Assembly (NCBI GenBank): GCA_017428925.1
Contig: JAFRPY010000044.1
Location: 1-64,000 of the forward strand
DNA length: 64,000 bases
Reading direction: 5' to 3'
Source: Prevotella sp.
GTDB lineage: Bacteria > Bacteroidota > Bacteroidia > Bacteroidales > Bacteroidaceae
The notes under the pieces are model-generated. The model did not search any database and had not been told where the DNA came from. It worked only from the letters and a program-made list of their open reading frames with translations. Positions 1 to 64,000 of this stretch are shown here, piece after piece; position 1 is the first letter of the stretch, and each line of letters opens with the position of its first letter. Position numbers and translations under genes: made by a program.

Positions 1-108
1 ATAACCACCTGGGAGTGCTACACTGACACTCCACGTTTTCAGATGAACATCGATTCCTACGAAAATGTTTTGTCCGTTGAAATCTTTTTTGTAATTTTGC
101 TGTCGCAT
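1..108 (-). CDS. IS110-family transposase, N-terminal fragment (cut by window edge)
   Basis: The reverse strand reads from an ATG at 106-108 through 36 codons to the window edge without a stop. Residues 16-30 (FVGIDVHLKTWSVSV) match the start of the DEDD/RuvC-like domain of IS110-family transposases, whose first catalytic Asp lies in a GIDVxxxxW context (D20 here). These recombinases move circular intermediates and, in characterised members, are guided by an RNA from a non-coding end of the element. The rest of the gene is outside the window, so completeness cannot be judged. The short match is very typical of the family. Confidence 0.75.
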   Translation of the reverse strand, partial: MRQQNYKKDFNGQNIFVGIDVHLKTWSVSVALPGGY

Positions 109-352
109 AGACGTGATAATATAGAGATTAAACTTATTTTGTTTTTTTTGTCATTACAAAGATAAGCAATTTCTTTATTTCACGTCTTCTTTCTGCACTC
201 TTTTGTTCTGCATAGCAATAAAACCATGAAAAACACCACGGAGGTTTGCCTAACGGCTGGAGGCGTGAAGCCTCCAAAGAGGGTCAGAAGTTTTGGCCAT
301 CACGGCTTTGCGTCTGCAAACATAGTAACTTTCTAAGGAGGGGGGTGTGTTG
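109..352 (-). other. Non-coding leader of IS110 transposase; possible guide (bridge) RNA region
   Basis: This 244-bp stretch between the transposase start and the tilS stop holds no convincing ORF. It contains a perfect 6-bp hairpin at 259-275 (arms GGAGGC and GCCTCC) and a 5-bp hairpin at 307-320 (TTTGC, GCAAA). A -7 type box facing the transposase lies at 157-164. In IS110-group elements the structured bridge RNA is encoded on this side of the transposase. Assigning it here is inference: the element boundary is not visible and part of the stretch may be host DNA. Confidence 0.3.
157..164 (-). promoter_or_regulatory. Putative -7 box for the transposase
   Basis: The reverse strand reads TATCTTTG, matching the Bacteroidetes TAnnTTTG element, about 49 nt upstream of the transposase ATG. 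No clear -33 TTTG was seen. Confidence 0.4.
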
Positions 353-1702
353 TTAATCCTCTGAAAATGAGAGGCGGAGGATGGATTTTGTGGTGGAGGT
401 TATCTTGAAACGATTGTCAAGACGACGGGCTACTACCCAGATGATTTTGCCGGTGGAATCGTGGATTATTAACTGGCGGTGCTTCTCAATGAGGGAAAGC
501 TTCTGGTCGGTAAGGAAATCACTGACCAGCTTGGTGCTATTAAGGCCAAAGGGATGGAAACGGTCTCCTTCCTTGAAACGCCTTATGGTCAGGGGCATAG
601 AGAGTTTGTCGGCATCTAGCATTACAATGTTGTTGGAGCGGGAAATCTCAGTCAGTTTTTCTCGGTCAAATCGCTCAATTTTGAGTTTTGTGCCCTCACC
701 AATGCAGTAAACTCCCTCTTCAGTTAAACGCATTTCAACAAAGGGCTTTTCTTCCTGTTTGCTGATGAGCAGACGGCTCCTGTCGAACACCAGGATGTGG
801 GTTGGGGAAAGGAACTGGGTGCCCGTGGGAGAATCCAGATGGGCATAGACCTGCTTGATTTGCACGGAACTGAAACCATAACCTGAGAGCAACCTGAACA
901 GCACATACTCGTTGCTGATTTTTTCCAAGGGGATGGACAGTTCGTCGGTGCCCACATTCATCCCTTCAGTCAGTTCAGCAATGGCCTGATCAAGGAATTC
1001 ATCGGCAAATGACAAGTTTTCAGCGGTTTCAACGATGTTTTTAGATGCTGAAGGATTGATTTCACTGAGCAATGGCAGTACCTGAAGACGGATTTTGTTG
1101 CGCACTACATCTGCCACCAGGTTGGTGCTGTCAGTAACATACCCCTGCCCCATTGTCCCAAGAAAATCCTCGATTTCATGGCGTGAAATACAGAGGAAAG
1201 GTCTGATGACCGTTAATGGGTGATGGGTGTTGGGTGTTAGGTGTTGGTGAATAGCTTTAATTCCCGTAAGGCCCTTGATGCCTGTGCCACGAATGAGGTT
1301 CATCAGTACGGTCTCTGCAACATCATCCTGATGGTGGGCCACACATACTCCATCGAACTGGAGGTCGTGGCAAAGTTGGGCAAAATGATGGTAACGCAAA
1401 TGGCGGGCAGCCATCTCAATACTCATCTTATGGAGTGAAGCATACTCAGCTGTATCGAAATGAACAAGATGGAGTTTTACCTGATGGTCGGCACATAACT
1501 GCTTGCAGAAATTTTCATCACGGTCAGACTCTTCACCACGTAGGTGAAAATTACAATGTATTGCTTCAACGAAATAGCCTAACTGCTTCATTACAAGCAA
1601 TAAGCAAACACTATCTGCACCTCCGCTTAAAGCCACAAGATAATGGCCGTCAGCCTGGAGCAAATTGTTCTTGCGGATGAATTCCTGAACTTTATTGACC
1701 AT
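353..1702 (-). CDS. tilS: tRNA(Ile)-lysidine synthetase TilS
   Basis: TilS attaches lysine to C34 of tRNA-Ile(CAU) using ATP, changing its decoding from AUG to AUA. The 449-residue protein has the N-type ATP-pyrophosphatase P-loop SGGADS at residues 26-31, followed by the HCNFHLRG and HHQDDVAETVLMNL segments typical of the family, and a C-terminal substrate-binding region ending with RRLDNRFKITSTT. Length suits a full TilS. It is the last gene of a reverse-strand cluster behind the exonuclease and rlmI, 39 nt after rlmI. It is an essential cytoplasmic enzyme in most bacteria. Identification is secure. Confidence 0.95.
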   Translation of the reverse strand: MVNKVQEFIRKNNLLQADGHYLVALSGGADSVCLLLVMKQLGYFVEAIHCNFHLRGEESDRDENFCKQLCADHQVKLHLVHFDTAEYASLHKMSIEMAARHLRYHHFAQLCHDLQFDGVCVAHHQDDVAETVLMNLIRGTGIKGLTGIKAIHQHLTPNTHHPLTVIRPFLCISRHEIEDFLGTMGQGYVTDSTNLVADVVRNKIRLQVLPLLSEINPSASKNIVETAENLSFADEFLDQAIAELTEGMNVGTDELSIPLEKISNEYVLFRLLSGYGFSSVQIKQVYAHLDSPTGTQFLSPTHILVFDRSRLLISKQEEKPFVEMRLTEEGVYCIGEGTKLKIERFDREKLTEISRSNNIVMLDADKLSMPLTIRRFKEGDRFHPFGLNSTKLVSDFLTDQKLSLIEKHRQLIIHDSTGKIIWVVARRLDNRFKITSTTKSILRLSFSED

Positions 1703-1741
1703 GCAGTTTGGATGATTTTTCTACGTTTTCATCGGGCTTTT

Positions 1742-2923
1742 TTACTCCACATAGAGCACCAGTCCCTTCAGATATTCACCCTCTGGATGATAGATGTTGA
1801 CAGGATGATCGGCAGGCTGGTGAAGCTGGTGAAGGATACGAACCTTACGGCCACTCTGGGCAGCTGCTGTGAAGACTGCATTACGGAAATGGTCCTTGGT
1901 GACCACCTGAGAACAACTGAAGGTGAAGAGCACCCCACCCGACTTGATCCTCTCCAAGGCCACACGGTTCAGACGAGTATAACCCTTGAGGGCATTGGGT
2001 AAGGCCTTACGATGCTTGGCAAAGGCTGGTGGGTCAAGAATAATCAGGTCGTACTGGTTGTCAGCATTGTCGAGGAACTTGAAGGCATCCTCACAGAAAG
2101 CCTGATGGCGGGCATCACCAGGGAAATTGAGTTCCACATTGGCATTGGTAAGTTCGATGGCCTTGGCTGAACTGTCAACAGAATGTACCAGCTGTGCCCC
2201 ACCCCTCATGGCATAGAAGGAGAATCCACCTGTATAGCAGAACATATTGAGCACATGCTTACCCTTGGCATAGCTTTCAAGCAGCAGACGGTTCTCACGC
2301 TGGTCAACAAAGAAACCTGTCTTCTGGCCACGCAGCCAGTCAACATGGAACTTCAGGCCATTCTCAATGGCCGTGTTGTCATCGGAACCACCAATGATAA
2401 AGCCATTCTCCTGGCCCAGCTCTGCCTTGAAGGGAAGCGTGGTCTCACTCTTGTAGTAAACATTCTCAATGCGGTTGCCCATCACCTTGACCAGACTCTT
2501 GGCAATGGACTGGCGGCAGAGGTGAATACCCACACTATGGGCCTGCATGACAGCAGTCTTTCCATAGCAGTCGATGACCAGTCCTGGGAGGTTGTCACCC
2601 TCACCATGTACCAGACGGTAGGTGTTGTTCTTGGGATTGTCGGCAATGCCAATAGTCTGACGCATCAACAAGGCTGACTGTAGGCGCTTTTCCCAGAAAT
2701 CATCATTGATGGGCACATCATTGAAAAAGAGGACACGGACTGCAATGGAACCAATCTGATAGTGGCCAACAGCGATAAAATCGCCTTTTTCTGACAGTAC
2801 CCTGACCATGTCGCCATCATTGATTCCATCATCTGCATGATGAATTGCACCGGAGAACACCCAGGGGTGAAACCTGCGCAGGCTCTCTTCTTTTCCTCTT
2901 TTTAAATATACCGACTTATACAT
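1742..2923 (-). CDS. rlmI: RlmI-like 23S rRNA (cytosine-C5) methyltransferase
   Basis: This 393-residue protein has an N-terminal PUA-type RNA-binding region (about residues 1-75, with GKEESLRRFHPWVFSGAI) and a SAM-dependent Rossmann methyltransferase domain. Visible motifs are FCYTGGFSFYAM (SAM-binding motif I), LDPPAFAKHRKAL (motif IV) and a downstream TFSCSQ segment carrying the family Cys. RlmI in E. coli makes m5C1962 in 23S rRNA; the exact target here is inferred from family. It starts 6 nt after the exonuclease stop, so the two are probably co-transcribed. Confidence 0.88.
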   Translation of the reverse strand: MYKSVYLKRGKEESLRRFHPWVFSGAIHHADDGINDGDMVRVLSEKGDFIAVGHYQIGSIAVRVLFFNDVPINDDFWEKRLQSALLMRQTIGIADNPKNNTYRLVHGEGDNLPGLVIDCYGKTAVMQAHSVGIHLCRQSIAKSLVKVMGNRIENVYYKSETTLPFKAELGQENGFIIGGSDDNTAIENGLKFHVDWLRGQKTGFFVDQRENRLLLESYAKGKHVLNMFCYTGGFSFYAMRGGAQLVHSVDSSAKAIELTNANVELNFPGDARHQAFCEDAFKFLDNADNQYDLIILDPPAFAKHRKALPNALKGYTRLNRVALERIKSGGVLFTFSCSQVVTKDHFRNAVFTAAAQSGRKVRILHQLHQPADHPVNIYHPEGEYLKGLVLYVE

Positions 2924-2929
2924 AGCGTT

Positions 2930-3577
2930 TTAGGCTTTATCACTTTGTTTGCTCTCGACAGGCTCTGCTGTCTTTATCAGTTGATAGTCTTTGGTGGACT
3001 CAAGCCGCATCAGTTCCTCGTAAAGCACAATGCAGGCCCAGGCATCTGTAGCAGCATACACCTTCTGCTTGTCGTTCAGGATGTCAATCTCCCAGTTGCT
3101 GAGCTGCTGGTTCTTTGAGATACGCATCCCAAAGAAATTGGCAAAGAGTTTCTGCAACGACAGGTCCTCTACCCCAATCTCTCCCACATGCTTCTGCAAA
3201 TCAACGAAATAGCCAGGAGTGAAGTCACCACGCCGTTTAAGCTGGAGGATGTCATCATGCCACGACAGGCCAATCTTGGGGACTGTGGTGTCTTCAATCA
3301 GCCGCTTGATCTGGGGAGAAATGCCCAGATAGTTCAGGCGAAAGAGGAAACAGACATCGTGGGTGGCCACCTGAAGCAGAGAGACCATGTGCTGATTGCC
3401 CTTGGTGAAAGAGGGCCGTGTCTCAGTATCAACCCCAAGAATTGGCTGTGAAAGCAGGAAGTCAACAGCCCTGGCTGCCTCATTCTCGGAGACAACAACA
3501 ACTATTTTCCCTTCGAATTTCACCAACGGGAGGGTTGAAATTAGTTTTTTGTCAAACTTGCTATAGATAACCTTCAT
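2930..3577 (-). CDS. 3'-5' exonuclease domain protein (RNase D/WRN-like, DEDDy)
   Basis: The reading frame is open up to 3670, but the start is best placed at the ATG at 3577 (215 residues, MKVIYSKFDKKLI...). The upstream extension is low-complexity and crosses the -7 box at 3589-3596. The protein has the exonuclease motif I in GVDTETRPSF, a GLSWHDD segment and motif III YAATDAWAC, the pattern of the DnaQ-fold DEDDy family related to RNase D and the WRN exonuclease domain. Its substrate is not known. It leads an operon with rlmI and tilS, which suggests RNA metabolism. The predicted leader is under 10 nt. Confidence 0.85.
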   Translation of the reverse strand: MKVIYSKFDKKLISTLPLVKFEGKIVVVVSENEAARAVDFLLSQPILGVDTETRPSFTKGNQHMVSLLQVATHDVCFLFRLNYLGISPQIKRLIEDTTVPKIGLSWHDDILQLKRRGDFTPGYFVDLQKHVGEIGVEDLSLQKLFANFFGMRISKNQQLSNWEIDILNDKQKVYAATDAWACIVLYEELMRLESTKDYQLIKTAEPVESKQSDKA

Positions 3578-3588
3578 AAAAATCGGTG

Positions 3589-3596
3589 CAAAATTA
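3589..3596 (-). promoter_or_regulatory. -7 box for exonuclease-rlmI-tilS
   Basis: The reverse strand reads TAATTTTG followed by C, a good TAnnTTTG match. It ends only 11 nt before the ATG at 3577, implying a very short leader and fixing the start choice of the exonuclease gene. Confidence 0.6.
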
Positions 3597-3639
3597 GCAA
3601 AAAAATACGATTTTATGGCGAGATATGAGAAAAATCTGT

Positions 3640-3647
3640 TACTTTTG
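3640..3647 (+). promoter_or_regulatory. -7 box for ftsK
   Basis: TACTTTTG followed by C matches the TAnnTTTG element, 28 nt upstream of the ftsK ATG. It is divergent from the exonuclease promoter 44 bp away. Confidence 0.6.
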
Positions 3648-3675
3648 CACAAGATTTTAAAGAAACTCACATCGG

Positions 3676-6129
3676 ATGGCTAAGAAAAAACAAAAGCAGG
3701 CCCAACCAGCCAAATCTTTCTGGGAGGCTCTCGGCATAAAAAATATATTCCAAAGCGACATATTCAATGGCATTTTCGGGGTTGCACTATTCCTGTTTGC
3801 CATTTTCCTGACGATAGCATTCATCAGCTATTTCTCTACAGGACAGGCTGACCAGAGTCTGGTGCTTGACCTTCGTGCCGGGGAATGGCAGAATGAGAAG
3901 CGGGAGTTCATGAACTACTGTGGCTCGTTGGGAGCCCTGCTCTCCAACTTCTTTATCTCGCGTTGCTTTGGTCTTGCAGCCTTTGCCATTCCTGTTCTTT
4001 TAGCAGTCATCGGACTCCGTTGGTCAGGTGCCTACAAGAAGCTGAACCTGTTTAAATGGTTCCTCTCGCTGGTCATCATCATGGTGTGGTGCTCTGTGCT
4101 GTTTGCCAAGTTCCTTACCCCAATCATGGGTGACCAGGTGTATAATCCTGGCGGCGACCACGGAGTGTTTGTCACCCAATGGTTAGAGAATGTGATTGGT
4201 GCTCCGGGACTGATGGTTGTGCTTGGATTGGTGGCCATTGTGTTCCTGACCTATATCAGCAACGAGACCATCAACGTCATCAGGAAGATTCTTAACCCAG
4301 TAAGCATCATTACCGACAGGGTTAAGTTCCGCATCACCAATGTCACAGAAGGTGAAAACGAGGTTGAGCCAGCAGTGGCCTATGGAGACCCTACACCCAG
4401 TGAAACCATCGATTTGACCAATGTTGGAGCACCCCTGACTATTGTTCCCGATGAAACCGAGGAAAAAACTGAAGCCCCGAAGAAGGAAAAGCCACAAAAG
4501 ACCGATGAAACGGGCACTATTGATGACATGACCATCAAGGTGGGTACAGAGGAAGAAAAAGCTGAGGGAAAGAGTGTTCAGGGAGAGCCTGACCTCTCAA
4601 CGCCCATCAACCCGAAAGAGCCTTTCCTGAAGTATAAATACCCCACACTGGACCTGCTGAAGCGATATGACAATGACGGGCGGCCATATATTGACATGAA
4701 GGAACAGACGGCCAACAAGAACCGCATCATTGAGGTGCTGAACTCGTTTGGCGTGAAGATTTCCAGCATTTCAGCCACCGTGGGACCAACCATCACACTC
4801 TATGAACTGACTCCAGCCGAGGGTGTGAGAATCTCAAAAATCCGCAATCTTGAAGACGACATTGCCCTGTCACTCTCAGCCCTGGGCATTCGTATCATTG
4901 CACCTATTCCAGGCAAGGGAACCATTGGTATTGAGGTTCCAAACACAAAGGCCAACATCGTTTCAATGGAAAGCATACTGAACTCACGAAAGTTTCAGGA
5001 GACCACTATGGAGCTGCCACTGGCTTTGGGTAAGACCATCACAAACGATGTGTTCATGGTTGACCTGGCAAAGATTCCCCACCTGCTTGTTGCCGGTGCA
5101 ACTGGTCAGGGTAAGTCGGTGGGACTGAATGCCATCATCACATCTTTATTATATAAGAAGCATCCCAACGAGCTGAAGTTCGTGCTGGTTGACCCGAAGA
5201 AAGTGGAGTTCTCCATCTATTCACCGATTGTGAACCACTTCATGGCCCAGATACCAGACAGCACCGGAGAAGAAGAAGCCATCATTACAGATGTGACCAA
5301 AGTAATCCGTACGCTGAACTCACTCTGCAAGCTGATGGACAGCCGATATGACCTGCTGAAGATGGCTGGAGCACGCAACATCAAGGAATACAACAATAAG
5401 TTTGTCAACCACAAGCTGAAACTTACCGATGGACATGACTACATGCCCTATATCGTGGTAATTATCGATGAATTCGGTGATTTGATCATGACTGCCGGCA
5501 AGGAGATTGAACTGCCAATAGCACGTATTGCCCAGCTGGCACGAGCTGTAGGCATACACATGGTGATTGCCACCCAGCGTCCTACAACAAAGATTATTAC
5601 GGGTAACATCAAGGCCAACTTCCCTGGAAGAATAGCCTTCAAGGTAAGTGCAAGAATCGACTCACAGACCATTCTTGACCGCACAGGAGCCAACCAGTTG
5701 ATTGGACGTGGTGACATGCTTTATTCTGCCGGTACTGATCCTGTACGTGTTCAATGTGCCTTTGTGGACACTCCTGAGGTGGAACGCATCAACCAATTCA
5801 TTGAAGAACAGCCCGGACCAGTGGAGCCAATGGAATTGCCAGAGCCTTCTACCGATGAAGAAGGTGGCGATGTTGCTGGTGGCGGCTTGGATTCCCGCAA
5901 CCTTGACCCACTGTTTGAGGAAGCTGCCCATGCCATTGTCATCTCGCAACAAGGTTCTACAAGTATGATTCAGCGCCGGTTTGCCATTGGATACAACCGT
6001 GCAGGCAGACTGATGGACCAGTTGGAGAAGGCTGGTGTAGTGGGTGCAGCTCAGGGTTCCAAGCCTCGTGAGGTAATGATTACCGACCCGGCAAGCCTGG
6101 ATTCTCTGCTGGCAGCACTCAGAAGCTGA
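3676..6129 (+). CDS. ftsK: DNA translocase FtsK
   Basis: FtsK is a septum-located, ATP-driven DNA pump that clears and aligns the chromosome terminus during division. The 817-residue protein has an N-terminal region with four predicted membrane segments (about residues 20-200), an acidic/proline linker (about 220-320), and the RecA-like motor. Walker A is GATGQGKS near residue 475 and Walker B is VVIIDEFGDLI near 593, with IATQRPT shortly after. The C-terminus (about 750-817, with STSMIQRRFAIGYNRAGRLM) is the winged-helix gamma domain that reads KOPS-type sites. Length and architecture are complete. It is followed by a LolA-like gene 70 nt downstream. Confidence 0.96.
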   Translation: MAKKKQKQAQPAKSFWEALGIKNIFQSDIFNGIFGVALFLFAIFLTIAFISYFSTGQADQSLVLDLRAGEWQNEKREFMNYCGSLGALLSNFFISRCFGLAAFAIPVLLAVIGLRWSGAYKKLNLFKWFLSLVIIMVWCSVLFAKFLTPIMGDQVYNPGGDHGVFVTQWLENVIGAPGLMVVLGLVAIVFLTYISNETINVIRKILNPVSIITDRVKFRITNVTEGENEVEPAVAYGDPTPSETIDLTNVGAPLTIVPDETEEKTEAPKKEKPQKTDETGTIDDMTIKVGTEEEKAEGKSVQGEPDLSTPINPKEPFLKYKYPTLDLLKRYDNDGRPYIDMKEQTANKNRIIEVLNSFGVKISSISATVGPTITLYELTPAEGVRISKIRNLEDDIALSLSALGIRIIAPIPGKGTIGIEVPNTKANIVSMESILNSRKFQETTMELPLALGKTITNDVFMVDLAKIPHLLVAGATGQGKSVGLNAIITSLLYKKHPNELKFVLVDPKKVEFSIYSPIVNHFMAQIPDSTGEEEAIITDVTKVIRTLNSLCKLMDSRYDLLKMAGARNIKEYNNKFVNHKLKLTDGHDYMPYIVVIIDEFGDLIMTAGKEIELPIARIAQLARAVGIHMVIATQRPTTKIITGNIKANFPGRIAFKVSARIDSQTILDRTGANQLIGRGDMLYSAGTDPVRVQCAFVDTPEVERINQFIEEQPGPVEPMELPEPSTDEEGGDVAGGGLDSRNLDPLFEEAAHAIVISQQGSTSMIQRRFAIGYNRAGRLMDQLEKAGVVGAAQGSKPREVMITDPASLDSLLAALRS

Positions 6130-6199
6130 GGTGGATTTAAACTTTTCCACAAGGATAACGTCATAAATGCAACATTAACAACCAAAACAGAAGACAAAA

Positions 6200-6793
6200 A
6201 TGAAAAGAATCATAATTGCATTAATGTGTGTATTAGCCGCTACAGCGGGCTATTCACAGACAGCCAAACAGATACTTGACAAGACCGCTGCCAATGTAAG
6301 TGCCAAGAGCGGGGCTACTGCATTCTTTGTGATGAAGGGTAAATATGGCAATACTGCCGGAACCATCTCCATCAAAGGAAAGAAGTTCATGGCCAGTACG
6401 CCTGATGCCAAGACTTGGTATGACGGGAAAAACCAGTGGACATACATGGCATCATCGGAAGAGGTGAATGTGACCACACCAACCCAAGCCCAGCAGCAGA
6501 TGATGAATCCCTACCGGTTCATTAACCTCTACAACATGGGGTACGACATGACAAGCAAGACAGTCGGCAGTGGATATGAAGTACATCTCGTTGCCAACAA
6601 TCCCCAGCGCACAATAACAGAGATGTATATCACCGTGAACAGCCAGTATATCCCCACCAACGTGAAGATGAAAACTTCGAAGGGATGGTCGGAAATTGCA
6701 ATAAGTAACTTCAAAAAGGCCAAAATCAGCGATAGTGTGTTCCGCTTTAATGCCAAGGACTTCCCCAACGCTGAGGTGATTGACCTGAGATAA
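6200..6793 (+). CDS. LolA-like outer membrane lipoprotein carrier
   Basis: This 197-residue protein starts with a cleavable signal peptide (MKRIIIALMCVLAATAGYSQ) and then TAKQILDKTAANVSAKSGATA, the opening of the LolA/LolB-like beta-sheet fold. A later WYDGKNQWTYMASSEEVNV segment is typical of Bacteroidetes LolA-family proteins. It probably acts in the periplasm, carrying lipoproteins or lipids toward the outer membrane; direct proof of LolA function is lacking for many members. It lies between ftsK and a FolK-like gene, 9 nt from the latter, so probably in the same transcript. Confidence 0.8.
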   Translation: MKRIIIALMCVLAATAGYSQTAKQILDKTAANVSAKSGATAFFVMKGKYGNTAGTISIKGKKFMASTPDAKTWYDGKNQWTYMASSEEVNVTTPTQAQQQMMNPYRFINLYNMGYDMTSKTVGSGYEVHLVANNPQRTITEMYITVNSQYIPTNVKMKTSKGWSEIAISNFKKAKISDSVFRFNAKDFPNAEVIDLR

Positions 6794-6802
6794 CTGCTAG
6801 GA

Positions 6803-7180
6803 ATGAAAGTAATTATAGCTGTAGGGACAAATTGCAATCAGCATGACAACGCCCTCTCAATACGCGAGTATCTGGGAGGGATGTTTGGTTCTGACATCAA
6901 GTTCACGCAGTTCATGAGGACTAAACCCATTGATGGCAGCGATGGTTACTACATAAATGCCCTGGCACAGATTAACACCAAAATGTCGTATGAGGAGCTG
7001 AAGGCTTGGTTCAAGCAGCTGGAAATCAGCTGTGGGCGCAATCAGGAAGACTCCAGCGAAGGCTATATCCCAGTGGATATCGACATCCTGCAATATGGCA
7101 ACAAGCGCTATAAAGAGAGCGACTGGGAGCATGACTACGTGAAATATCTATGGAAAGAACTAAAGCAAAAAGGCAAATGA
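6803..7180 (+). CDS. FolK-like (HPPK family) protein, short form
   Basis: This 125-residue protein resembles 6-hydroxymethyl-7,8-dihydropterin pyrophosphokinase: it opens with KVIIAVGTNCNQHDNA, includes a YINALAQI strand and ends with CGRNQ...GYIPVDIDIL, where the two Asp of DIDIL match the Mg-binding pair of HPPK. It is shorter than typical FolK (about 160 residues), and the Arg-rich loop before the Asp pair is reduced, so catalytic activity is uncertain. Its stop overlaps the next gene's start (ATGA at 7177). Whether the genome has another FolK cannot be told from the window. Confidence 0.65.
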   Translation: MKVIIAVGTNCNQHDNALSIREYLGGMFGSDIKFTQFMRTKPIDGSDGYYINALAQINTKMSYEELKAWFKQLEISCGRNQEDSSEGYIPVDIDILQYGNKRYKESDWEHDYVKYLWKELKQKGK

Positions 7181-8412
7181 GACTACTGATTCTGGCCTTT
7201 TGTGCCTTTTTTGCCATTCCATCGGCAAAATCGCAAGATTTCAATTCATTTTTCCGCGATTCCACCATACGGATAGACTATACTTTTGCCGGTAATGCAA
7301 AGGTGCAGAACATGTATGTGGACAAACTGAACATGATTCCGGGATGGTATGGCAAGCACAGAAGGCTGGCTGAAGTGCCAGTTGAAGGAAACGGCCAAAT
7401 CATCGTCTGTGACCACCATACAAAACAGGTGATTTACAAGAATTCTTTCTCAACGCTCTTCCAAGAGTGGCTTTCCTATCCAGAGGCTGAAACCACCCAG
7501 CGTAGTTTTGAGAATGTGTTCCTCATTCCAATGCCAAAAGATACTGTAGACGTTACGGTGAACCTATTTGATAACCGCAGGGAAATAACAGCTACCCTCA
7601 CCCACACCATCTGCCCAACGGACATCCTTATCCGACACATTGGAAAGGACAAAACTCCCTATGAAATTATCCGACAAGCAAAGGATACTTCCAACTGCAT
7701 TCACATTGCCTATGTTGCCGAGGGTTATCAAGAACAGGAGATGGATGTTTTCATGAACGATGTGCAGACGGCAGTAGATGCCCTGTTTGCCCATTCCCCA
7801 TTCGACAAGTTGCGCGACAGGTTCAATATTGTTGCCGTAAAAAGCGCTTCAAAGGATTCAGGGACAAGCATTCCACACGATGGAAAATGGTTGGAAACAG
7901 CACTCGGAAGCCACTTTGACACTTTCTATAGCGACAGATACTTAACCACACTTAATCTCAAACAATTACACGATATACTTTCAGGTATCCCTTACGAGCA
8001 TATTATTGTATTGGTAAACACCGAAAATTATGGCGGCGGAGGCATCCTGAACAGCTATAACCTGAGCATGACTCACCACAGGAGTTTCAAGTCGGTAGTG
8101 GTTCATGAGTTCGGCCACTCCTTTGCAGGACTTGCTGATGAATATGCCTACGAGAGCGAGCAAATACCGATGTACCCCATTGACATTGAACCTTGGGAAC
8201 CTAACATCACAACACTGAAAGATTTTGACAGTAAGTGGAAGGACATGCAACCAGAAGGAGCAGGTCTTCATGAGGGTGCGGGATATAGTCTGAAGGGTGT
8301 TTACAGGGCATACGAGGATTGCAGGATGCGCACCAATGAGCATCCTGAGTTTTGTCCTGTCTGCCAAAGAGCCATCGAAAGGCTTATCCGTTTTTATACC
8401 GACCCAGAGTAA
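7177..8412 (+). CDS. Secreted zinc peptidase, M64 (IgA peptidase-like) family
   Basis: The start is placed at the ATG at 7177, which overlaps the FolK-like stop and gives a good signal peptide (MRLLILAFCAFFAIPSAKSQ); the frame is also open from 7150. The 411-residue product carries the zinc motif HEFGH at residues 310-314, followed by FAGLADEYAY with the further Asp/Glu typical of peptidase M64, and a C-terminal CRMRTNEHPEFCPVCQRAIERLI region. Family M64 is named for a Clostridium ramosum IgA protease; Bacteroidetes members are common and their substrates mostly unknown. It is probably exported to the periplasm or surface. IgA cleavage is not implied. Confidence 0.85.
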   Translation: MRLLILAFCAFFAIPSAKSQDFNSFFRDSTIRIDYTFAGNAKVQNMYVDKLNMIPGWYGKHRRLAEVPVEGNGQIIVCDHHTKQVIYKNSFSTLFQEWLSYPEAETTQRSFENVFLIPMPKDTVDVTVNLFDNRREITATLTHTICPTDILIRHIGKDKTPYEIIRQAKDTSNCIHIAYVAEGYQEQEMDVFMNDVQTAVDALFAHSPFDKLRDRFNIVAVKSASKDSGTSIPHDGKWLETALGSHFDTFYSDRYLTTLNLKQLHDILSGIPYEHIIVLVNTENYGGGGILNSYNLSMTHHRSFKSVVVHEFGHSFAGLADEYAYESEQIPMYPIDIEPWEPNITTLKDFDSKWKDMQPEGAGLHEGAGYSLKGVYRAYEDCRMRTNEHPEFCPVCQRAIERLIRFYTDPE

Positions 8413-8433
8413 TCTCCAAAAATAGCAATCAAG

Positions 8434-9024
8434 ATGATGAAATGGTTTGCCTTTTTACTACTCTTTGGTTGTTTAATTCAGCAACCAGCAACAGCCCAGC
8501 GTCGTCAGAAATCTGAGGATGCAGAGCAGTTGGGGCGAGCCATTGACTATTTTTCATCGGGCAAATACCATGAAGCTTTGCTCATTTTTCAAAAACTTGA
8601 CAAGGCTTACGAACTGAACCCACGGTTCAAAGCCTATATGGGTGTCTGCCATTATTATGAGTGGAACTACGAACAGGCAACCCGTTATTTTGATACTGTG
8701 ATTGATTCCCTTGGAGCATACGCACCACATGAACGGAGCTTCTATTACTTTGCCGATGCAGAAAGCCACTTCAACCTTGGGCATTACCAGAAATGTATCC
8801 CACTCTATGAGAAGCAATTGGAGTTGTGCTATGACAACGAAAAGGGAGATGCCTGGTATCGCATAGGGTTCAGTTATATGTTTCTTGAGGACTGGGAGAA
8901 TGCCTACAATGCTTTCCGGCATGCCTTAAGCTGTTACGAAAATTACCGTAACACACCAGATTTGCATGCCCGCATCACCCAAATCAGGAAGATGCTGCCA
9001 GGAATCAAAGCAAAACTTGAGTGA
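8434..9024 (+). CDS. Secreted tetratricopeptide-repeat protein
   Basis: This 196-residue protein has a signal peptide (MMKWFAFLLLFGCLIQQPATAQ) and then helical pairs with the TPR pattern: GRAIDYFSSGKYHEALLIF, AYMGVCHYYEWNYEQATRYF, HFNLGHYQKCIPLYEKQL and AWYRIGFSYMFLEDWENAYNAF each fit one repeat. TPR proteins act as protein-protein interaction scaffolds; no enzyme motif is visible. It follows the M64 peptidase by 21 nt and probably closes that transcript. Its partner is unknown. Confidence 0.75.
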   Translation: MMKWFAFLLLFGCLIQQPATAQRRQKSEDAEQLGRAIDYFSSGKYHEALLIFQKLDKAYELNPRFKAYMGVCHYYEWNYEQATRYFDTVIDSLGAYAPHERSFYYFADAESHFNLGHYQKCIPLYEKQLELCYDNEKGDAWYRIGFSYMFLEDWENAYNAFRHALSCYENYRNTPDLHARITQIRKMLPGIKAKLE

Positions 9025-9033
9025 GACAGCCTT

Positions 9034-9118
9034 GTTTCCACCCATTGGAAGCAATGTTTCTAATCAGCGGAAGGACTCTTTCTAATCAGTGGAAAGGATG
9101 CTTCCACTGAGCAGAAAG
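9034..9118. repeat. Tandem array, 4 units, 22-bp period (GGAA/TTCC family)
   Basis: Four 19-nt units start at 9034, 9056, 9078 and 9100, exactly 22 bp apart. Each has a left arm like GTTTCCA, a 5-nt centre and a right arm like TGGAAGC (7-5-7 imperfect dyad). Units 1 and 3 pair almost fully, unit 4 poorly. The 22-bp step is not a multiple of three and the region is non-coding. The same layout occurs near 19775, 33049 and 49675. Confidence 0.8.
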
Positions 9119-9239
9119 GAATACCCCTACAATTATTGTGCTTATTGGGGCAGCCGTTTTTGACGTGATACATCTAATAAAAAACCTAAAAAAAAAGCAG
9201 ATAACGAAGTTATGTCTTTTCCGTATGCAACTTTTTTTG

Positions 9240-9247
9240 TAATTTTG
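9240..9247 (+). promoter_or_regulatory. -7 box for the vWA/tubulin-like/actin-like operon
   Basis: TAATTTTG followed by C, a strong TAnnTTTG match, lies 23 nt upstream of the ATG at 9271. It is the only convincing promoter seen for the six-gene operon. Confidence 0.6.
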
Positions 9248-9270
9248 CAGTCAATATTTGAAAACAGAAT

Positions 9271-10476
9271 ATGAAAAAAGTCATTATACCGGCAACAATT
9301 CTTATTTTGTTGCTCATTGTCTACATGCTCATCCCTCGTGAGCACAATCTTGTTGTGAAGTGGGATTCGGTCAAGACAGAACTGGAGGAAGCCCAGCCGA
9401 TTATCAAGGTTTACATCGAGAATTCAGGCAGTATGGACGGCTATATGGGTTCGGGTGCTGAACTGAAAGATGCCGTTTACAGCTATGTAAGCACGATGGC
9501 AAGCTATTCTCCGGTTGCTCCTCAGCTGCATTTCATCAACACGCAGGTGATTCCTTATGGCGGTTCGCTGAAAAGTTTCATCACAGACATGAACCCCGAA
9601 TCTTTCAGGCAGGCAGGTGGAAGCCGTGCCAATTCGGATATAGCACAGATGGTTGAAATGATGCTGACAGCCCAAGGTAAGAATACGGTAAGCATTTTCG
9701 TGAGTGACTGCATCCTTGATGTCCCCGACGGAGAAGCTGAGAAATTCTTCATTAACCGGCAGATTGACATCAGAAATGCCTTCACTAAGTTCCGCCGCAA
9801 GATGAAGAACCTGAGTGTTGAGGTGTTCCGCATGAAGTCTGAATTCAAGGGAATGTACTATTACAGCAAAGGTGGTGAGCAGCTTGAAGACGTGAAGCGC
9901 CCCTACTTCATGTTTGTCATTGGCGACCGTGATGTTTTGGCTTGGATCAACAAAAACGTTCCTTTCAGCGAAGTAAAGCATGGTATTGAGAACTACTGCG
10001 CTTTCACCACCTATTCGGATGTTTCATTCGACATGACTAATGAGTTTGGTGTTGCTCACAAGAACACACTTGAGTGCCGTTCAGACCGCAAGGGCCGTTG
10101 CCACATGAAGCTGAAAGCCAATCTTCGCACCACACTTCAGGATGACACCTACGTGATGAACCCAGAAAACTATCGTACCCAGAATGCTACAGTCGGAGTG
10201 GGTGCCGTTGAGAGGATTGACGACCAGCAAAGCCCTTACACCCATCTGCTGACCATCGACCTGGATGGAAAGATGAATCCCTCGGGTGAGCAGCTGAAAC
10301 TGATTCAGCAGGAAATGCCTGCATGGATTGAGGCCGTTAATGACGACACTGGCAAAACCATTCGCAAGAACCTGAACAAGACGACTGGAATCAAATACAT
10401 CATTGGTGGAATAGCAGACGCCTACAAGAACGACAAGGTGCTTGCCAACATTAAGTTTAACATCGTAAAAAAATAA
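9271..10476 (+). CDS. Membrane-anchored vWA-like domain protein (first gene of six-gene operon)
   Basis: This 401-residue protein has one N-terminal membrane segment (about residues 4-21) and then a soluble domain. IKVYIENSGSMDGYM (E50-N51-S52-G53-S54) resembles the vWA metal site DxSxS with Glu replacing the first Asp. A GGSRANSDIAQM segment (116-127) and SIFVSDCILD (141-150, D146) fit the second and third metal-ligand loops. vWA domains usually bind partner proteins through a metal ion. No exact family was recognised. It starts an operon containing a tubulin-like and an actin/Hsp70-like protein, so it may be the membrane-facing adaptor. Function is unknown. Confidence 0.6.
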   Translation: MKKVIIPATILILLLIVYMLIPREHNLVVKWDSVKTELEEAQPIIKVYIENSGSMDGYMGSGAELKDAVYSYVSTMASYSPVAPQLHFINTQVIPYGGSLKSFITDMNPESFRQAGGSRANSDIAQMVEMMLTAQGKNTVSIFVSDCILDVPDGEAEKFFINRQIDIRNAFTKFRRKMKNLSVEVFRMKSEFKGMYYYSKGGEQLEDVKRPYFMFVIGDRDVLAWINKNVPFSEVKHGIENYCAFTTYSDVSFDMTNEFGVAHKNTLECRSDRKGRCHMKLKANLRTTLQDDTYVMNPENYRTQNATVGVGAVERIDDQQSPYTHLLTIDLDGKMNPSGEQLKLIQQEMPAWIEAVNDDTGKTIRKNLNKTTGIKYIIGGIADAYKNDKVLANIKFNIVKK

Positions 10477-10485
10477 AACGACAAT

Positions 10486-10944
10486 ATGGGACAATTTTTC
10501 ACAACCATCTACTGCTTCTTCGACGATCTCTTTGGTCTTGAACTGGCAAGTTATCTGGCAGGCGAAGCCACTGAACGCCAGCAGAGCAACATGTTTATGA
10601 GTATTGGTCTTGCCATGATAGGCATCACGTTGCTCGTAGCCGTTATTTTCTATTATGTCATCAACCACCCGAAACTGAACAACTGGTGGGGATGGACGAT
10701 ATTCCTCGTTATCAACGGACTCATCAACTACTTTGTGGGATGGCGTTGGGTGTTGAGCGATTTGCTCGATGGAATGATGGAAAAGATGGATCAGACCACA
10801 GGTCAGCTTATCCCCCTAAGCATCATGGAGAACGATTGTATCAGCTTCGGTTTTGCCAACATGATACTCTCGATGATTACTTTCCTCATTATTTCCTATC
10901 TCATTAAATGGGGAAGCACCAACGTTCCGCGTGCTCCATTCTGA
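10486..10944 (+). CDS. Small multi-pass membrane protein of unknown function
   Basis: This 152-residue protein starts 9 nt after the vWA-like gene. It has three hydrophobic stretches long enough to cross the membrane: about residues 40-60 (SIGLAMIGITLLVAVIFYYV), 69-87 (WTIFLVINGLINYFVGW) and 124-143 (FANMILSMITFLIISYLIKW). The N-terminal 35 residues and the loop after the second segment are polar. No known family was recognised. Its tight spacing suggests it is a membrane component of the system encoded by this operon. Confidence 0.65.
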   Translation: MGQFFTTIYCFFDDLFGLELASYLAGEATERQQSNMFMSIGLAMIGITLLVAVIFYYVINHPKLNNWWGWTIFLVINGLINYFVGWRWVLSDLLDGMMEKMDQTTGQLIPLSIMENDCISFGFANMILSMITFLIISYLIKWGSTNVPRAPF

Positions 10945-10998
10945 TTGTATCCAAACCCATAAAAGAACTTTAAACTAAAATAAACGGCAAATTACAAA

Positions 10999-12396
10999 AT
11001 GTCAAAACTATATGTTTTCGGAATAGGTGGAACAGGGTCGCGTGTGCTCCGTTCCCTTACTATGATGCTTGCCTCAGGCGTTAGGACTCCTCAAACCGAT
11101 ATGGTGCCCATTGTCATTGACCCTGACTCGGCCAATGCTGACCTTACACGGACGGTAGCCCTGATGAACAAATATGGAACACTACGCCAGCAACTCACTT
11201 TCCCAGAAAAAGGCCACGGCACATTCTTCAAGACAAAGATTGACCGTCTGCTGCCTAACTATAACCTGTTGATTAAGGATACTGAAGACCGTCAGTTCCA
11301 GCAGTTCATCGAGTTGCCCGCGATGAGTAAGAAGAACCAGGCCATGATGCGCATGCTGTTCTCTGAAAAGAACCTTGCATCGAGCATGAACGTCGGATTC
11401 AAGGGAAATCCCAATATCGGAAGTGTGGTGCTCAACCAGATTGTCAATTCAGAAGACTTCATTACCTTTGCCAATTCGTTTGAGAAAGGCGACAAGATAT
11501 TCATCGTCAGCAGCATCTTCGGTGGTACTGGTGCCAGCGGATTCCCGCTCTTGCTGAAAACCCTGCGCACGGGTGAAGACTTCCCCAACAACGACCTGAT
11601 TAACAAAGCCGAGATTGGAGCCGTCACCATACTGCCCTATTTCAAGCTTGAACAAAGCGAGGACAGCGAGATTGACTCATCGACCTTCATCTCGAAGGCA
11701 AAGTCTGCCCTAGCCTATTACGAGAACAACATTTCGAAGAATAACCAGATTAATGCGCTCTACTTCCTTGCCGACAACATGTCGAACACCTACGAGAATC
11801 ATGAGGGAGGAACCCAGCAGCGCAACTCAGCCCACCTTGTGGAATTCCTGGCAGCATCGGCAGCCATTGACTTTGCCAACAAGCATCATGAAGGCCCGAC
11901 AGTCAACAAGGAACTGGGCATCAAGGAGAACCACCGTACGGTTCACATGGATTCTTTCTACGATGAACTTACCGCCATGCTACGCATGCCACTCACCCAG
12001 TTTATGATGATGGCCAACTGCATTTCCGACAAGTGGGACTTCGTGAGCAAGAAGAAACTTGCGGCTAACAATGGCAACTTTGACGAGTCGTTCTACAACA
12101 CCCCATTCATGCAGAATCTTAAGTCGTATCTTGAAGACTATAGACTGTGGATTTCTGAGATGAAAGACAACAAGCGCTCGCTTGACCTCTTTAACCTTGA
12201 CTGTGGGGATGAACCGTTCAGCGTGGTAGTTGGCCAGAAGCCAAAGTCTGTATTCACCATGCTTTCCAATTACAACCTTTTCTACGACCGTCTGAACAAT
12301 GCCGTGAAAAAGGCTAAAGGCGACAAGGAAAGCCGCTGGCTTGAGATGTACAGCATAGCCACACAGCAATTGTGCAAAGAAAAATTTGGATTCTGA
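10999..12396 (+). CDS. Tubulin/FtsZ-like NTP-binding protein
   Basis: This 465-residue protein has an N-terminal GIGGTGSR loop (residues 8-15) and a second glycine loop SIFGGTGASG (172-181) after a KIFIVSS strand. That spacing and order match the T1 loop and the GGGTG[S/T]G signature (T4) of tubulin/FtsZ-fold proteins, in particular the divergent bacterial tubulin-like group. The C-terminal half, with many aromatic and charged helices, was not recognised. It probably binds a guanine nucleotide; polymerisation is unproven. It lies directly upstream of an actin/Hsp70-like ATPase gene, an unusual pairing. A Rossmann-type nucleotide-binding protein is the main alternative. Confidence 0.6.
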   Translation: MSKLYVFGIGGTGSRVLRSLTMMLASGVRTPQTDMVPIVIDPDSANADLTRTVALMNKYGTLRQQLTFPEKGHGTFFKTKIDRLLPNYNLLIKDTEDRQFQQFIELPAMSKKNQAMMRMLFSEKNLASSMNVGFKGNPNIGSVVLNQIVNSEDFITFANSFEKGDKIFIVSSIFGGTGASGFPLLLKTLRTGEDFPNNDLINKAEIGAVTILPYFKLEQSEDSEIDSSTFISKAKSALAYYENNISKNNQINALYFLADNMSNTYENHEGGTQQRNSAHLVEFLAASAAIDFANKHHEGPTVNKELGIKENHRTVHMDSFYDELTAMLRMPLTQFMMMANCISDKWDFVSKKKLAANNGNFDESFYNTPFMQNLKSYLEDYRLWISEMKDNKRSLDLFNLDCGDEPFSVVVGQKPKSVFTMLSNYNLFYDRLNNAVKKAKGDKESRWLEMYSIATQQLCKEKFGF

Positions 12397-12455
12397 TTGG
12401 AACGAGACCAAAGATTGATTGAAAAGAAACAACAACTATAGAAAACAAATAAGCC

Positions 12456-15400
12456 GTGTCAAAAATATTTCGCCTCTACACTGAAGGAGCTACGACTTTC
12501 AACGACTGGAACGAAAGCCCTTCATTCCCATACAACAGTAATAATCGCGACAACATCGATGATCCCGATGGTGCCACTGCCAGAAACGAGATTACGAGCA
12601 TACCTTCGCCTTTTGCAAGGATAGACCTTGTGAAGAATGCCTTCAAGATGGTGACCACTCCCCACAAGAAGACGCATGAAACCGATCTCGATGGCAAGAC
12701 TATCTTCCACAAAATGGTGAGCGATGCTCTTGATGTGGGCGAGATTTTCTTCAATATTGATAAATATAAGAACAAGATAGAGATTATATCGTGGGATTCG
12801 GCCCTGATGATTGAGGAACTGAAGCAGAGCGATATGGATGGTCACCGCTATCTGGGTGATGCGCTGGACAAGTATATGCAAAGCGATGCCCAGGCCTATA
12901 ACTTCGATGACTTGCACAATATCTATCTGCTCAACTTCCTGCATGGTCCCGATGAGCTGAACATCATCGGTGCAACTTCACCCGCAACAGTGTTCTTCTC
13001 GAATGCCAACAAACTTGACTATGTGTCGAAGAGCCTGAATTTCGGTCAGTCGTCTCCATTCGATGATGACTACTATCCACTCTACAAGCGCGATTCTGAG
13101 TACATCAAGTTCTGGTTTATCCTGCGCAAGTCGATTCCAGACTTTGCCACACGATTCCCTGAGGTGGAAGAATACCTGAAGCTGACCATGCGTGCCATTA
13201 CCGACAATACGCTTAAATCACAGCTGCGCTCATTGACTGATGCTGATGTGCGTTCTTTGTCGGAGATTGAAGTTAAGGATGAACGCCAGAACAACACGGT
13301 TGAAGTGCTGGGCTATCCGTTGCTGAAACGCTCTGTGGTGAATAACGGAAGTGAAAGCGACTTTGTGATTGACACGACCAAAGACGTTGACATCTTGCCG
13401 CTTGTGCTGCCTATTGACTCAGGTAATCGCTACCGTGACATGTTCTATACCACAGACACATGGGGCAAAATCAATGCTGCACCTTGTGTAGTTGAAGAGC
13501 AGAACCTTGCCAAGCGTGAACTTCCTTTCGATGGTTCCATTCGTGCCTACATCACCATTGGTGACCTGATGGAAGATAACATCATACGGGTTCCCCACAA
13601 ATTGAACAACAAAGAGTATTTCGACGGAAGCATTCAGCTCGGTGAAGAGAAGGTGAGCTACCTGCTTCCGTTGAAACCGCTGTTCTTCAAATATTTTGAT
13701 GTCAACGACCTGATGCGCCCAATGGCTGATGGTTTGCCCATGTTCGAGATGGAACGCCTTGCCGGTGGTTCAGTAAAGGCAACCCTCCGCATTCCTGTCA
13801 AGAGCCGTTCACGCAATAAATATGTGGAATATTCCCGTAACTTCTATGGTGAGAACGAAGCTGACCCGAAGCACAACATCGGTGGAATGAGTGAGTTTGA
13901 CTTTGCCGGCTTTATCATGCCGCTCATCAAATTCAAGCAAGAAGAAGATGCGCTGTTCACCGTCAGCTGTATTTCTACTTATTCCCGCAACTATACGCTG
14001 AAGTTCTTCCAGGGAGATATTCAGCTGCCCGACATCATGATGGATTGCCGAAATGTGAACCGCTCGGCTAACTATAAGGCAGAAAACTACACCATCGAGA
14101 AGCGAAACTTTGACCATATCGAGGTGAGCGATGCTGAAGGCAACAAGGGTGTGATTGTTCCTGTATTCCAGGAACAGCAAAGCGTGAACAGTTTCGACTT
14201 TGCCATCGACCTTGGAACCTCAAATACCCATATTGAATACCGCGTAAACAACGGTCCCACTTCACAGACATTCTCCTACGAACAGGTCGGAAAGCCGTAT
14301 AGTGAATTCTTCACGCCTTCCATGCTTCGGTTTAATGGGCGTCAGCTGCAAGACGACCTCTTGGCTGAACAGTCACTCATGGAACGCGATTTCCTGCCGT
14401 TGGCCGTGACTTCACAGAGCGATTTCCACTTCCCCACCCGTACCGTGCTCTCCGCTGCACAAACCACCAAGTGGCACGAAGTGGTTCGTCCATACGGTAT
14501 GGTGAACATTCCCCTCACCTACGACAAGCGCGAGTCATACCTTTACAACCGCAACATCTACAACATCAAGTGGGGAAAAGGCGAAATGCTGCGTGTGATG
14601 GAGAGCTATGTAGAAACCTTGATGCTGATGATCCGTAACAAGGTGCTTACTGAGCAAGGCGACTTGCAGCGAGTGAAAATCACTTGGTTCTACCCCATCA
14701 GCATGGCTCCCAAGCGTCTGAAGAACCTTCGCGAGACTTGGAACAATGCCTATCAGAAGTATTTCAACCAGTCGCAGGCATCCAACATGTCTGAATCGGC
14801 TGCACCAATCCAATACTTCTTCCGCCGGTATGCCAATGCCACCGACCTGGTGAATATTGACATTGGTGGTGGAACTACCGACATTGCCTTTGCCCGCGAC
14901 AAAGAGATTCAGTATGTGACGAGCTTCCGCTTTGCTGCAAACTCTGTGTTTGAAAACACGTTCTCGGATGTTGACATGTCAAACGGCATCGTCGACTGCT
15001 ACAAAGAGCAGATACTGCGGGTGCTGACGGACAACAAGCTCACGGAGCTGCTTTCCATCTTCAACAGCGAGAACAACGTACAACCGGCCAACATGGCTTC
15101 GTTCCTCTTCACGCTGAAGGAGAACTCAATGGTTCGTGGCCTCGATTCCAAGTATGTTGACTTCAACCACATGCTTCAGGATGACGAGAACTTCAAAATC
15201 ATCTTCATCCTTTTCTACACCGCCATCATCTACCACGTGGCCGAGATACTGAAGGCAAAGAACCTTGAAATGCCGCGCCACATATCCTTCTCGGGTAACG
15301 GTTCGAAGCTCATCACGGTGCTGACCACCGACAACCAGCTGCTTTCCACATTCACCAAGCGCATCATTGAGCATGTGATTGGAAAACCGTACGACAAAGA

Positions 15401-15851
15401 CCTTGAGATATTAGGCTTCGAGAGCGGCAGCAATCCAAAGGAAAGCACCTGTAAAGGCGGACTGCTTGGCGACATCCTTACCGACGACCGCAACAAGATT
15501 GTCATCAAGAAAGCATTCGGTCCCGATTTCATCAGCAAGGAAGACACCTACGACAGAGTAGACGACCAGTACATCAGCAACTCAACCGAGGCTGTGAAGA
15601 CTTTCTTCGACTTTGTGCTCAACGAACTTGACGACATTTTTGACTTCGATGCCAACTTCGGCGTTTCCAAACAATCACTCCAGATTGCCCGTAACGAGTG
15701 CTACAAAGACATTGCCACCTATCTGCGCAAAGGTCTGCAACAACGCCGTGAAGAGAGCGAGGGTGAAGACCGTCTGGAAGAAACGCTGTTCTTCTATCCC
15801 ATCAAGGGAGCCATCCACGAACTATCAAATGCCATTTTTCATGCCATCTAA
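12456..15851 (+). CDS. Large protein with C-terminal actin/Hsp70-like ATPase domain (GTG start)
   Basis: The frame opens with GTG at 12456; no nearby ATG gives a better start. The 1131-residue product has about 570 N-terminal residues of unrecognised, soluble sequence, followed by an ASKHA-fold ATPase: phosphate-1 motif FAIDLGTSNTH (582-592), phosphate-2 motif VNIDIGGGTTDIAF (799-812) and adenosine motif SGNGSK (946-951). This order is that of actin, MreB, ParM and DnaK. No peptide-binding Hsp70 domain follows; the last 130 residues are helical and acidic. It may use ATP to change shape or to polymerise together with the neighbouring tubulin-like protein. Function is unknown. Confidence 0.7.
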   Translation: MSKIFRLYTEGATTFNDWNESPSFPYNSNNRDNIDDPDGATARNEITSIPSPFARIDLVKNAFKMVTTPHKKTHETDLDGKTIFHKMVSDALDVGEIFFNIDKYKNKIEIISWDSALMIEELKQSDMDGHRYLGDALDKYMQSDAQAYNFDDLHNIYLLNFLHGPDELNIIGATSPATVFFSNANKLDYVSKSLNFGQSSPFDDDYYPLYKRDSEYIKFWFILRKSIPDFATRFPEVEEYLKLTMRAITDNTLKSQLRSLTDADVRSLSEIEVKDERQNNTVEVLGYPLLKRSVVNNGSESDFVIDTTKDVDILPLVLPIDSGNRYRDMFYTTDTWGKINAAPCVVEEQNLAKRELPFDGSIRAYITIGDLMEDNIIRVPHKLNNKEYFDGSIQLGEEKVSYLLPLKPLFFKYFDVNDLMRPMADGLPMFEMERLAGGSVKATLRIPVKSRSRNKYVEYSRNFYGENEADPKHNIGGMSEFDFAGFIMPLIKFKQEEDALFTVSCISTYSRNYTLKFFQGDIQLPDIMMDCRNVNRSANYKAENYTIEKRNFDHIEVSDAEGNKGVIVPVFQEQQSVNSFDFAIDLGTSNTHIEYRVNNGPTSQTFSYEQVGKPYSEFFTPSMLRFNGRQLQDDLLAEQSLMERDFLPLAVTSQSDFHFPTRTVLSAAQTTKWHEVVRPYGMVNIPLTYDKRESYLYNRNIYNIKWGKGEMLRVMESYVETLMLMIRNKVLTEQGDLQRVKITWFYPISMAPKRLKNLRETWNNAYQKYFNQSQASNMSESAAPIQYFFRRYANATDLVNIDIGGGTTDIAFARDKEIQYVTSFRFAANSVFENTFSDVDMSNGIVDCYKEQILRVLTDNKLTELLSIFNSENNVQPANMASFLFTLKENSMVRGLDSKYVDFNHMLQDDENFKIIFILFYTAIIYHVAEILKAKNLEMPRHISFSGNGSKLITVLTTDNQLLSTFTKRIIEHVIGKPYDKDLEILGFESGSNPKESTCKGGLLGDILTDDRNKIVIKKAFGPDFISKEDTYDRVDDQYISNSTEAVKTFFDFVLNELDDIFDFDANFGVSKQSLQIARNECYKDIATYLRKGLQQRREESEGEDRLEETLFFYPIKGAIHELSNAIFHAI

Positions 15852-15863
15852 CAACTTGAGATT

Positions 15864-16487
15864 ATGAATTCTTCTGTTATCATCATCGTAGTCCTGGTCA
15901 TTGCATTGGCTGCCATCGGACTCTCCATCAAGGTTTTGCTCGACCTTCTGAAACTGAAAAAAGACATTGAGCAGCAACACTACGACACCGAAGATTCCCT
16001 CAGCGGTATCCGTAAGGCATTGGCAACAGCACAGCGTGAGGCAGACGTTTCGGAAAGTCTCAAGGCTATAGATGAAAGACTGAACAAGCTGGAGCGCTCG
16101 TCAAGAATCTCTGCCGTCAGGGAAGGCGATGCAAATGCCCAGCAACCCAGAGACCTGCCACCCCGCAACGTCAACAAGCAGCCCAAGGACGGGTTCTTCG
16201 GCTCACCTAAAGGTGATGCTGATACCGCTCTTTTCAACGACCAATATGACGAACTGCGCGACGAATGCTTCTTCTCGGTTCATTTCCTTTCAACTACAGA
16301 AGGAGAATATGCTCCCATCGACCTGATGCGCCTGAAGTCGTTGCCATCAATCGAGGGTGTGGTTCGCTATACAGGTTGTCCGCTGAAAGAAGCCCGTGGG
16401 TTCCAGCTTATCAGCAAGGGACAAGTAAAAAAGCAAAGCAACTATTGGGTGGTTACGGCTCCCGCAGAGCTTCAAATGCTGAAATAG
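15864..16487 (+). CDS. Membrane-anchored coiled-coil protein, unknown
   Basis: This 207-residue protein starts 12 nt after the ATPase gene. It has an N-terminal membrane segment (about residues 4-27, SSVIIIVVLVIALAAIGLSI and onward), a charged helical stretch likely to form a coiled coil (about 33-82), a Pro/Gly/Asn-rich linker, and a compact C-terminal region (about 125-207, with ECFFSVHFLSTTEGEYAPID). The C-terminal region has no recognised family. It probably anchors or tethers the operon's cytoplasmic proteins to the inner membrane; this is inference from context. Confidence 0.6.
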   Translation: MNSSVIIIVVLVIALAAIGLSIKVLLDLLKLKKDIEQQHYDTEDSLSGIRKALATAQREADVSESLKAIDERLNKLERSSRISAVREGDANAQQPRDLPPRNVNKQPKDGFFGSPKGDADTALFNDQYDELRDECFFSVHFLSTTEGEYAPIDLMRLKSLPSIEGVVRYTGCPLKEARGFQLISKGQVKKQSNYWVVTAPAELQMLK

Positions 16488-16534
16488 AGAAGCGATAAGT
16501 GATAAATGAAGAGTGATAAGTGTAATTAATCAGA

Positions 16535-17074
16535 ATGGAAAAAGAAGAACTGGAAGTACTTATTGAAATACGCGACTTCTTCCGTCGCCACAAACAGGAA
16601 ATTGCAAAGGAACTTGGTGAGAGCGACAACGCCTTGCGTGAGGCTCTGAAAGATGTCAAGGACACCTCTTATTATAGTGTAACCGAACTGAAGCGACAGA
16701 TTGTCGAGCAGAGTGAGGCTTTCAAGGATATTATCAACGAAGAGCGCGATGCCTTTATCGATGTGAGCAACACCATGAAGGCCCAGTTCGAAAAGCAGGT
16801 AAAGGCTTATCCCTCGATTGCAGAACGACTGGAAGACATGGCCGAAGTGCCGCACAAACTGGATGTATTGGTCAACAAGATGGAACAATACAACTGGCAA
16901 CTTGTGGAGAATGTGAACAACATGATTCGCCGAATTGACCAGCGCCGTGAGGCTGCTCAGGAACGCCATAACCGCATTCCAACCTGGCTTAAATTATTAT
17001 TCGCCGTCAGCCTGACCATCATCACAATCTGTAGTGTTGTGACAATGGTGGCTACGGTAGCAATCTTCAAATAA
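16535..17074 (+). CDS. C-tail-anchored coiled-coil protein, unknown
   Basis: This 179-residue protein is almost entirely charged helix with heptad-like spacing (about residues 1-145) and ends in one hydrophobic segment (about 152-177, LKLLFAVSLTIITICSVVTM), giving a tail-anchored layout opposite to the preceding protein, which is anchored at its N-terminus. No family was recognised. It closes the operon and stops 7 nt from the convergent dipeptidase gene. A role as membrane tether or spacer is plausible but not shown. Confidence 0.6.
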   Translation: MEKEELEVLIEIRDFFRRHKQEIAKELGESDNALREALKDVKDTSYYSVTELKRQIVEQSEAFKDIINEERDAFIDVSNTMKAQFEKQVKAYPSIAERLEDMAEVPHKLDVLVNKMEQYNWQLVENVNNMIRRIDQRREAAQERHNRIPTWLKLLFAVSLTIITICSVVTMVATVAIFK

Positions 17075-17081
17075 CAAGATT

Positions 17082-18731
17082 TTATTTCTCTTCAGGCACG
17101 GCAAATTTATCGCCTGTCTGCTTGATGAGCATGCGTGCAGTTGATTCCGGGAATCCTGTACGCTTTACTTTTGCGCCAAGGCCTTCGGGGGTACGGTCAA
17201 ACTTACCATTGGTCTCCGGCTTGACGGCCATGTCGTTGTATTTCACGATAAGATAGATGGCCAGCTGGCGCCAGCGTGCAATCATCTCATCACCCTTTTT
17301 GCAGCTATAGGCAGTCAGGTATTCAACGGCATCCTTCTCCGACGTCAGCAACAACTCCCCTGCCCTCTTGTCAACATTAGGGATTTCCTTGAAATAGCTC
17401 TGATCGAGAGAGTCGCGTACAGCCTGAAGCGACGGGAACATCTGTGAATAGCGCGGATAAACCATGTTGCTCACCCAATTGCATACCCAGAAAGCGTTCT
17501 GGTCGTTGAAAGTAACGGCATCGGCCCCAGGAGTGTTATAGCAGACGGGCTGGCGGGTAGCACAGCAATATACAGGCGTATAGGCCACCATGTTGCCATC
17601 GTCGTTGCCAAACCAGATGATGCCACCTACCTGACGGGGCAGCCATCCGCGCAACTGGGCAATATACGAGAAACCTGTCTGCTGGGTACTTGTGGGACGC
17701 TCGTTGAAGTATTTCTTTCCATCAACCTGATAGCTCAGAGGCGTTGGACGATAAGGCATCTGCCAGATACCGCCACCAAGGTCGTTGTCGAGTGAGAACG
17801 GAGTGCCCTCGTAGTGGTCGCGCATACAAGCCTCCATGTCCTGCAAACTGACTTTCCGATTGGGAACAATCCACAACGGCATGGGCTCGGCATCCTTTTC
17901 CACACCCATCGCATAGGGCAGATAGCGATTCATTTCGGTGGAAAAATGATTGAAGAAACTCCACACACGAGCCTCACAATAGCGGCGTCCGCTGAAATCT
18001 GGGGCTGCGTATGCGGCATTGAACGAGAAATCCTTGTCTTTTCCGCTGAAGAATCCTTGTTCACGGGCAAACTTGATGACATCTTTCGAATACATCACGT
18101 TCTTCTTGTCTTTCAGGTCGAACGTGGTGATGCGGCTCTGGTTGGCATGGGCACAAATAGCATTGTCGGGAATGCGGATGGCCACCCAAACGGCACCAGT
18201 ACGGCCTGGTCCCTTGCCAATCATCTCCATAATCCACGCCTCGTTGGGATCACAAATCGTGAAGGTCTCGCCTTCTGAGTTGTAACCGTATTGCTCTACA
18301 AGCGACGTCATCACCTGAATGGCTTCACGGGCAGTCTTGGCGCGCTGGAGGCCAAGATACATCAACGAGCCATAGTCGATGATACCAGTGGAATCAACAA
18401 GTTCCTCGCGGCCGCCAAATGTAGTCTCGCCGATGCTTACCTGATATTCATTGATGTTGCCAATGACGTTGTAGGTGACTGCGGCCTCAGGGATTTCTCC
18501 GTGACACTCGTGCGTGTCATAATCGATAATACGGCGCATTTCGCCCTTGGCATGGGTTTCTGCGGCATAGTGGCAGAGTCCTGTAAACATGCCATAGTCG
18601 TCGGCATTATACGAACACATCACCGAGCCGTCCGCACTTGCGTTCTTGCCTACAATGAAATTGGTGCATGCCGAAGCCCATGCTGCCACGCATGAAAGCA
18701 CCAAAACCGCCAAAATTCTGTTGTATTTCAT
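17082..18731 (-). CDS. C69-family dipeptidase
   Basis: This 549-residue protein has a signal-peptide-like N-terminus (MKYNRILAVLVLSCVAAWAS) directly followed by ACTNFIVGKNASADGSV. In peptidase family C69 (Ntn-hydrolase fold) the Cys of this CTxFIVGKxAxADGS motif becomes the N-terminal nucleophile after processing; here it is C22. Later segments GETTFGGREEL, EAWIMEMIGKGPGRTGAVWVAIRIPD and HANQSRITTF fit the family. These enzymes release dipeptides in the periplasm. Many Bacteroidetes carry several copies. Length and motifs are intact. Confidence 0.9.
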   Translation of the reverse strand: MKYNRILAVLVLSCVAAWASACTNFIVGKNASADGSVMCSYNADDYGMFTGLCHYAAETHAKGEMRRIIDYDTHECHGEIPEAAVTYNVIGNINEYQVSIGETTFGGREELVDSTGIIDYGSLMYLGLQRAKTAREAIQVMTSLVEQYGYNSEGETFTICDPNEAWIMEMIGKGPGRTGAVWVAIRIPDNAICAHANQSRITTFDLKDKKNVMYSKDVIKFAREQGFFSGKDKDFSFNAAYAAPDFSGRRYCEARVWSFFNHFSTEMNRYLPYAMGVEKDAEPMPLWIVPNRKVSLQDMEACMRDHYEGTPFSLDNDLGGGIWQMPYRPTPLSYQVDGKKYFNERPTSTQQTGFSYIAQLRGWLPRQVGGIIWFGNDDGNMVAYTPVYCCATRQPVCYNTPGADAVTFNDQNAFWVCNWVSNMVYPRYSQMFPSLQAVRDSLDQSYFKEIPNVDKRAGELLLTSEKDAVEYLTAYSCKKGDEMIARWRQLAIYLIVKYNDMAVKPETNGKFDRTPEGLGAKVKRTGFPESTARMLIKQTGDKFAVPEEK

Positions 18732-18768
18732 GGATTTCTATATTTTTCTAATAGTGAATATTGCATAC

Positions 18769-18809
18769 TACTCCCCTCCATTTAGGGAGGGGCCGGGGGT
18801 GGGTCTTTT
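18769..18809. repeat. C/G-block hairpin element followed by T-run
   Basis: CCCCTCC (18773-18779) pairs perfectly with GGAGGGG (18786-18792); a G-rich tail and nine T residues follow on the + strand. Both flanking genes are on the - strand, so the T-run faces the wrong way to terminate them. I recall very similar elements scattered through Bacteroidetes genomes, but cannot test copy number here. Confidence 0.5.
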
Positions 18810-18812
18810 TTT

Positions 18813-19424
18813 TTATTCCTCCTTCTTCCTCGGCTCCTTCTTCGCAAGCATCACCACCTGATACACAAAGTCGGTTACCCACTTCTCGGAGAAGCCAAGC
18901 CGCTTGTTGAGCTGGCGGATGGAAAGCACGGTCTTCACCACACCGGCATCCGTATAGTCGTTCTTCGTGAAGATGTCGTGCACGGTCTTCTCGGTCATCG
19001 TGTAGATGGCAGACTTGAAGAAACTGGGCACACGCAGCTTGAACTTCATCAGGTTGCCCGTCAGCATCATCAGGTCGTTGCTGAAGCTCTGGAACTGTAT
19101 CATATAGGTCTGTACGTCTTGAATCTTGCGGCAGCCCTTCTTGATGCTTTTATCGATTTCATCAAAGAAAATGTCGTCGGTCTTATAGAGGTTCTTGAGC
19201 ATTTTTTTGCACTGGCGCTTCTCGGCTATGCCAAGCTTGTTGCGCTCAGTAGCCACGTGCAAAGTGGTCTTAAACACTCGCAAATCGGGCAGCATGGCCA
19301 AGTTGGTGATGCCTACGTTCTCGGCAATGGCCGACTGAAAATACACCCTCACAAGCGTCATATAGTTTTCCATTCCGCCAGCGTCCTCTTCCTTCTTTCT
19401 GAATAGTTTACTGAAAAATCCCAT
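18813..19424 (-). CDS. Conserved-looking cytoplasmic protein of unknown function
   Basis: This 203-residue protein has no signal peptide or membrane segment. It opens with a basic stretch (MGFFSKLFRKKEED) and is mostly helical, with TERNKLGIAEKRQCKKMLKN and SIRQLNKRLGFSEKWVTDFV as conspicuous charged helices. No family was recognised. A well-formed promoter (TTTG at 19488-19491, 20-nt spacer, TAAATTTG at 19460-19467) precedes it by about 35 nt, which supports the start and the reality of the gene. Upstream lies the repeat-rich region 19535-19945. Confidence 0.6.
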   Translation of the reverse strand: MGFFSKLFRKKEEDAGGMENYMTLVRVYFQSAIAENVGITNLAMLPDLRVFKTTLHVATERNKLGIAEKRQCKKMLKNLYKTDDIFFDEIDKSIKKGCRKIQDVQTYMIQFQSFSNDLMMLTGNLMKFKLRVPSFFKSAIYTMTEKTVHDIFTKNDYTDAGVVKTVLSIRQLNKRLGFSEKWVTDFVYQVVMLAKKEPRKKEE

Positions 19425-19459
19425 TTCTGTCTTTTTATTATGTATTTATATTTTCCGTG

Positions 19460-19491
19460 CAAATTTACCCAATTCTTTCCAATTAACCAAA
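19460..19491 (-). promoter_or_regulatory. Complete -33/-7 promoter for the 203-residue protein
   Basis: On the reverse strand TTTG (19488-19491) is followed after 20 nt by TAAATTTG (19460-19467), a close match to the Bacteroidetes primary-sigma promoter. The start codon is 35 nt downstream. Confidence 0.7.
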
Positions 19492-19534
19492 CGATACCCC
19501 AAAAACTTCTTTTGCCTTGGGAGCGACTCTTCGT

Positions 19535-19717
19535 TATATTGCATATTGCATATTGCATTCGTTTTTTTTCCTAAGAGAGGGAAATTTAGTTAATAAATTA
19601 TAATAGAATTATATAACTAATTGATTATTAATAATATATATAATGTTATATACATATATTAACACTTTTTCCAGCGCTTACATAAAAATTTGAATGCAAT
19701 ATGCAATATGCAATATA
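19535..19717. repeat. AT-rich segment flanked by perfect 26-bp inverted repeats
   Basis: The 26 bp at 19535-19560 and at 19692-19717 are exact reverse complements. Each arm is itself a run of three overlapping TATTGCA-like units. The 131-bp interior is extremely A+T-rich and codes for nothing visible. A single related ATATTGCATA occurs at 18758-18767. It could be a small non-autonomous mobile element, a cruciform-forming site, or a protein-binding region. Confidence 0.75.
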
Positions 19718-19774
19718 GCTGGGTAACGGGGAACGCCATTTCAACGCACAGAATAGGAAGGCATGGCTCGTTCC

Positions 19775-19903
19775 GCAATCAGACTTTAATTGCCACTGAA
19801 TCAGACTTTAATTGCTCAGCAAACAGACTTTATTTGCCCTGTAAATAGACTTTATTTGCCCTGTAAATAGACTATATTTGCTCTGCGGAAACAAGCCTTC
19901 TGC
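19775..19903. repeat. Tandem array, 6 units, 22-bp period (AGACTTTA family)
   Basis: Units start at 19775, 19797, 19819, 19841, 19863 and 19885, exactly 22 bp apart, each a 7-5-7 dyad. The first five have centre GACTT or GACTA, with arms such as GCAATCA/TAATTGC, GCAAACA/TATTTGC and GTAAATA/TATTTGC. When the left arm changes from T to A the right arm changes from A to T, keeping pairing. The sixth unit switches to GGAA/CTTC sequence in the same register. Confidence 0.8.
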
Positions 19904-19915
19904 TAAGCTGATAAC

Positions 19916-19944
19916 AAAAAAATCCCCTCCCGAAGGAGAGGATT
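19916..19944 (-). terminator. Rho-independent terminator of the FadL-type porin gene
   Basis: On the reverse strand AATCCTCTCC and GGAGGGGATT form a 10-bp stem with one mismatch and a 4-nt loop, followed by a T-run, 27 nt past the stop at 19971. Confidence 0.8.
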
Positions 19945-19970
19945 TATACTTTTGCTGGTAAAAAAACGAA

Positions 19971-21593
19971 TCAGAAGCGATATCCCAGCGTGACAAGGAA
20001 CTGATGGCGGTTGTTTTCCACCTCGGTCTTGGTGTAATAGTTGTCGATTTCGTCAACCCAGAGCTGGCCGTCTTGAATAAAATAGTCGTCAGCATAAGCA
20101 TCCATGAACGGGCAGAAATCGCCTTTCTGAGTGCTGTACTGGTAGGCAAGGTCGGCATAGAACTTGCCGAAGGTGTAGCCCAAGCCAAGCGTTAAGCGGT
20201 TGGTAGCCTTCCAGTTGGTGAAGTCGGTAGCTGAAGCCACGTTCGTGCCGTAAGAGTCGCGATAGGCATCCTTGAAGCCATTCTCGTTGTACATCGGGCT
20301 GACGTAGTTGTAACCAACGCGGAGGGCAACTTCCGGAACGGGCTTGTATTCTAAACCTAACTTCAGGGTGCTCACTCCCTTCAACGTCTTTTCGGTATGG
20401 TCCTTCATGGCCACGTCCTTTGAGCTTGAGCTGTAGTATTCGTCGTAGTACCAGTCATAGTAGTCGCTCTCCTTCACACGCGGGTTGGTTGCGCCATAGT
20501 CGGAATACTCGTAAACGGCACCCAATGCCAGGTAATTGCCAACGGTGTGACCCAGGCTGACTCCGAACTTCATGGGAGAATTGACCCTGAAGTCGTAGGA
20601 ATCAGAAGCCACGTAGTTGGGATTGACGGCCTTCACGGTGGTATTGTTCTGCAGCCAGGTGGTGTTTGATGTCGTCAAGTCGTAGAACGTTGGCGAGGCG
20701 AACGAAACACCGATACGGAAAGGAGACTCCTCGATGGGGCGGAAAATGGCACCCAGCTTGAAGTTAACGCCCGTACCCTTAATCTTGCGCTCATCGAACA
20801 CGGTGACATTGCCAACCGCTGGTCCGTCATAACTCACCAGATGCTCAGTATATTCGCTGTAGCCCCTGTAGTGGACGTCTTGGAAGCCAATGGTGAAACC
20901 GAGGTACACACGGTCGTTGATGTTGCCACTGACGCTGAAATCGTATTCACCGATATAGCCCTTGCTTGCACGATTCATGTTGTAGGCATCGGCCATATTG
21001 AAGCCACCGACTCCATCTTGATCAATGATAAACGTATTGTAATAAAGGTTATCAATCTGGCTGGTGTAGTAGAAATCACCATAATAGTAATTGCCCTTGT
21101 GGTTCAAGGCATAAGTCGACGCTCCACTTTCGTCAGGATCAGCAAGCATCTTGATATACGACAACGCATTCTGCGAGGCCTTTGGGCTCAGATGGTCCTG
21201 TGCGGCCGAGAGAATATAGTTGAAGTCGCGGTTCTTATGGTAGTTGAACGCCAAGTTGATGCTGCTGCCATTGTCTTTGTTGCTCCAAACGAATCCAACC
21301 TGGTCGAAGTCAGCATGAGCCTTGCTGGCATTGTTAAAGTCCTGGGCTTCTGACTGCAAGGTGAGTCCAGCCGTGGCAGATACCTGCGAACTGCGGAACA
21401 GTCCCAGACCGGCAGGGTTGTTAGTGATGGTGGAAATCTCGGCTCCCAGTGCATCCATCGCACCGCCCATGCCCACGTAGCGTGCCGTACCATTAAGGTC
21501 GCTGGTCACTATGTTTGCATTCTCGTAGGTTTCCTGAGCCACTGCCGGCAGAGCGGCAACAAGGCAGAAAGCCATAATATATTTCTTCATCAT
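19971..21593 (-). CDS. OmpP1/FadL-type outer membrane transport protein
   Basis: This 540-residue protein has a signal peptide (MMKKYIMAFCLVAALPAVAQ) and, soon after, GTARYVGMGGAMDALGAEIS and TITNNPAGLGLF, the NPA-containing N-terminal hatch typical of FadL-family barrels. Alternating beta-strands fill the rest and the chain ends in YRF, an outer-membrane assembly signal. FadL proteins let hydrophobic compounds such as fatty acids cross the outer membrane; the actual substrate is unknown. It follows the aromatic-rich protein gene by 54 nt and is closed by a terminator. Confidence 0.85.
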   Translation of the reverse strand: MMKKYIMAFCLVAALPAVAQETYENANIVTSDLNGTARYVGMGGAMDALGAEISTITNNPAGLGLFRSSQVSATAGLTLQSEAQDFNNASKAHADFDQVGFVWSNKDNGSSINLAFNYHKNRDFNYILSAAQDHLSPKASQNALSYIKMLADPDESGASTYALNHKGNYYYGDFYYTSQIDNLYYNTFIIDQDGVGGFNMADAYNMNRASKGYIGEYDFSVSGNINDRVYLGFTIGFQDVHYRGYSEYTEHLVSYDGPAVGNVTVFDERKIKGTGVNFKLGAIFRPIEESPFRIGVSFASPTFYDLTTSNTTWLQNNTTVKAVNPNYVASDSYDFRVNSPMKFGVSLGHTVGNYLALGAVYEYSDYGATNPRVKESDYYDWYYDEYYSSSSKDVAMKDHTEKTLKGVSTLKLGLEYKPVPEVALRVGYNYVSPMYNENGFKDAYRDSYGTNVASATDFTNWKATNRLTLGLGYTFGKFYADLAYQYSTQKGDFCPFMDAYADDYFIQDGQLWVDEIDNYYTKTEVENNRHQFLVTLGYRF

Positions 21594-21647
21594 AATTCAG
21601 TTATATTTATAAGATTAATAATTCAATTTGACTACCATCACACTTCA

Positions 21648-22658
21648 TCAACGGCGACCTCCATGAGAGACTCCACCTCCGCCGCCACCGCCACCGCGGG
21701 AGCCGCCTGAGTAGCTGCCTCCACCACCGCCACCGCTGCTGCGATAGCTGCCGCCTGACGAGCCGCTGCTATAAGAACCTGTGCTGCGGGTGCTGGTGCC
21801 CGATGATACTGGGCGTGGGCCGGAGCTTGAAGAACTGTAACTTCCTGAGCTGCTACGCTGGTAGCCACGGTTCACGTTTCTGGATGAATAGTTGCCTGAA
21901 GAAGAGTAGCCTCCATTATAGGAACCTCCTCCACCACCACCGATGTTGCCCGAGCCATATCTGGCGCTGCCTGCGTAGGAACGGCCATTGCGGTTATAGA
22001 GTGTCGTTGAGCGAGAACCGCCAGGTCCCGGATGGTATCTTGAACCTGAAGCAGCATAGGCAGGACGACTAGTATATATCACAGTGGGTACAGACCACCC
22101 CCAACGATAGGGATAGAAACCCCATCCATAATAGCTGTAATAGAATGGATCATACCAGTCGTACCAGCCATACCAGCCGTTATATCTGTAGTACCAGGGG
22201 TCGTACCATCCCCAGCGGCTATACCACCAGGGCGAATGCCAACTGTAGTAAGGACCGAAGAACCAGGGGTCGTACCAGTAGAAATCATCGAAGCGGCTCA
22301 GCCAGTGACTGTAGCGATAATCCTCTTCTACGTCATAATGCTTGTCGTACTCGACGAGGGCAGCAATAGAATCCTCTTTACTGGTATGGAATTCAATGAT
22401 GTCATTGCCAAGAGAGTCGGTGCCAATCACTTCATAATGACTGCCAAACTTACCCCGATGATTGTATTCATCGGTTTCACGGGTGCTGCCGCTATAATAG
22501 ACAGGCTTGTCGTCGTCGTTGTCTTTAGCGGTGTTGGTGTTTTTCTTGACTGTCTTCTCACTCTTCTTGGGGGTGAAATACACATCGTCCTGAGCTATCA
22601 TATTGATGGAACATACACCAAAAAGGACTGACAGTAATATTAATTTTTTCATACGCAT
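21648..22658 (-). CDS. Secreted aromatic- and Gly/Ser-rich low-complexity protein
   Basis: This 336-residue protein has a signal peptide (MRMKKLILLSVLFGVCSINM), a polar region to about residue 105, then a stretch of about 85 residues dominated by Tyr, Trp, Asp, Gly and Pro (for example YDPWFFGPYYSWHSPWWYS), then about 130 residues rich in Ser, Gly, Tyr and Arg ending in GGRR. No enzyme motif is visible. Such composition suits an exported disordered or adhesive/structural protein, but function is not known. The start at 22658 is supported by a -7 box 26 nt upstream. Co-transcribed with the FadL-type porin, probably. Confidence 0.65.
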   Translation of the reverse strand: MRMKKLILLSVLFGVCSINMIAQDDVYFTPKKSEKTVKKNTNTAKDNDDDKPVYYSGSTRETDEYNHRGKFGSHYEVIGTDSLGNDIIEFHTSKEDSIAALVEYDKHYDVEEDYRYSHWLSRFDDFYWYDPWFFGPYYSWHSPWWYSRWGWYDPWYYRYNGWYGWYDWYDPFYYSYYGWGFYPYRWGWSVPTVIYTSRPAYAASGSRYHPGPGGSRSTTLYNRNGRSYAGSARYGSGNIGGGGGGSYNGGYSSSGNYSSRNVNRGYQRSSSGSYSSSSSGPRPVSSGTSTRSTGSYSSGSSGGSYRSSGGGGGGSYSGGSRGGGGGGGGVSHGGRR

Positions 22659-22683
22659 TATAGAATTTACTCTTTAACAAGTG

Positions 22684-22691
22684 CAAAAATA
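22684..22691 (-). promoter_or_regulatory. -7 box for aromatic-rich protein and porin
   Basis: The reverse strand reads TATTTTTG followed by C. It is divergent from the prmA promoter at 22757. Confidence 0.55.
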
Positions 22692-22756
22692 TTACATATT
22701 TTTATGCAAAAATACGGATTTTCCCTAATACGTGATAGGTTTTTCCCTAATTTTTA

Positions 22757-22764
22757 TATCTTTG
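22757..22764 (+). promoter_or_regulatory. -7 box for prmA
   Basis: TATCTTTG followed by C, 23 nt before the prmA ATG. Confidence 0.55.
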
Positions 22765-22787
22765 CAGTGATTTTTTAACTTTTTACT

Positions 22788-23666
22788 ATGGAATACTTTG
22801 TTGCACACTTCCAAATTAAGGGCACAGAATCGCTAAGCGATTGCCGTGATTTGTTGGCTGCCATTGCCGGTGAAGCAGGGTTTGAGTCATTTGAAGAAAC
22901 CGAGGATGGTCTTTGCGGATACGTCCAGCGCAAACTTTTCGACGAAGATAAACTCAAGGAATTGCTGGCAGCTTTCCCCATCGAGGGTGTAGAGGTCACG
23001 TATTCGCTGAGTGAAGTGGAAGACAAGGATTGGAACGAGCAATGGGAAAACGCCGGTTTCGAGCCGATAATTGTTGGCGGAAGATGCGTTATCCACGACC
23101 CGAAGCATCCCATAGACTCCATCGAACTTCCACAGGAAAAACAATCGCTACCAATCATCGACATTACCATTGAGGCGAAGCAGGCTTTCGGAACAGGAAC
23201 TCACGAGACGACACGGCTTATCGTCAGTCAGTTGCTGGAGATGGACTTGAAAGGGAAAAGTGTGCTCGACTGTGGTTGTGGAACAGGAATTCTGGGCATT
23301 GTGGCATCGAAACTCGGAGCAAAGAGCGTTGTGGGCTACGACATCGACGAATGGAGCGTTAAGAATTCCCGTCACAATGCATTATTAAATAATGTGGAAA
23401 ACATGGAAGTGTTGGAGGGAGGCCATAGTGTACTGAGTCATGTGAGCGGTGTGTTTGACGTCGTTTTAGCAAATATCAACCGCAATGTCTTAATGGCCGA
23501 CATGGGGGCCATGCGTGAAGTGATGAGCCACGAAGGCATTCTGATACTGAGCGGTTTCTATGGGGAAGACGGAATAATGATTGCTGAAAAGGCGGGTTCG
23601 CTGGGATTGTCGCTCTCTGTTACGAAAAGCGAGAACAACTGGTGCATGCTACTCTTTAATACATAG
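22788..23666 (+). CDS. prmA: Ribosomal protein L11 methyltransferase PrmA
   Basis: PrmA trimethylates lysines and the N-terminus of ribosomal protein L11. The 292-residue protein has an N-terminal substrate-recognition domain (about residues 1-105), with WNEQWENAGFEPIIVGGR matching the family linker, then the SAM domain with FGTGTHETTRL, VLDCGCGTGILGIVASKLGA (motif I) and VVLANINRNVL (motif IV, NxNxxxL). All are standard for PrmA. Its last 18 bp overlap the convergent lysozyme gene. Confidence 0.95.
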   Translation: MEYFVAHFQIKGTESLSDCRDLLAAIAGEAGFESFEETEDGLCGYVQRKLFDEDKLKELLAAFPIEGVEVTYSLSEVEDKDWNEQWENAGFEPIIVGGRCVIHDPKHPIDSIELPQEKQSLPIIDITIEAKQAFGTGTHETTRLIVSQLLEMDLKGKSVLDCGCGTGILGIVASKLGAKSVVGYDIDEWSVKNSRHNALLNNVENMEVLEGGHSVLSHVSGVFDVVLANINRNVLMADMGAMREVMSHEGILILSGFYGEDGIMIAEKAGSLGLSLSVTKSENNWCMLLFNT

Positions 23667-24452
23667 CCGTTTCAGGTCGTAGAACGAACCGTTGTAAAGG
23701 TCGAAATCCACATATCCTTTTATTCCCGGCAGCTTTCCTGCATCTGTGTGCTGCCAGAATTTCCATTCACCGTCATAGTCCACCTTGTCAACATAATAGT
23801 GGGCAATCCAGTAGGGATAATCGTCGAACACCTGGGTTCCCAGATACTTCACCTTGAATTTGTAGTAAGTGTAAATGATGGGTTTCACGTGGTATTTGTC
23901 TTCCACGACATGCAGCCATGTTAATATCTCGCGCTGGAAATCCTCAACGCTCATGTCGGCAGGCTTGTGTTCAACGTCGAGAACCGGCGGAAGGTCGCCT
24001 TCTTTCAGATGGACGTTCTTCAGGTACCAGGCAGCCTGCTCCCTTGCTGTCGACTTGTTGCTCCAGAAATGATATGCCCCGCGGATGAACCCGTATTCAC
24101 GGGCATTCTTGAAATTATCCCTGAATGTTTCGTCGACGCTTGAGCTGCCCTCTGTTGCTTTCACAACAATGAAACGGAGCGGGCACTTTTCAATCATTGC
24201 GTTCTGCAAACGCTCCCAATCAATCTTGCCCTGATAGTGGGAAATATCGATACCGCGAATCTCGTAACCATCGGGATAGTTGGCATCGCCATACAGGGCA
24301 CGCCATCTGAAACCAAAGGGTCCGACAAAGAAATAATAAAAAAGCCAAATGTAGACCCCGACAACGGCAAGACCTCCTATCCAGTATGCCCATTTGGGAT
24401 ACTTCGTAAAGAATGATTTCTTGCGTCGATGCTTGCGGTTACGCTTTGGCAT
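23649..24452 (-). CDS. GH25 lysozyme-like muramidase, membrane-anchored
   Basis: This 267-residue protein has a very basic N-terminus, one membrane segment (about residues 22-43, AYWIGGLAVVGVYIWLFYYF) and a glycoside hydrolase family 25 domain: RGIDISHYQGKIDW with D69, RFIVVKATEGSS, FIRGAYHFW, and PPVLDVEH with the catalytic Asp/Glu pair, then IIYTYYKFKVKYL and FWQHTDAGKLPGIKGYVDFD. It likely cleaves peptidoglycan between N-acetylmuramic acid and N-acetylglucosamine on the outer face of the inner membrane. It overlaps prmA tail-to-tail by 18 bp. Confidence 0.9.
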   Translation of the reverse strand: MPKRNRKHRRKKSFFTKYPKWAYWIGGLAVVGVYIWLFYYFFVGPFGFRWRALYGDANYPDGYEIRGIDISHYQGKIDWERLQNAMIEKCPLRFIVVKATEGSSSVDETFRDNFKNAREYGFIRGAYHFWSNKSTAREQAAWYLKNVHLKEGDLPPVLDVEHKPADMSVEDFQREILTWLHVVEDKYHVKPIIYTYYKFKVKYLGTQVFDDYPYWIAHYYVDKVDYDGEWKFWQHTDAGKLPGIKGYVDFDLYNGSFYDLKRLCIKE

Positions 24453-24492
24453 GTAGTAATTTTCTTGGTGGTTATTTATATATTATAAATAA

Positions 24493-24524
24493 GGTGGGGA
24501 CTAATACTGGAGCCAGTCCCCACC
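24493..24524 (-). terminator. Terminator of pfp
   Basis: GGTGGGGACT (24493-24502) and AGTCCCCACC (24515-24524) form a perfect 10-bp stem 18 nt past the pfp stop; the reverse strand then reads TTATTTATAA, a weak T-rich tail. Confidence 0.65.
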
Positions 24525-24542
24525 CTATTATGTGTATTCAGA

Positions 24543-26186
24543 TTACTTATCTGCTTGTTCCAAAGCCAGCGTCTTCGTAGGCTGATCGCACACCTCGGCA
24601 GGTCCCCAATACTGGATTGGTCCGGGATATACATAGCAAGTTTCCCTTGACCACTTCTCACGATGTGCAGCAAACTCCTTGAACGGAGCACCCTCAAGCT
24701 CAACAAGGGCCTTGCGGATAACGGGCTTCATCTCGCCGTTACGCTTCTCCATATTCATCATCATCGTGATGGGAACACCTCCAGCCTTCCACTGGTCGGA
24801 AGGAGCAGTTGTGTTCTTTACGATGGCCATATAGCCGGTCTTGCCGTTGGCAATCAGCTGGGCAGCACTTGTTCCGAGTGCATAGCAATAGTCAGCATCG
24901 AAGTTTGACGGAGCTGCACAACGTCCCTCGTAACCGAAGAAGTGATGCAATGAAGAGAACTTGCCCTTGAACATACCGGTCTTGCGCCAGCGCTCCAATT
25001 TGGTTGCCACCATTGACGAAAGCAGTTTCTCGGTCTCTATGAGAGAAACCTGAACGTTTCCGTGAGGATCGCGGTCGAGAGCCAACTGCTGGGCAACATT
25101 TGTGGGCAGCGAATTGAACACGGCCAGATTCTCGTCAGAAATCTGCTGCTTGACAAAGTCAATCTGCTCGGTACGTGTAAGGTTCTGAGCTTCAGGACGA
25201 GCCAGCACGTCATTCAGTTCAGCAATCAGTTTCTTGATAGCCGGAATGAACTCAATAAGTCCTTCAGGAATAATGACAGTTCCGAAGTTGTTGCCATCTT
25301 CAGCACGACGTGCAACAGCATTTGCAATATAGGTGACAACATCGTCGAGCGAAAGGTCGTTGGCTTCCACTTCCTCAGAAACGAGGCAGATGTTAGGCTG
25401 GCATTGCAGGGCGCACTCCAAAGCGATATGAGAAGCAGAGCGTCCCATCACCTTGATGAAGTGCCAGTACTTGCGGGCAGAGTTACAGTCACGCTCAATA
25501 TTGCCGATAAGCTCTGAATAGGTCTTGCAGGCGGTATCGAAACCAAATGATGTCTCAATCTGGTCGTTCTTAAGGTCGCCGTCGATGGTCTTCGGACAAC
25601 CAATCACCTGAACGCCATAGTTCTTTGCAGCATAATACTCTGCAAGAACACAAGCATTTGTGTTGGAATCGTCGCCACCGATAATCACGATAGCCTTAAT
25701 GTCGAGTTCGCGGATAATCTCCAGACCTTTCTCAAACTGTTCTACTTTCTCCAGCTTGGTACGTCCAGAGCCAATCATGTCGAAACCACCAGTGTTGCGG
25801 TAATCCTCAATGTATTCAGCTGTGATTTCGAGATAATTGTGATCAACCAAACCACCAGGGCCTAAGATGAAACCATAAAGGCGGTTCTCGGGATTCAGCT
25901 TCTTAATCGTGTCAAACAAACCAGTAATCACGTTATGACCACCAGGAGCCTGGCCACCAGAAAGAATCACGCCCACGTTCATCTTTGCAGAATTTGAAAC
26001 ATCGCTCTTTTCAAATTCGATGAGAGGCATTCCGTAGGTGTTGGGGAACAACTTCTTGATTTCTTCTTGGTTGTCAACACTCTGAGTAGGTTCACCTTCC
26101 TTTACTTTCACAGCTCCTTGGAGAGCCGTAGGCAGTTTTGGCTGATAAGCAGCGCGTGCCTTCTGCAATGCACTTTTGTCCATCAT
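24543..26186 (-). CDS. pfp: PPi-dependent 6-phosphofructokinase (long form)
   Basis: The enzyme interconverts fructose-6-phosphate and fructose-1,6-bisphosphate using pyrophosphate, a reversible glycolysis/gluconeogenesis step in the cytoplasm. The 547-residue length matches the long plant/Bacteroidetes-type PFP. Visible motifs are [16 protein letters not shown] (72-87), GGDDSNT (170-176), where the second Asp instead of Gly marks PPi over ATP specificity, [20 protein letters not shown] and [16 protein letters not shown] promoter box lies at 26231-26238 and a hairpin terminator follows. Confidence 0.95.
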
Positions 26187-26230
26187 AATAATTACGATAA
26201 TTTATTTTGTGAATAATTGATTTCTCCATG

Positions 26231-26238
26231 CAAAAATA
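26231..26238 (-). promoter_or_regulatory. -7 box for pfp
   Basis: The reverse strand reads TATTTTTG followed by C, 44 nt before the pfp start. Confidence 0.55.
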
Positions 26239-26333
26239 CTGCTTTTTTGCGACAAATAAGATTGTTTCTTTTTATTTTTCAAATAAAAACAGATTTTTTC
26301 CGAAACTTTTACTTTCATTTCCGAATTTCTTTT

Positions 26334-26341
26334 TATATTTG
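26334..26341 (+). promoter_or_regulatory. -7 box for the 90-residue protein
   Basis: TATATTTG followed by C, 32 nt before the ATG at 26374 and divergent from pfp. Confidence 0.55.
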
Positions 26342-26373
26342 CAATATCGAAATAACAAATAGACGATATAATC

Positions 26374-26646
26374 ATGCCAAACAAGAAAGATTTAAAGAAA
26401 ACTATCAACTACATTTGCAGCGAATTGTTTGCAGAATGTGTGGCGGCTTCGCTTTATAATGGAAAGCCGAATGAGGATAGTGTCAACGCGCTGCTGTCGA
26501 GCATTCTGATGATTCAGAACGACTACGTCAGACGTATCTCACATCCTGAACCCGGAATGAAAACTAAAGATTACTTCAAGGACCTGATTGATAATTTCAA
26601 CAAGCAAACCAGTGAGATCATCGACCAGATTGCATCACTTCAGTAA
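26374..26646 (+). CDS. Small helical protein of unknown function
   Basis: This 90-residue, mostly helical soluble protein (MPNKKDLKKTINYICSELFA...) has no signal peptide and no recognised domain. ATG choice is supported by a -7 box 32 nt upstream. It lies 36 nt before an acyltransferase gene on the same strand. I believe similar small proteins occur widely in Bacteroides and Prevotella, but have no function to offer. Confidence 0.65.
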   Translation: MPNKKDLKKTINYICSELFAECVAASLYNGKPNEDSVNALLSSILMIQNDYVRRISHPEPGMKTKDYFKDLIDNFNKQTSEIIDQIASLQ

Positions 26647-26682
26647 TTTGAATGGCTGCTGTCCCTACAATTGTGGAAAGTT

Positions 26683-27225
26683 ATGGGAAATTTCTGTAAT
26701 TGGTTGCTATATAAAAAATTAGGGTGGACAAAGAACATAACGGTTGAACACCCTAATAAATTCATTATTGCCCTTGCTCCCCATACCTCGAATTGGGATT
26801 TTGCGCTCGGACAAGTATATATGCGTGCCGAAAACATGCACATTAATTTCCTGATGAAAAAGGAATGGTTCTTCTGGCCTTTAGGACCGATTTTCAAACG
26901 AATGGGAGGAATTCCTGTATGGCGGACAAAACATTCAAGCATGACGGACAACCTTGCTTCGGAAGCTCAGAAAAGGGATGAATTCCGACTTTGCATTACT
27001 CCTGAGGGCACCCGTTCGCCTAATGCAGACTGGAAGAAAGGTTTTTATTTCATTGCCATGAAGGCCAATTTGCCAATCCTTTTGTATGGCATCGACTACA
27101 AGAAACGCCTTATTCAATGCACGAAATCCATCATTCCTGATGGAAATTTCGAACAGCAGATGGCCGAAATAAAGGAATATTTCAAGGATTTCAGGGGAAA
27201 ATATCCCGAAAAGTTTGCGATTTAG
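26683..27225 (+). CDS. PlsC-like glycerophospholipid acyltransferase
   Basis: The frame extends to a TTG at 26671, but the ATG at 26683 gives the better start (180 residues, MGNFCNWLLYKKLGW). Two signature motifs of the PlsC/LPLAT family are present: HTSNWD (HX4D, residues 34-39) and PEGTRS (107-112). KKEWFFWPLGPIFKRMGGIPV resembles motif II. Such enzymes transfer acyl chains to lysophosphatidic acid or related acceptors at the membrane. At 180 residues it is a short member, and its acceptor is unknown. It ends 2 nt from the convergent M23 peptidase gene. Confidence 0.82.
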   Translation: MGNFCNWLLYKKLGWTKNITVEHPNKFIIALAPHTSNWDFALGQVYMRAENMHINFLMKKEWFFWPLGPIFKRMGGIPVWRTKHSSMTDNLASEAQKRDEFRLCITPEGTRSPNADWKKGFYFIAMKANLPILLYGIDYKKRLIQCTKSIIPDGNFEQQMAEIKEYFKDFRGKYPEKFAI

Positions 27226-27227
27226 TT

Positions 27228-28631
27228 TTATTCCGCCGGGTATCCCACCATATAGGTTTCGCCTAAGTCTCGTATTTTTGCTATTGCCCATCCGTCTTTT
27301 ATCGTCGCCGGATATTCGTGTATGCCACCAAGAACACAGATACGGTTAGTAACCGTTATTTGGCGGTTCAGTCGTATGCGGATTTCTGCCCAGTCAAAGA
27401 TAGGAAGACTCTCCGTAGCGAAACAATAAGCATCAGAAAGAGCGTCAGGTTGACGAACGACTCTTGGCTGCAACACGACATCACTTCCCAACAGATTCTT
27501 ACCTAACGTTATCTGAATCCCAGGCAGCTGAATGCTGTTCACTCTATCCCATTTTAGCTTCCATTTGGCATTTGTCTCTGTTACTGAAGGTATCGGCTGC
27601 CGGCGTCCTTCAACATGGAATGTATAAACGGACTGGTTTCCGAAGGCATCTGTCAGCTTATACTCCACAGCATATAATTTTTCCTCGTTGAAATCGAAGA
27701 TTCCCCTGTCTGACCCTACTTTAAAGAGCGGCAATCGGCAACCTGGCTCTACAAATGACTTCATGTACCAAACGTTCTGATGACGCCAATGGAGATAATC
27801 ACCCCATGAGTTGACTTGACGGTTCATCGAGGCAGGAATGCTGTCAACGGTACTTTCGAAAATGGTATTGCCGTCAATCGTCAGTTCTGTATGGTAAATT
27901 CCATAATGATGGAATGTGCCTTCCATGTAGTCGTTGGCCCAAATACCGAAGCCTACTTTTCCCCAGGCATAGAAATCACGTTCTAAATCATGAGAGACAA
28001 AGCCAAAATATTGCTGATGCGAAGCACCATTGAACACGCCCTCGCCCGGTTGTGGGTAAGCCATGAAGGAATGTGCCTGTGGTGGCGTGGTGTCGGCAAG
28101 GTATTTTCCCACGAACGTCAGCGGGTCGCGCATGACCCAGCCTTTAGTATCGTGTACTTCCAGATGTAGGTGGGGAGCGACGCTGCTACCCGTGTTTCCG
28201 CTAATGGCAACAAGTTGGCCACCGCTTACCGGTATTTCGTAAGGTTTGAAATAAACATCGGCAGGAACTTGAGGAGACTTGCGCCATTCAGCAAGTTCGT
28301 CGGGCTGTCCGTGTTTCTTTCTGTAATTACTTAACTTTGTCCTAATAGCTGGAGCGAATCCATTCAGATGGCAATAGACGGAACTATGACCATCGGGATG
28401 GGTGATGTAAAGTGCATTGCCATAACCAAATAACCCAACGGTTACACGCGAAACATATCCGTCGGCTATGGCAAATATCGGTTTGCCAACAGCCATGCCT
28501 GTACGCACATCTATCCCACCGTGGAAATGATGAGGCCGTGGCTCACCGAAATTGCCCGCCAATGTGATATTGTCATTGACGGGCGATGAGAATTGCAACG
28601 TAGTTGCTAACAGTATGCTTAGAATATCCAA
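27228..28631 (-). CDS. M23-family (LytM-type) metallopeptidase
   Basis: This 467-residue protein has a short hydrophobic N-terminus (MDILSILLATTLQFSSPV) consistent with export. The LytM domain lies early: HFHGGIDVRTG with H37 and D41 as zinc ligands, a GYVSRVTVGLFGYGNALYI strand pair, and APHLHLEVHD with the HxH motif. The long C-terminal part (about residues 200-467) looks like beta-rich accessory domains. M23 enzymes cut peptidoglycan cross-bridges; intact ligands suggest activity. It follows nadC by 24 nt and ends the cstA-led cluster. Confidence 0.85.
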   Translation of the reverse strand: MDILSILLATTLQFSSPVNDNITLAGNFGEPRPHHFHGGIDVRTGMAVGKPIFAIADGYVSRVTVGLFGYGNALYITHPDGHSSVYCHLNGFAPAIRTKLSNYRKKHGQPDELAEWRKSPQVPADVYFKPYEIPVSGGQLVAISGNTGSSVAPHLHLEVHDTKGWVMRDPLTFVGKYLADTTPPQAHSFMAYPQPGEGVFNGASHQQYFGFVSHDLERDFYAWGKVGFGIWANDYMEGTFHHYGIYHTELTIDGNTIFESTVDSIPASMNRQVNSWGDYLHWRHQNVWYMKSFVEPGCRLPLFKVGSDRGIFDFNEEKLYAVEYKLTDAFGNQSVYTFHVEGRRQPIPSVTETNAKWKLKWDRVNSIQLPGIQITLGKNLLGSDVVLQPRVVRQPDALSDAYCFATESLPIFDWAEIRIRLNRQITVTNRICVLGGIHEYPATIKDGWAIAKIRDLGETYMVGYPAE

Positions 28632-28655
28632 TGTTCAAACGAATTGATAAGGTAT

Positions 28656-29504
28656 TCAGCAGGCCTTGAAACTCATGTCAAGTCCCTTCACGGAATGAGT
28701 GAGTGCTCCTACTGAGATGAAATCAACGCCTTGCTCGGCATAATCGCGGATGGTATCGAAGGTGATTCCACCCGAAGACTCTGTCTCATAGCGACCGGCA
28801 ATAATGTCGACGGCTTTCTTCGTATCAGGTACGGAGAAATTATCGAGCATGATGCGGTCAACCCCACCGTGATCGAGCACTTGCTGCAGTTCATCGAACG
28901 AACGCACTTCAATCTCAATCTTCAGTTTCAGCCCCTTCTCATCCAGATACTTGTGGCAGCGGTCAATGGCGTTGGTAATACCACCGGAGAAATCTACATG
29001 ATTATCCTTAAGCAGAATCATGTCGAAAAGACCGATGCGATGGTTCACTCCACCACCAATCTTTACGGCCTGTTTCTCAAGCATGCGCATTCCTGGAGTA
29101 GTCTTGCGGGTGTCGAGCACACGAGTCTTTGTTCCTTTCAAATGCTGCACATATTTGTCCGTCATGGTGGCAATGCCGCTCATGCGCTGCATGATGTTCA
29201 GCATCAGGCGTTCCGTCTGGAGCAAAGAACGTACACGTCCGGTCACAATCATGGCGATATCGCCTTTCTTCACACGCGTACCATCTTCCATCAATACCTC
29301 CACTTGCATCTCAGGGTCGAAGCGGTGGAAAACTTTCTTTGCCACCTCGACTCCAGCCAGTATTCCGTCTTCCTTAATGAGCAGATGGCTCTTGCCCATA
29401 GCGTCTTCGGGAATACAGCACAACGTGGTGTGGTCACCATCACCGATATCTTCTGCAAAAGACAGGTCTATCAATCTGTCTTCAAGTTCATCTACACTTA
29501 ACAT
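28656..29504 (-). CDS. nadC: Nicotinate-nucleotide pyrophosphorylase (carboxylating)
   Basis: NadC makes nicotinate mononucleotide from quinolinate and PRPP in de novo NAD synthesis. The 282-residue protein shows the family pattern: EDIGDGDHTT, LLQTERLMLNIMQRMSGIAT, TRKTTPGMRMLEKQAVKIGG with the substrate-binding Arg/Lys, HRIGLFDMILLKDNH, and SGGITFDTIRDYAEQGVDFIS at the C-terminal phosphate-binding site. Length is normal. nadA and nadB are not in the window. Confidence 0.95.
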   Translation of the reverse strand: MLSVDELEDRLIDLSFAEDIGDGDHTTLCCIPEDAMGKSHLLIKEDGILAGVEVAKKVFHRFDPEMQVEVLMEDGTRVKKGDIAMIVTGRVRSLLQTERLMLNIMQRMSGIATMTDKYVQHLKGTKTRVLDTRKTTPGMRMLEKQAVKIGGGVNHRIGLFDMILLKDNHVDFSGGITNAIDRCHKYLDEKGLKLKIEIEVRSFDELQQVLDHGGVDRIMLDNFSVPDTKKAVDIIAGRYETESSGGITFDTIRDYAEQGVDFISVGALTHSVKGLDMSFKAC

Positions 29505-29525
29505 GGCAAATAACCGGTTAAAAGA

Positions 29526-30038
29526 TTACTTGAAATAGCTCGGCGTATTCGGGAACAAATTGATTCCGATTCCAATTCGGAAACCTACAGTACTGTAGTC
29601 GGAATGCTTCTTGAACGACTGATCGTAGTAGATGGCAGGCTCGATGGTAACTGTTCGGTTAATGAAGAAAGCATAGCCCACTTCAACTCCCGGCATGAAA
29701 TCGTTGTAGTTTGAGCTGGCGTGCACATACTTGCCACTAACACCAAGAAAGATTCCGTTCTGCACAATGTAGTAACGACCACCAACGCCGGCCATGAAAT
29801 AGTCGGGAATGGCCTCTTGTCCGTAATGCTTATAACCAACTTGACCGTAAGCCATCAGGTTGTCCATAAAGAAATAACCGGCCTTGGCATCAACGCCCAA
29901 CTTGAACTCTTCCAACCCACTGTAACTTGCATCGAAGCTGGTCATCGAAGCTCCTAAATAATACTTGCCCTGTTCGAACTGGGCATTGGCGCTCAGCGTC
30001 ATGACGAGAGCTACAATCATCATTGCAATTTTCTTCAT
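29526..30038 (-). CDS. Small outer-membrane beta-barrel protein
   Basis: This 170-residue protein has a signal peptide (MKKIAMMIVALVMTLSANAQ) and about eight alternating hydrophobic/aromatic strands (GYFFMDNLMAYGQVGYKHYG, GRYYIVQNGIFLGVSGKYVH, VGFRIGIGINLF), ending PSYFK. This fits the OmpA/OmpX-like small barrels of Bacteroidetes. Function is unknown. It lies between cstA and nadC with 21-nt gaps on both sides, probably in one transcript. Confidence 0.75.
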   Translation of the reverse strand: MKKIAMMIVALVMTLSANAQFEQGKYYLGASMTSFDASYSGLEEFKLGVDAKAGYFFMDNLMAYGQVGYKHYGQEAIPDYFMAGVGGRYYIVQNGIFLGVSGKYVHASSNYNDFMPGVEVGYAFFINRTVTIEPAIYYDQSFKKHSDYSTVGFRIGIGINLFPNTPSYFK

Positions 30039-30059
30039 AATCTGTGTCTTTAAGTAATA

Positions 30060-31493
30060 TCATTTATTATTCTTTCTATACCAGGCAAAGAACCACACCA
30101 GGGCCACCACCAATGAAACGACGGCCGTGACATAGCCAACGCTCATTTCTGCGCCAAACGCATTCTTGGAAACCACAAGGAAAGTGATGCAAACCACAGT
30201 CATAAACAGGGCGGGCAGGAACGTTACCATAAAGGGTTTCTTCTGCTGAACCAGATAGACGGTAATGGTCCAGAGCGTGAATACTGCCAGCGTCTGGTTG
30301 GCCCATCCGAAATAGTTCCATATCACGTTGAAGCCATCGGGATTACCGATGTTGAAGAAGAGCAGGCCCAGCGTGGCGGCGAAAAGCGGTATGCAGATAT
30401 AGAGGCGCTTGCGAATAGAGTGTTGCTCCATGTGAAGGAACTCGGCAATGATCAGACGGGCAGAGCGCAAAGCCGTATCTCCACTGGTAATCGGAGCGGC
30501 CACTACACCAAGCATGGCAAGGATTCCGCCGAAAAGGCCCAGCCATCCCTCGCTCACCACGGTCACCACCTTCGGGGCGGCCAACGTCATTTCGGGTGCC
30601 TGTCCCAACAGTTCCTGACCTGCTCCGCCATAGAAGAAATACATGGAAACCGTTGCCCAGATAAGGGCGACGATGCCTTCAGTAATCATCGAACCGTAGA
30701 ATATGGGCCTTCCCATCTTCTCCGACTTCACGCACCGAGCCATAAGCGGACTTTGCGTAGCGTGGAAACCGCTGATGGCACCACAGGCAATAGTGATGAA
30801 AAGTGCTGGAAATATGGGTGTTCCGTTCATCGTTCCTATGCCATCCGAGAGTTCAGGCATAGAAGGCCACTTCACAAATAGCACGGTCATCAGTGCAACG
30901 GCCATGAACAACATGGATATTGCAAAAAGCGGATAGATGCGACCGATAATCTTATCCACCGGCAACATCGTGGCAATAATATAATAACCGAAGATAATAG
31001 CACACCAAATATAAACCCAAGTATTGCCCTCGCCACAGATATCGCCGAGAATCAGCGCAGGACTATAGACAAAAACCGCGCCCACCATCATCAGCAAGAA
31101 AACCGAGAATACCAGCATTACCTTCTTCGTCGTGCCACCAAGGTATCTGCCAACCAGCTCGGGCAAACCTGCACCATCGTGACGTATGGAAAGCATTCCG
31201 CTGAAATAATCGTGCACGGCACCGGCAAAGATACATCCCAACACAATCCACAGATAGGCCGCCGGTCCAAACTTTGCACCCATGATGGCTCCGAAGATGG
31301 GGCCTGTTCCCGCAATGTTCAGGAACTGAATCATGAATATCTTCCAGCCGGGAAGCACAATATAATCAACACCATCGGCTTTCGAGATGGCTGGAGTTAC
31401 ACGGTCGTCAGGGCCAAACACTTTCTCGATGAACTTGCCATAGACCAAATAGCCTATGACCAACGCCAGGAGACTCAACGTAAATGTTATCAT
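30060..31493 (-). CDS. cstA: CstA-family peptide/pyruvate transporter
   Basis: This 477-residue protein has at least a dozen hydrophobic segments. GWKIFMIQFLNIAGTGPIFG, AVHDYFSGMLSIRHDGAGLPE and GFHATQSPLMARCVKSEKMG are characteristic of CstA (carbon starvation protein A). CstA proteins import peptides or pyruvate across the inner membrane when carbon is limiting; the substrate here is not known. It is shorter than E. coli CstA (about 700 residues) but normal for Bacteroidetes. A -7 box at 31522-31529 precedes it. Confidence 0.9.
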   Translation of the reverse strand: MITFTLSLLALVIGYLVYGKFIEKVFGPDDRVTPAISKADGVDYIVLPGWKIFMIQFLNIAGTGPIFGAIMGAKFGPAAYLWIVLGCIFAGAVHDYFSGMLSIRHDGAGLPELVGRYLGGTTKKVMLVFSVFLLMMVGAVFVYSPALILGDICGEGNTWVYIWCAIIFGYYIIATMLPVDKIIGRIYPLFAISMLFMAVALMTVLFVKWPSMPELSDGIGTMNGTPIFPALFITIACGAISGFHATQSPLMARCVKSEKMGRPIFYGSMITEGIVALIWATVSMYFFYGGAGQELLGQAPEMTLAAPKVVTVVSEGWLGLFGGILAMLGVVAAPITSGDTALRSARLIIAEFLHMEQHSIRKRLYICIPLFAATLGLLFFNIGNPDGFNVIWNYFGWANQTLAVFTLWTITVYLVQQKKPFMVTFLPALFMTVVCITFLVVSKNAFGAEMSVGYVTAVVSLVVALVWFFAWYRKNNK

Positions 31494-31521
31494 TTCTTCC
31501 TTATAAGTTTAAAAAGTTATG

Positions 31522-31529
31522 CAAAGATA
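31522..31529 (-). promoter_or_regulatory. -7 box for cstA cluster
   Basis: The reverse strand reads TATCTTTG followed by C, 28 nt before the cstA start; divergent from the glycosidase promoter at 31552. Confidence 0.6.
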
Positions 31530-31551
31530 ACAAGATTTCGACAAAAATCCG

Positions 31552-31559
31552 TACCTTTG
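31552..31559 (+). promoter_or_regulatory. -7 box for GHL10 protein
   Basis: TACCTTTG followed by C, 18 nt before the ATG at 31578, implying a leader of about a dozen nt. Confidence 0.6.
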
Positions 31560-31577
31560 CAAATATTTTTATCAAAA

Positions 31578-32993
31578 ATGAAGAAAATTATTACATTATT
31601 ATATTTATTAGCAGCCATTTTAACCGCCAACGCTCAAAAAAACGTTCCTCTCAATCAGGAAACAAGGGCGGTGTGGCTGACGACTATCGGCGGAATTGAC
31701 TGGCCAAAGACTTACGCAACCTCCCCACAAACCATTGAGCGGCAGAAACGTGAACTGACCGACATGCTCGACCGCCTGCAAAAAGTGCGCATCAACACCA
31801 TCCTCTTGCAGACCAGAATACGTGGAACCGTCATCTATCCGTCACGACTTGAGCCCTGGGACCCATGTATGACTGGGAAACCCGGCAAGAGTCCCGGTTA
31901 CGACCCGCTTCGCTTTGCCATCGACGAGTGCCACAAACGCGGAATGGAGCTTCATGCTTGGATAGTTACCCTGCCAGCAGGCAAATGGAACGGGCCGGGT
32001 TGCCAGAACTTGCGAAAGAAATATCCTTCACTTTTGCGCAAAATAGGTGCTGACGGCTTCTTGAACCCCGAGAACACGCAAACAGCTGACGTCATCGCAT
32101 CCGTCTGCGAGGAAGTGGCACGTAACTATAACGTCGACGGAATCCATCTTGACTATATCCGCTATCCCGACGGCTGGAAGATAAAAGTGCCGCGTGCAAC
32201 CGGCCGCGAGAACATTACCTATATCGTCAGGAAAATCAACCGCGCCGTGAAAAGCATCAATCCGAAAATCAAAATGAGCTGTTCGCCTGTCGGAAAATAC
32301 GATGACCTTCCCCGTTATCGCAGCAACGGATGGAATGCCTACACGGCCGTTTGCCAAGATGCACAGGGTTGGCTGCGCTCAGGTTTGATGGATCAGCTCT
32401 ACCCCATGATGTATTTCAAGGGCAACCAATTCTATCCCTTTGCCATCAACTGGTCGGAAAACCGCTATGGCCGCGAGGTTGCCGCTGGACTGGGCATTTA
32501 CTTCCTCGATCCCCATGAGGGCAATTGGCGCATCGACGAGGTGAAACGCCAGCTTTCCATCTGTCGCCAGTATGGGCTTGGCCAATGTTTTTTCCGCGCT
32601 AAATTCCTGCTCGACAATGTTCAGGGACTCTACGACTATCTGCGCATCTGGAACAATCAGGACATTCTTCCCGTCAGTCTGGGCGGACTTCCACTCATTC
32701 CCGACAATCCATCAACCGGCCGAATATCGTCGGGAAAGATAAAGGTCACCCCCAATGCCAACCTTCCCTTCCTTCAAAACGATGGTCGTTACGTAACACT
32801 TCCACCCAAAGGAAAGACTTTAGATGCCGACATCATCATCGTAAAGAGCCTGACGGGCATGGCCGTTGCCACACTCCCCTATCGTGGCAGCCAAGCCGCC
32901 ATAAGCCAGATACCTTGCGGCATCTATCAGATTTGCTCTCTTAACCGCAAGGGCATTACTCACAGGCTTGGTTATCTGGAAATCAGAAGGTAA
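31578..32993 (+). CDS. Secreted GHL10 (YngK-like) glycosyl hydrolase family protein
   Basis: The frame is open from 31179, but the ATG at 31578 follows the promoter and gives a clean signal peptide (MKKIITLLYLLAAILTANAQ). The 471-residue product has RAVWLTTIGGIDWPKTYATS, INTILLQTRIRGTVIYPS, ALHAWI-like GMELHAWIVTLPAG and VDGIHLDYIRYPDGW, the TIM-barrel signature of the GHL10 family. The LDYIRYP Asp is the likely catalytic-site residue. A small C-terminal domain follows (about 380-471). Substrate is unknown; cell-wall or polysaccharide turnover is usual for the group. Confidence 0.85.
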   Translation: MKKIITLLYLLAAILTANAQKNVPLNQETRAVWLTTIGGIDWPKTYATSPQTIERQKRELTDMLDRLQKVRINTILLQTRIRGTVIYPSRLEPWDPCMTGKPGKSPGYDPLRFAIDECHKRGMELHAWIVTLPAGKWNGPGCQNLRKKYPSLLRKIGADGFLNPENTQTADVIASVCEEVARNYNVDGIHLDYIRYPDGWKIKVPRATGRENITYIVRKINRAVKSINPKIKMSCSPVGKYDDLPRYRSNGWNAYTAVCQDAQGWLRSGLMDQLYPMMYFKGNQFYPFAINWSENRYGREVAAGLGIYFLDPHEGNWRIDEVKRQLSICRQYGLGQCFFRAKFLLDNVQGLYDYLRIWNNQDILPVSLGGLPLIPDNPSTGRISSGKIKVTPNANLPFLQNDGRYVTLPPKGKTLDADIIIVKSLTGMAVATLPYRGSQAAISQIPCGIYQICSLNRKGITHRLGYLEIRR

Positions 32994-33048
32994 TGGAAAT
33001 CTTTGTGAAAAATCAAGACAACGCGGTTTTCCAATCTGGAAATCTGAA

Positions 33049-33243
33049 ACATCCGAAAAGCGGAAAAATAGCTTCCAATATTTAGAAAAAAGACTTCCGC
33101 TAAGCAGAAAGAATGCTTCCGATAAGCGGAAGCATCCGATTTAGACTGTGGAAGCCCATCATTTAAAGTCTAATTGCATCTCAAATAAAGTCTAATTGCA
33201 AGCAAAACAAAGTCTAATTGCGATTAAAATAGACTTTAATTTG
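33049..33243. repeat. Tandem array, about 9 units, 22-bp period, both families joined in register
   Basis: Units start every 22 bp from 33049 to 33225. The first four are of the TTCC/GGAA family; the one at 33115 is a perfect 7-5-7 dyad (GCTTCCG, ATAAG, CGGAAGC). The unit at 33137 is a hybrid with little pairing. Units at 33159, 33181 and 33203 carry AAGTC centres with TAATTGC right arms, and the unit at 33225 has the inverted centre GACTT with arms TAAAATA/TAATTTG. A looser dyad at 33027 may extend the array. Confidence 0.8.
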
Positions 33244-33534
33244 CTGGAAAGTGCCCTTTTTTCGTCGGAAAAATCGATTGCGGAACCGACATAAACGCTT
33301 AACTCTTTCATCCTCAACCACTTGTGCAAACCCTCCCAAAACTCGCGTATTTTCGACCAGTTTTACGTTTGGTGGATTTCACGCGAATTTTGATACCGAA
33401 AATTCAGAATATATTTTACATTTCTATAAATGCTTCGGATTATTGTATTCCATTATCCGATTGTTCGAATTGTTCGAATGACATGTTTGGATTACATTTT
33501 CGCGAAAAAACTTTGGCAGTAAAAGAAACTTTTG
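33244..33534. other. Non-coding stretch upstream of the threonine operon
   Basis: No convincing gene is present; open frames here cross the thrA promoter and have no family resemblance. A short direct repeat (GTTCGAATT/GTTCGAATG, about 33462-33480) is the only pattern seen. Confidence 0.5.
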
Positions 33535-33542
33535 TACCTTTG
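33512..33542 (+). promoter_or_regulatory. Complete -33/-7 promoter of the threonine operon
   Basis: TTTG (33512-33515), 19-nt spacer, TACCTTTG (33535-33542). The leader to thrA is about 85 nt and holds a 5-bp CCCTC/GAGGG hairpin; no leader peptide rich in Thr or Ile codons was seen. Confidence 0.7.
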
Positions 33543-33634
33543 CACGAAAATTTTGGCAAAGGCCATTATATTTATTCAATCGGACAACGCCCCTCATTGT
33601 CAGAGGGAGTCCAACAAATTATTAAAAAACAGAA

Positions 33635-36091
33635 ATGAAAGTATTGAAATTCGGCGGAACGTCCGTAGGTTCCGTAAAAAGCATTCTTAGCTTAAAGAAA
33701 ATTGTAGAGACAGAGGCTCGGAAACAACCTGTCGTAGTAGTAGTAAGCGCCCTGAACGGCATCACCGACAAGCTGATTGCCACTTCGCAATTGGCAAAGA
33801 ACGGAGACGAACACTATCGCGAGGAATTCGACGCGATGGTAAGCCGGCACCACCAGATGATTGACACCATCGTCACCGACCCCAAAAAGCGCGTTGATTT
33901 ATTTAATAATGTGGACCAGCTCTTTGAACAATTGAGGAGCATCTACTATGGTGTTTATCTCATTCACGACTTGAGCGAGAAGACGCAGGACGCCATCATC
34001 AGTTATGGCGAGCGTCTGAGTTCGCACATCGTGGCTGCCATTATCAAGAACGGTGCAAGGATGAATGCCCGCGACTTCATACGCACCGAGAACAAGCAGG
34101 GCAAACACGTACTCGATACGGAACTGACCAACCAACTGATTAAGGAGGCTTTCGCCGAACTCTCTCATCCCCGCACAGGTATTCCCCCAGTCTATGTGGT
34201 GCCAGGCTTCATTGCCCGCGACCGCGACACACATGAGACCACCAACCTCGGACGCGGTGGTTCTGACCTTACCGCTGCCACCATTGCAGCCGCTCTCGAC
34301 GCTGAGATGCTGGAAATATGGACTGATGTTGACGGATTCATGACCGCCGACCCGAAAGTTATCAAGTCGGCCTACACCATCAACGAACTTTCTTACGTGG
34401 AGGCCATGGAATTGTGCAACTTCGGCGCAAAGGTCATCTATCCTCCCACCATCTATCCCGTTTGCATTAAGAACATACCTATCAAGGTAAAAAATACATT
34501 CAACCCCAACCATCCGGGTACGCTGATCAAGGAAAAGATTGAAAGCGACTCGAAGCCCATTAAGGGAATCTCGAGCATTTCCGGAACCACGCTCATCACG
34601 GTGACGGGCCTTTCGATGGTGGGTGTTATCGGCGTGAACCGCCGAATCTTCACGACTTTGGCTGACCGCGGCATCTCGGTGTTCATGGTTTCGCAGGCTT
34701 CTTCGGAGAACTCCACCAGTATCGGTGTGCGAGATGAAGATGCCAAGGCTGCCGTCGAGGTACTCAACGAGGAGTTTGCCAAGGAAATAAAGACCGGTGC
34801 CATGTTCCCCATGCAGGCCGAAAGCGGCTTGGCCACCATCGCCATCGTGGGCGAGAACATGAAGCACACGCCGGGTATTGCCGGTAAGTTGTTCGGCACA
34901 CTCGGCCGTTCGGGTATCAGCGTGATTGCCTGTGCTCAGGGCGCATCGGAGACCAACATTTCGTTTGTGGTCGATGGACGCTTCCTTCGCAAGTCGCTCA
35001 ACGTGCTCCACGACTCGTTCTTCCTGTCAGAATACAAGGTGCTCAACCTTTTCATCTGCGGCATTGGCACCGTGGGCGGAATGCTGCTTGAGCAGATTCG
35101 CACCCAGCAGAAGGTGCTGATGCAGAGCAAGCGCCTGAAACTGAACGTGGTTGGAATCAGCGATGTCTTCAATTTCGTGCTGAACCGCGACGGCATTGAC
35201 CTCGACAACTACGAGCAAATATTGCGCGCCGGCGAGAAAGCCGACACCGAACGCATGCGCGATGAGATTGTAAAGATGAACATCTTCAATTCGGTGTTTG
35301 TCGATTGTACGGCCAGCCGTCAGATTGCCGCACTTTATCAGACATTCCTTGAGCACAATATCTCGGTGGTTGCTGCCAACAAGATTGCCGCTTCGAGCGA
35401 TTACGACAGTTACATGAAACTGAAGCAGACGGCCCGCGACCGCGGTGTCTGGTTCCGTTACGAGACCAACGTCGGTGCAGGTCTGCCCATCATCGGCACC
35501 ATCAACGACCTGTGCAACTCGGGCGACAAGATTCTGAAGATTGAGGCCATCCTTTCGGGTACGCTCAACTTTATCTTCAACGAGATTGCTGCCGACGTTC
35601 CATTCTCCGAAACTGTTCGTCGCGCCAAGGAGCAGCGTTACTCAGAACCCGATCCGCGCATCGACCTTTCGGGTACCGACGTTATCCGCAAACTGGTCAT
35701 TCTTACCCGTGAGGCCGGATATAAGGTCGAACAGGACGATGTGGAGAAGCATCTCTTCGTGCCCGACAGTTATTTCGAAGGAAGCCTCGACGACTTCTGG
35801 GCCAAGTTGCCCGAACTTGATGCCGACTTTGAAGCACGCCGTAAAGTACTCGAAGCCGAGAACAAGCGTTGGCGATTTGTTGCCACAATGGAAGATGGAA
35901 AGACGAATGTGGCCCTGAAGGAAGTGCCTTATGGCCACCCGTTCTATGGCCTCGAAGGCTCGAACAACATCGTGCTGCTCACCACCGAGCGCTATAAGGA
36001 ATACCCGATGCTCATCCAGGGCTACGGTGCCGGTGCGGCAGTTACCGCAGCAGGCGTGTTTGCCAACATCATGTCAATCGCTAACATTTGA
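33635..36091 (+). CDS. thrA: Bifunctional aspartokinase/homoserine dehydrogenase
   Basis: This 818-residue fusion catalyses the first and third steps from aspartate to threonine. The N-terminal aspartokinase has KFGGTSVGS at the start, GRGGSDLTAATIA, and LEIWTDVDGFMTADP; ACT regulatory domains follow (about 310-460, with GVIGVNRRIFTTLADRGISV and GIAGKLFGTLGRSGISVIAC). The homoserine dehydrogenase begins near 465 with NLFICGIGTVGGMLLEQI and includes ANKIAASSDYDSY and LSGTLNFIFNEI. The ACT domains suggest threonine feedback. It overlaps the next gene by one base. Confidence 0.97.
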   Translation: MKVLKFGGTSVGSVKSILSLKKIVETEARKQPVVVVVSALNGITDKLIATSQLAKNGDEHYREEFDAMVSRHHQMIDTIVTDPKKRVDLFNNVDQLFEQLRSIYYGVYLIHDLSEKTQDAIISYGERLSSHIVAAIIKNGARMNARDFIRTENKQGKHVLDTELTNQLIKEAFAELSHPRTGIPPVYVVPGFIARDRDTHETTNLGRGGSDLTAATIAAALDAEMLEIWTDVDGFMTADPKVIKSAYTINELSYVEAMELCNFGAKVIYPPTIYPVCIKNIPIKVKNTFNPNHPGTLIKEKIESDSKPIKGISSISGTTLITVTGLSMVGVIGVNRRIFTTLADRGISVFMVSQASSENSTSIGVRDEDAKAAVEVLNEEFAKEIKTGAMFPMQAESGLATIAIVGENMKHTPGIAGKLFGTLGRSGISVIACAQGASETNISFVVDGRFLRKSLNVLHDSFFLSEYKVLNLFICGIGTVGGMLLEQIRTQQKVLMQSKRLKLNVVGISDVFNFVLNRDGIDLDNYEQILRAGEKADTERMRDEIVKMNIFNSVFVDCTASRQIAALYQTFLEHNISVVAANKIAASSDYDSYMKLKQTARDRGVWFRYETNVGAGLPIIGTINDLCNSGDKILKIEAILSGTLNFIFNEIAADVPFSETVRRAKEQRYSEPDPRIDLSGTDVIRKLVILTREAGYKVEQDDVEKHLFVPDSYFEGSLDDFWAKLPELDADFEARRKVLEAENKRWRFVATMEDGKTNVALKEVPYGHPFYGLEGSNNIVLLTTERYKEYPMLIQGYGAGAAVTAAGVFANIMSIANI

Positions 36092-37329
36092 TGAAGCATA
36101 TTATCATTCTAGGCGACGGAATGGCCGACCTGCCAGTTGAAAGACTTGGCGGGAAGACCCTTCTGCAATATGCCCATAAGTCCACTATGGACCTTTTGGC
36201 CCGCGAAGGACGATGCGGTCGCCTCGTTACCGTGCCCGAAGGTTTTCCTCCTGGTTCGGAAGTGGCCAACACCGCCATTCTCGGTTACGACCTGAATAAG
36301 GTTTATGAAGGACGAGGCCCGCTTGAGGCTGCCAGTATCGGCTATGAGATGAGAGACGATGACCTGGCCATCCGATGCAATATCATCACGTTGGAAGACG
36401 GCAAAATCATCACGCACAACGGCGGTAATCTGGAAACTGCAGACGGCGATGTGCTTATCAAGTATCTCGACAAGCATCTGGGTAATGACCGTGTGAAATT
36501 CATCACCGGCATACAATATCGCCACTTGCTCGTGATTCGTGGCGGAAGCAAGCACATTGTCTGCGCCCCACCCCACGATCATCCCAACGAACCGTGGCGC
36601 CCGCTTCTGGTGAAACCCGAAGAAAATGCGCCCATTGAAGAAGGACGGATGACGGCAAAGGAAACGGCCGACCTGATTAACGAACTGATTCTCAAGTCGC
36701 AAGAACTGCTGGCTAAACATCCGTTCAACCAAGAACGGGCACGGCAGGGAATACGCCAAGCCAACAGCATCTGGCCTTGGAGCGGAGGCTATCGTCCTTC
36801 CATGCAAACGCTTATGCAACTTTATCCGCAGGTTCACTCCGGAAGTGTCATTTCGGCAGTTGACCTGATTCGTGGTATCGGTCATTATGCCGGCCTTGAT
36901 ATCATTAAGGTTGAAGGTGCTACGGGACTATGGAACACCAACTACGAAGGCAAAACCGAAGCCGCTATCGAAGCGTTGAAACGGCAGGACTTTGTCTTTG
37001 TTCACGTGGAAGCAAGCGATGAAGCCGGTCATGACGGCGACCTTGAACTTAAAATCAAGACCATTGAGAACTTGGACGAACGCCTGGTGAAGCCCATCTA
37101 TGAGGCCGTGAGCCAATGGGATGAGCCGGTGTGCATCGCCATTTTGCCCGACCATCTCACTCCCGTCGAGATGCGCATCCATGTTGGCGAGCCCGTTCCC
37201 TTCATCATCTGGCATCGCAATATCGAGCCCGACAGCGTGGAACGTTACGATGAAGAGAGTTGCGTCACGGGCGGTTACGGAATGCTTCGCCTGCAAGAGT
37301 TCATGCAAACGCTGATGAACATTAAATAA
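36091..37329 (+). CDS. ApgM-like phosphoglycerate mutase family protein; likely homoserine kinase
   Basis: The ATG at 36091 overlaps the thrA stop (TGATG); a TTG three bases earlier is unlikely. The 412-residue protein has the alkaline-phosphatase-superfamily pattern of cofactor-independent, archaeal-type phosphoglycerate mutase: HIIILGDGMADLPVERLGGK, PEGFPPGSEVANTAILGYD, VEASDEAGHDGDLELKIKTI and LPDHLTPVEMRIH. By sequence alone it would be called ApgM. Its position between thrA and thrC, with no GHMP-type thrB in sight, and my recollection that a Bacteroides homologue was linked genetically to homoserine kinase activity, make threonine synthesis its more likely job. Confidence 0.75.
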   Translation: MKHIIILGDGMADLPVERLGGKTLLQYAHKSTMDLLAREGRCGRLVTVPEGFPPGSEVANTAILGYDLNKVYEGRGPLEAASIGYEMRDDDLAIRCNIITLEDGKIITHNGGNLETADGDVLIKYLDKHLGNDRVKFITGIQYRHLLVIRGGSKHIVCAPPHDHPNEPWRPLLVKPEENAPIEEGRMTAKETADLINELILKSQELLAKHPFNQERARQGIRQANSIWPWSGGYRPSMQTLMQLYPQVHSGSVISAVDLIRGIGHYAGLDIIKVEGATGLWNTNYEGKTEAAIEALKRQDFVFVHVEASDEAGHDGDLELKIKTIENLDERLVKPIYEAVSQWDEPVCIAILPDHLTPVEMRIHVGEPVPFIIWHRNIEPDSVERYDEESCVTGGYGMLRLQEFMQTLMNIK

Positions 37330-37355
37330 ATCATTTCAAAGCAAATAAACACATC

Positions 37356-38666
37356 ATGCAATATTATAGCACCAACAGAAAGGCAACGCTCGCCAATCTT
37401 GAGAAAGCAGTAGTGAAGGGACTGGCAGAAGACCGCGGACTCTATATGCCCGAGCAAATCAAGCAGTTGCCAAAGGAGTTTTTCGACAACATCCAGGACC
37501 TCTCGTTCCAGGAACTTTCCTACAAGGTGGCCGATGCTTTCTTTGGCGAAGATGTTGATGCCGAAAGTCTGAAAGGTATTGTTTATGATACGCTTTCCTT
37601 CGATTGTCCCGTAAAGAAAGTTACCGACAACATCTATTCGCTGGAACTTTTCCATGGACCTACGCTTGCCTTCAAGGATGTGGGCGCAAGATTCATGGCT
37701 CGCCTGCTTCAGTATTTCATTAAAAAGGAAGACGAGACGAAAGAAGTCAACGTGCTCGTGGCTACCAGCGGTGATACGGGTTCGGCCGTGGCCAACGGTT
37801 TCCTTGGGGTTGAAGGTATTCACGTTTACGTACTTTATCCTAAAGGAAAGGTGTCGCCCATTCAGGAGTGCCAGTTCACGACACTCGGCAAGAATATTAC
37901 GGCCATTGAGGTTGACGGCGTGTTCGACGACTGTCAGGCCTTGGTAAAAAACGCATTCATGGACGAGGAACTCAATCGGCACATGAAACTGACTTCAGCC
38001 AATTCCATCAATGTGGCACGTTTCCTGCCCCAGTCATTCTATTATTTCAATGCCTATGCCAGAATGAAAGCGATAGGATTGGCTGACAATCTGGTGATGT
38101 GCGTACCATCAGGGAATTTTGGAAACATCTGCTCTGCCCTCTTTGGAAGAAAGATGGGACTTCCCGTCAAGCGTTTCATTGCCGCCAACAATGCCAACGA
38201 CATCTTCTATAATTATCTGCAAACAGGAAAATACGAACCGAAGGCAAGCATCCAGACGCTGGCAAATGCCATGGACGTGGGCGATCCGTCGAACTTTGCA
38301 CGAATTTACGATTTGCATCATGGCGACCACAAGGCCATTACTGAATATATCAGCGGTGCAACCTACAAAGACGGGCAAATCAGGGAAACCATGCGACAGT
38401 GCTATAAGGAGACAGGATATATTCTGGATCCCCATGGTGCATGCGGTTATCAGGCTCTGAAAGAATTACTCCGCGAAAGCGAAGGCGAAGTGGGTGTATT
38501 CTGCGAGACTGCCCATCCCGCAAAGTTCAAGGAGAAGGTCGATGAGATTCTTGGTATCGACGTGGAGATTCCAGAGCGTCTTGCCGACTTCATGAAGGGT
38601 ACCAAGCAAAGTGTTCCATTAAGTAAAGACTTTGCTGAGTTCAAGAATTACCTGATGAATCAATAG
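37356..38666 (+). CDS. thrC: Threonine synthase
   Basis: ThrC converts O-phosphohomoserine to threonine using PLP. The 436-residue protein starts MQYYSTNRKATLANLEKAVVKGLAEDRGLYMP and carries FHGPTLAFKDVGARFMARLL, with the PLP-binding Lys in AFKDVG, then VLVATSGDTGSAVANGFLG and CVPSGNFGNICSALFGRKMG, all typical of the family. It starts 26 nt after the ApgM-like gene. A strong hairpin terminator follows at 38693. Confidence 0.97.
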   Translation: MQYYSTNRKATLANLEKAVVKGLAEDRGLYMPEQIKQLPKEFFDNIQDLSFQELSYKVADAFFGEDVDAESLKGIVYDTLSFDCPVKKVTDNIYSLELFHGPTLAFKDVGARFMARLLQYFIKKEDETKEVNVLVATSGDTGSAVANGFLGVEGIHVYVLYPKGKVSPIQECQFTTLGKNITAIEVDGVFDDCQALVKNAFMDEELNRHMKLTSANSINVARFLPQSFYYFNAYARMKAIGLADNLVMCVPSGNFGNICSALFGRKMGLPVKRFIAANNANDIFYNYLQTGKYEPKASIQTLANAMDVGDPSNFARIYDLHHGDHKAITEYISGATYKDGQIRETMRQCYKETGYILDPHGACGYQALKELLRESEGEVGVFCETAHPAKFKEKVDEILGIDVEIPERLADFMKGTKQSVPLSKDFAEFKNYLMNQ

Positions 38667-38692
38667 CAATTGCTTAACATTATTTAAACAAA

Positions 38693-38730
38693 AATATCGG
38701 TACGTTTTGAACAACGTATCGATATTTTTA
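38693..38730 (+). terminator. Terminator of the threonine operon
   Basis: A 14-bp stem (38693-38706 with 38713-38726, one G-T pair) and 6-nt loop are followed by TTTTATT, 26 nt past thrC. The T-rich tail abuts the rpoD promoter. Confidence 0.85.
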
Positions 38731-38731
38731 T

Positions 38732-38739
38732 TAATTTTG
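38732..38739 (+). promoter_or_regulatory. -7 box for rpoD
   Basis: TAATTTTG followed by C, giving a leader of about 67 nt to rpoD. Confidence 0.55.
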
Positions 38740-38812
38740 CAACGCTTTTAGTACTAAAATTTAGATATTTGATTGAAAATCAAGCGGTTAAGAAGATTAG
38801 AAGGATTTCAAG

Positions 38813-39685
38813 ATGAGACAATTAAAGATTCAAAAAAGTATTACCAACCGTTCCAGTGAGGCGTTGGACAAGTATCTTGTGGAGATAGGTCGCGCACCAC
38901 TGATTTCCATTGATGAGGAAATTGAACTGGCACAGAAAATCAAGAAAGGTGGACGCGAGGGCGAAAGAGCCAAGGATAAACTCGTGACCGCCAACCTCCG
39001 TTTTGTTGTTTCTGTGGCCAAGCAATACCAACACCAGGGACTTACGCTTACAGACCTTATCGACGAGGGTAACATTGGTCTGATTAAGGCTGCTCAGAAA
39101 TTTGATGAAACACGCGGATTCAAATTCATCTCTTATGCTGTATGGTGGATTCGCCAGAGCATTTTGCAGGCTATAGCCGAGCAGAGTCGTATTGTGCGTC
39201 TGCCACTCAATCAGGTGGGTTCGTTGAACAAGATTAATCACGAAATCAACAAGTTTGAACAGGAGAACCAGCGCCACCCTTCGGTAACCGAATTGGCAGA
39301 AGCAACGAACATTGATGAGGAAAAGATTGGCCAAAGTCTGGCCGCCGACGGTCATCATGTGAGTATCGATGCTCCCTTCCAAGACGGAGAGGACAACTGT
39401 ATGCTTGACGTGATGCCTTCTGGTGATGATTCACGCACTGACCGCAAGGTTGACCACGAAAGTATGGCCCAGGAACTTAACTCCGTTCTTTCCAAAGTTC
39501 TTAAAGACCGTGAGATTACCATCATTCGTGAATGTTTTGGAATCGGTTGCCACGAAAAGGGATTAGAAGAAATTGGCGACCAGCTCGGTCTTACTCGCGA
39601 GCGTGTACGTCAGATTCGTGAGAAAAGCATTGCTAAGCTTCGCGACAGCGGAAATGCAAAAATCCTGATGAAGTATCTGGGATAA
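38813..39685 (+). CDS. rpoD: Primary RNA polymerase sigma factor, Bacteroidetes short type
   Basis: This 290-residue sigma-70 factor lacks the long region 1.1 of proteobacterial RpoD, as usual in Bacteroidetes. Region 1.2 (DKYLVEIGRAPLISIDEEIELA), region 2 (NLRFVVSVAKQYQHQGLTLTD and FKFISYAVWWIRQSILQAIA), region 3 (QENQRHPSVTELAEATN) and region 4 (EEIGDQLGLTRERVRQIREK) are all present. This sigma recognises the -33 TTTG / -7 TAnnTTTG promoters seen throughout the window. Its single-gene transcript has its own promoter and terminator. Confidence 0.97.
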   Translation: MRQLKIQKSITNRSSEALDKYLVEIGRAPLISIDEEIELAQKIKKGGREGERAKDKLVTANLRFVVSVAKQYQHQGLTLTDLIDEGNIGLIKAAQKFDETRGFKFISYAVWWIRQSILQAIAEQSRIVRLPLNQVGSLNKINHEINKFEQENQRHPSVTELAEATNIDEEKIGQSLAADGHHVSIDAPFQDGEDNCMLDVMPSGDDSRTDRKVDHESMAQELNSVLSKVLKDREITIIRECFGIGCHEKGLEEIGDQLGLTRERVRQIREKSIAKLRDSGNAKILMKYLG

Positions 39686-39701
39686 AACGAAATACTCATT
39701 T

Positions 39702-39739
39702 AAAAATCCGTTTGTTTTTGCTTACAAACGGATTTTTTT
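39702..39739 (+). terminator. Terminator of rpoD
   Basis: AAAAATCCGTTTGT (39702-39715) pairs perfectly with ACAAACGGATTTTT (39724-39737), followed by more T. Its downstream arm lies between the -33 and -7 elements of the next promoter. Confidence 0.88.
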
Positions 39740-39748
39740 GTACCTTTG
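39717..39748 (+). promoter_or_regulatory. -33/-7 promoter of the DUF5686 gene, overlapping the rpoD terminator
   Basis: TTTG (39717-39720), 20-nt spacer, TACCTTTG (39741-39748). The ATG is at 39755, about where transcription should begin, so the mRNA is probably leaderless or nearly so. Confidence 0.65.
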
Positions 39749-39754
39749 CGCTCG

Positions 39755-41788
39755 ATGCGAAAACTTTTACCTATCATACTACTACAATTGCTCTTCGTAT
39801 CAGGGCTTCAGGCACGAACCAGAATGGATTCGGTGCTCATTAATCGCATCTTCAACTACAGGCTAACCATTGATACAACCGACTTCCCTAAAGAAAACAG
39901 CTTTTATCATCGTTACTACATCAAGACAGACCACCGCAATGTGCTTTTGTTGGCAGTCCCATCCGTTTATTGGCTTGCCAAAGGTACGCAAAGAGAGTTT
40001 GTTGGTGAGTCATGGTCAAAGGTTAAGAAAGACTCTTTAGGTGAGCACCTTCTGCATCAGGTTATTGTTGGTACCACGCGAGGTTATCGCTCAATGCCCG
40101 ACAACATACTTGATTACCTGAAGCCAGATCTTTATAATGTATTTCTTACCTCTAACGGACTTCTCTCTCCTTTTCACAGACTTAACTCGTCATACTATAA
40201 ATATAAGGTGACAAACCTGTCAACCAAGAATGCCGAACTTTCGTTCCTTCCGCGAGTCTACAACACAAAACTGGTTAGCGGAAGCGCCATTGTGGACCCA
40301 AAGACAGGGCGAATCATCAGCGTTACCTTTTTTGGAGAATTTGACATGTACAAAATCACGATGAGCGCAACGATGGGCGAAGAAGGTGCCCACTCACTCT
40401 ATCCTGATTACCAAAACACCCAATTGCAATTCAAACTGTTAGGCAATCGCTTCGGCATTAACTATTTTACCAAGTATATGTTATCGAACAGTCTTGCTGA
40501 TTCTATCGTTGACAACCACGACATAGCATTAATGGATTCTATCCGTCCTGATAAACTACCCCATTTCATTGCCCAGTTATATCACCAGAAAGATTCGCTC
40601 GACAGCATTAGTCGGGCAAATGAAGATACAGTAAAAGTGGAGAAGAAACCGAATTTGATTAAAGAAATATTATGGGACAGCTTTGCCGATCATCTGTTAA
40701 ACCGTACACGAATGGGAATAGGCAAGAATGAAGAAGGCTACATCAGAATCGACCCTCTGCTCAACCCCCTTTACTTTGGATACAACAACTCTAAAGGTGC
40801 GACCTATAAAATGAAGGTTCGCATGTTATATAATTTTAACGACAACAACGAATTGGCTGTTAACTTCAGGGGCGGATATACTTTCAAGGAACATCAATTC
40901 TATTTCAAGCTACCCATCCGCTGGACATTCAATAAACGGCGCAACGCATATACCGAATTCTTGATTGGTAATGGTAACCGCATATCAAATGCTTCTGTCA
41001 GAGAGCGAATCCAAGAATTACATCCAGATACCATCCATTGGGAAGAATTGGGACTTGATTATTTCAAGGACACCCACATTCAAGGACTTTTCCATTATGA
41101 TATCAGCGATTACCTTTCAGTCCACGCAGGTTTTATTTTCCACAGGAGGACGCCGGTTGAATATCATGGATTTAATGAGACAAACAGTCAAACCGACTAT
41201 CGGTCATTTGCCCCACTTGCTGAAATTCAGTGGAGACCATGGGGATGGTCAGGTGCCGTATTCACGGCAAACTATGAACGTGGAATAAAAGGTATCGCAA
41301 AGGCAGATATGGAATACGAGAGAATAGAGCTGGACGCTTCATGGAAGAAATACCTTAATCCTCTCCGGCTTATCTCTCTCCGGTTAGGCAGCGGTTTTTA
41401 TACCAACAGGGCAAAGACAGCATACTTCCTGGATTACTCTAATTTCAACCGTGAGAACGTTCCTGGTGGATGGAATGATGACTGGTCGGGTGACTTCCAG
41501 TTGCTCAACAACCACCTTTACAACTCATCGCGTTATTACATCCGTTTCAACGTAACATACGAAAGCCCGATGCTTATCACTTATCGTATTCCATACTTTG
41601 GAAGATACATCGAAGCAGAAAGGATATATATTAACACCTTGCGCTCAACACAAGTTAATCCTTATATAGAATATGGATATGGTTTCACTAACCGTCTCTT
41701 TTCTATGGGAATATTTGTAGCCACTAACAACTGGAAATACTCTGGGATAGGTTTCCAGTTTGGTTTCGAACTATTCTCCCGCTGGTAA
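39755..41788 (+). CDS. DUF5686-type outer membrane protein
   Basis: The ATG at 39755 gives a clear signal peptide (MRKLLPIILLQLLFVSGLQA). The 677-residue protein has an N-terminal periplasmic part (about 20-330) and a C-terminal half of amphipathic beta-strands (for example FKEHQFYFKLPIRWTFNKRR) ending in FELFSRW, with the terminal aromatic of an outer-membrane barrel. The overall look fits the Bacteroidetes DUF5686 family, which usually carries a carboxypeptidase-like regulatory domain in front; that domain is not evident here. Function is unknown. A gene for an AddA-like helicase starts 19 nt downstream. Confidence 0.65.
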   Translation: MRKLLPIILLQLLFVSGLQARTRMDSVLINRIFNYRLTIDTTDFPKENSFYHRYYIKTDHRNVLLLAVPSVYWLAKGTQREFVGESWSKVKKDSLGEHLLHQVIVGTTRGYRSMPDNILDYLKPDLYNVFLTSNGLLSPFHRLNSSYYKYKVTNLSTKNAELSFLPRVYNTKLVSGSAIVDPKTGRIISVTFFGEFDMYKITMSATMGEEGAHSLYPDYQNTQLQFKLLGNRFGINYFTKYMLSNSLADSIVDNHDIALMDSIRPDKLPHFIAQLYHQKDSLDSISRANEDTVKVEKKPNLIKEILWDSFADHLLNRTRMGIGKNEEGYIRIDPLLNPLYFGYNNSKGATYKMKVRMLYNFNDNNELAVNFRGGYTFKEHQFYFKLPIRWTFNKRRNAYTEFLIGNGNRISNASVRERIQELHPDTIHWEELGLDYFKDTHIQGLFHYDISDYLSVHAGFIFHRRTPVEYHGFNETNSQTDYRSFAPLAEIQWRPWGWSGAVFTANYERGIKGIAKADMEYERIELDASWKKYLNPLRLISLRLGSGFYTNRAKTAYFLDYSNFNRENVPGGWNDDWSGDFQLLNNHLYNSSRYYIRFNVTYESPMLITYRIPYFGRYIEAERIYINTLRSTQVNPYIEYGYGFTNRLFSMGIFVATNNWKYSGIGFQFGFELFSRW

Positions 41789-41807
41789 TCACTAATCTAT
41801 AACAAAA

Positions 41808-44800
41808 ATGAAACATCAGCTAACCGTATACAAAGCATCAGCTGGTTCGGGTAAAACCTTCCGCCTGGCTGTTGAATACATTAAATTGCTCATCGATAAT
41901 CCTACAGCTTACAAGAACATTCTGGCCGTAACCTTTACCAACAAGGCTACGGAAGAGATGAAAATCAGGATATTAAGCCAGCTTTATGGACTATGGAAAG
42001 GACTGCCCGACTCTGATGACTATCTGCAGAAGATCATTGAAGAAACGGGAAAACCAGAATCTACAATAGCCCAAAAAGCAGGAGAGGCACTCACCTACAT
42101 CATCCACGACTACAATTGTTTCAACGTAGTAACCATCGATGCTTTTTTCCAGAGTGTCCTTCGTAATCTTGCCCGTGAACTTGACCTCACGGCAAACCTT
42201 CGTGTAAGCCTCAATGACGAACAAGTGGAAAGTCAAGCTGTTGATGAACTGATAGACGAACTTTCCAACACAAGCATAATGCTTCGGTGGATTATCGATT
42301 ATATTAATGAGAACATCGAGGAAGATAAAGGTTGGAACGCCATAGGAAAAATAAAATCATTCGGCAAAACCATCTTTAATGATTTTTACAAAGAAGAACA
42401 AGACAAACTTCATCAGGTGTTCAGCGATGAGACTTTCTTCAAAAGATATACAGACGAAATCAGGCGCATCAAAAATAATGCCTCTGCGACCATGCGTCAA
42501 TATGCAGAATCATTCTTCGATTTGCTTTGCGAGAACGGACTTTCTGTAGATTCTCTTATCAACAAGGAACGTGGTATCGCCAGTTATTTCAAGAAATTGA
42601 AAGGTAATGAATGGAGTGATTCAAAATGTTGTAATGCTACGTTTGAAAAACATCTTGCCGACGCAAACAATTGGGTATCGAAGAACAGTTCCGACCATGA
42701 CCTTGTGGTTTCATTGGCAAGTGAAATGCTAATGCCATTTTTAGAAGATACAGAAAAGGCGCGGAAAAAACAATGGAAGCTGTTTGTGAGTGCTGACCTC
42801 ACACTCAGACACCTCAATCAGCTTAGACTTCTTGGAAACATCCAAAAGCGAATTGCTACCATCAACAACGAATCCGGCTGTTTCCTGCTGAGCGATACCC
42901 AACATTTCCTGCACACGTTCATGGAAGGCTCTGACACCCCATTCATTTTCGAGAAGATGGGCGTTAGGCTTGACCACATCATGATTGACGAATTTCAAGA
43001 CACCAGCACTGTCCAATGGAGGAACTTCCGTGTGCTTTTGCAAGAAACCATGAGCCGCGACACCAACCTCATTGTGGGCGATGTCAAGCAAAGCATTTAC
43101 CGCTGGCGAAACGGCGATTGGCGGCTGCTCAACAATATTCAGGACCAATACACGGATGAACAGCTCAAAGTGGAAAATATGGTAACAAACTTCCGCTCTG
43201 CCAAGAACATTGTGGATTTCAATAACGAATTCTTCAAAGAAGCAGCGGAAATGGAATACCAGAAAGAGCTGGCCATCAATCCCGATGAAGCGGAACAACT
43301 GAAACGTGCCTACGCCGATGTACACCAAGAAACGCCAAAGGGAAAAAGCGACGAAGGCCTTGTCAGGATTTCCCTCCTCCCGCCTGACGATTATTTCAAC
43401 GAGACCATCAACGTCATTGTCAATACCGTTAAGGAGCTGAAAGCAAATGGCATCAGCGATAGCGAGATTTGCATTCTTGTGCGTTCTAACAAATACATTC
43501 CTCTGATAGCTGATGCTTTCATGCAATTGCTACCCGATGTCAACATCGTTAGTGACGAGGCTTTCCGCCTTGATGCATCACTTGCCGTGTGCACGCTCAT
43601 TCAGGCATTCCGTTCACTCATCACACCTTCAAATCCTCTACTCGAAGCCAACCTCCGCAAAGCTTATCAACGCATCAACGGAAGAGATGACTTGCAGCTT
43701 CCTTTGAGTCCGCAACTGCTCAATTTGCCGCTCACAGACCTGACCAATAAGCTCTTCAATATTTTCCATTTAGAACTGCTTGATGATGAAAGTGCCTATA
43801 TCTGCACCTTCTACGACCATATATCCAATTTTGTGCTCGAATCAGATACCGACCTTGACGCATTCATCGAAGAATGGGATGAGTCGATTCATAAAAAGAC
43901 CATCCAAAGTGACCATCTTGACGGCATTCGACTTATCAGCATTCATAAATCGAAAGGACTTGAGTTCGCGAATGTCATCATCCCCTTCTGCGACTGGAGG
44001 ATTGAAATGCGGAACACCATCTGGTGCCATCCACAGGAAGAACCATTTAACAAGCTACCCATCGTTCCTATTGACTACAGCAAAAAGCTGGTCGAGAGCA
44101 TCTATAGCAGCGATTATGCCTACGAGCACATTCAGAACCGTGTAGACAACCTTAACCTTCTTTACGTTGCTTTTACGCGCGCATGCAACAACCTGTTCGT
44201 CATTGGCCAGCGAGACAGTTCCATGTCAAGATGCCAACTCATCCAGGATGTCTTGGATAAATGGGGAATAAATGAGGAAAACAAATCCTTGCCCATTATT
44301 TATGAATACGGCCAACTGCTGAAGAATCCGGAAAAACGCAAAAAAGAGACGCAAAACAAGTTCCTCCTTCCTATCACGCCCTTTGCCGTCAACATTAAAA
44401 GTCATCAGACTGTTGTTACCTTCAAACAGAGCAACAAAAGCTACGACTTTGTTTCAAAAGACGACAATCCGTCAGAACAATCCCGCTACATCAAGATGGG
44501 CAATATTCTTCATAGTCTTTTTTCAACCATCCACACCACCGAAGACCTTCCAAAAGCATTAAGGGAACTTGAGTCGGATGGCATACTCTATGATAATGAC
44601 GTATCTGCCGAACGCCTTTCAGGATTGTTGAAAAAACACTTTGCCAACCCTCAAATAGCCGACTGGTTCTCTAACCGCTGGAAACTTTTCAACGAGTGTT
44701 CCATCATCAGCATCAACGAGGATGGAGAACTGGTTGAGAAACGACCTGACCGCGTAATGACAGATGGAACTGAAACGATAGTCGTTGATTTCAAATTCGG

Positions 44801-44927
44801 ACGCGAACGACAGGAATACAAAGACCAAGTCAACGAATACATGACCTTGCTGACAAAAATGGGCCACTCGAAAGTAAGGGGTTACATCTGGTATGTCTAT
44901 AACAATCAAATCAAAGAAGTAAAATGA
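41808..44927 (+). CDS. addA: AddA/RecB-like helicase-nuclease subunit
   Basis: This 1039-residue protein is a UvrD-type superfamily 1A helicase with a C-terminal nuclease. Walker A is ASAGSGKT (residues 10-17); motif Ia is LAVTFTNKATEEM; DEFQDTS is motif II; VGDVKQSIYRWRNGDWRLL is motif III/IV-like; SIHKSKGLEFANVIIPF is motif V; and NLLYVAFTRACNNL is motif VI. Near the end VVDFKFGRERQEY fits the PD-(D/E)xK nuclease core. With AddB it should process double-strand breaks for RecA-dependent repair. It overlaps the addB-like gene by 4 bp. Confidence 0.88.
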   Translation: MKHQLTVYKASAGSGKTFRLAVEYIKLLIDNPTAYKNILAVTFTNKATEEMKIRILSQLYGLWKGLPDSDDYLQKIIEETGKPESTIAQKAGEALTYIIHDYNCFNVVTIDAFFQSVLRNLARELDLTANLRVSLNDEQVESQAVDELIDELSNTSIMLRWIIDYINENIEEDKGWNAIGKIKSFGKTIFNDFYKEEQDKLHQVFSDETFFKRYTDEIRRIKNNASATMRQYAESFFDLLCENGLSVDSLINKERGIASYFKKLKGNEWSDSKCCNATFEKHLADANNWVSKNSSDHDLVVSLASEMLMPFLEDTEKARKKQWKLFVSADLTLRHLNQLRLLGNIQKRIATINNESGCFLLSDTQHFLHTFMEGSDTPFIFEKMGVRLDHIMIDEFQDTSTVQWRNFRVLLQETMSRDTNLIVGDVKQSIYRWRNGDWRLLNNIQDQYTDEQLKVENMVTNFRSAKNIVDFNNEFFKEAAEMEYQKELAINPDEAEQLKRAYADVHQETPKGKSDEGLVRISLLPPDDYFNETINVIVNTVKELKANGISDSEICILVRSNKYIPLIADAFMQLLPDVNIVSDEAFRLDASLAVCTLIQAFRSLITPSNPLLEANLRKAYQRINGRDDLQLPLSPQLLNLPLTDLTNKLFNIFHLELLDDESAYICTFYDHISNFVLESDTDLDAFIEEWDESIHKKTIQSDHLDGIRLISIHKSKGLEFANVIIPFCDWRIEMRNTIWCHPQEEPFNKLPIVPIDYSKKLVESIYSSDYAYEHIQNRVDNLNLLYVAFTRACNNLFVIGQRDSSMSRCQLIQDVLDKWGINEENKSLPIIYEYGQLLKNPEKRKKETQNKFLLPITPFAVNIKSHQTVVTFKQSNKSYDFVSKDDNPSEQSRYIKMGNILHSLFSTIHTTEDLPKALRELESDGILYDNDVSAERLSGLLKKHFANPQIADWFSNRWKLFNECSIISINEDGELVEKRPDRVMTDGTETIVVDFKFGRERQEYKDQVNEYMTLLTKMGHSKVRGYIWYVYNNQIKEVK

Positions 44928-47677
44928 AATCATTCCTCGAAATAGTAGCAAGCGATATCATCAATCGCTATGGCACACAACTCAACCGCATCGCCGTTGT
45001 CTTCCCCAACAAGCGTGCATCCCTTTTCCTCAACGATGCCTTAGCACGCATTGCCCAAAAACCGATATGGAGCCCCGCCTATATCACCATAAGCGACCTT
45101 TTCCGACAGAATTCGAGTCTTTCGGTGGGCGATCCCATCAGGCTTATCTGCCTTCTTTACAAGTGTTTCAAGGAAATCACCGACCCCGAAAACAAGAGCG
45201 AAGAAACACTTGACCATTTCTCTGGCTGGGGACAACTCCTCATCAGCGACTTCGATGACATCGACAAGAACATGGCTCAGGCTCATGACGTGTTCCGCAA
45301 CTTGCGAGACTACCATGAGTATGACGAACTCACATACCTAAGCGAAGAACAAAAAGAATTACTCAAGCGGTTCTTTGACAACTTTTCAGACGACCAAGAC
45401 TCACGGCTCAAGGAACGTTTCCTGAAACTATGGAACAACTTCAACAACATCTATGACACATTCCGCCAGAGCCTGCGTTCAAAGGGGTTGGCCTACGAGG
45501 GCATGCTCTATCGTGACGTAGCTGAGCAAGCGGACATGGACTTCAGCTACGACTGCTATCTGTTTGTGGGATTCAACATGATGCAAAAAGTTGAGAAGAC
45601 CATTTGCAAACGCCTACAGCAACAGGGCAAGGCAAAGTTCTACTGGGATTTCGACACCTACTACATGCATCCCGGAAACGAAGCCGGCCACTATTTGCGC
45701 GAACTGCTCCAGCTGTTCCCCAACGAACTGGACAACGCCGACAGAGACATCTATGACCACCTTGCCGACGAGAACAAGCAGATATCAATAGTCAGCGCTC
45801 CTACCGAGAACATTCAGGCACGTTTCGTAAATGACTGGCTAAAACAAGATGACCGCATTAAAGACGGCAAAAAAACAGCCGTTATCCTATGCGACGAGCA
45901 TTTACTTCCTAACGTCATCCATTGCCTTCCCGATGAAGTCAGCAATGTGAACGTCACTACAGGTTATCCCTTGTCTGACACGCTTATCGCTTCGTTCGTC
46001 ATGCATCTCTCAAAATACAAGTCAGCCGCACATCCCACTCCCTATATGCTAAGGCGTATCAAGCGGCATCCTTACTCCACTTTCCTTGATGACGGCATCT
46101 TCAGCGAAATCACCGAAACCAACCTGGAATTCCTGGAGTGGCTGCTACGCCAGGTGAAACAAATTGCCGTCAAACTAAGTGAAACCAATGCTGATGACCA
46201 GATGCAGAACGAGTCACTTTTCCGGATGTACACCTTGCTCAACCGCCTCAAGACAATTACGGGAACAGGTGAGCTTGATGCCAACCGGATGATTATCCTG
46301 CAACTCATCCAACAACTCATTCAATCTACGTCGATTCCCTTCCATGGCGAGCCGGCAGCCGGTTTACAGATAATGGGCGTACTTGAATCGAGAAACCTCG
46401 ATTTCAGTCATGTATTGCTGCTTTCATGCAACGAAGGCAAGCTTCCCAAAGGCGTCAACGATGCATCGTTTATTCCTTATGCCATTCGCAAGGCCTACGG
46501 GTTGACAACAGTTGACAATAAGGTGGCCATTTTCTCATATTACTTCCATTCGTTGCTCCAGCGTGCCACAGACATTACCATCTGCTACAACAACTCAACA
46601 GAAGACGGACATACAGGCGAGATGTCTCGCTTCATGCTCCAGCTGCTCATAGAATATCCGCACAAGGTGAACCGCGTCTCGCTACAGTCCGGACAAAAAC
46701 AGATGCTCATTCAGCCCAAGGAACGCACAAAGGACAAGGAAACGATGGAGGTGCTCAACAACTTCAATTCACTTTCGCCATCGGCCATCAACCGCTATCT
46801 GCGCTGCCCATTGCAGTTCTATTATTGCTACATCCTCGGACTGCGTGAATCCAACGATACCGAAGAAGGCGAAATTGACGACCGGCTGTTCGGAAACATC
46901 TTCCATCGGGCAGCACAACTCCTATACGATAACCTGGGCAAGAATATCCAGAAAGAAATGCTCAAAGACCTCCTTGACCATCCGAGCAAAATAGAACGTT
47001 TCGTTGACCAGGCGCTCATTGAAGAAATGCCCGGTCTGTCACTCGACAGCCTGAACGGCTTGCAGATTATCAAGCGCCAAGTCATCATCTGCTATCTGGA
47101 ACGCCTGGTGCAAATCGACGAGCAACTCGCTCCGTTTGCTATTATGGGAAATGAGAAGGGGGTATATACAAACCTTTCTTTCACGACATCGCAAGGAAGC
47201 CGCACCATTAGAATTGGCGGAAGCATTGATCGTATGGACAAGGTAACTGACACGCAGACAGGACAACAGTCAATACGTGTCATAGATTACAAGACAGGGA
47301 GTAAGTTGCCAAAGCGAGAAGTGGGAGAAATTTCTGAAATCTTTAATCCCGAAAACATTTACGACAAACATACAGATTACTATCTTCAGACGCTGATTTA
47401 TTCCTACATCGTCAGTAACGACACGGAGTTAAACCCTCAGCATCTGCCCGTAAAGCCTGGCCTGCTCTTCATTCAAAAGACAAAGCAGGAGGAGTACGAT
47501 CCCATCATTAAAATCAACAAAAATAAAGTCAGCGACATCAAGGAATATGCCACTGAACTACACGAAAGGCTGACGAGACTCGCTGCCGAAATCTTCGAAC
47601 CTCAGAACCCATTGTCACCCACAGCCGACCGCAGACATTGCACCAACTGCCCCTATCGCCAGCTGTGTGGACTATAA
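44924..47677 (+). CDS. addB: AddB-like nuclease subunit with iron-sulfur cluster motif
   Basis: This 917-residue protein begins MKSFLEIVASDIINRYGTQL and has PNKRASLFL, characteristic of Bacteroidetes AddB-like proteins, whose N-terminal helicase-like part lacks a canonical Walker A. The C-terminal PD-(D/E)xK domain is clear: RCPLQFYYCY with C628, VIDYKTG with D788 and K790, and CTNCPYRQLC with C906, C909 and C915. The Cys pattern matches the four ligands of the AddB 4Fe-4S cluster. It starts within the addA stop (ATGA), so translational coupling is likely. Its stop directly abuts that of the convergent cdd. Confidence 0.88.
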   Translation: MKSFLEIVASDIINRYGTQLNRIAVVFPNKRASLFLNDALARIAQKPIWSPAYITISDLFRQNSSLSVGDPIRLICLLYKCFKEITDPENKSEETLDHFSGWGQLLISDFDDIDKNMAQAHDVFRNLRDYHEYDELTYLSEEQKELLKRFFDNFSDDQDSRLKERFLKLWNNFNNIYDTFRQSLRSKGLAYEGMLYRDVAEQADMDFSYDCYLFVGFNMMQKVEKTICKRLQQQGKAKFYWDFDTYYMHPGNEAGHYLRELLQLFPNELDNADRDIYDHLADENKQISIVSAPTENIQARFVNDWLKQDDRIKDGKKTAVILCDEHLLPNVIHCLPDEVSNVNVTTGYPLSDTLIASFVMHLSKYKSAAHPTPYMLRRIKRHPYSTFLDDGIFSEITETNLEFLEWLLRQVKQIAVKLSETNADDQMQNESLFRMYTLLNRLKTITGTGELDANRMIILQLIQQLIQSTSIPFHGEPAAGLQIMGVLESRNLDFSHVLLLSCNEGKLPKGVNDASFIPYAIRKAYGLTTVDNKVAIFSYYFHSLLQRATDITICYNNSTEDGHTGEMSRFMLQLLIEYPHKVNRVSLQSGQKQMLIQPKERTKDKETMEVLNNFNSLSPSAINRYLRCPLQFYYCYILGLRESNDTEEGEIDDRLFGNIFHRAAQLLYDNLGKNIQKEMLKDLLDHPSKIERFVDQALIEEMPGLSLDSLNGLQIIKRQVIICYLERLVQIDEQLAPFAIMGNEKGVYTNLSFTTSQGSRTIRIGGSIDRMDKVTDTQTGQQSIRVIDYKTGSKLPKREVGEISEIFNPENIYDKHTDYYLQTLIYSYIVSNDTELNPQHLPVKPGLLFIQKTKQEEYDPIIKINKNKVSDIKEYATELHERLTRLAAEIFEPQNPLSPTADRRHCTNCPYRQLCGL

Positions 47678-48157
47678 CTACTTCATGCTGCTGTCAACAA
47701 AATGAAGCGGCATGATGCTCTTTACCGAAGGAATTACATAGACGCCATCGGTGCCATAGAGCAAGATGCGTACATCCTGCTTGTACCGGTCTTCCATCTC
47801 AAGAATCACCTGCCGGCAGGCACCACAAGGTGAAACGGGCTGACTGGTCAGACCATTCTCGTTTCGGGCAGCTATGGACAAAGCGACTATTGACGACTCA
47901 GGATAGACCGACTGAGCAGCAAATATGGCTGAACGCTCGGCACAGAGTCCTGAGGGGAAAGCGGCATTTTCCTGATTAGCGCCAATCACCTCGCGCCCAT
48001 CTGCCAGTCTCAGGCAAGCTCCAACATGAAAATTCGAATAGGGAGCATACGAATTCTTCGTTGCCTCTATCGCCCTGTCAACCAACCTCCTATCGGTTTC
48101 CGACAATTCATCCATCTGGCACAATTGGATTTTTGAAACGAACTCAATATCTTTCAT
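47678..48157 (-). CDS. cdd: Cytidine deaminase
   Basis: Cytidine deaminase converts cytidine and deoxycytidine to uridine forms in pyrimidine salvage. The 159-residue protein has the zinc site CAERSA (C72, E74) and PCGACRQV (C111, C114), and YAPYSNFHVGA for nucleoside binding. Length fits the homotetrameric short type. It follows the beta-helix lipoprotein gene by 27 nt on the same strand. Confidence 0.95.
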   Translation of the reverse strand: MKDIEFVSKIQLCQMDELSETDRRLVDRAIEATKNSYAPYSNFHVGACLRLADGREVIGANQENAAFPSGLCAERSAIFAAQSVYPESSIVALSIAARNENGLTSQPVSPCGACRQVILEMEDRYKQDVRILLYGTDGVYVIPSVKSIMPLHFVDSSMK

Positions 48158-48184
48158 AGTCTTCTTGGTTTATTTGTTCCCACA

Positions 48185-49621
48185 TTATTGTTTCACTCTT
48201 TCGAAACATCCTATATCTGGCAATTCATCACGCAAGTTACCCTCGCGATCGTTGCTAACAGGATACGACTTGTTTCCTTTATCTATTGCCGTAGACTTTT
48301 CGCTCAGCCTGAAATCGTAGTGCTGGGTGTCATGACTGACTAGCATGAAATGCTTATCGCCCTGAACAGATGCGGTGTCTTCAACATCCTCGAAGGCCAC
48401 GTCGATCATCCTCTCGGGGTCTTCTACTTTTGGAGTACGCAGGATACACGACTCAAAATGATAATCGAAATCCTCTTCCTTGCCTTCGGTTGAACCCATC
48501 ACCAAATCTTCGGCAAATCCCGTGACAATAGAGTTCACACAACTCAACCGTAAAGGCATTGTTTCCGTAGAGCAGAATTTTAGCGCAGGCCCGCGATTTG
48601 AGTCAAACGGATAGAACTGAGCCAAAGTACAATGGTTCATGTCTACGCTACCGCCCTCGATATCAACACACCCTTTCAATGTGTTGGTGAACTGGCAGTT
48701 AACAGCCGTCAGCTTGCTGTTGACTACCCTTAGGCCCGTTCCCTGGCAGTTGTGTACCGTCATGTTATTCAGCGTCAGCTTCTGTTTGTTAAGATTGGCA
48801 GAGTCGCATACGATTCCGTCAAACGGACTATGGAGGTCTGTGAACTCCATCACATTGTCGTAAGACGACTCATGGAACCGAATGCCTGACCACAACCCGC
48901 TCATCAAGTCGTAAGGCAGATAGTCGAACATCCAGTCCAGCCGGTCACCTCGCAGAATGACCTCGTTGCCTTGCTCGCCTTTACACAAAAGTCTGCCATA
49001 GACATCAATCCCACCTTCATGGTGGAAATAGAGCGTGGTGCCAGCAGCAAGCGTCAGCGTTGCCGTTGGCTCAACGGTCAGTTTACCGTATACGATGATT
49101 GGCTTTTCTCCTGTAAGCGTTGTGTCTTTGCTGATATGCACGTCGGTATATTTCAGGGCATCCCACGACCATGCATTCAAGTTCACCTTCTGTTGGATTC
49201 CACTCTCCAAGATGAATGTCAGGTTATCTTCCACCAACTTAGGCACATCCATTCCGTTCGTTGATGAAGTAAGCTCAACAAAGACGCGCAGACTGTCGCC
49301 TTTCCTGATTTCCACGTCACCAATCTTGTAGCCCGCATCCTTGCTCAGATAGACGCCGTCCACATTCACTCTGAAACCGCTTTGGTTGCCTCGTTCCAGC
49401 CTGACACTTGTGCAACGCAGTCCTTTTTTGTTAGGATTGTGCACCCAGAAGCTTTTAGTGGTAGAAGGCACGGCCGAGAACAGCGTATCCATTTTCACCG
49501 TGTCGGACGTAAACCAAAGTCTGTCCGACTGAGATACGCTGAACGATTCGTCATCTTCACATCCGGTGACGGCCAGCAGCGCCATAACGCATAACAGGAG
49601 CAAAAATCTCATTCTGTCCAT
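48185..49621 (-). CDS. Lipoprotein with right-handed beta-helix
   Basis: The frame runs up to 49717, but that extension lies in the 22-bp array; the start is better at 49621 (MDRMRFLLLLCVMALLAVTG) or at 49612, giving 478 or 475 residues. LLAVTGC is a lipobox with Cys for lipid attachment. The chain contains a beta-sandwich-like part and then short repeating strands (AGTTLYFHHEGGIDVYGRLL, LTLNNMTVHNCQGTGLRVVN, CVDIEGGSVDMNHCTLAQFY) of the parallel beta-helix type, ending in DIGCFE, as in Bacteroidetes surface proteins. It is likely surface- or outer-membrane-located; the substrate is unknown. Confidence 0.8.
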   Translation of the reverse strand: MDRMRFLLLLCVMALLAVTGCEDDESFSVSQSDRLWFTSDTVKMDTLFSAVPSTTKSFWVHNPNKKGLRCTSVRLERGNQSGFRVNVDGVYLSKDAGYKIGDVEIRKGDSLRVFVELTSSTNGMDVPKLVEDNLTFILESGIQQKVNLNAWSWDALKYTDVHISKDTTLTGEKPIIVYGKLTVEPTATLTLAAGTTLYFHHEGGIDVYGRLLCKGEQGNEVILRGDRLDWMFDYLPYDLMSGLWSGIRFHESSYDNVMEFTDLHSPFDGIVCDSANLNKQKLTLNNMTVHNCQGTGLRVVNSKLTAVNCQFTNTLKGCVDIEGGSVDMNHCTLAQFYPFDSNRGPALKFCSTETMPLRLSCVNSIVTGFAEDLVMGSTEGKEEDFDYHFESCILRTPKVEDPERMIDVAFEDVEDTASVQGDKHFMLVSHDTQHYDFRLSEKSTAIDKGNKSYPVSNDREGNLRDELPDIGCFERVKQ

Positions 49622-49647
49622 TATTACTATAACGAATCTTCTTGTGA

Positions 49648-49666
49648 AATATTGTGTAACAATATT
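49648..49666. promoter_or_regulatory. Perfect dyad upstream of beta-helix lipoprotein
   Basis: AATATTGT and ACAATATT are perfect 8-bp arms around a 3-bp centre, 27 bp before the lipoprotein start. The geometry suits an operator for a dimeric regulator; an RNA hairpin is also possible. Confidence 0.4.
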
Positions 49667-49674
49667 CGCACATG

Positions 49675-49759
49675 ATTTCCAATCAGCGGAAGGAGTGTTT
49701 CTAATGGGCAGAAGCATGGCTTCTATTCAGCGGAAAGAAGGTTTCCGATGGGCGGAAAA
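49675..49759. repeat. Tandem array, 4 units, 22-bp period (GGAA/TTCC family)
   Basis: Units start at 49675, 49697, 49719 and 49741, exactly 22 bp apart. The last pairs best (GTTTCCG, ATGGG, CGGAAAA). Sequence is very close to the array at 9034, for example TCAGCGGAAGGA appears in both. Confidence 0.8.
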
Positions 49760-49787
49760 CGGTGAAACAATCGTGAAAAATGAGCAT

Positions 49788-49817
49788 AAAAAAATTGATT
49801 GTCTCACGACAATCAAT
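49788..49817 (-). terminator. Terminator between DUF3256 gene and beta-helix lipoprotein
   Basis: ATTGATTGTC (49794-49803) and GACAATCAAT (49808-49817) form a 10-bp stem with a 4-nt loop. On the reverse strand a run of seven T follows; the + strand tail CTTTTATT is weaker. Confidence 0.8.
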
Positions 49818-49856
49818 CTTTTATTAACCTTAATAATCTAATACCATGAAAAACAC
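49788..49856 (-). ncRNA. Candidate small RNA or attenuated leader of about 70 nt
   Basis: A -7 box (TAAATTTG on the reverse strand, 49861-49868) is followed by GTGTTTTTCATGGTATTAGA, AAGGTTAA and then the terminator hairpin with T-run. Promoter plus terminator at 70-nt spacing, with no ORF, defines a short transcript. I have the impression that the CATGGTATTAGATT...AAGGTTAA segment recurs in Bacteroidales, but cannot name a family. It could instead be an attenuator for the lipoprotein gene. Confidence 0.45.
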
Positions 49857-49860
49857 GGTG

Positions 49861-49868
49861 CAAATTTA
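49861..49868 (-). promoter_or_regulatory. -7 box for the candidate small RNA
   Basis: The reverse strand reads TAAATTTG followed by C, within the spacer after the DUF3256 stop. Confidence 0.5.
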
Positions 49869-49918
49869 GATATTTTATTCCTAAATTGCAATAGATAATG
49901 ACATTAGGAACGCAGGAT

Positions 49919-50587
49919 TTAATATTTATTAAATATTCCTTGTTGCCATTTAAACTTTCTTTGCACAATTATTTGTTTCAACAGCTCTTGTTCTTCGCGT
50001 ATAGTCAGAGGTAAGGATAGCGAAAAACTAATTGTATCGTCGTTTGGCGAAAGTTCGGCACATATCATCAAAGGATCAATCAGCTTTTTGCGTTTTTCGA
50101 ACTCACTTCTGCTTAGCGTATCAGGAGACACAACAAAGTTGTCAATCAACGCAGAGGCAGATGAATCGGTTTGGTTAACGGGTTTCATCTCGGCAAGTCC
50201 GAAATCACCAGCCAAGGGATTCCATGCGGTATCATAAAAACTCACAATACTCTCTTTGGCAGGTGCGCTGTAGGTTTTCACCATGCAGATAATGGTGTCG
50301 GCATCGGCCTTGGGCAGCAACTTCATATCGATGGTCAGTGCCTCAGAAAGGCTGACTCGGGTGTAGTTGGCCGTCAGCGTATCCATTACGCTTACAGAGT
50401 TCATCAGGTTCTTCACCTCGGCTTTCACGCCCATATCCACAAAATCCACAAGCTCGGTGCGCAAGCTTTGATTAAGATAAAGGCAGAGAGAGTCGGGCAT
50501 GGAAAGCCACGCTTCACGCATAGTTTTCTGCGCCCCGGCAGATGCCGAAACGCAGAGAAAGAGGATGATGTTGATAATCGTCTTCAA
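49919..50587 (-). CDS. DUF3256-type secreted protein
   Basis: This 222-residue protein has a signal peptide (MKTIINIILFLCVSASAGAQ) followed by KTMREAWLSMPDSLCLYLNQSLRTELVDFVDM, which I recognise as the start of the Bacteroidetes DUF3256 family. No catalytic motif is visible. Function is unknown. It lies 38 nt downstream of paaK on the same strand and may share its transcript. Confidence 0.75.
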   Translation of the reverse strand: MKTIINIILFLCVSASAGAQKTMREAWLSMPDSLCLYLNQSLRTELVDFVDMGVKAEVKNLMNSVSVMDTLTANYTRVSLSEALTIDMKLLPKADADTIICMVKTYSAPAKESIVSFYDTAWNPLAGDFGLAEMKPVNQTDSSASALIDNFVVSPDTLSRSEFEKRKKLIDPLMICAELSPNDDTISFSLSLPLTIREEQELLKQIIVQRKFKWQQGIFNKY

Positions 50588-50625
50588 AACAAATAATATT
50601 GTTTTAGCAGCAGGGTAGGAACAAG

Positions 50626-51963
50626 TTATCCCCTACCCTCGCGCAAATCCTTAACACGTACGGCCTTACCTTCGCTGACGGGCAGAGAACCCTTCTTGAC
50701 AAGTCTTACGCGCGGAGTGAGCAGAATCTCATCCTTAAGAGCGCGCTGAATATCCTTGTTCATCTTCTCCAGTTCGGGAATGTAGTCGGTGCACATATCA
50801 TCGAGTTCAACTTCAACGGTAAGGATATCGTTATCGTTCTCCGTGGAGAGGGTGATAAGATAGTTGCTGCCCAATCCAGGATACTGAACGAGAATCTTCT
50901 CAATCTGCATGGGGAACACGTTGACGCCCTTGATGATGAACATGTCGTCGGTGCGACCCTTGATGCGGTCGATGCGCTTGTGGGTACGTCCGCACTTGCA
51001 TTCGCCCGGAATGATTCGTGTCAGGTCACGGGTGCGATAGCGCAGGATAGGCATCATGTCGCGGTCGAGCGTGGTCAGCACCATTTCACCAATCTGACCT
51101 TCGGGAACGGGCTCAAGCGTATCGGGGTCAACGATTTCGATGATATAGTTGTCTTCCCAGAGGTGCATGCCGTCCTGGTATTTGCACTCGAAAGCAACAC
51201 CGGGACCATTCATTTCGGTCATTCCGAATGAGTTATATGCCTTTACGCCAAGAAGCCGTTCAATGCGGCGGCGCTGCTCATCGGTATGAGGCTCGGCTCC
51301 AATGAAAAGCGTGCGGAGATTGGTGCTACGCGGGTCAACACCTTCTTCTTGGAACACCTCAGCCAGACGAATAGCATAGGAAGGAATGGCGTGAAGGCAA
51401 GTGGTGCCGAAATCTTTGATGAACATAATCTGGCGCTTTGAGTTGCCGGCAGCTGCTGGAATGGTGGTGGCTCCCAGACGCTCGGCTCCATACTGGAACC
51501 CAAGGCCGCCGGTGAACATTCCATAGCCGCTGGAATTCTGGAAGAAATCAGAATTACGGCATCCTACCATATACATGCTACGTGCCAACATATTTGCCCA
51601 CGAATCGATGTCATGCTTTGAGTAAGCAACAACCGTGGGATGGCCTGTGGTACCGCTTGACGAATGGATGCGTACGGCATCGTCCATGTTGCCTCCAACG
51701 AGTCCAAACGGATAATTGTCGCGAAGGTCAGCCTTTGTGGTGAACGGTATTTTACGGATGTCACTTACACTATTGAAATCATCGGGTGTGAGACCGAGTT
51801 CGCCTAAACGCTTGCCATAAAGATCGCTCTTGAGGGCAATTTCTATGGTTTTCTTCAGTTTGGCTACTTGTAGCTGCTCAAGCTCAGCACGAGGCATGGT
51901 CTCCAGTTCTGGTTGCCAGTACTCGCCATGCTCAGCACCGGTAGGATAATTCTCTTTGTTCAT
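50626..51963 (-). CDS. paaK: Phenylacetate--CoA ligase family enzyme
   Basis: This 445-residue adenylate-forming enzyme has YWQPELETMPRAELEQLQVAKL at the N-terminus, the P-loop SSSGTTGHPTVVAYS, the NSFGMTEMNGPGVAFEC segment, YRTRDLTRII and RIKGRTDDMFIIKGVNVFP, all diagnostic of PaaK. It links aryl acids such as phenylacetate to CoA with ATP. In anaerobic Bacteroidetes such enzymes often work with indolepyruvate oxidoreductases, but no iorAB genes are present here, so substrate and direction are uncertain. Confidence 0.92.
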   Translation of the reverse strand: MNKENYPTGAEHGEYWQPELETMPRAELEQLQVAKLKKTIEIALKSDLYGKRLGELGLTPDDFNSVSDIRKIPFTTKADLRDNYPFGLVGGNMDDAVRIHSSSGTTGHPTVVAYSKHDIDSWANMLARSMYMVGCRNSDFFQNSSGYGMFTGGLGFQYGAERLGATTIPAAAGNSKRQIMFIKDFGTTCLHAIPSYAIRLAEVFQEEGVDPRSTNLRTLFIGAEPHTDEQRRRIERLLGVKAYNSFGMTEMNGPGVAFECKYQDGMHLWEDNYIIEIVDPDTLEPVPEGQIGEMVLTTLDRDMMPILRYRTRDLTRIIPGECKCGRTHKRIDRIKGRTDDMFIIKGVNVFPMQIEKILVQYPGLGSNYLITLSTENDNDILTVEVELDDMCTDYIPELEKMNKDIQRALKDEILLTPRVRLVKKGSLPVSEGKAVRVKDLREGRG

Positions 51964-52018
51964 TTCTAAGCGTACAATTCTTTATAGTACAATATTATTT
52001 TTAAATGGAAGTTCAAAA

Positions 52019-52477
52019 TCAACGTATGCGGTCCATGGAACGCACAAGTTTTTCGTCGGCAATGATTCCCATACGTGCCATGAAGTTGAGGATAATGTTC
52101 ACAGCCGGTAGTCCAGCAGGAAAATCCAGGGAAAAGGTTGAAGCCGTCGGGTCTTGTTTGATGTAGGTGAAATATCCAAAAAGCAGATACCACAGAACCA
52201 ACAAGAAAATATTGAACGTGCAGACAGCTGCCTGCTGGCGGCGCTTTTTATACATGAAGATGCTGACAAAGGCCAACGAGGCCGAGAGCAGCAAGACAAC
52301 GAAAAGCGGCCACGTCTGGAGAACGTGGTTGCCGTTGCCGTCAACAACCCAAAGGTTGAACACCTGCGAAGAAACGCCCATGCCCGCTGGCTCAAGCGTT
52401 GCCAGCGGCAGACAAAGACAGCAGACGCTTGCAATGACGGCTAAAATAAGGTAGATGGTTTGCTTGCGCTGAATCAT
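52019..52477 (-). CDS. DUF4293-type membrane protein
   Basis: This 152-residue protein has four predicted membrane segments: about residues 7-26, 57-76, 86-105 and a weaker fourth near 120-135. MIQRKQTIYLILAVI at the start and the small size match the DUF4293 family, normally found beside rpoZ in Bacteroidetes. Function is unknown. Its start overlaps the rpoZ stop by 4 bp, so the two are translationally coupled. Confidence 0.8.
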   Translation of the reverse strand: MIQRKQTIYLILAVIASVCCLCLPLATLEPAGMGVSSQVFNLWVVDGNGNHVLQTWPLFVVLLLSASLAFVSIFMYKKRRQQAAVCTFNIFLLVLWYLLFGYFTYIKQDPTASTFSLDFPAGLPAVNIILNFMARMGIIADEKLVRSMDRIR

Positions 52478-52809
52478 GCCTCTTCGTCTTTATCCTTTGA
52501 AGGGTCTCTGAAATAAACCTGGTTGTCGATGAACTCTTCGGTTGCAAGAAGCGTTGCCTTGGGCAATTTCTCATAATAGCGAGAGATCTCGATCTGTTCG
52601 CGGTTTTCAAACACCTCTTCAAGGGAATCGTTATAGGAAGCAAACTCGGCAAGTTTCTTGCTGAGGTCCTGCTTGATCTCGATGGAAATTTGGTTGGCAC
52701 GCTTGCCGATAATAGCAACACTTTCGTAAATGTTTCCTGTATCCTTACAGAGATCCATGATGTTTCGTGTTACGGTGTTGTTGGGTGCTTTTGATTTCTT
52801 GTAATCCAT
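52474..52809 (-). CDS. rpoZ: RNA polymerase omega subunit, Bacteroidetes type
   Basis: This 111-residue protein (MDYKKSKAPNNTVTRNIMDLC..., with ESVAIIGKRANQISIEIKQD) fits the diverged Bacteroidetes omega subunit; the IIGKRANQI segment corresponds to the conserved AxxRAxQL-like helix of omega. Omega helps assembly and stability of RNA polymerase. Its place between bamD and a DUF4293 gene is the typical arrangement. It starts 30 nt after bamD. Confidence 0.85.
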   Translation of the reverse strand: MDYKKSKAPNNTVTRNIMDLCKDTGNIYESVAIIGKRANQISIEIKQDLSKKLAEFASYNDSLEEVFENREQIEISRYYEKLPKATLLATEEFIDNQVYFRDPSKDKDEEA

Positions 52810-52839
52810 AAATTATACTGTTAAATGATTCTTTTTCTT

Positions 52840-53679
52840 TTATTCGTTATCTTTATTCGTTGCGGTGAACTTCTTGCATACAGCGATATACTTCTCAGCA
52901 AGCTTAACGTTCTTGGAATCAGGGTACTCGTTGACGAAACCATAGCATTCGTCTTCGGCATCCTGATAGCGCTCAAGCTGGCGGGTGGCAGCCGAGTTTC
53001 GGGCCAGTTCGTACTTACTCTTCATGATTAGAAGGGCAAAATCTTCGCGCATGGAAGTATAGGGATAGTCCTTTAGTGCATTTTGTGCCGTGATGATGCA
53101 CGACTCATAGTTGGATTCGGAATTTGAGTTGACGTTTCCGAAATATCCACCAAGATCGTAATATAGCTGGGCGTTGTAGAGTTCCTTCTTCACAAGCTTG
53201 TCCTGAAGTTCAAAAAGACGATCCTGGGCCTGAGACTTCATCTTAGCATCAGGGTAAAGGTCAAGATAATCCTGAAAAGCAGCAATCGCCTTAATCGTCA
53301 GACTCTGGTCAAGACGGGGCTCTGGCGTACTCATGTACAGGCTCTGACCCACATGAAAGTTGGCCGTCTCGGCATAGTGACCTTTAGGATAGGTTGTTGC
53401 ATACTTCTTGAAAGCAGCTGAAGCTGACTCGAAGTCAAGATTGCAATATTGTGCCATTGCTAGCATATACAGGCTTTCTTGAGCATTGTCGGTTCCTTTC
53501 TGGAAAGAAATCAAATCATTAAGAAGAGTAATGGAACGTTGGTATTTACCGGTTGCAAAATATTCTTTGGCATACTCATACTTCATGGGCATATCTGTAG
53601 ACTTCAACACGCGGTTGAATTCATGGGCACAACTACTAAGAAGTAGGGCTGTGAGGAGCATACAAAGCGTTTTCTTCAT
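52840..53679 (-). CDS. bamD: Outer membrane assembly lipoprotein BamD
   Basis: This 279-residue lipoprotein (lipobox LLLSSCA with Cys at about residue 17) is built from TPR-like helical pairs: YEYAKEYFATGKYQRSITLL, SLYMLAMAQYCNLDFESASA, AFKKYATTYPKGHYAETANF, and so on. BamD is an essential part of the BAM complex that inserts beta-barrel proteins into the outer membrane. A -7 box at 53702-53709 precedes it, and it leads the bamD-rpoZ-DUF4293 operon. Confidence 0.92.
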   Translation of the reverse strand: MKKTLCMLLTALLLSSCAHEFNRVLKSTDMPMKYEYAKEYFATGKYQRSITLLNDLISFQKGTDNAQESLYMLAMAQYCNLDFESASAAFKKYATTYPKGHYAETANFHVGQSLYMSTPEPRLDQSLTIKAIAAFQDYLDLYPDAKMKSQAQDRLFELQDKLVKKELYNAQLYYDLGGYFGNVNSNSESNYESCIITAQNALKDYPYTSMREDFALLIMKSKYELARNSAATRQLERYQDAEDECYGFVNEYPDSKNVKLAEKYIAVCKKFTATNKDNE

Positions 53680-53701
53680 TTTTCCATTCTAAAAAACTTT
53701 G

Positions 53702-53709
53702 CAAAAGTA
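53702..53709 (-). promoter_or_regulatory. -7 box for bamD operon
   Basis: The reverse strand reads TACTTTTG followed by C, 22 nt before the bamD start. Confidence 0.6.
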
Positions 53710-53782
53710 CACATAATTCCATGAATAGCAAAATGAATGTGGGGATATTTAAGAAAAATTTCTATTTTTTGTAAAGGAATCG

Positions 53783-53813
53783 TTTGTCATCTCGGCGTTT
53801 TATTGTAATTTTG
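53783..53813 (+). promoter_or_regulatory. Complete -33/-7 promoter of uvrB
   Basis: TTTG (53783-53786), 19-nt spacer, TAATTTTG (53806-53813). The uvrB ATG is at 53822, only 8 nt past the box, so the leader is at most a few nucleotides. Confidence 0.75.
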
Positions 53814-53821
53814 CAATCAAG

Positions 53822-55864
53822 ATGAATTTCAAGCTTACATCAAAATACCAACCCACGGGCGACCAGCCTGAGGCTATAAAGGAACTAACCGATGGCGTCA
53901 GAAGAGGCGACAGGGCGCAGGTTCTGCTTGGTGTCACAGGTTCAGGAAAAACATTCACGGTGGCTAACGTGATAGCCAATGTCAATAAGCCGACACTGAT
54001 ATTAAGCCATAACAAGACCCTAGCAGCCCAGCTTTATGAGGAGATGAAGGGATTCTTTCCAGAAAATGCTGTTGAATACTATGTGAGCTATTATGACTAT
54101 TATCAGCCAGAGGCTTACATGCCCATTTCAGACACTTATATTGAAAAGGATTTGGCTATTAACGACGAGATTGACCGCTTAAGGCTGAGTGCCGTTTCGT
54201 CCTTGCTGTCAGGCAGAAAAGACGTTGTTGTGGTCAGTTCCGTTTCGTGCATTTACGGTATGGGCGGACCTACGGCAATGGCTTCGAGTGTGATTAACAT
54301 CAAGCGCGGCATGAAACTAGAGCGAAATCAGTTCCTGCGCCAGCTTGTGGATGCACTTTATGTAAGGAACGACATTGATATGAAACGCGGCAATTTCCGA
54401 GTGAGAGGTGAGACGGTTGACGTTTTTATCGCCTATAGCGAAAATGTGCTTAGGCTGAATTGGTGGGATGATGAAATAGACAGCATTGAAGAGGTGGATT
54501 CCGTAAGCTTTCAACGGCTTGGTCAATTCGAAGAATATCAAATTTATCCGGCCAATCTTTTCGTCACTTCTAAAGAGCAGACTGAGATTGCCATCCACAA
54601 TATCCAAGACGATTTGACGTTGCAAATTGAACACTTTAATGAGATTGGTGAAACGTATAAGGCACAACGAATTAAGGAACGTGTTGAATATGACATTGAG
54701 ATGATAAAGGAACTTGGACATTGTAGCGGAATCGAGAACTATTCAAGATACTTTGACGGCCGTGAAGCAGGCCAACGTCCCTACTGTCTTTTGGACTTTT
54801 TTCCTGAAGATTTCCTGCTTGTCGTTGATGAAAGTCATGTCAGCGTTCCGCAGATTTCAGCCATGTACGGAGGTGACCGGGCACGTAAAACAAACCTTGT
54901 GGAATATGGCTTCAGGCTACCAGCTGCCTTCGATAACCGTCCGTTAAAGTTTGAAGAATTTGAGCAATTGGTTCCGCAAACCATCTATGTAAGTGCCACG
55001 CCTGCAGATTACGAATTGGCTGAGGCTGGTGGCGTTATCGTTGAGCAGGTGATACGACCAACGGGATTGCTTGACCCCGTTATCGAAGTGCGTCCAACTG
55101 AGAACCAAATCGATGACTTAATCGACGAAATTCTGACCCGTTGCCACAGACGAGAGCGTGTTCTCGTGACGACGCTTACCAAGCGTATGGCTGAAGAACT
55201 TACGGAGTATTTGTTAAACAATAACGTTAAGGCTAATTATATCCATAGCGATGTGGCTACGCTTGACCGAATTAAAATCATGGCAGACTTACGTTCCGGT
55301 GCTTTCGATGTGCTTGTCGGAGTGAACCTTTTGCGTGAGGGACTTGACTTGCCTGAAGTGTCACTTGTGGCCATCTTGGATGCAGACAAAGAAGGTTTCC
55401 TGCGCTCTCACCGTTCACTTACCCAGACAGCTGGACGAGCAGCCCGAAACGTCAACGGAAAAGTACTGATGTATGCCGACACTATCACTCAAAGCATGCA
55501 GCTCACCATCGATGAGACTAACCGCCGAAGGGCCAAGCAATTGCGTTACAACGAGGAGCATAACATCACGCCTACGCAAATCGTCAAAGCCATTAATCAA
55601 CAATCATTGGCAAGGGGCAATTATGAGAAGGAAAGGCAAAAGGAAGTTGCTGACCATCAATACAAACCTTACATCGAGCCAGACGCCTTGCACGTGGCAG
55701 CAGATCCCATCGTCATGCGCATGACCAAGGAACAGTTGCGTAAAAGCATAGAGAACACAACGGCCCTGATGAAAGCTGCCGCCAAGCGGTTGGATTTCAT
55801 TCAGGCAGCACAGTATCGCGATGAAGTATTCCGGCTTACTGAATTGCTCGAAAGGGAAAAATAA
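53822..55864 (+). CDS. uvrB: Excinuclease ABC subunit B
   Basis: UvrB is the damage-verifying helicase-like subunit of nucleotide excision repair. The 680-residue protein has Walker A GVTGSGKT (37-44), the beta-hairpin region YYDYYQPEAYMP, DEIDRLRLSAVSSLL, DEVH-type box VVDESHVSVPQI, LLREGLDLPEVSLVAILDAD, and GRAARNVNGKVLMYAD. The C-terminal UVR domain (about 640-678) is present for UvrC contact. Complete and canonical. No SOS-box was recognised at its promoter. Confidence 0.97.
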   Translation: MNFKLTSKYQPTGDQPEAIKELTDGVRRGDRAQVLLGVTGSGKTFTVANVIANVNKPTLILSHNKTLAAQLYEEMKGFFPENAVEYYVSYYDYYQPEAYMPISDTYIEKDLAINDEIDRLRLSAVSSLLSGRKDVVVVSSVSCIYGMGGPTAMASSVINIKRGMKLERNQFLRQLVDALYVRNDIDMKRGNFRVRGETVDVFIAYSENVLRLNWWDDEIDSIEEVDSVSFQRLGQFEEYQIYPANLFVTSKEQTEIAIHNIQDDLTLQIEHFNEIGETYKAQRIKERVEYDIEMIKELGHCSGIENYSRYFDGREAGQRPYCLLDFFPEDFLLVVDESHVSVPQISAMYGGDRARKTNLVEYGFRLPAAFDNRPLKFEEFEQLVPQTIYVSATPADYELAEAGGVIVEQVIRPTGLLDPVIEVRPTENQIDDLIDEILTRCHRRERVLVTTLTKRMAEELTEYLLNNNVKANYIHSDVATLDRIKIMADLRSGAFDVLVGVNLLREGLDLPEVSLVAILDADKEGFLRSHRSLTQTAGRAARNVNGKVLMYADTITQSMQLTIDETNRRRAKQLRYNEEHNITPTQIVKAINQQSLARGNYEKERQKEVADHQYKPYIEPDALHVAADPIVMRMTKEQLRKSIENTTALMKAAAKRLDFIQAAQYRDEVFRLTELLEREK

Positions 55865-55918
55865 CGTTAATTAGCAATAATTTTAGACACGTCTTTCCCG
55901 TAGTTCGTGGAAATTAAC

Positions 55919-55926
55919 TACCTTTG
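55919..55926 (+). promoter_or_regulatory. -7 box for DUF4468 gene
   Basis: TACCTTTG followed by C, 21 nt before the ATG at 55948. It overlaps an upstream TTG, which rules that out as start. Confidence 0.6.
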
Positions 55927-55947
55927 CACCATAAAAATAGAATCTAT

Positions 55948-56577
55948 ATGAAAAAAATAGCAATATCGTTAATGTTCATGCTGCCACTTTCGGTGATGGC
56001 TCAGAATGTTTGGGAAAAGCCTCAAGACACGGCCACCGAAACGGTAAAGAAAAAGGAAAAGTCCAAAACCGATCCCAAATACCTGCGTGGTGCCGTTCCT
56101 GAGATAGATGGAAAAGTGAAATGGGAACTTGACGTGGATGTTCCGGGAAAGTCTGCACAGGAAATTTATGACATCATGTTCAAATGCCTGGATGACCTCA
56201 CAAAAAGCGAAGGCCAGTTGGAAGGCAGTTGCATTACCTTGGTCAACAAGCAAGAAAACACCATTGTGGCCAGCGTCAGGGAATGGCTTACTTTTACCAG
56301 CAACTTCATGTCGCTCGATCGCGCTAAGTTCTACTATACGCTCATTGCAGCTTGTACTGACGGACACATGAATCTGTCAATGGAAAGAATCTCGTATCGC
56401 TACAATGAAGCCAAAAACAAGCCTTCGATTTATTCGGCTGAAGAGATGATAACTGACGACTATGCGGTTAACAAGAAGAACACCAAGCTTTATCCAGGCT
56501 CGTCAAAGTTCCGCCGCAAGACCATTGACCGCAAGGACATGCTCTTCGAAACCATTAGAAATGTTTTAAAACAATAG
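55948..56577 (+). CDS. Secreted DUF4468 (TBP-like fold) protein
   Basis: The start at 55948 follows the promoter and gives a signal peptide (MKKIAISLMFMLPLSVMAQ). The 209-residue protein has a Lys-rich linker and then VKWELDVDVPGKSAQEIYDI, KCLDDLTKSEGQLEGSCITL and ASVREWLTFTSNFMSLDRAK, matching the DUF4468 family of Bacteroidetes, thought to have a TBP-like fold. Function is unknown; it is probably periplasmic. Confidence 0.75.
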   Translation: MKKIAISLMFMLPLSVMAQNVWEKPQDTATETVKKKEKSKTDPKYLRGAVPEIDGKVKWELDVDVPGKSAQEIYDIMFKCLDDLTKSEGQLEGSCITLVNKQENTIVASVREWLTFTSNFMSLDRAKFYYTLIAACTDGHMNLSMERISYRYNEAKNKPSIYSAEEMITDDYAVNKKNTKLYPGSSKFRRKTIDRKDMLFETIRNVLKQ

Positions 56578-56595
56578 TCATTCATAGTTTTTGTT

Positions 56596-56811
56596 TTGGA
56601 AAATAACAATTTTATTCGCCGCCAACGCGGAAGTGAACAAGAGGAAGACAGGTTCCTGATGCTACGCCAAATACTTAACCTCCTTTTCATGGTGGGTGCA
56701 GCAGCAGGATTAGCTGTATATTTTCTGAGTAGCACACAAATCGGAACCTTCATCATATTGTTCTCGATGGTTCTGAAAATTGTGGAGTGCGTATTACGAC
56801 TGTTGAAATGA
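56596..56811 (+). CDS. Small membrane protein upstream of porin (TTG start)
   Basis: This 71-residue protein begins at a TTG (ENNNFIRRQRGSEQEEDRF...) with no in-frame ATG until residue 22. The charged N-terminus is followed by two hydrophobic segments (about 26-44 and 48-68). It ends in ATGA overlapping the porin start at 56808, which argues that it is translated. I recall similar small proteins preceding Porin_10 genes in Bacteroides. Function is unknown. Confidence 0.6.
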   Translation: MENNNFIRRQRGSEQEEDRFLMLRQILNLLFMVGAAAGLAVYFLSSTQIGTFIILFSMVLKIVECVLRLLK

Positions 56812-59144
56812 GAAAGCTGTTGTTCATACTTTTTTTCGTCGGATGTTACGAATCACTCTACGCTCAGGACTTCAACGAGATTACTCCTGACGGTAACATT
56901 ACCAATACGGCAAAAAAAGACACGCTCGGATCAAACAAAGAAGCACCAAGGGGATTTTTCGCCTGGACGGTGGACAAACGTTTTGGTGACCGCACCCGAA
57001 CGGAACCCGATACCCTTCAGTACATGTACATGAACTCTATCTTTACTGAAGGAAAATATGGCGAATACAACACGTTGGGCAATCTGGGCTCTCCACGCCT
57101 GAACCGCATTTTTGCCGATCGGCAGGAACCACAGCAGTTTTATTTCACACAACCTTACGATTTCTTCATCACCGAAGTAGATCAATTCCATTTCATCAAC
57201 ACCCTCTCCCCTATCACAAACATCACCTTTCAAGAATGCGGTGACAAGAACAATGGTGAAGATCATTTCAAAGCAAAGTTTGCCGTGAATGCCGGCAAGC
57301 GAATTAGCGTTGGCTTCAATTTCAATTATATCTATGGCCGTGGTTACTATCAAAACCAAAGCACCGCTCATTTCAATTATTCCATGTACGGAGCTTATTT
57401 AGGTGACCGTTACGAAGCTCAGATGATTATGTCAACTAATCATCAGAAGACAGCTGAGAATGGTGGTATCAGAAATGATGAATACATTACCCACCCGGAA
57501 CAATTTACCGATAATTTTGAAACGTACGAAATTCCCACTTTCCTTTCTAGCAACTGGAACCGTTTGGACCATCATCATATATTCTTCACTCATCGCTATA
57601 ATGTAGGTTTCAACCGCAAGATACCCATGACTCCCGAAGAAATAAAGGCGAAGAAATTCGCTATGGAGAGTGCAAAGGAAAAGGAAGAAAGGGATGCTAT
57701 TGAAAAGGCCCGCAGGAAAGCGCTGAAGAAAGGAGAAGATTTTGACGAAGAAGCTTTCTTACAAGAGCGCGAGGAGCAAAAGAAACTGAGTGGGCGCCCT
57801 GATGATGCGAAAATTGCCGGAGAGGAGCCTGCAGACATTAAGATAGAAGCTGGAGAACGCATTAAGGTAGATGGTGCTCAAGCTGCCGACAGTTTGCTTG
57901 CTGCGAGCAAAAAGGAAGCAGAAGATACCGCGTGGTATAAAAACGAGTATGTTCCCGTGACGAGCTTCATCCACACGCTTAACTGGGATTATGCACATCG
58001 CATCTATCAGTCATATCTCACACCAGATGATTATTATTTGCACCAAAACTATTATGACAGTTCTGTGCTACATGGTGACTCCATCTATGATCCTACCCGC
58101 CATTACAGCCTGAAGAACACCGTAGCGCTTAGTCTGCTGGAAGGTTTCAACAAATGGGCAAAAGCTGGCTTAAAGGCATTTGCGACTCACGAACTGAGGC
58201 ATTTTACGCTTCCCGATTCCTTGCAACACGGTGTTTCATACAATGAGCACAACATTAGCATAGGTGGACAGTTGGTAAAAGCCCAGGGAAACATGCTTCA
58301 CTATAACGTGACCGCAGAGACCTTCCTGGTTGGTGAAGATGCCGGTCAAATAAAAGTCGATGCAAATGTTGACGTCAACATTCCATTTTGGGGTGATACG
58401 ATAAAAATCGAGGGAAAAGGTTTCTACCATCGGCTGAGCCCCACATTCTATCAGCGCCATTTCCATTCAAAACACATCTGGTGGGACAATTCAAATCTTG
58501 AAAAAGAAACCCGTTCAAGAATCGAAGGCGTACTATCTTATCCCAAGACGCGAACAAAATTCCGCGTTGTTGCCGACGATTTGAAGAACTATATTTACTT
58601 TGCTCATTCTTATCTGACGGATAATTCCGATGGTTCAGTAAACCTTATACAAACAGACCATGAGGTCACCCTTAGGCAAGAAACTGAAAACATTGCCTTG
58701 CTGACCCTTCAACTTCAGCAGAATTTTGTGCTTGGTCCCATCAACTGGGAAAATGTGATAACTTATCAGAAGTGCAGCAATAAGACAGTTTTGCCCCTTC
58801 CTGACTTTAATTTTTATAGCAATCTCTACCTGAAATTCAGAATTGCCAAGGTGCTTGACACGAACATTGGTGCCGACATAAGATATTTCACCAAATACTA
58901 CGTTCCTGACTATAATCCACTGCTCGGACAGTTTACCATTCAGAATAATGGAGAGAACAATATCGAGCTGGGAAATTATCCGTGGATAAACGTGTATGCG
59001 AACCTGAAACTGAAGCAAGCACGCTTCTATGTGATGATGAGCCATGTGAATTACACAAAGGGCGCCGAATGTTTTTTGGTCCCCCATTATCCTACCAATC
59101 AGATGATATTACGTTTAGGTGTATCGTGGAATTTCTTTAATTAA
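56808..59144 (+). CDS. Putative porin (Porin_10 type)
   Basis: The start at 56808 overlaps the preceding stop and gives a signal peptide (MRKLLFILFFVGCYESLYAQ). The 778-residue protein has an N-terminal region with TRTEPDTLQYMYMNSIFTEG and NLGSPRLNRIFADR, typical of the Bacteroidetes putative porin family. An unusual insertion at about residues 275-370 is highly charged and helical (KEKEERDAIEKARRKALKKG and onward), probably a periplasmic or surface coiled segment. The remainder is beta-strands ending in VSWNFFN. Outer-membrane location is likely; the substrate is unknown. Confidence 0.8.
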   Translation: MRKLLFILFFVGCYESLYAQDFNEITPDGNITNTAKKDTLGSNKEAPRGFFAWTVDKRFGDRTRTEPDTLQYMYMNSIFTEGKYGEYNTLGNLGSPRLNRIFADRQEPQQFYFTQPYDFFITEVDQFHFINTLSPITNITFQECGDKNNGEDHFKAKFAVNAGKRISVGFNFNYIYGRGYYQNQSTAHFNYSMYGAYLGDRYEAQMIMSTNHQKTAENGGIRNDEYITHPEQFTDNFETYEIPTFLSSNWNRLDHHHIFFTHRYNVGFNRKIPMTPEEIKAKKFAMESAKEKEERDAIEKARRKALKKGEDFDEEAFLQEREEQKKLSGRPDDAKIAGEEPADIKIEAGERIKVDGAQAADSLLAASKKEAEDTAWYKNEYVPVTSFIHTLNWDYAHRIYQSYLTPDDYYLHQNYYDSSVLHGDSIYDPTRHYSLKNTVALSLLEGFNKWAKAGLKAFATHELRHFTLPDSLQHGVSYNEHNISIGGQLVKAQGNMLHYNVTAETFLVGEDAGQIKVDANVDVNIPFWGDTIKIEGKGFYHRLSPTFYQRHFHSKHIWWDNSNLEKETRSRIEGVLSYPKTRTKFRVVADDLKNYIYFAHSYLTDNSDGSVNLIQTDHEVTLRQETENIALLTLQLQQNFVLGPINWENVITYQKCSNKTVLPLPDFNFYSNLYLKFRIAKVLDTNIGADIRYFTKYYVPDYNPLLGQFTIQNNGENNIELGNYPWINVYANLKLKQARFYVMMSHVNYTKGAECFLVPHYPTNQMILRLGVSWNFFN

Positions 59145-59169
59145 TGTACGTAATTTCAAAAAAAATAAT

Positions 59170-59177
59170 TACTTTTG
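59170..59177 (+). promoter_or_regulatory. -7 box for the aminotransferase operon
   Basis: TACTTTTG followed by C; leader of about 60 nt to the ATG at 59243. Confidence 0.6.
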
Positions 59178-59242
59178 CAGCCAAATTGTGAATAACGAGG
59201 AAATGTGACAACCACAAATCGCAAATCCCTAATTATAATAAA

Positions 59243-60442
59243 ATGCCTCAAATATCAGTACGCGGACTTGAAATGCCCGAAAGCCCCATCCGAAAACTTG
59301 CTCCTTTGGCAGCAGATGCCAAGAAACGAGGTGTCAAGGTGTATCATCTTAACATTGGTCAGCCTGACCTTCCAACACCTCAAGTGGCACTCGACGCAAT
59401 CAAGAACGTTGACAGAACAATATTGGAGTACTCTCCATCGCAAGGCTATCTGAGTTATCGCGAGAAGCTGGTAGATTACTATGCAAAGTTCGACATCAAT
59501 GTGAGTGCCGACGACATCATTATCACTTGTGGTGGTTCCGAAGCCGTGTTATTTGCATTCATGTCGTGTCTTAATCCTGGTGACGAAATCATCGTCCCAG
59601 AACCCGCCTATGCCAACTATATGGCATTTGCCATTTCAGCTGGTGCGAAAATCAGGACGATAGCCACAACCATCGAAGAAGGATTCTCTCTGCCAAAGGT
59701 TGAGAAATTCGAGGAACTGATTAATGACCGTACAAGGGCCATCCTTATCTGCAACCCGAACAATCCTACCGGTTATCTTTACACGCGTCGCGAAATGAAC
59801 CAGATTCGTGACCTTGTAAAGAAATACGACCTTTATCTCTTCTCTGACGAAGTTTACCGCGAATATATTTACACTGGCTCACCTTATATCTCCGCTTGCC
59901 ATCTGGAGGGAATCGAGCAAAACGTGGTGTTGATTGACTCGGTGTCAAAACGTTACTCCGAATGTGGAATCCGAATCGGTGCGCTCATCACTAAGAACAA
60001 AGACATCCGACAGGCCGTGATGAAATTCTGCCAGGCACGTCTTTCACCTCCCCTCATCGGACAAATTGTTGCCGAAGCATCGCTCGACACCCCTGAGGAA
60101 TATTTGCGCGAAGTATATGATGAGTACGTGGAACGTCGTAAATGCCTGATTGATGGACTGAACCGTATTCCCGGTGTTTATTCGCCCATCCCGATGGGAG
60201 CTTTCTATACCGTTGCCAAACTACCCGTTGACAGCTCGGAAAATTTCTGCCGCTGGTGTCTGGAGAAGTTCAACTATGAAGGCGAAACGATTATGATGGC
60301 CCCGGCAAGTGGTTTCTACACCACTCCAGGAGCAGGCATTAACGAGGTGCGTATTGCCTACGTGCTTAAAAAAGAAGACCTCACACGTGCACTTTTCATC
60401 TTAAAGAAAGCCCTTGAAGCCTATCCGGGACACACAGAATGA
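59243..60442 (+). CDS. Class I PLP-dependent aminotransferase
   Basis: This 399-residue protein has the fold-type I aminotransferase pattern: VYHLNIGQPDLPTPQVALDA, EYSPSQGYLSYREKL, IITCGGSEAVLFAFM, ICNPNNPTGYLYTRREM, YLFSDEVYREYIY, and DSVSKRYSECGIRIG with the PLP Lys. The C-terminal Arg region for the carboxylate is present (NEVRIAYV). It resembles AspC/AAT-type enzymes, but the amino donor cannot be fixed from sequence. It overlaps the next gene by 4 bp (ATGA). Confidence 0.88.
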   Translation: MPQISVRGLEMPESPIRKLAPLAADAKKRGVKVYHLNIGQPDLPTPQVALDAIKNVDRTILEYSPSQGYLSYREKLVDYYAKFDINVSADDIIITCGGSEAVLFAFMSCLNPGDEIIVPEPAYANYMAFAISAGAKIRTIATTIEEGFSLPKVEKFEELINDRTRAILICNPNNPTGYLYTRREMNQIRDLVKKYDLYLFSDEVYREYIYTGSPYISACHLEGIEQNVVLIDSVSKRYSECGIRIGALITKNKDIRQAVMKFCQARLSPPLIGQIVAEASLDTPEEYLREVYDEYVERRKCLIDGLNRIPGVYSPIPMGAFYTVAKLPVDSSENFCRWCLEKFNYEGETIMMAPASGFYTTPGAGINEVRIAYVLKKEDLTRALFILKKALEAYPGHTE

Positions 60443-61686
60443 ATTTCCCCCTGTTCATAGCCCGTCGTATTTACAATAACCAGGACGCTAAACATAAAGT
60501 GAGTCGTCCTGCTATTCTTATAGCCATACTCGGTGTAGCTATTGGACTGGCTGTGATGATTGTGAGCGTGTGCGTGATACTTGGATTTAAGCATACCATT
60601 CGGGATAAGGTTATAGGCTTTGGTAGCCATATTACCGTTGGTGAATATTCCACGGTTTTTGGTGGTGACCAGCATCCCATCGTCATCAACGATTCTTTGC
60701 TCAATGTGTTCCGAGGAATAAAAGGAGTTGAACATGTTCAGCGCTTCACAATGGCACAAGGCATACTGAAAACTGATTCAGACTTTATGGGCGTGATGTT
60801 CAAGGGTATTGGCGAAGACTACGATACCACTTTCCTCCACAAATGCCTATTGGAAGGAGTCCTTCCACAGTTCAGAAGCAATGAAAGTAAACAGCAGATA
60901 CTAGTCTCCAAGACTATGGCTGATAAGCTAAACCTGCATGCTGGCGACCGCATTTTTGCCTATTTTCTTGGTGACAAGGACATTCGTACAAGACGTTTTA
61001 CCATAACAGGTATCTACCAGTCCAACTTGAAGAAATTCGATGAGACACTCTGCTTTACCGATTTCCATACCGCACAAAAGTTGAATGGCTATGAGAGTGA
61101 TATGGCTACGGGAGCAGAAATCATGGTAAAAGATTTCTCAGAACTCGAATTGGTTGACAACGAGTTTATCGATAAAGTCAACCGAAAACAAGACCGACAG
61201 GGTAATACCTACACATCGCTTACCATCAAAGAAAACTATTCTCAAATTTTCTCATGGCTCGATCTTCTTGACCTCAATGTCTGGATTATTATGGTGTTGA
61301 TGATTAGTGTTGCTGGATTTACAATGATAAGCGGATTATTGATCATCATTCTTGAACGCGCCAACATGATTGGAGTACTCAAGGCATTGGGCGCACGTAA
61401 CAAAACCATACGCCATACCTTCCTGTGGTTTGCGGTTTTCATCATCGGACAGGGTATGTTATGGGGTAACATTCTCGGAATTGGAATCGTGCTGTTACAG
61501 AAGTTCACGGGTATTGTAAAACTCGATCCCGCCACCTATTATGTAGCCACAGCTCCCGTTGAACTGAACATTCCATTAATCATATTGATTAACGTATGTA
61601 CATTGATAATTAGCGTGTTTGTGCTAATCGCGCCAAGCTATCTGATATCAAGGATTCATCCGGCAAAATCAATGCGATACGAATAA
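60439..61686 (+). CDS. LolC/E-like ABC transporter permease
   Basis: This 415-residue protein has one N-terminal membrane segment (about 24-50), a large periplasmic domain (about 50-270, MacB-type core) and three C-terminal membrane segments, the layout of FtsX/LolC/LolE permeases. NFPLFIARRIYNNQDAKHKV and ANMIGVLKALGARNKTIRHTF are characteristic. It probably extracts lipoproteins from the inner membrane toward the outer membrane. No ATPase gene is adjacent. It is translationally coupled to the aminotransferase and closed by the terminator at 61692. Confidence 0.85.
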   Translation: MNFPLFIARRIYNNQDAKHKVSRPAILIAILGVAIGLAVMIVSVCVILGFKHTIRDKVIGFGSHITVGEYSTVFGGDQHPIVINDSLLNVFRGIKGVEHVQRFTMAQGILKTDSDFMGVMFKGIGEDYDTTFLHKCLLEGVLPQFRSNESKQQILVSKTMADKLNLHAGDRIFAYFLGDKDIRTRRFTITGIYQSNLKKFDETLCFTDFHTAQKLNGYESDMATGAEIMVKDFSELELVDNEFIDKVNRKQDRQGNTYTSLTIKENYSQIFSWLDLLDLNVWIIMVLMISVAGFTMISGLLIIILERANMIGVLKALGARNKTIRHTFLWFAVFIIGQGMLWGNILGIGIVLLQKFTGIVKLDPATYYVATAPVELNIPLIILINVCTLIISVFVLIAPSYLISRIHPAKSMRYE

Positions 61687-61691
61687 AATGA

Positions 61692-61723
61692 ATGTGCAAC
61701 TTAAAAAATTGCACATTTTTTTT
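61692..61723 (+). terminator. Terminator after the permease gene
   Basis: ATGTGCAA (61692-61699) pairs with TTGCACAT (61709-61716), followed by a run of T. It contains two of the five TGTGCA half-sites described separately. Confidence 0.8.
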
Positions 61724-61775
61724 GCAATTGTGCAGAAAATAGTTTACCTTTGCACAAAAATTGAGAATTTGTGCA
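61693..61775. promoter_or_regulatory. Five alternating TGTGCA/TGCACA half-sites around the acyl-CoA synthetase promoter
   Basis: Hexamers lie at 61693 (TGTGCA), 61710 (TGCACA), 61729 (TGTGCA), 61751 (TGCACA) and 61770 (TGTGCA), 17-22 bp apart and alternating in orientation. The last pair is part of a perfect 10-bp dyad, TTTGCACAAA/TTTGTGCAAA with a 9-bp centre, that overlaps the -7 box. Confidence 0.5.
61721..61752 (+). promoter_or_regulatory. -33/-7 promoter of the acyl-CoA synthetase genes
   Basis: TTTG (61721-61724), 20-nt spacer, TACCTTTG (61745-61752). The leader to the ATG at 61783 is about 25 nt. Confidence 0.7.
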
Positions 61776-61782
61776 AATTTGT

Positions 61783-63441
61783 ATGCAAGAAATACCATCG
61801 TTCAATTCTTATATTGAGCAATCAATCATAAAAAATTGGGATCTTGACGCCCTGACGGACTACAAAGGAGTCACATTGCAATATAAGGATGTTGCACGCA
61901 AAATAGAAAAGCTCCACATCATCTTCGAGCATTCGGGGGTCGTTAAGGGAGACAAAATTGCCATTTGCGGCCGCAACTCCGCCCATTGGGCTGTGACATT
62001 CCTGGCCACCCTCACATACGGAGCCGTTGCCGTTCCCATCCTCCACGAATTCAACGCTGAACAGATTCATAATATCGTGAACCACTCCGAAGCAAAACTT
62101 CTATTTGTTGGCGATGTGGTTGCTACTATGATAAAACCCGACGAAATGCCCGAATTAGAAGGCATCGTTTATATTCCCGACTTTTCGCTCGTTGTTTCGC
62201 GTTCCCAGAAACTGGATTATTCAAGGGAACACCTGAACGAACTCTATGGGCATAAATATCCGAAGTACTTCCGCCCCGAGCACGTACATTATTATAAAGA
62301 CGAGGCTGAAGAGATGGCACTCATTAATTACACTTCAGGTACCACGGGTTTCTCGAAAGGTGTAATGCTTCCCTATCGTGCCTTGTGGGGCAACTTGGAC
62401 ATTTGTTTCAATAAGTTGGATGAATATGCTAAGCGCGGGGAAAACCTGCTGAGCATTCTGCCTATGGCCCACATGTATGGAATGTCAATGGAGTTTATCT
62501 TTGCATTCTGCAACGGATGCCATCTGTTCTTCCTTACCCGACTGCCCTCTCCTGCCATCATTGCACAAGCTTTCCAAGACATAAAACCGCGGCTCATCAT
62601 TTCTGTGCCATTGGTTATTGAAAAGATAATCCGCAAACGGGTTTTCCCAAAAATTCAGAGCAATGCCGTTCGCCTGTTGCTAAATATGCCTGTAGTATCT
62701 AAAAAAGTAAAACAAACAATACTGAGACAAGTCATCGACGCCTTTGGCGGCAAACTACAGACTGTGATAGTAGGTGGAGCTGCACTCAATCAGGAAATTG
62801 AACAATTCCTTGTAAGCATAGGATTTCCCATTACATGCGGTTACGGCACAACAGAATGTGCACCGCTTATCTCCTATTCCGACTATAGGGACTTCATACC
62901 AACGGCCGTAGGTGTTCCCGTTGCCCGAATGGAGGTAAAGATACTTAGCAGCGATCCACAACACAAGCTGGGCGAGATTGTAACACGCGGAACGAATCTC
63001 ATGCTCGGCTACTACAAAAATCCAGAAGCCACAAAGAATGCCATCGATGCTGAAGGATGGTATCATACGGGCGACTTAGGGCTGCAAGGTCCTACGGGCC
63101 ACATCTTCATCAAAGGACGAATCAAGAACATGCTTCTCGGTGCCAATGGCCAGAACATTTATCCGGAAGAGATTGAGGATAAGCTAAACTCCATGACCTT
63201 GGTTAGCGAGTGCATCGTTGTTCAGCGCGACCAGAAACTTGTTGCACTTGTTCATCCTGACAAAGAAGAGTCGGGCAACTTAGGGTTTACCACAGAAGAC
63301 CTGAACACGATTATGAAGGAAAACTTGAAGCAAGTCAACCTTCAACTACCAGCCTATTGCAAAATCAACTCGTTCGAGATTGTCGAAGAAGAGTTTGCGA
63401 AGACTCCCAAAAAGAGCATCAAACGCTACTTATACAAGTAG
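61783..63441 (+). CDS. Long-chain acyl-CoA synthetase (AMP-forming)
   Basis: The ATG at 61783 is preferred over a GTG at 61771 that lies inside the promoter dyad. The 552-residue protein has the AMP-binding P-loop YTSGTTGFSKGVMLP, PMAHMYGMSMEF, CGYGTTECAPLISY, GWYHTGDLGLQ and IKGRIKNMLLGANGQNIYPEEIED, the motifs of FadD/FACS-type enzymes. The C-terminal KTPKKSIKRYLYK holds the acyl-adenylation Lys. It likely activates fatty acids at the inner membrane. A close paralogue follows 45 nt downstream. Confidence 0.92.
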   Translation: MQEIPSFNSYIEQSIIKNWDLDALTDYKGVTLQYKDVARKIEKLHIIFEHSGVVKGDKIAICGRNSAHWAVTFLATLTYGAVAVPILHEFNAEQIHNIVNHSEAKLLFVGDVVATMIKPDEMPELEGIVYIPDFSLVVSRSQKLDYSREHLNELYGHKYPKYFRPEHVHYYKDEAEEMALINYTSGTTGFSKGVMLPYRALWGNLDICFNKLDEYAKRGENLLSILPMAHMYGMSMEFIFAFCNGCHLFFLTRLPSPAIIAQAFQDIKPRLIISVPLVIEKIIRKRVFPKIQSNAVRLLLNMPVVSKKVKQTILRQVIDAFGGKLQTVIVGGAALNQEIEQFLVSIGFPITCGYGTTECAPLISYSDYRDFIPTAVGVPVARMEVKILSSDPQHKLGEIVTRGTNLMLGYYKNPEATKNAIDAEGWYHTGDLGLQGPTGHIFIKGRIKNMLLGANGQNIYPEEIEDKLNSMTLVSECIVVQRDQKLVALVHPDKEESGNLGFTTEDLNTIMKENLKQVNLQLPAYCKINSFEIVEEEFAKTPKKSIKRYLYK

Positions 63442-63486
63442 TTCGCATCATATATTCAGAAAACAAATAAATAAAATAAAGGACAC

Positions 63487-64000
63487 ATGGAAGTACCAAG
63501 TTTTAATGAACTCATACAGGAGAGCATCATCAAGAACTGGAACCGTGATGCACTTACTGACTATAAAGGCAGTACACTGCAGTATCATGACGTGGCACGC
63601 AAGATTGAAAAACTCCACATCATGTTCGAGAACTCAGGAGTTGTGCAGGGTGACAAGATTGCACTCTGTGGTCGCAACAGCGCCAACTGGGCAACAGCCT
63701 TCCTTGCCGTTCTCACGTATGGGGCCGTGGCTGTGCCCATACTTCATGAATTTACGCCCGACCAGGTGCACAACATCGTAAACCATTCAGAGGCTAAGCT
63801 TCTCTTTGTAGGCGACATAGTGGCCACAACCATTGACCCCACAAAGATGATGGGACTTGAGGGAATCATCTACATTCCCGACTACTCCCTTGTGGTGTCA
63901 CGCACAGACAAACTCACCTATGCCCGTGAGCATCTCAACGAACTCTACGGACGCAAATTCCCGAAGTATTTCAGGAAAGAGCACGTCAGCTACTACATCG
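63487..64000 (+). CDS. Second acyl-CoA synthetase, tandem paralogue (cut by window edge)
   Basis: The ATG at 63487 starts a frame open to the right edge (171 codons). Its product (MEVPSFNELIQESIIKNWNR...) aligns without gaps to the N-terminus of the preceding synthetase; long blocks such as DVARKIEKLHI, TYGAVAVPILHEF and NIVNHSEAKLLFVGD are identical, giving an estimated three-quarters identity by eye. It is a tandem duplication. Whether it is intact cannot be seen. Confidence 0.88.
   Translation, partial: MEVPSFNELIQESIIKNWNRDALTDYKGSTLQYHDVARKIEKLHIMFENSGVVQGDKIALCGRNSANWATAFLAVLTYGAVAVPILHEFTPDQVHNIVNHSEAKLLFVGDIVATTIDPTKMMGLEGIIYIPDYSLVVSRTDKLTYAREHLNELYGRKFPKYFRKEHVSYYI

Follow-up and report, generated by a model that had tools for sequence, protein, structure and literature searches.

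What kind of system encodes a tubulin-like protein and an actin/Hsp70-like ATPase next to one another, among membrane proteins, and what might it do? The question is raised by a Prevotella sp. operon within a 64,000-nucleotide stretch of DNA that we refer to as “the window”. The operon consists of six ORFs on the same (+) strand, at 9271..17074, with all six frames intact and with gaps, in order, of 9, 54, 59, 12, and 47 nt. A candidate promoter element at 9240–9247 agrees with the Bacteroides −7 consensus. The features discussed here are as follows:

9240..9247, + strand: TAATTTTG, putative −7 promoter element for the operon, proposed from the sequence
9271..10476, + strand: gene 1, vWA-like protein anchored in the membrane by its N terminus, the remainder predicted to be periplasmic
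9418..9432, + strand: MIDAS-like motif ENSGS (residues 50–54) of gene 1, from the gene 1 family alignment
9706–9708, + strand: D146 of gene 1, the partner Asp of the MIDAS-like motif
10486..10944, + strand: gene 2, small multi-TM protein (TM4) with two TM segments
10999..12396, + strand: gene 3, predicted tubulin/FtsZ-superfamily protein of the Tubulin_2 / FtsZ-like 1 kind
11020..11043, + strand: T1-like glycine loop of gene 3, residues 8–15
11512..11541, + strand: T4-like loop SIFGGTGASG of gene 3, residues 172–181
12456..15851, + strand: gene 4, 1131 aa; an ASKHA ATPase domain is predicted C-terminally, after an N-terminal half with no fold assigned
14205..14228, + strand: ASKHA phosphate-1 motif IDLGTSNT of gene 4 (residue 584), in 28/30 family members
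14856..14882, + strand: ASKHA phosphate-2 motif IDIGGGTTD of gene 4 (residue 801), in 22/30 members by a strict pattern
15288..15302, + strand: ASKHA adenosine motif FSGNG of gene 4 (residue 945), in 25/30 family members
15864..16487, + strand: gene 5 (g5), with an N-terminal TM segment, a coiled coil, and a C-terminal domain common to relatives
16535..17074, + strand: gene 6, C-terminal tail of a ZorA-like motor protein, i.e., a coiled coil and a C-terminal TM segment, with the channel head absent

An earlier, sequence-only reading of this DNA had described six same-strand genes with gaps of 9–59 nt, glycine loops of the tubulin/FtsZ type in a 465-residue protein, all three ASKHA motifs in the 1131-residue protein, and three membrane proteins besides the first. 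Each of these descriptions holds: the six ORFs are found at those positions, gene 2 has its two TM segments, and genes 5 and 6 are anchored from their N and C termini, respectively. In gene 3, the T1 sequence GGTGSR (residues 10–15) and the T4 sequence FGGTGASG (residues 174–181) match family patterns that occur in 53/54 and 54/54 members, respectively, the T4 loop being one of two patterns used to search for those members. Gene 3 scores just below the curated Pfam cut-off for Tubulin_2 (E = 1.2e-5; 25.2 bits against 27) and below that for Tubulin (E = 3.5e-5; 24.6 bits against 33); at E ≤ 0.01, 52 of the 54 family members match Tubulin and 51 match Tubulin_2. A PDB search with the tubulin family profiles reached only E = 0.026–0.046, and a comparison with Bacteroidales FtsZ gave a probability of 0.4%, aligned at the T4 loop. 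T6-H7 was not identifiable in FtsZl1, according to the available part of a 2010 paper by Makarova and Koonin (PMC2875224). The motifs and family-wide matches support the prediction that gene 3 belongs to the tubulin superfamily.

Assignment of gene 4 as an ASKHA ATPase is similarly supported by sequence comparison. The phosphate-1, phosphate-2, and adenosine motifs, at residues 584, 801, and 945, occur in the proper order. Gene 4 matches Pfam Ppx-GppA at E = 6.3e-5, under the curated cut-off, and half of the family (15/30) matches at E ≤ 0.01. The family profile finds MreB and Hsp70 chains in the PDB, from E = 0.0025, and reaches 64% against a Bacteroidales MreB profile; cross pairs in these family-profile comparisons give 0–1%. 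The comparison profiles were built from the loci that passed an ORF filter (FtsZ, 15/25; vWA, 9/30; MreB, 13/25). We also considered the SrfB family (PF07520) for the 1131-aa protein and rejected it, with no match in the organism's own genome or in a Pfam scan; the genome search is weak evidence, because no control genome gave a match either.

Gene 1 was read from the sequence alone as a vWA-like protein with a metal-site motif and one membrane segment. The motif and the single N-terminal TM segment stand, whereas Pfam vWA models match 0/40 members of the gene 1 family. A MIDAS-like series, (D/E)xSxS ... T/S ... D, is found in 34/40 members, in 0/8000 shuffles, and in 0/191 proteins from five other sets, using a pattern composed only after the alignment had been inspected. 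Comparison of the family with nine Bacteroidales vWA proteins gave an hhalign probability of 3%, with the alignment lying away from the MIDAS, and a PDB search with the family profile gave no match up to E = 1. We call gene 1 “vWA-like”, an assignment made on the motif. A lipobox-like motif is present in 27/40 members of the family alignment and lacking in gene 1 itself. Gene 5 evolves fastest of the operon's genes.

The genes stay together across relatives' loci, as a neighborhood survey shows. This survey covered the best 80 of at least 468 matching loci. Among these best 80, the ASKHA gene follows the tubulin gene in 80/80, and the vWA-like and TM4 genes lie 5′ of the tubulin gene in all 71 loci with >2.5 kb of upstream sequence. 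Median intergenic gaps across loci are 9, 12, and 4 nt. The pairing extends to two cyanobacterial plasmids, where a tubulin gene (2e-47 and 3e-43) directly precedes an ASKHA gene (5e-20 and 2e-31). Upstream of the pair lies a vWA-like gene (7e-9 and 3e-4), which in one plasmid is on the opposite strand; the TM4 profile does not match these plasmids' small TM gene. Six plasmid records match in all, one 1.77-Mb Prevotella replicon and five cyanobacterial, and a phage collection gave no match at E ≤ 1e-5. With its own genome counted, the operon occurs in 78/299 same-genus genomes and in 6/198 genomes of a phylum sample; the 221 same-genus genomes with no match include many incomplete ones. The distribution is widespread yet patchy. 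In the window, the neighbors are ordinary genes (ftsK, lolA, M64, TPR, and a C69 peptidase). At 19 other same-genus loci, C69 orthologues have no TPR, M64, gene 1, or gene 6 within ~1.5 kb; at 20 other TPR loci, M64 adjoins TPR in 10, and gene 1 or C69 lies within ~1.5 kb in none. The operon's two flanks are thus not close neighbors in these loci, and no clean empty site was found.

The sequence-only reading overlooked two things: gene 6 is a ZorA-like protein that has lost its head, and relatives carry a motor of the ZorAB type together with a gene for a hydrolase. PADLOC, run on the six window proteins, returned weak matches to gene 6 only; no system covers the six, and no ZorC/ZorD or ZorE effector is among them. 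Chance similarity between coiled coils was considered for the gene 6 matches and discarded, since BLASTP confirmed the ZorA hint for the tail: gene 6 aligns with residues 313–501 of the 510-residue ZorA-like protein of one relative (locus L040) at 2e-38 and 38% identity. In relatives, PADLOC was applied to the ZorA-like and ZorB-like sets. All 31 ZorB-like proteins match its ZorB models, and all 31 bear a TM motif with an Asp; their profile finds a MotB-related PDB chain at E = 1.5e-14. ZorA-like proteins have N-terminal TM segments and a long C-terminal tail, which ends in another TM segment in 49/60. Their heads match weakly, with at most 6/35 members per PADLOC ZorA model, confounded by coiled coils; PDB matches are mainly coiled-coil artefacts, with MotA/TolQ/ExbB chains at 0.0026 and 0.0074. 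For the 66 loci with >8 kb of downstream sequence (among the best 80 of at least 468), a ZorA-like gene is present in 57 and a ZorA-like gene with ZorB in 53.

The window copy has lost the motor and retains the ZorA-like tail alone. ZorB is absent from the window, and a search run without a positive control gave no ZorB match elsewhere in the genome, which is 85% complete. The window clade (three rows, 100/100) belongs to a group of 16 rows whose other members are 11 with ZorAB and two unclassified, and the same truncated form of gene 6 is found in three genomes. In a hand-picked set from the same genus, motor-less operons outnumber the others (12/19 decidable), indicating that the core does not need the motor. 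Gene 6 is under purifying selection, with pairwise dN/dS of 0.033, 0.030, and 0.113 for three pairs, an estimate from three near relatives only, with high and partly saturated dS.

In relatives, the gene after ZorB encodes a trypsin-like protease (21), an aspartyl protease (13), or an endonuclease NS (4), as disjoint sets, in 38/41 cases, and these hydrolase genes often have a lipobox-like signal. The idea that the largest cluster of post-ZorB genes (34) was entirely trypsin-like was refuted; it comprises the 21 trypsin-like and 13 aspartyl proteases. The window operon has no hydrolase gene.

Part of this arrangement has been described before, contrary to the sequence-only view that it matches no known system. 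That reading's two NTPase assignments are supported by sequence, and its membrane-tethered, NTP-driven assembly is the best general reading of the operon. Operons with vWA and FtsZ-like 1 genes, and with OmpA-family genes in several genomes, were published in 2010 (PMC2875224), with Bacteroides caccae in the alignment legend, and conflict systems that join tubulin with vWA, or HSP70, with membrane anchoring followed in 2020 (Kaur et al.; PMC7159879). The 2010 operons share with ours a tubulin-superfamily gene beside vWA, membrane proteins, the OmpA-type gene in several genomes, and patchiness, as far as the available part of that paper goes. Their vWA gene has its counterpart in 71/71 loci, identified by family profile on the basis of the MIDAS-like motif; their OmpA-family gene corresponds to the ZorB-like gene of 53/66 relatives, and the window lacks OmpA/ZorB. 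By contrast, the same part names no ASKHA ATPase, ZorA/MotA-like channel, or hydrolase slot, and it includes kinase genes and, frequently, predicted P-loop GTPase genes, whereas we see no GTPase gene. Zorya (ZorA and ZorB with ZorC/D or ZorE) has in common with relatives the ZorB homologue (31/31) and a ZorA-like protein; it differs in that our operons have a tubulin, ASKHA, and vWA-like core with a protease or nuclease gene and ZorA-like tails that close with an extra TM segment (49/60), and in the window only the tail. Another parallel is the vWA force transducers on TolQ-like motors (PMC12204202), where vWA is tied to a proton-driven 5:2 envelope motor. In the accessible portion of that text, the word “tubulin” is absent and the vWA protein itself bears the motor-contacting or pore helix, unlike the separate Asp helix of the ZorB-like protein here. 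In the literature searched, no paper appears to bring tubulin and ASKHA together with ZorAB. Four points are new. First, the 1131-aa partner of tubulin is a predicted ASKHA ATPase, as it appears to be beside tubulin on the two cyanobacterial plasmids. Second, the “OmpA” partner is, by its profile matches, a ZorB/MotB protein, and 53/66 loci encode it together with a ZorA-like protein. Third, the post-ZorB slot holds a protease or nuclease (38/41). Fourth, a motor-less form, that of the window, has a ZorA-like tail as gene 6.

On balance we lean, with moderate confidence, toward the operon being a motor-less derivative of a trans-envelope machine, an NTP-switched surveillance device that is possibly anti-phage. 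We infer its topology, signal path, assembly, and function along the following lines. The core would consist of the membrane-anchored, probably periplasmic vWA-like protein, the small multi-TM protein, the tubulin GTPase, the ASKHA ATPase, and g5 as a TM/coiled-coil adaptor; in the majority of the closest Bacteroidota relatives surveyed, it is joined by a ZorAB-type ion motor and one hydrolase gene. By analogy with Zorya, the motor may be a 5:2, peptidoglycan-bound complex. The vWA-like protein, together with ZorB if present, would monitor conditions in the periplasm and cell wall, and the signal would cross the inner membrane via TM4, g5, and the ZorA tail. Tubulin and ASKHA could then assemble in the cytoplasm into a nucleotide-controlled switch that determines threshold and duration, with local envelope remodeling and hydrolase deployment, plausibly against phage, as the output. 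In the window form, the ZorA-like tail would be kept as a tail-anchored docking piece; since the window operon contains no ZorA-like head, no ZorB, and no hydrolase, this version would run on nucleotide hydrolysis alone. That the function is anti-phage is quite possible though by no means assured; another envelope stress is a somewhat more doubtful candidate.

A housekeeping role fits several of the same observations. The Hsp70-like ATPase and proteases could handle misfolded envelope proteins while the motor pulls on the wall, i.e., envelope protein-quality and cell-wall maintenance: trypsin-like and aspartyl proteases adjoin the operon in relatives, the ASKHA protein matches MreB/Hsp70/Ppx, and ftsK and lolA lie near the window operon. 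We nevertheless consider this unlikely, given the nuclease in the hydrolase slot in 4/41 cases and the 221/299 same-genus genomes, many incomplete, without a match. Rather unlikely, too, is the proposal that Makarova and Koonin made for vWA/FtsZl1 operons (in the part available, PMC2875224), in which FtsZ-like filaments on the inner membrane shape it and have no defense role. Membrane proteins do surround the tubulin gene, but an exchangeable hydrolase slot would be unexpected for a shaping scaffold, the distribution is patchy, and a reviewer of that paper asked how periplasmic vWA/OmpA could work with cytoplasmic FtsZ, two sides that a ZorAB-type motor would link.

Could the window operon instead be a decaying remnant, its motor deleted and the rest being lost? 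Neither the ZorA-like head nor ZorB nor a hydrolase is left, no ZorB was found by the uncontrolled search of the 85% complete genome, and for one pair of relatives (L041 and L029) the dN/dS of gene 6 (0.113) exceeds that of tubulin and ASKHA (0.06). Against this stand the six intact frames, values between the window and L041 of 0.02–0.05 for genes 1–4 and 0.03 for gene 6, like those of the flanking M64 (0.06) and C69 (0.05), a truncated form common to three genomes, and the recurrence of motor-less forms within the genus, which together make decay very improbable. Membership of the GAP1-N2 GTPase-centered conflict systems of Kaur et al., which resemble the operon in their tubulin, vWA, and HSP70-family parts, membrane anchoring, and modular effectors, is equally remote: of the DO-GTPase with GAP1 that defines them, no credible GTPase signature is seen, the P-loop pattern occurring in only 2/591 operon ORFs, both labeled ASKHA or vWA-like and so probably chance matches, and the tubulin and HSP70 themes, which do not overlap in PMC7159879, are together here in 80/80 loci (best 80 of at least 468).

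The 2010 FtsZ-like 1 operons gain concrete partners in the ASKHA ATPase, the ZorAB-type motor, and the hydrolases, and the reviewer's question has a possible answer as to how cytoplasmic tubulin could cooperate with periplasmic, peptidoglycan-binding proteins. To have both cytomotive folds fixed within one operon would be unusual. We suggest, tentatively, that these operons may form a new immune or envelope-surveillance class that combines a tubulin GTPase, an actin-superfamily ATPase, a Zorya-type motor, and exchangeable hydrolases, with the motor cut down to its tail in some lineages, this one among them, so that an ion-driven device has become a purely nucleotide-driven one. Because the window copy keeps the motor's tail alone, it offers a natural experiment on the purpose of the motor, and the motor-less variant would allow the contributions of motor and tail in Zorya-like systems to be tested directly.

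All six open reading frames of the operon lie on the + strand at the coordinates that the sequence-only reading gave them, and an ORF check of the window also bears out the short gaps between them (9, 54, 59, 12 and 47 nt). In order, the operon encodes a vWA-like protein, a small multi-TM protein (TM4), a tubulin-like protein, a 1,131-aa ASKHA protein, a protein with a TM segment and a coiled coil (g5), and a protein resembling the tail of ZorA. The operon and its surroundings are as follows:

Upstream: ftsK, lolA, an M64 peptidase gene and a TPR gene
9271..17074, + strand: six-gene operon (g5, 15864-16487; ZorA-like tail, gene 6, 16535..17074)
Downstream, tail to tail, 7 nt away: C69 peptidase gene
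18813-19424, - strand: ORF of 203 aa, no Pfam match at E<=0.001
19971-21593, - strand: ORF of 540 aa, no Pfam match at E<=0.001

The assembly containing the window (3.56 Mb, 85% complete, 5.4% contaminated) has two strong FtsZ-type matches besides the operon tubulin, C95:22161-22634 and C50:14242-14712 (contig:position); given the contamination level, one of these may be a contaminant.

The tubulin gene is found in 78 of 299 same-genus genomes (50 of 130 good-quality ones) and the ASKHA gene in 12 of 101 genomes of the family, while a phylum-wide sample gave 6 of 198 at E<=1e-10; each count includes the window's own genome. Phage records gave no match. Searching with the tubulin alignment gave at least 468 confirmed loci, of which the 80 most like the window (L029-L108) were retained; their labels derive from profiles of these very families, ORFs were called mechanically, and many records are MAGs. 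By record title, the 80 are mostly Bacteroidota, plus one Leptospiraceae and one Sulfuricurvum MAG. Two labelled Bacillota, L031 (Oscillibacter; tubulin identical to that of L032) and L060 (Acetatifactor), bear Bacteroidota-type operons and are probably mis-binned contigs. Among named records in this set, those nearest to the window in this operon are L041 (Prevotella sp., sheep omasum MAG) and L029 (Prevotellaceae MAG), with 96% and 91% identity in the tubulin-like protein. The genes are kept together: within these best 80 of at least 468 loci, the tubulin gene is followed by the ASKHA gene in 80/80, and the vWA-like and TM4 genes lie 5′ of it in all 71 loci with >2.5 kb upstream.

In most relatives, the operon continues into a ZorAB-type motor. 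Among the 66 of these best 80 loci (of at least 468) with >8 kb downstream, a ZorA-like gene follows in 57; 53 have both ZorA-like and ZorB-like genes, four ZorA-like alone, and nine neither. PADLOC ZorB models match 31/31 ZorB-like proteins (best 8e-16), all 31 have the Asp-bearing TM motif, and PDB searches return a MotB-related protein (1.5e-14) and a second chain (2e-7); these sequence matches argue strongly for a ZorB assignment. We take PDB 8vvn and 8qyd to be ZorAB structures. By sequence, the ZorA assignment is weaker: single PADLOC ZorA models matched at most 6 of 35 members, with coiled coils a confounder. It rests also on N-terminal TMs (at least two within the first 300 residues in 60/60), on adjacency to ZorB-like genes (52 pairs, median gap 2 nt) and on weak matches to MotA/TolQ/ExbB. 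A TM within the last 130 residues is present in 49/60. In L060 and L099, tandem ZorB-like genes follow the ZorA-like gene (217 + 250 aa; 265 + 212 aa), as if the motor had two different ZorB subunits.

The gene after ZorB was taken from 53 loci, and 12 were left out (opposite strand, <140 aa, or a second ZorB). The remaining 41 comprise three disjoint sets, 21 trypsin-like proteases, 13 retropepsin-like aspartyl proteases and four DNA/RNA non-specific endonucleases, plus three genes (L039, L082, L104) in none; 24/41 have a lipobox-like motif. From three hydrolase kinds in one operon position, we infer a resemblance to modular effector systems.

The window has lost this motor. By BLASTP, gene 6 matched 20 of 61 ZorA-like proteins, with no match starting before their residue 295 (best 2e-38, 38% identity over 189 columns); it is homologous only to their C-terminal part, and the channel-TM head is missing. 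ZorB is absent from the window, and a search of the remainder of the 85% complete assembly, run without a positive control, did not find it. The tail-only form recurs in L029 and L041, and the three form one clade in the tubulin tree (100/100), inside a 16-row group (95/82) whose other rows are 11 ZorAB and two unclassified. Across the tree, the program needs nine changes to account for the 14 rows labelled motor-less, with unclassified rows scored as a third state of their own; visual inspection places the 14 in about seven distinct groups, one consisting of two long-branch rows. Among 20 hand-picked same-genus loci, some of which seem to be the same records as in the best 80 (e.g., L259 as L034), ZorAB is present in seven, absent in 12, and L263 lies on too short a contig. 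The truncated gene 6 is not drifting freely, as judged from dN/dS in three pairs: 0.033 for window and L041 (dS 0.96), 0.030 for window and L029 (dS about 2.1, saturated), and 0.113 for L041 and L029 (dS 0.75), a pair in which tubulin and ASKHA have 0.06. Between window and L041, g5 has 0.13, about three to six times the 0.02-0.05 of genes 1-4. Relatives' g5 lengths range from about 170 to 450 aa, several being extended N-terminally of the TM, an extension missing from the window g5. In the ZorAB-less L020 and L021, a 423-447 aa g5-like gene precedes a similar 201-229 aa gene of unassigned kind.

Two cyanobacterial plasmids (L249, L250), typed as mobilizable, carry a tubulin gene (2e-47, 3e-43) directly followed by an ASKHA gene (5e-20, 2e-31), with a small gene and a vWA-like gene (7e-9, 3e-4) upstream. 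The 7e-9 gene lies on the opposite strand and contains VDGSGSM. The small gene had no match to the TM4 profile and so corresponds to TM4 by place and size only. ZorA and ZorB profiles found no match among the plasmid genes examined; the vWA-like/tubulin/ASKHA core is therefore older than ZorAB, or at least not tied to it. Judged by eye, a g5-like C-terminal domain seems to recur in the genes 3′ of the plasmid core. The copy from PCC 7003 adjoins an alternate F1F0 ATPase cluster.

The fold assignments held to differing degrees. Gene 3 matches Pfam Tubulin_2 (1.2e-5) and Tubulin (3.5e-5) below curated cut-offs; family-wide, at E<=0.01, Tubulin matches 52/54 members and Tubulin_2 51/54 (best 3e-9). 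The tubulin-type glycine loops recognized earlier recur, T1-like in 53/54 and T4-like in 54/54, and a Gloeothece plasmid homologue is annotated "tubulin-like". PDB profile searches were weak (0.026-0.05), with tubulin/FtsZ chains ranked first; comparing profiles with Bacteroidales FtsZ gave a negative result, although the alignment fell on the T4 loop. The three ASKHA motifs ascribed to gene 4 are present in order, at 584, 801 and 945; Ppx-GppA matches it at 6.3e-5 and 15/30 family members at E<=0.01, and the family profile finds MreB and Hsp70 chains in the PDB (from 0.0025). For gene 1, the single membrane segment proved a plain N-terminal TM; 27/40 family members have a lipobox-like motif. 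Its proposed vWA metal site stood in part: a MIDAS-like series is present, in 34/40 members and 0/8000 shuffles (pattern composed after the alignment was seen), but none of the 40 is matched by a Pfam vWA model, and profile comparison with vWA proteins gave no support. On its motif, gene 1 is likely a vWA protein.

Makarova and Koonin 2010 (PMC2875224) describe an FtsZ-like 1 family, found with genes for vWA, GTPase, kinase and OmpA proteins, and propose membrane remodelling; a reviewer there asks how parts in the cytoplasm and in the periplasm could work jointly. Kaur et al. 2020 (PMC7159879), on GTPase-centred systems, treat tubulin + vWA and HSP70 as non-overlapping themes. According to PMC11890865, Zorya defence requires ion flow, the ZorA tail and the binding of ZorB to peptidoglycan. 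The anatomy of our operon supports a trans-envelope device: the vWA-like protein and hydrolase would probably be periplasmic, TM4, g5 and the motor would sit in the inner membrane, and the tubulin and ASKHA proteins would be cytoplasmic. Because ZorAB joins wall and cytoplasm in Zorya and the core persists without ZorAB, the core may be an assembly switched by NTP, with the motor as a sensor or drive that can be replaced. Envelope maintenance is a possible function, as is membrane remodelling; anti-phage defence is the likeliest single prediction. In the window form, the tail is kept under selection, which suggests that its role, perhaps to dock or bundle the cytoplasmic assembly at the membrane, persists after loss of the motor.
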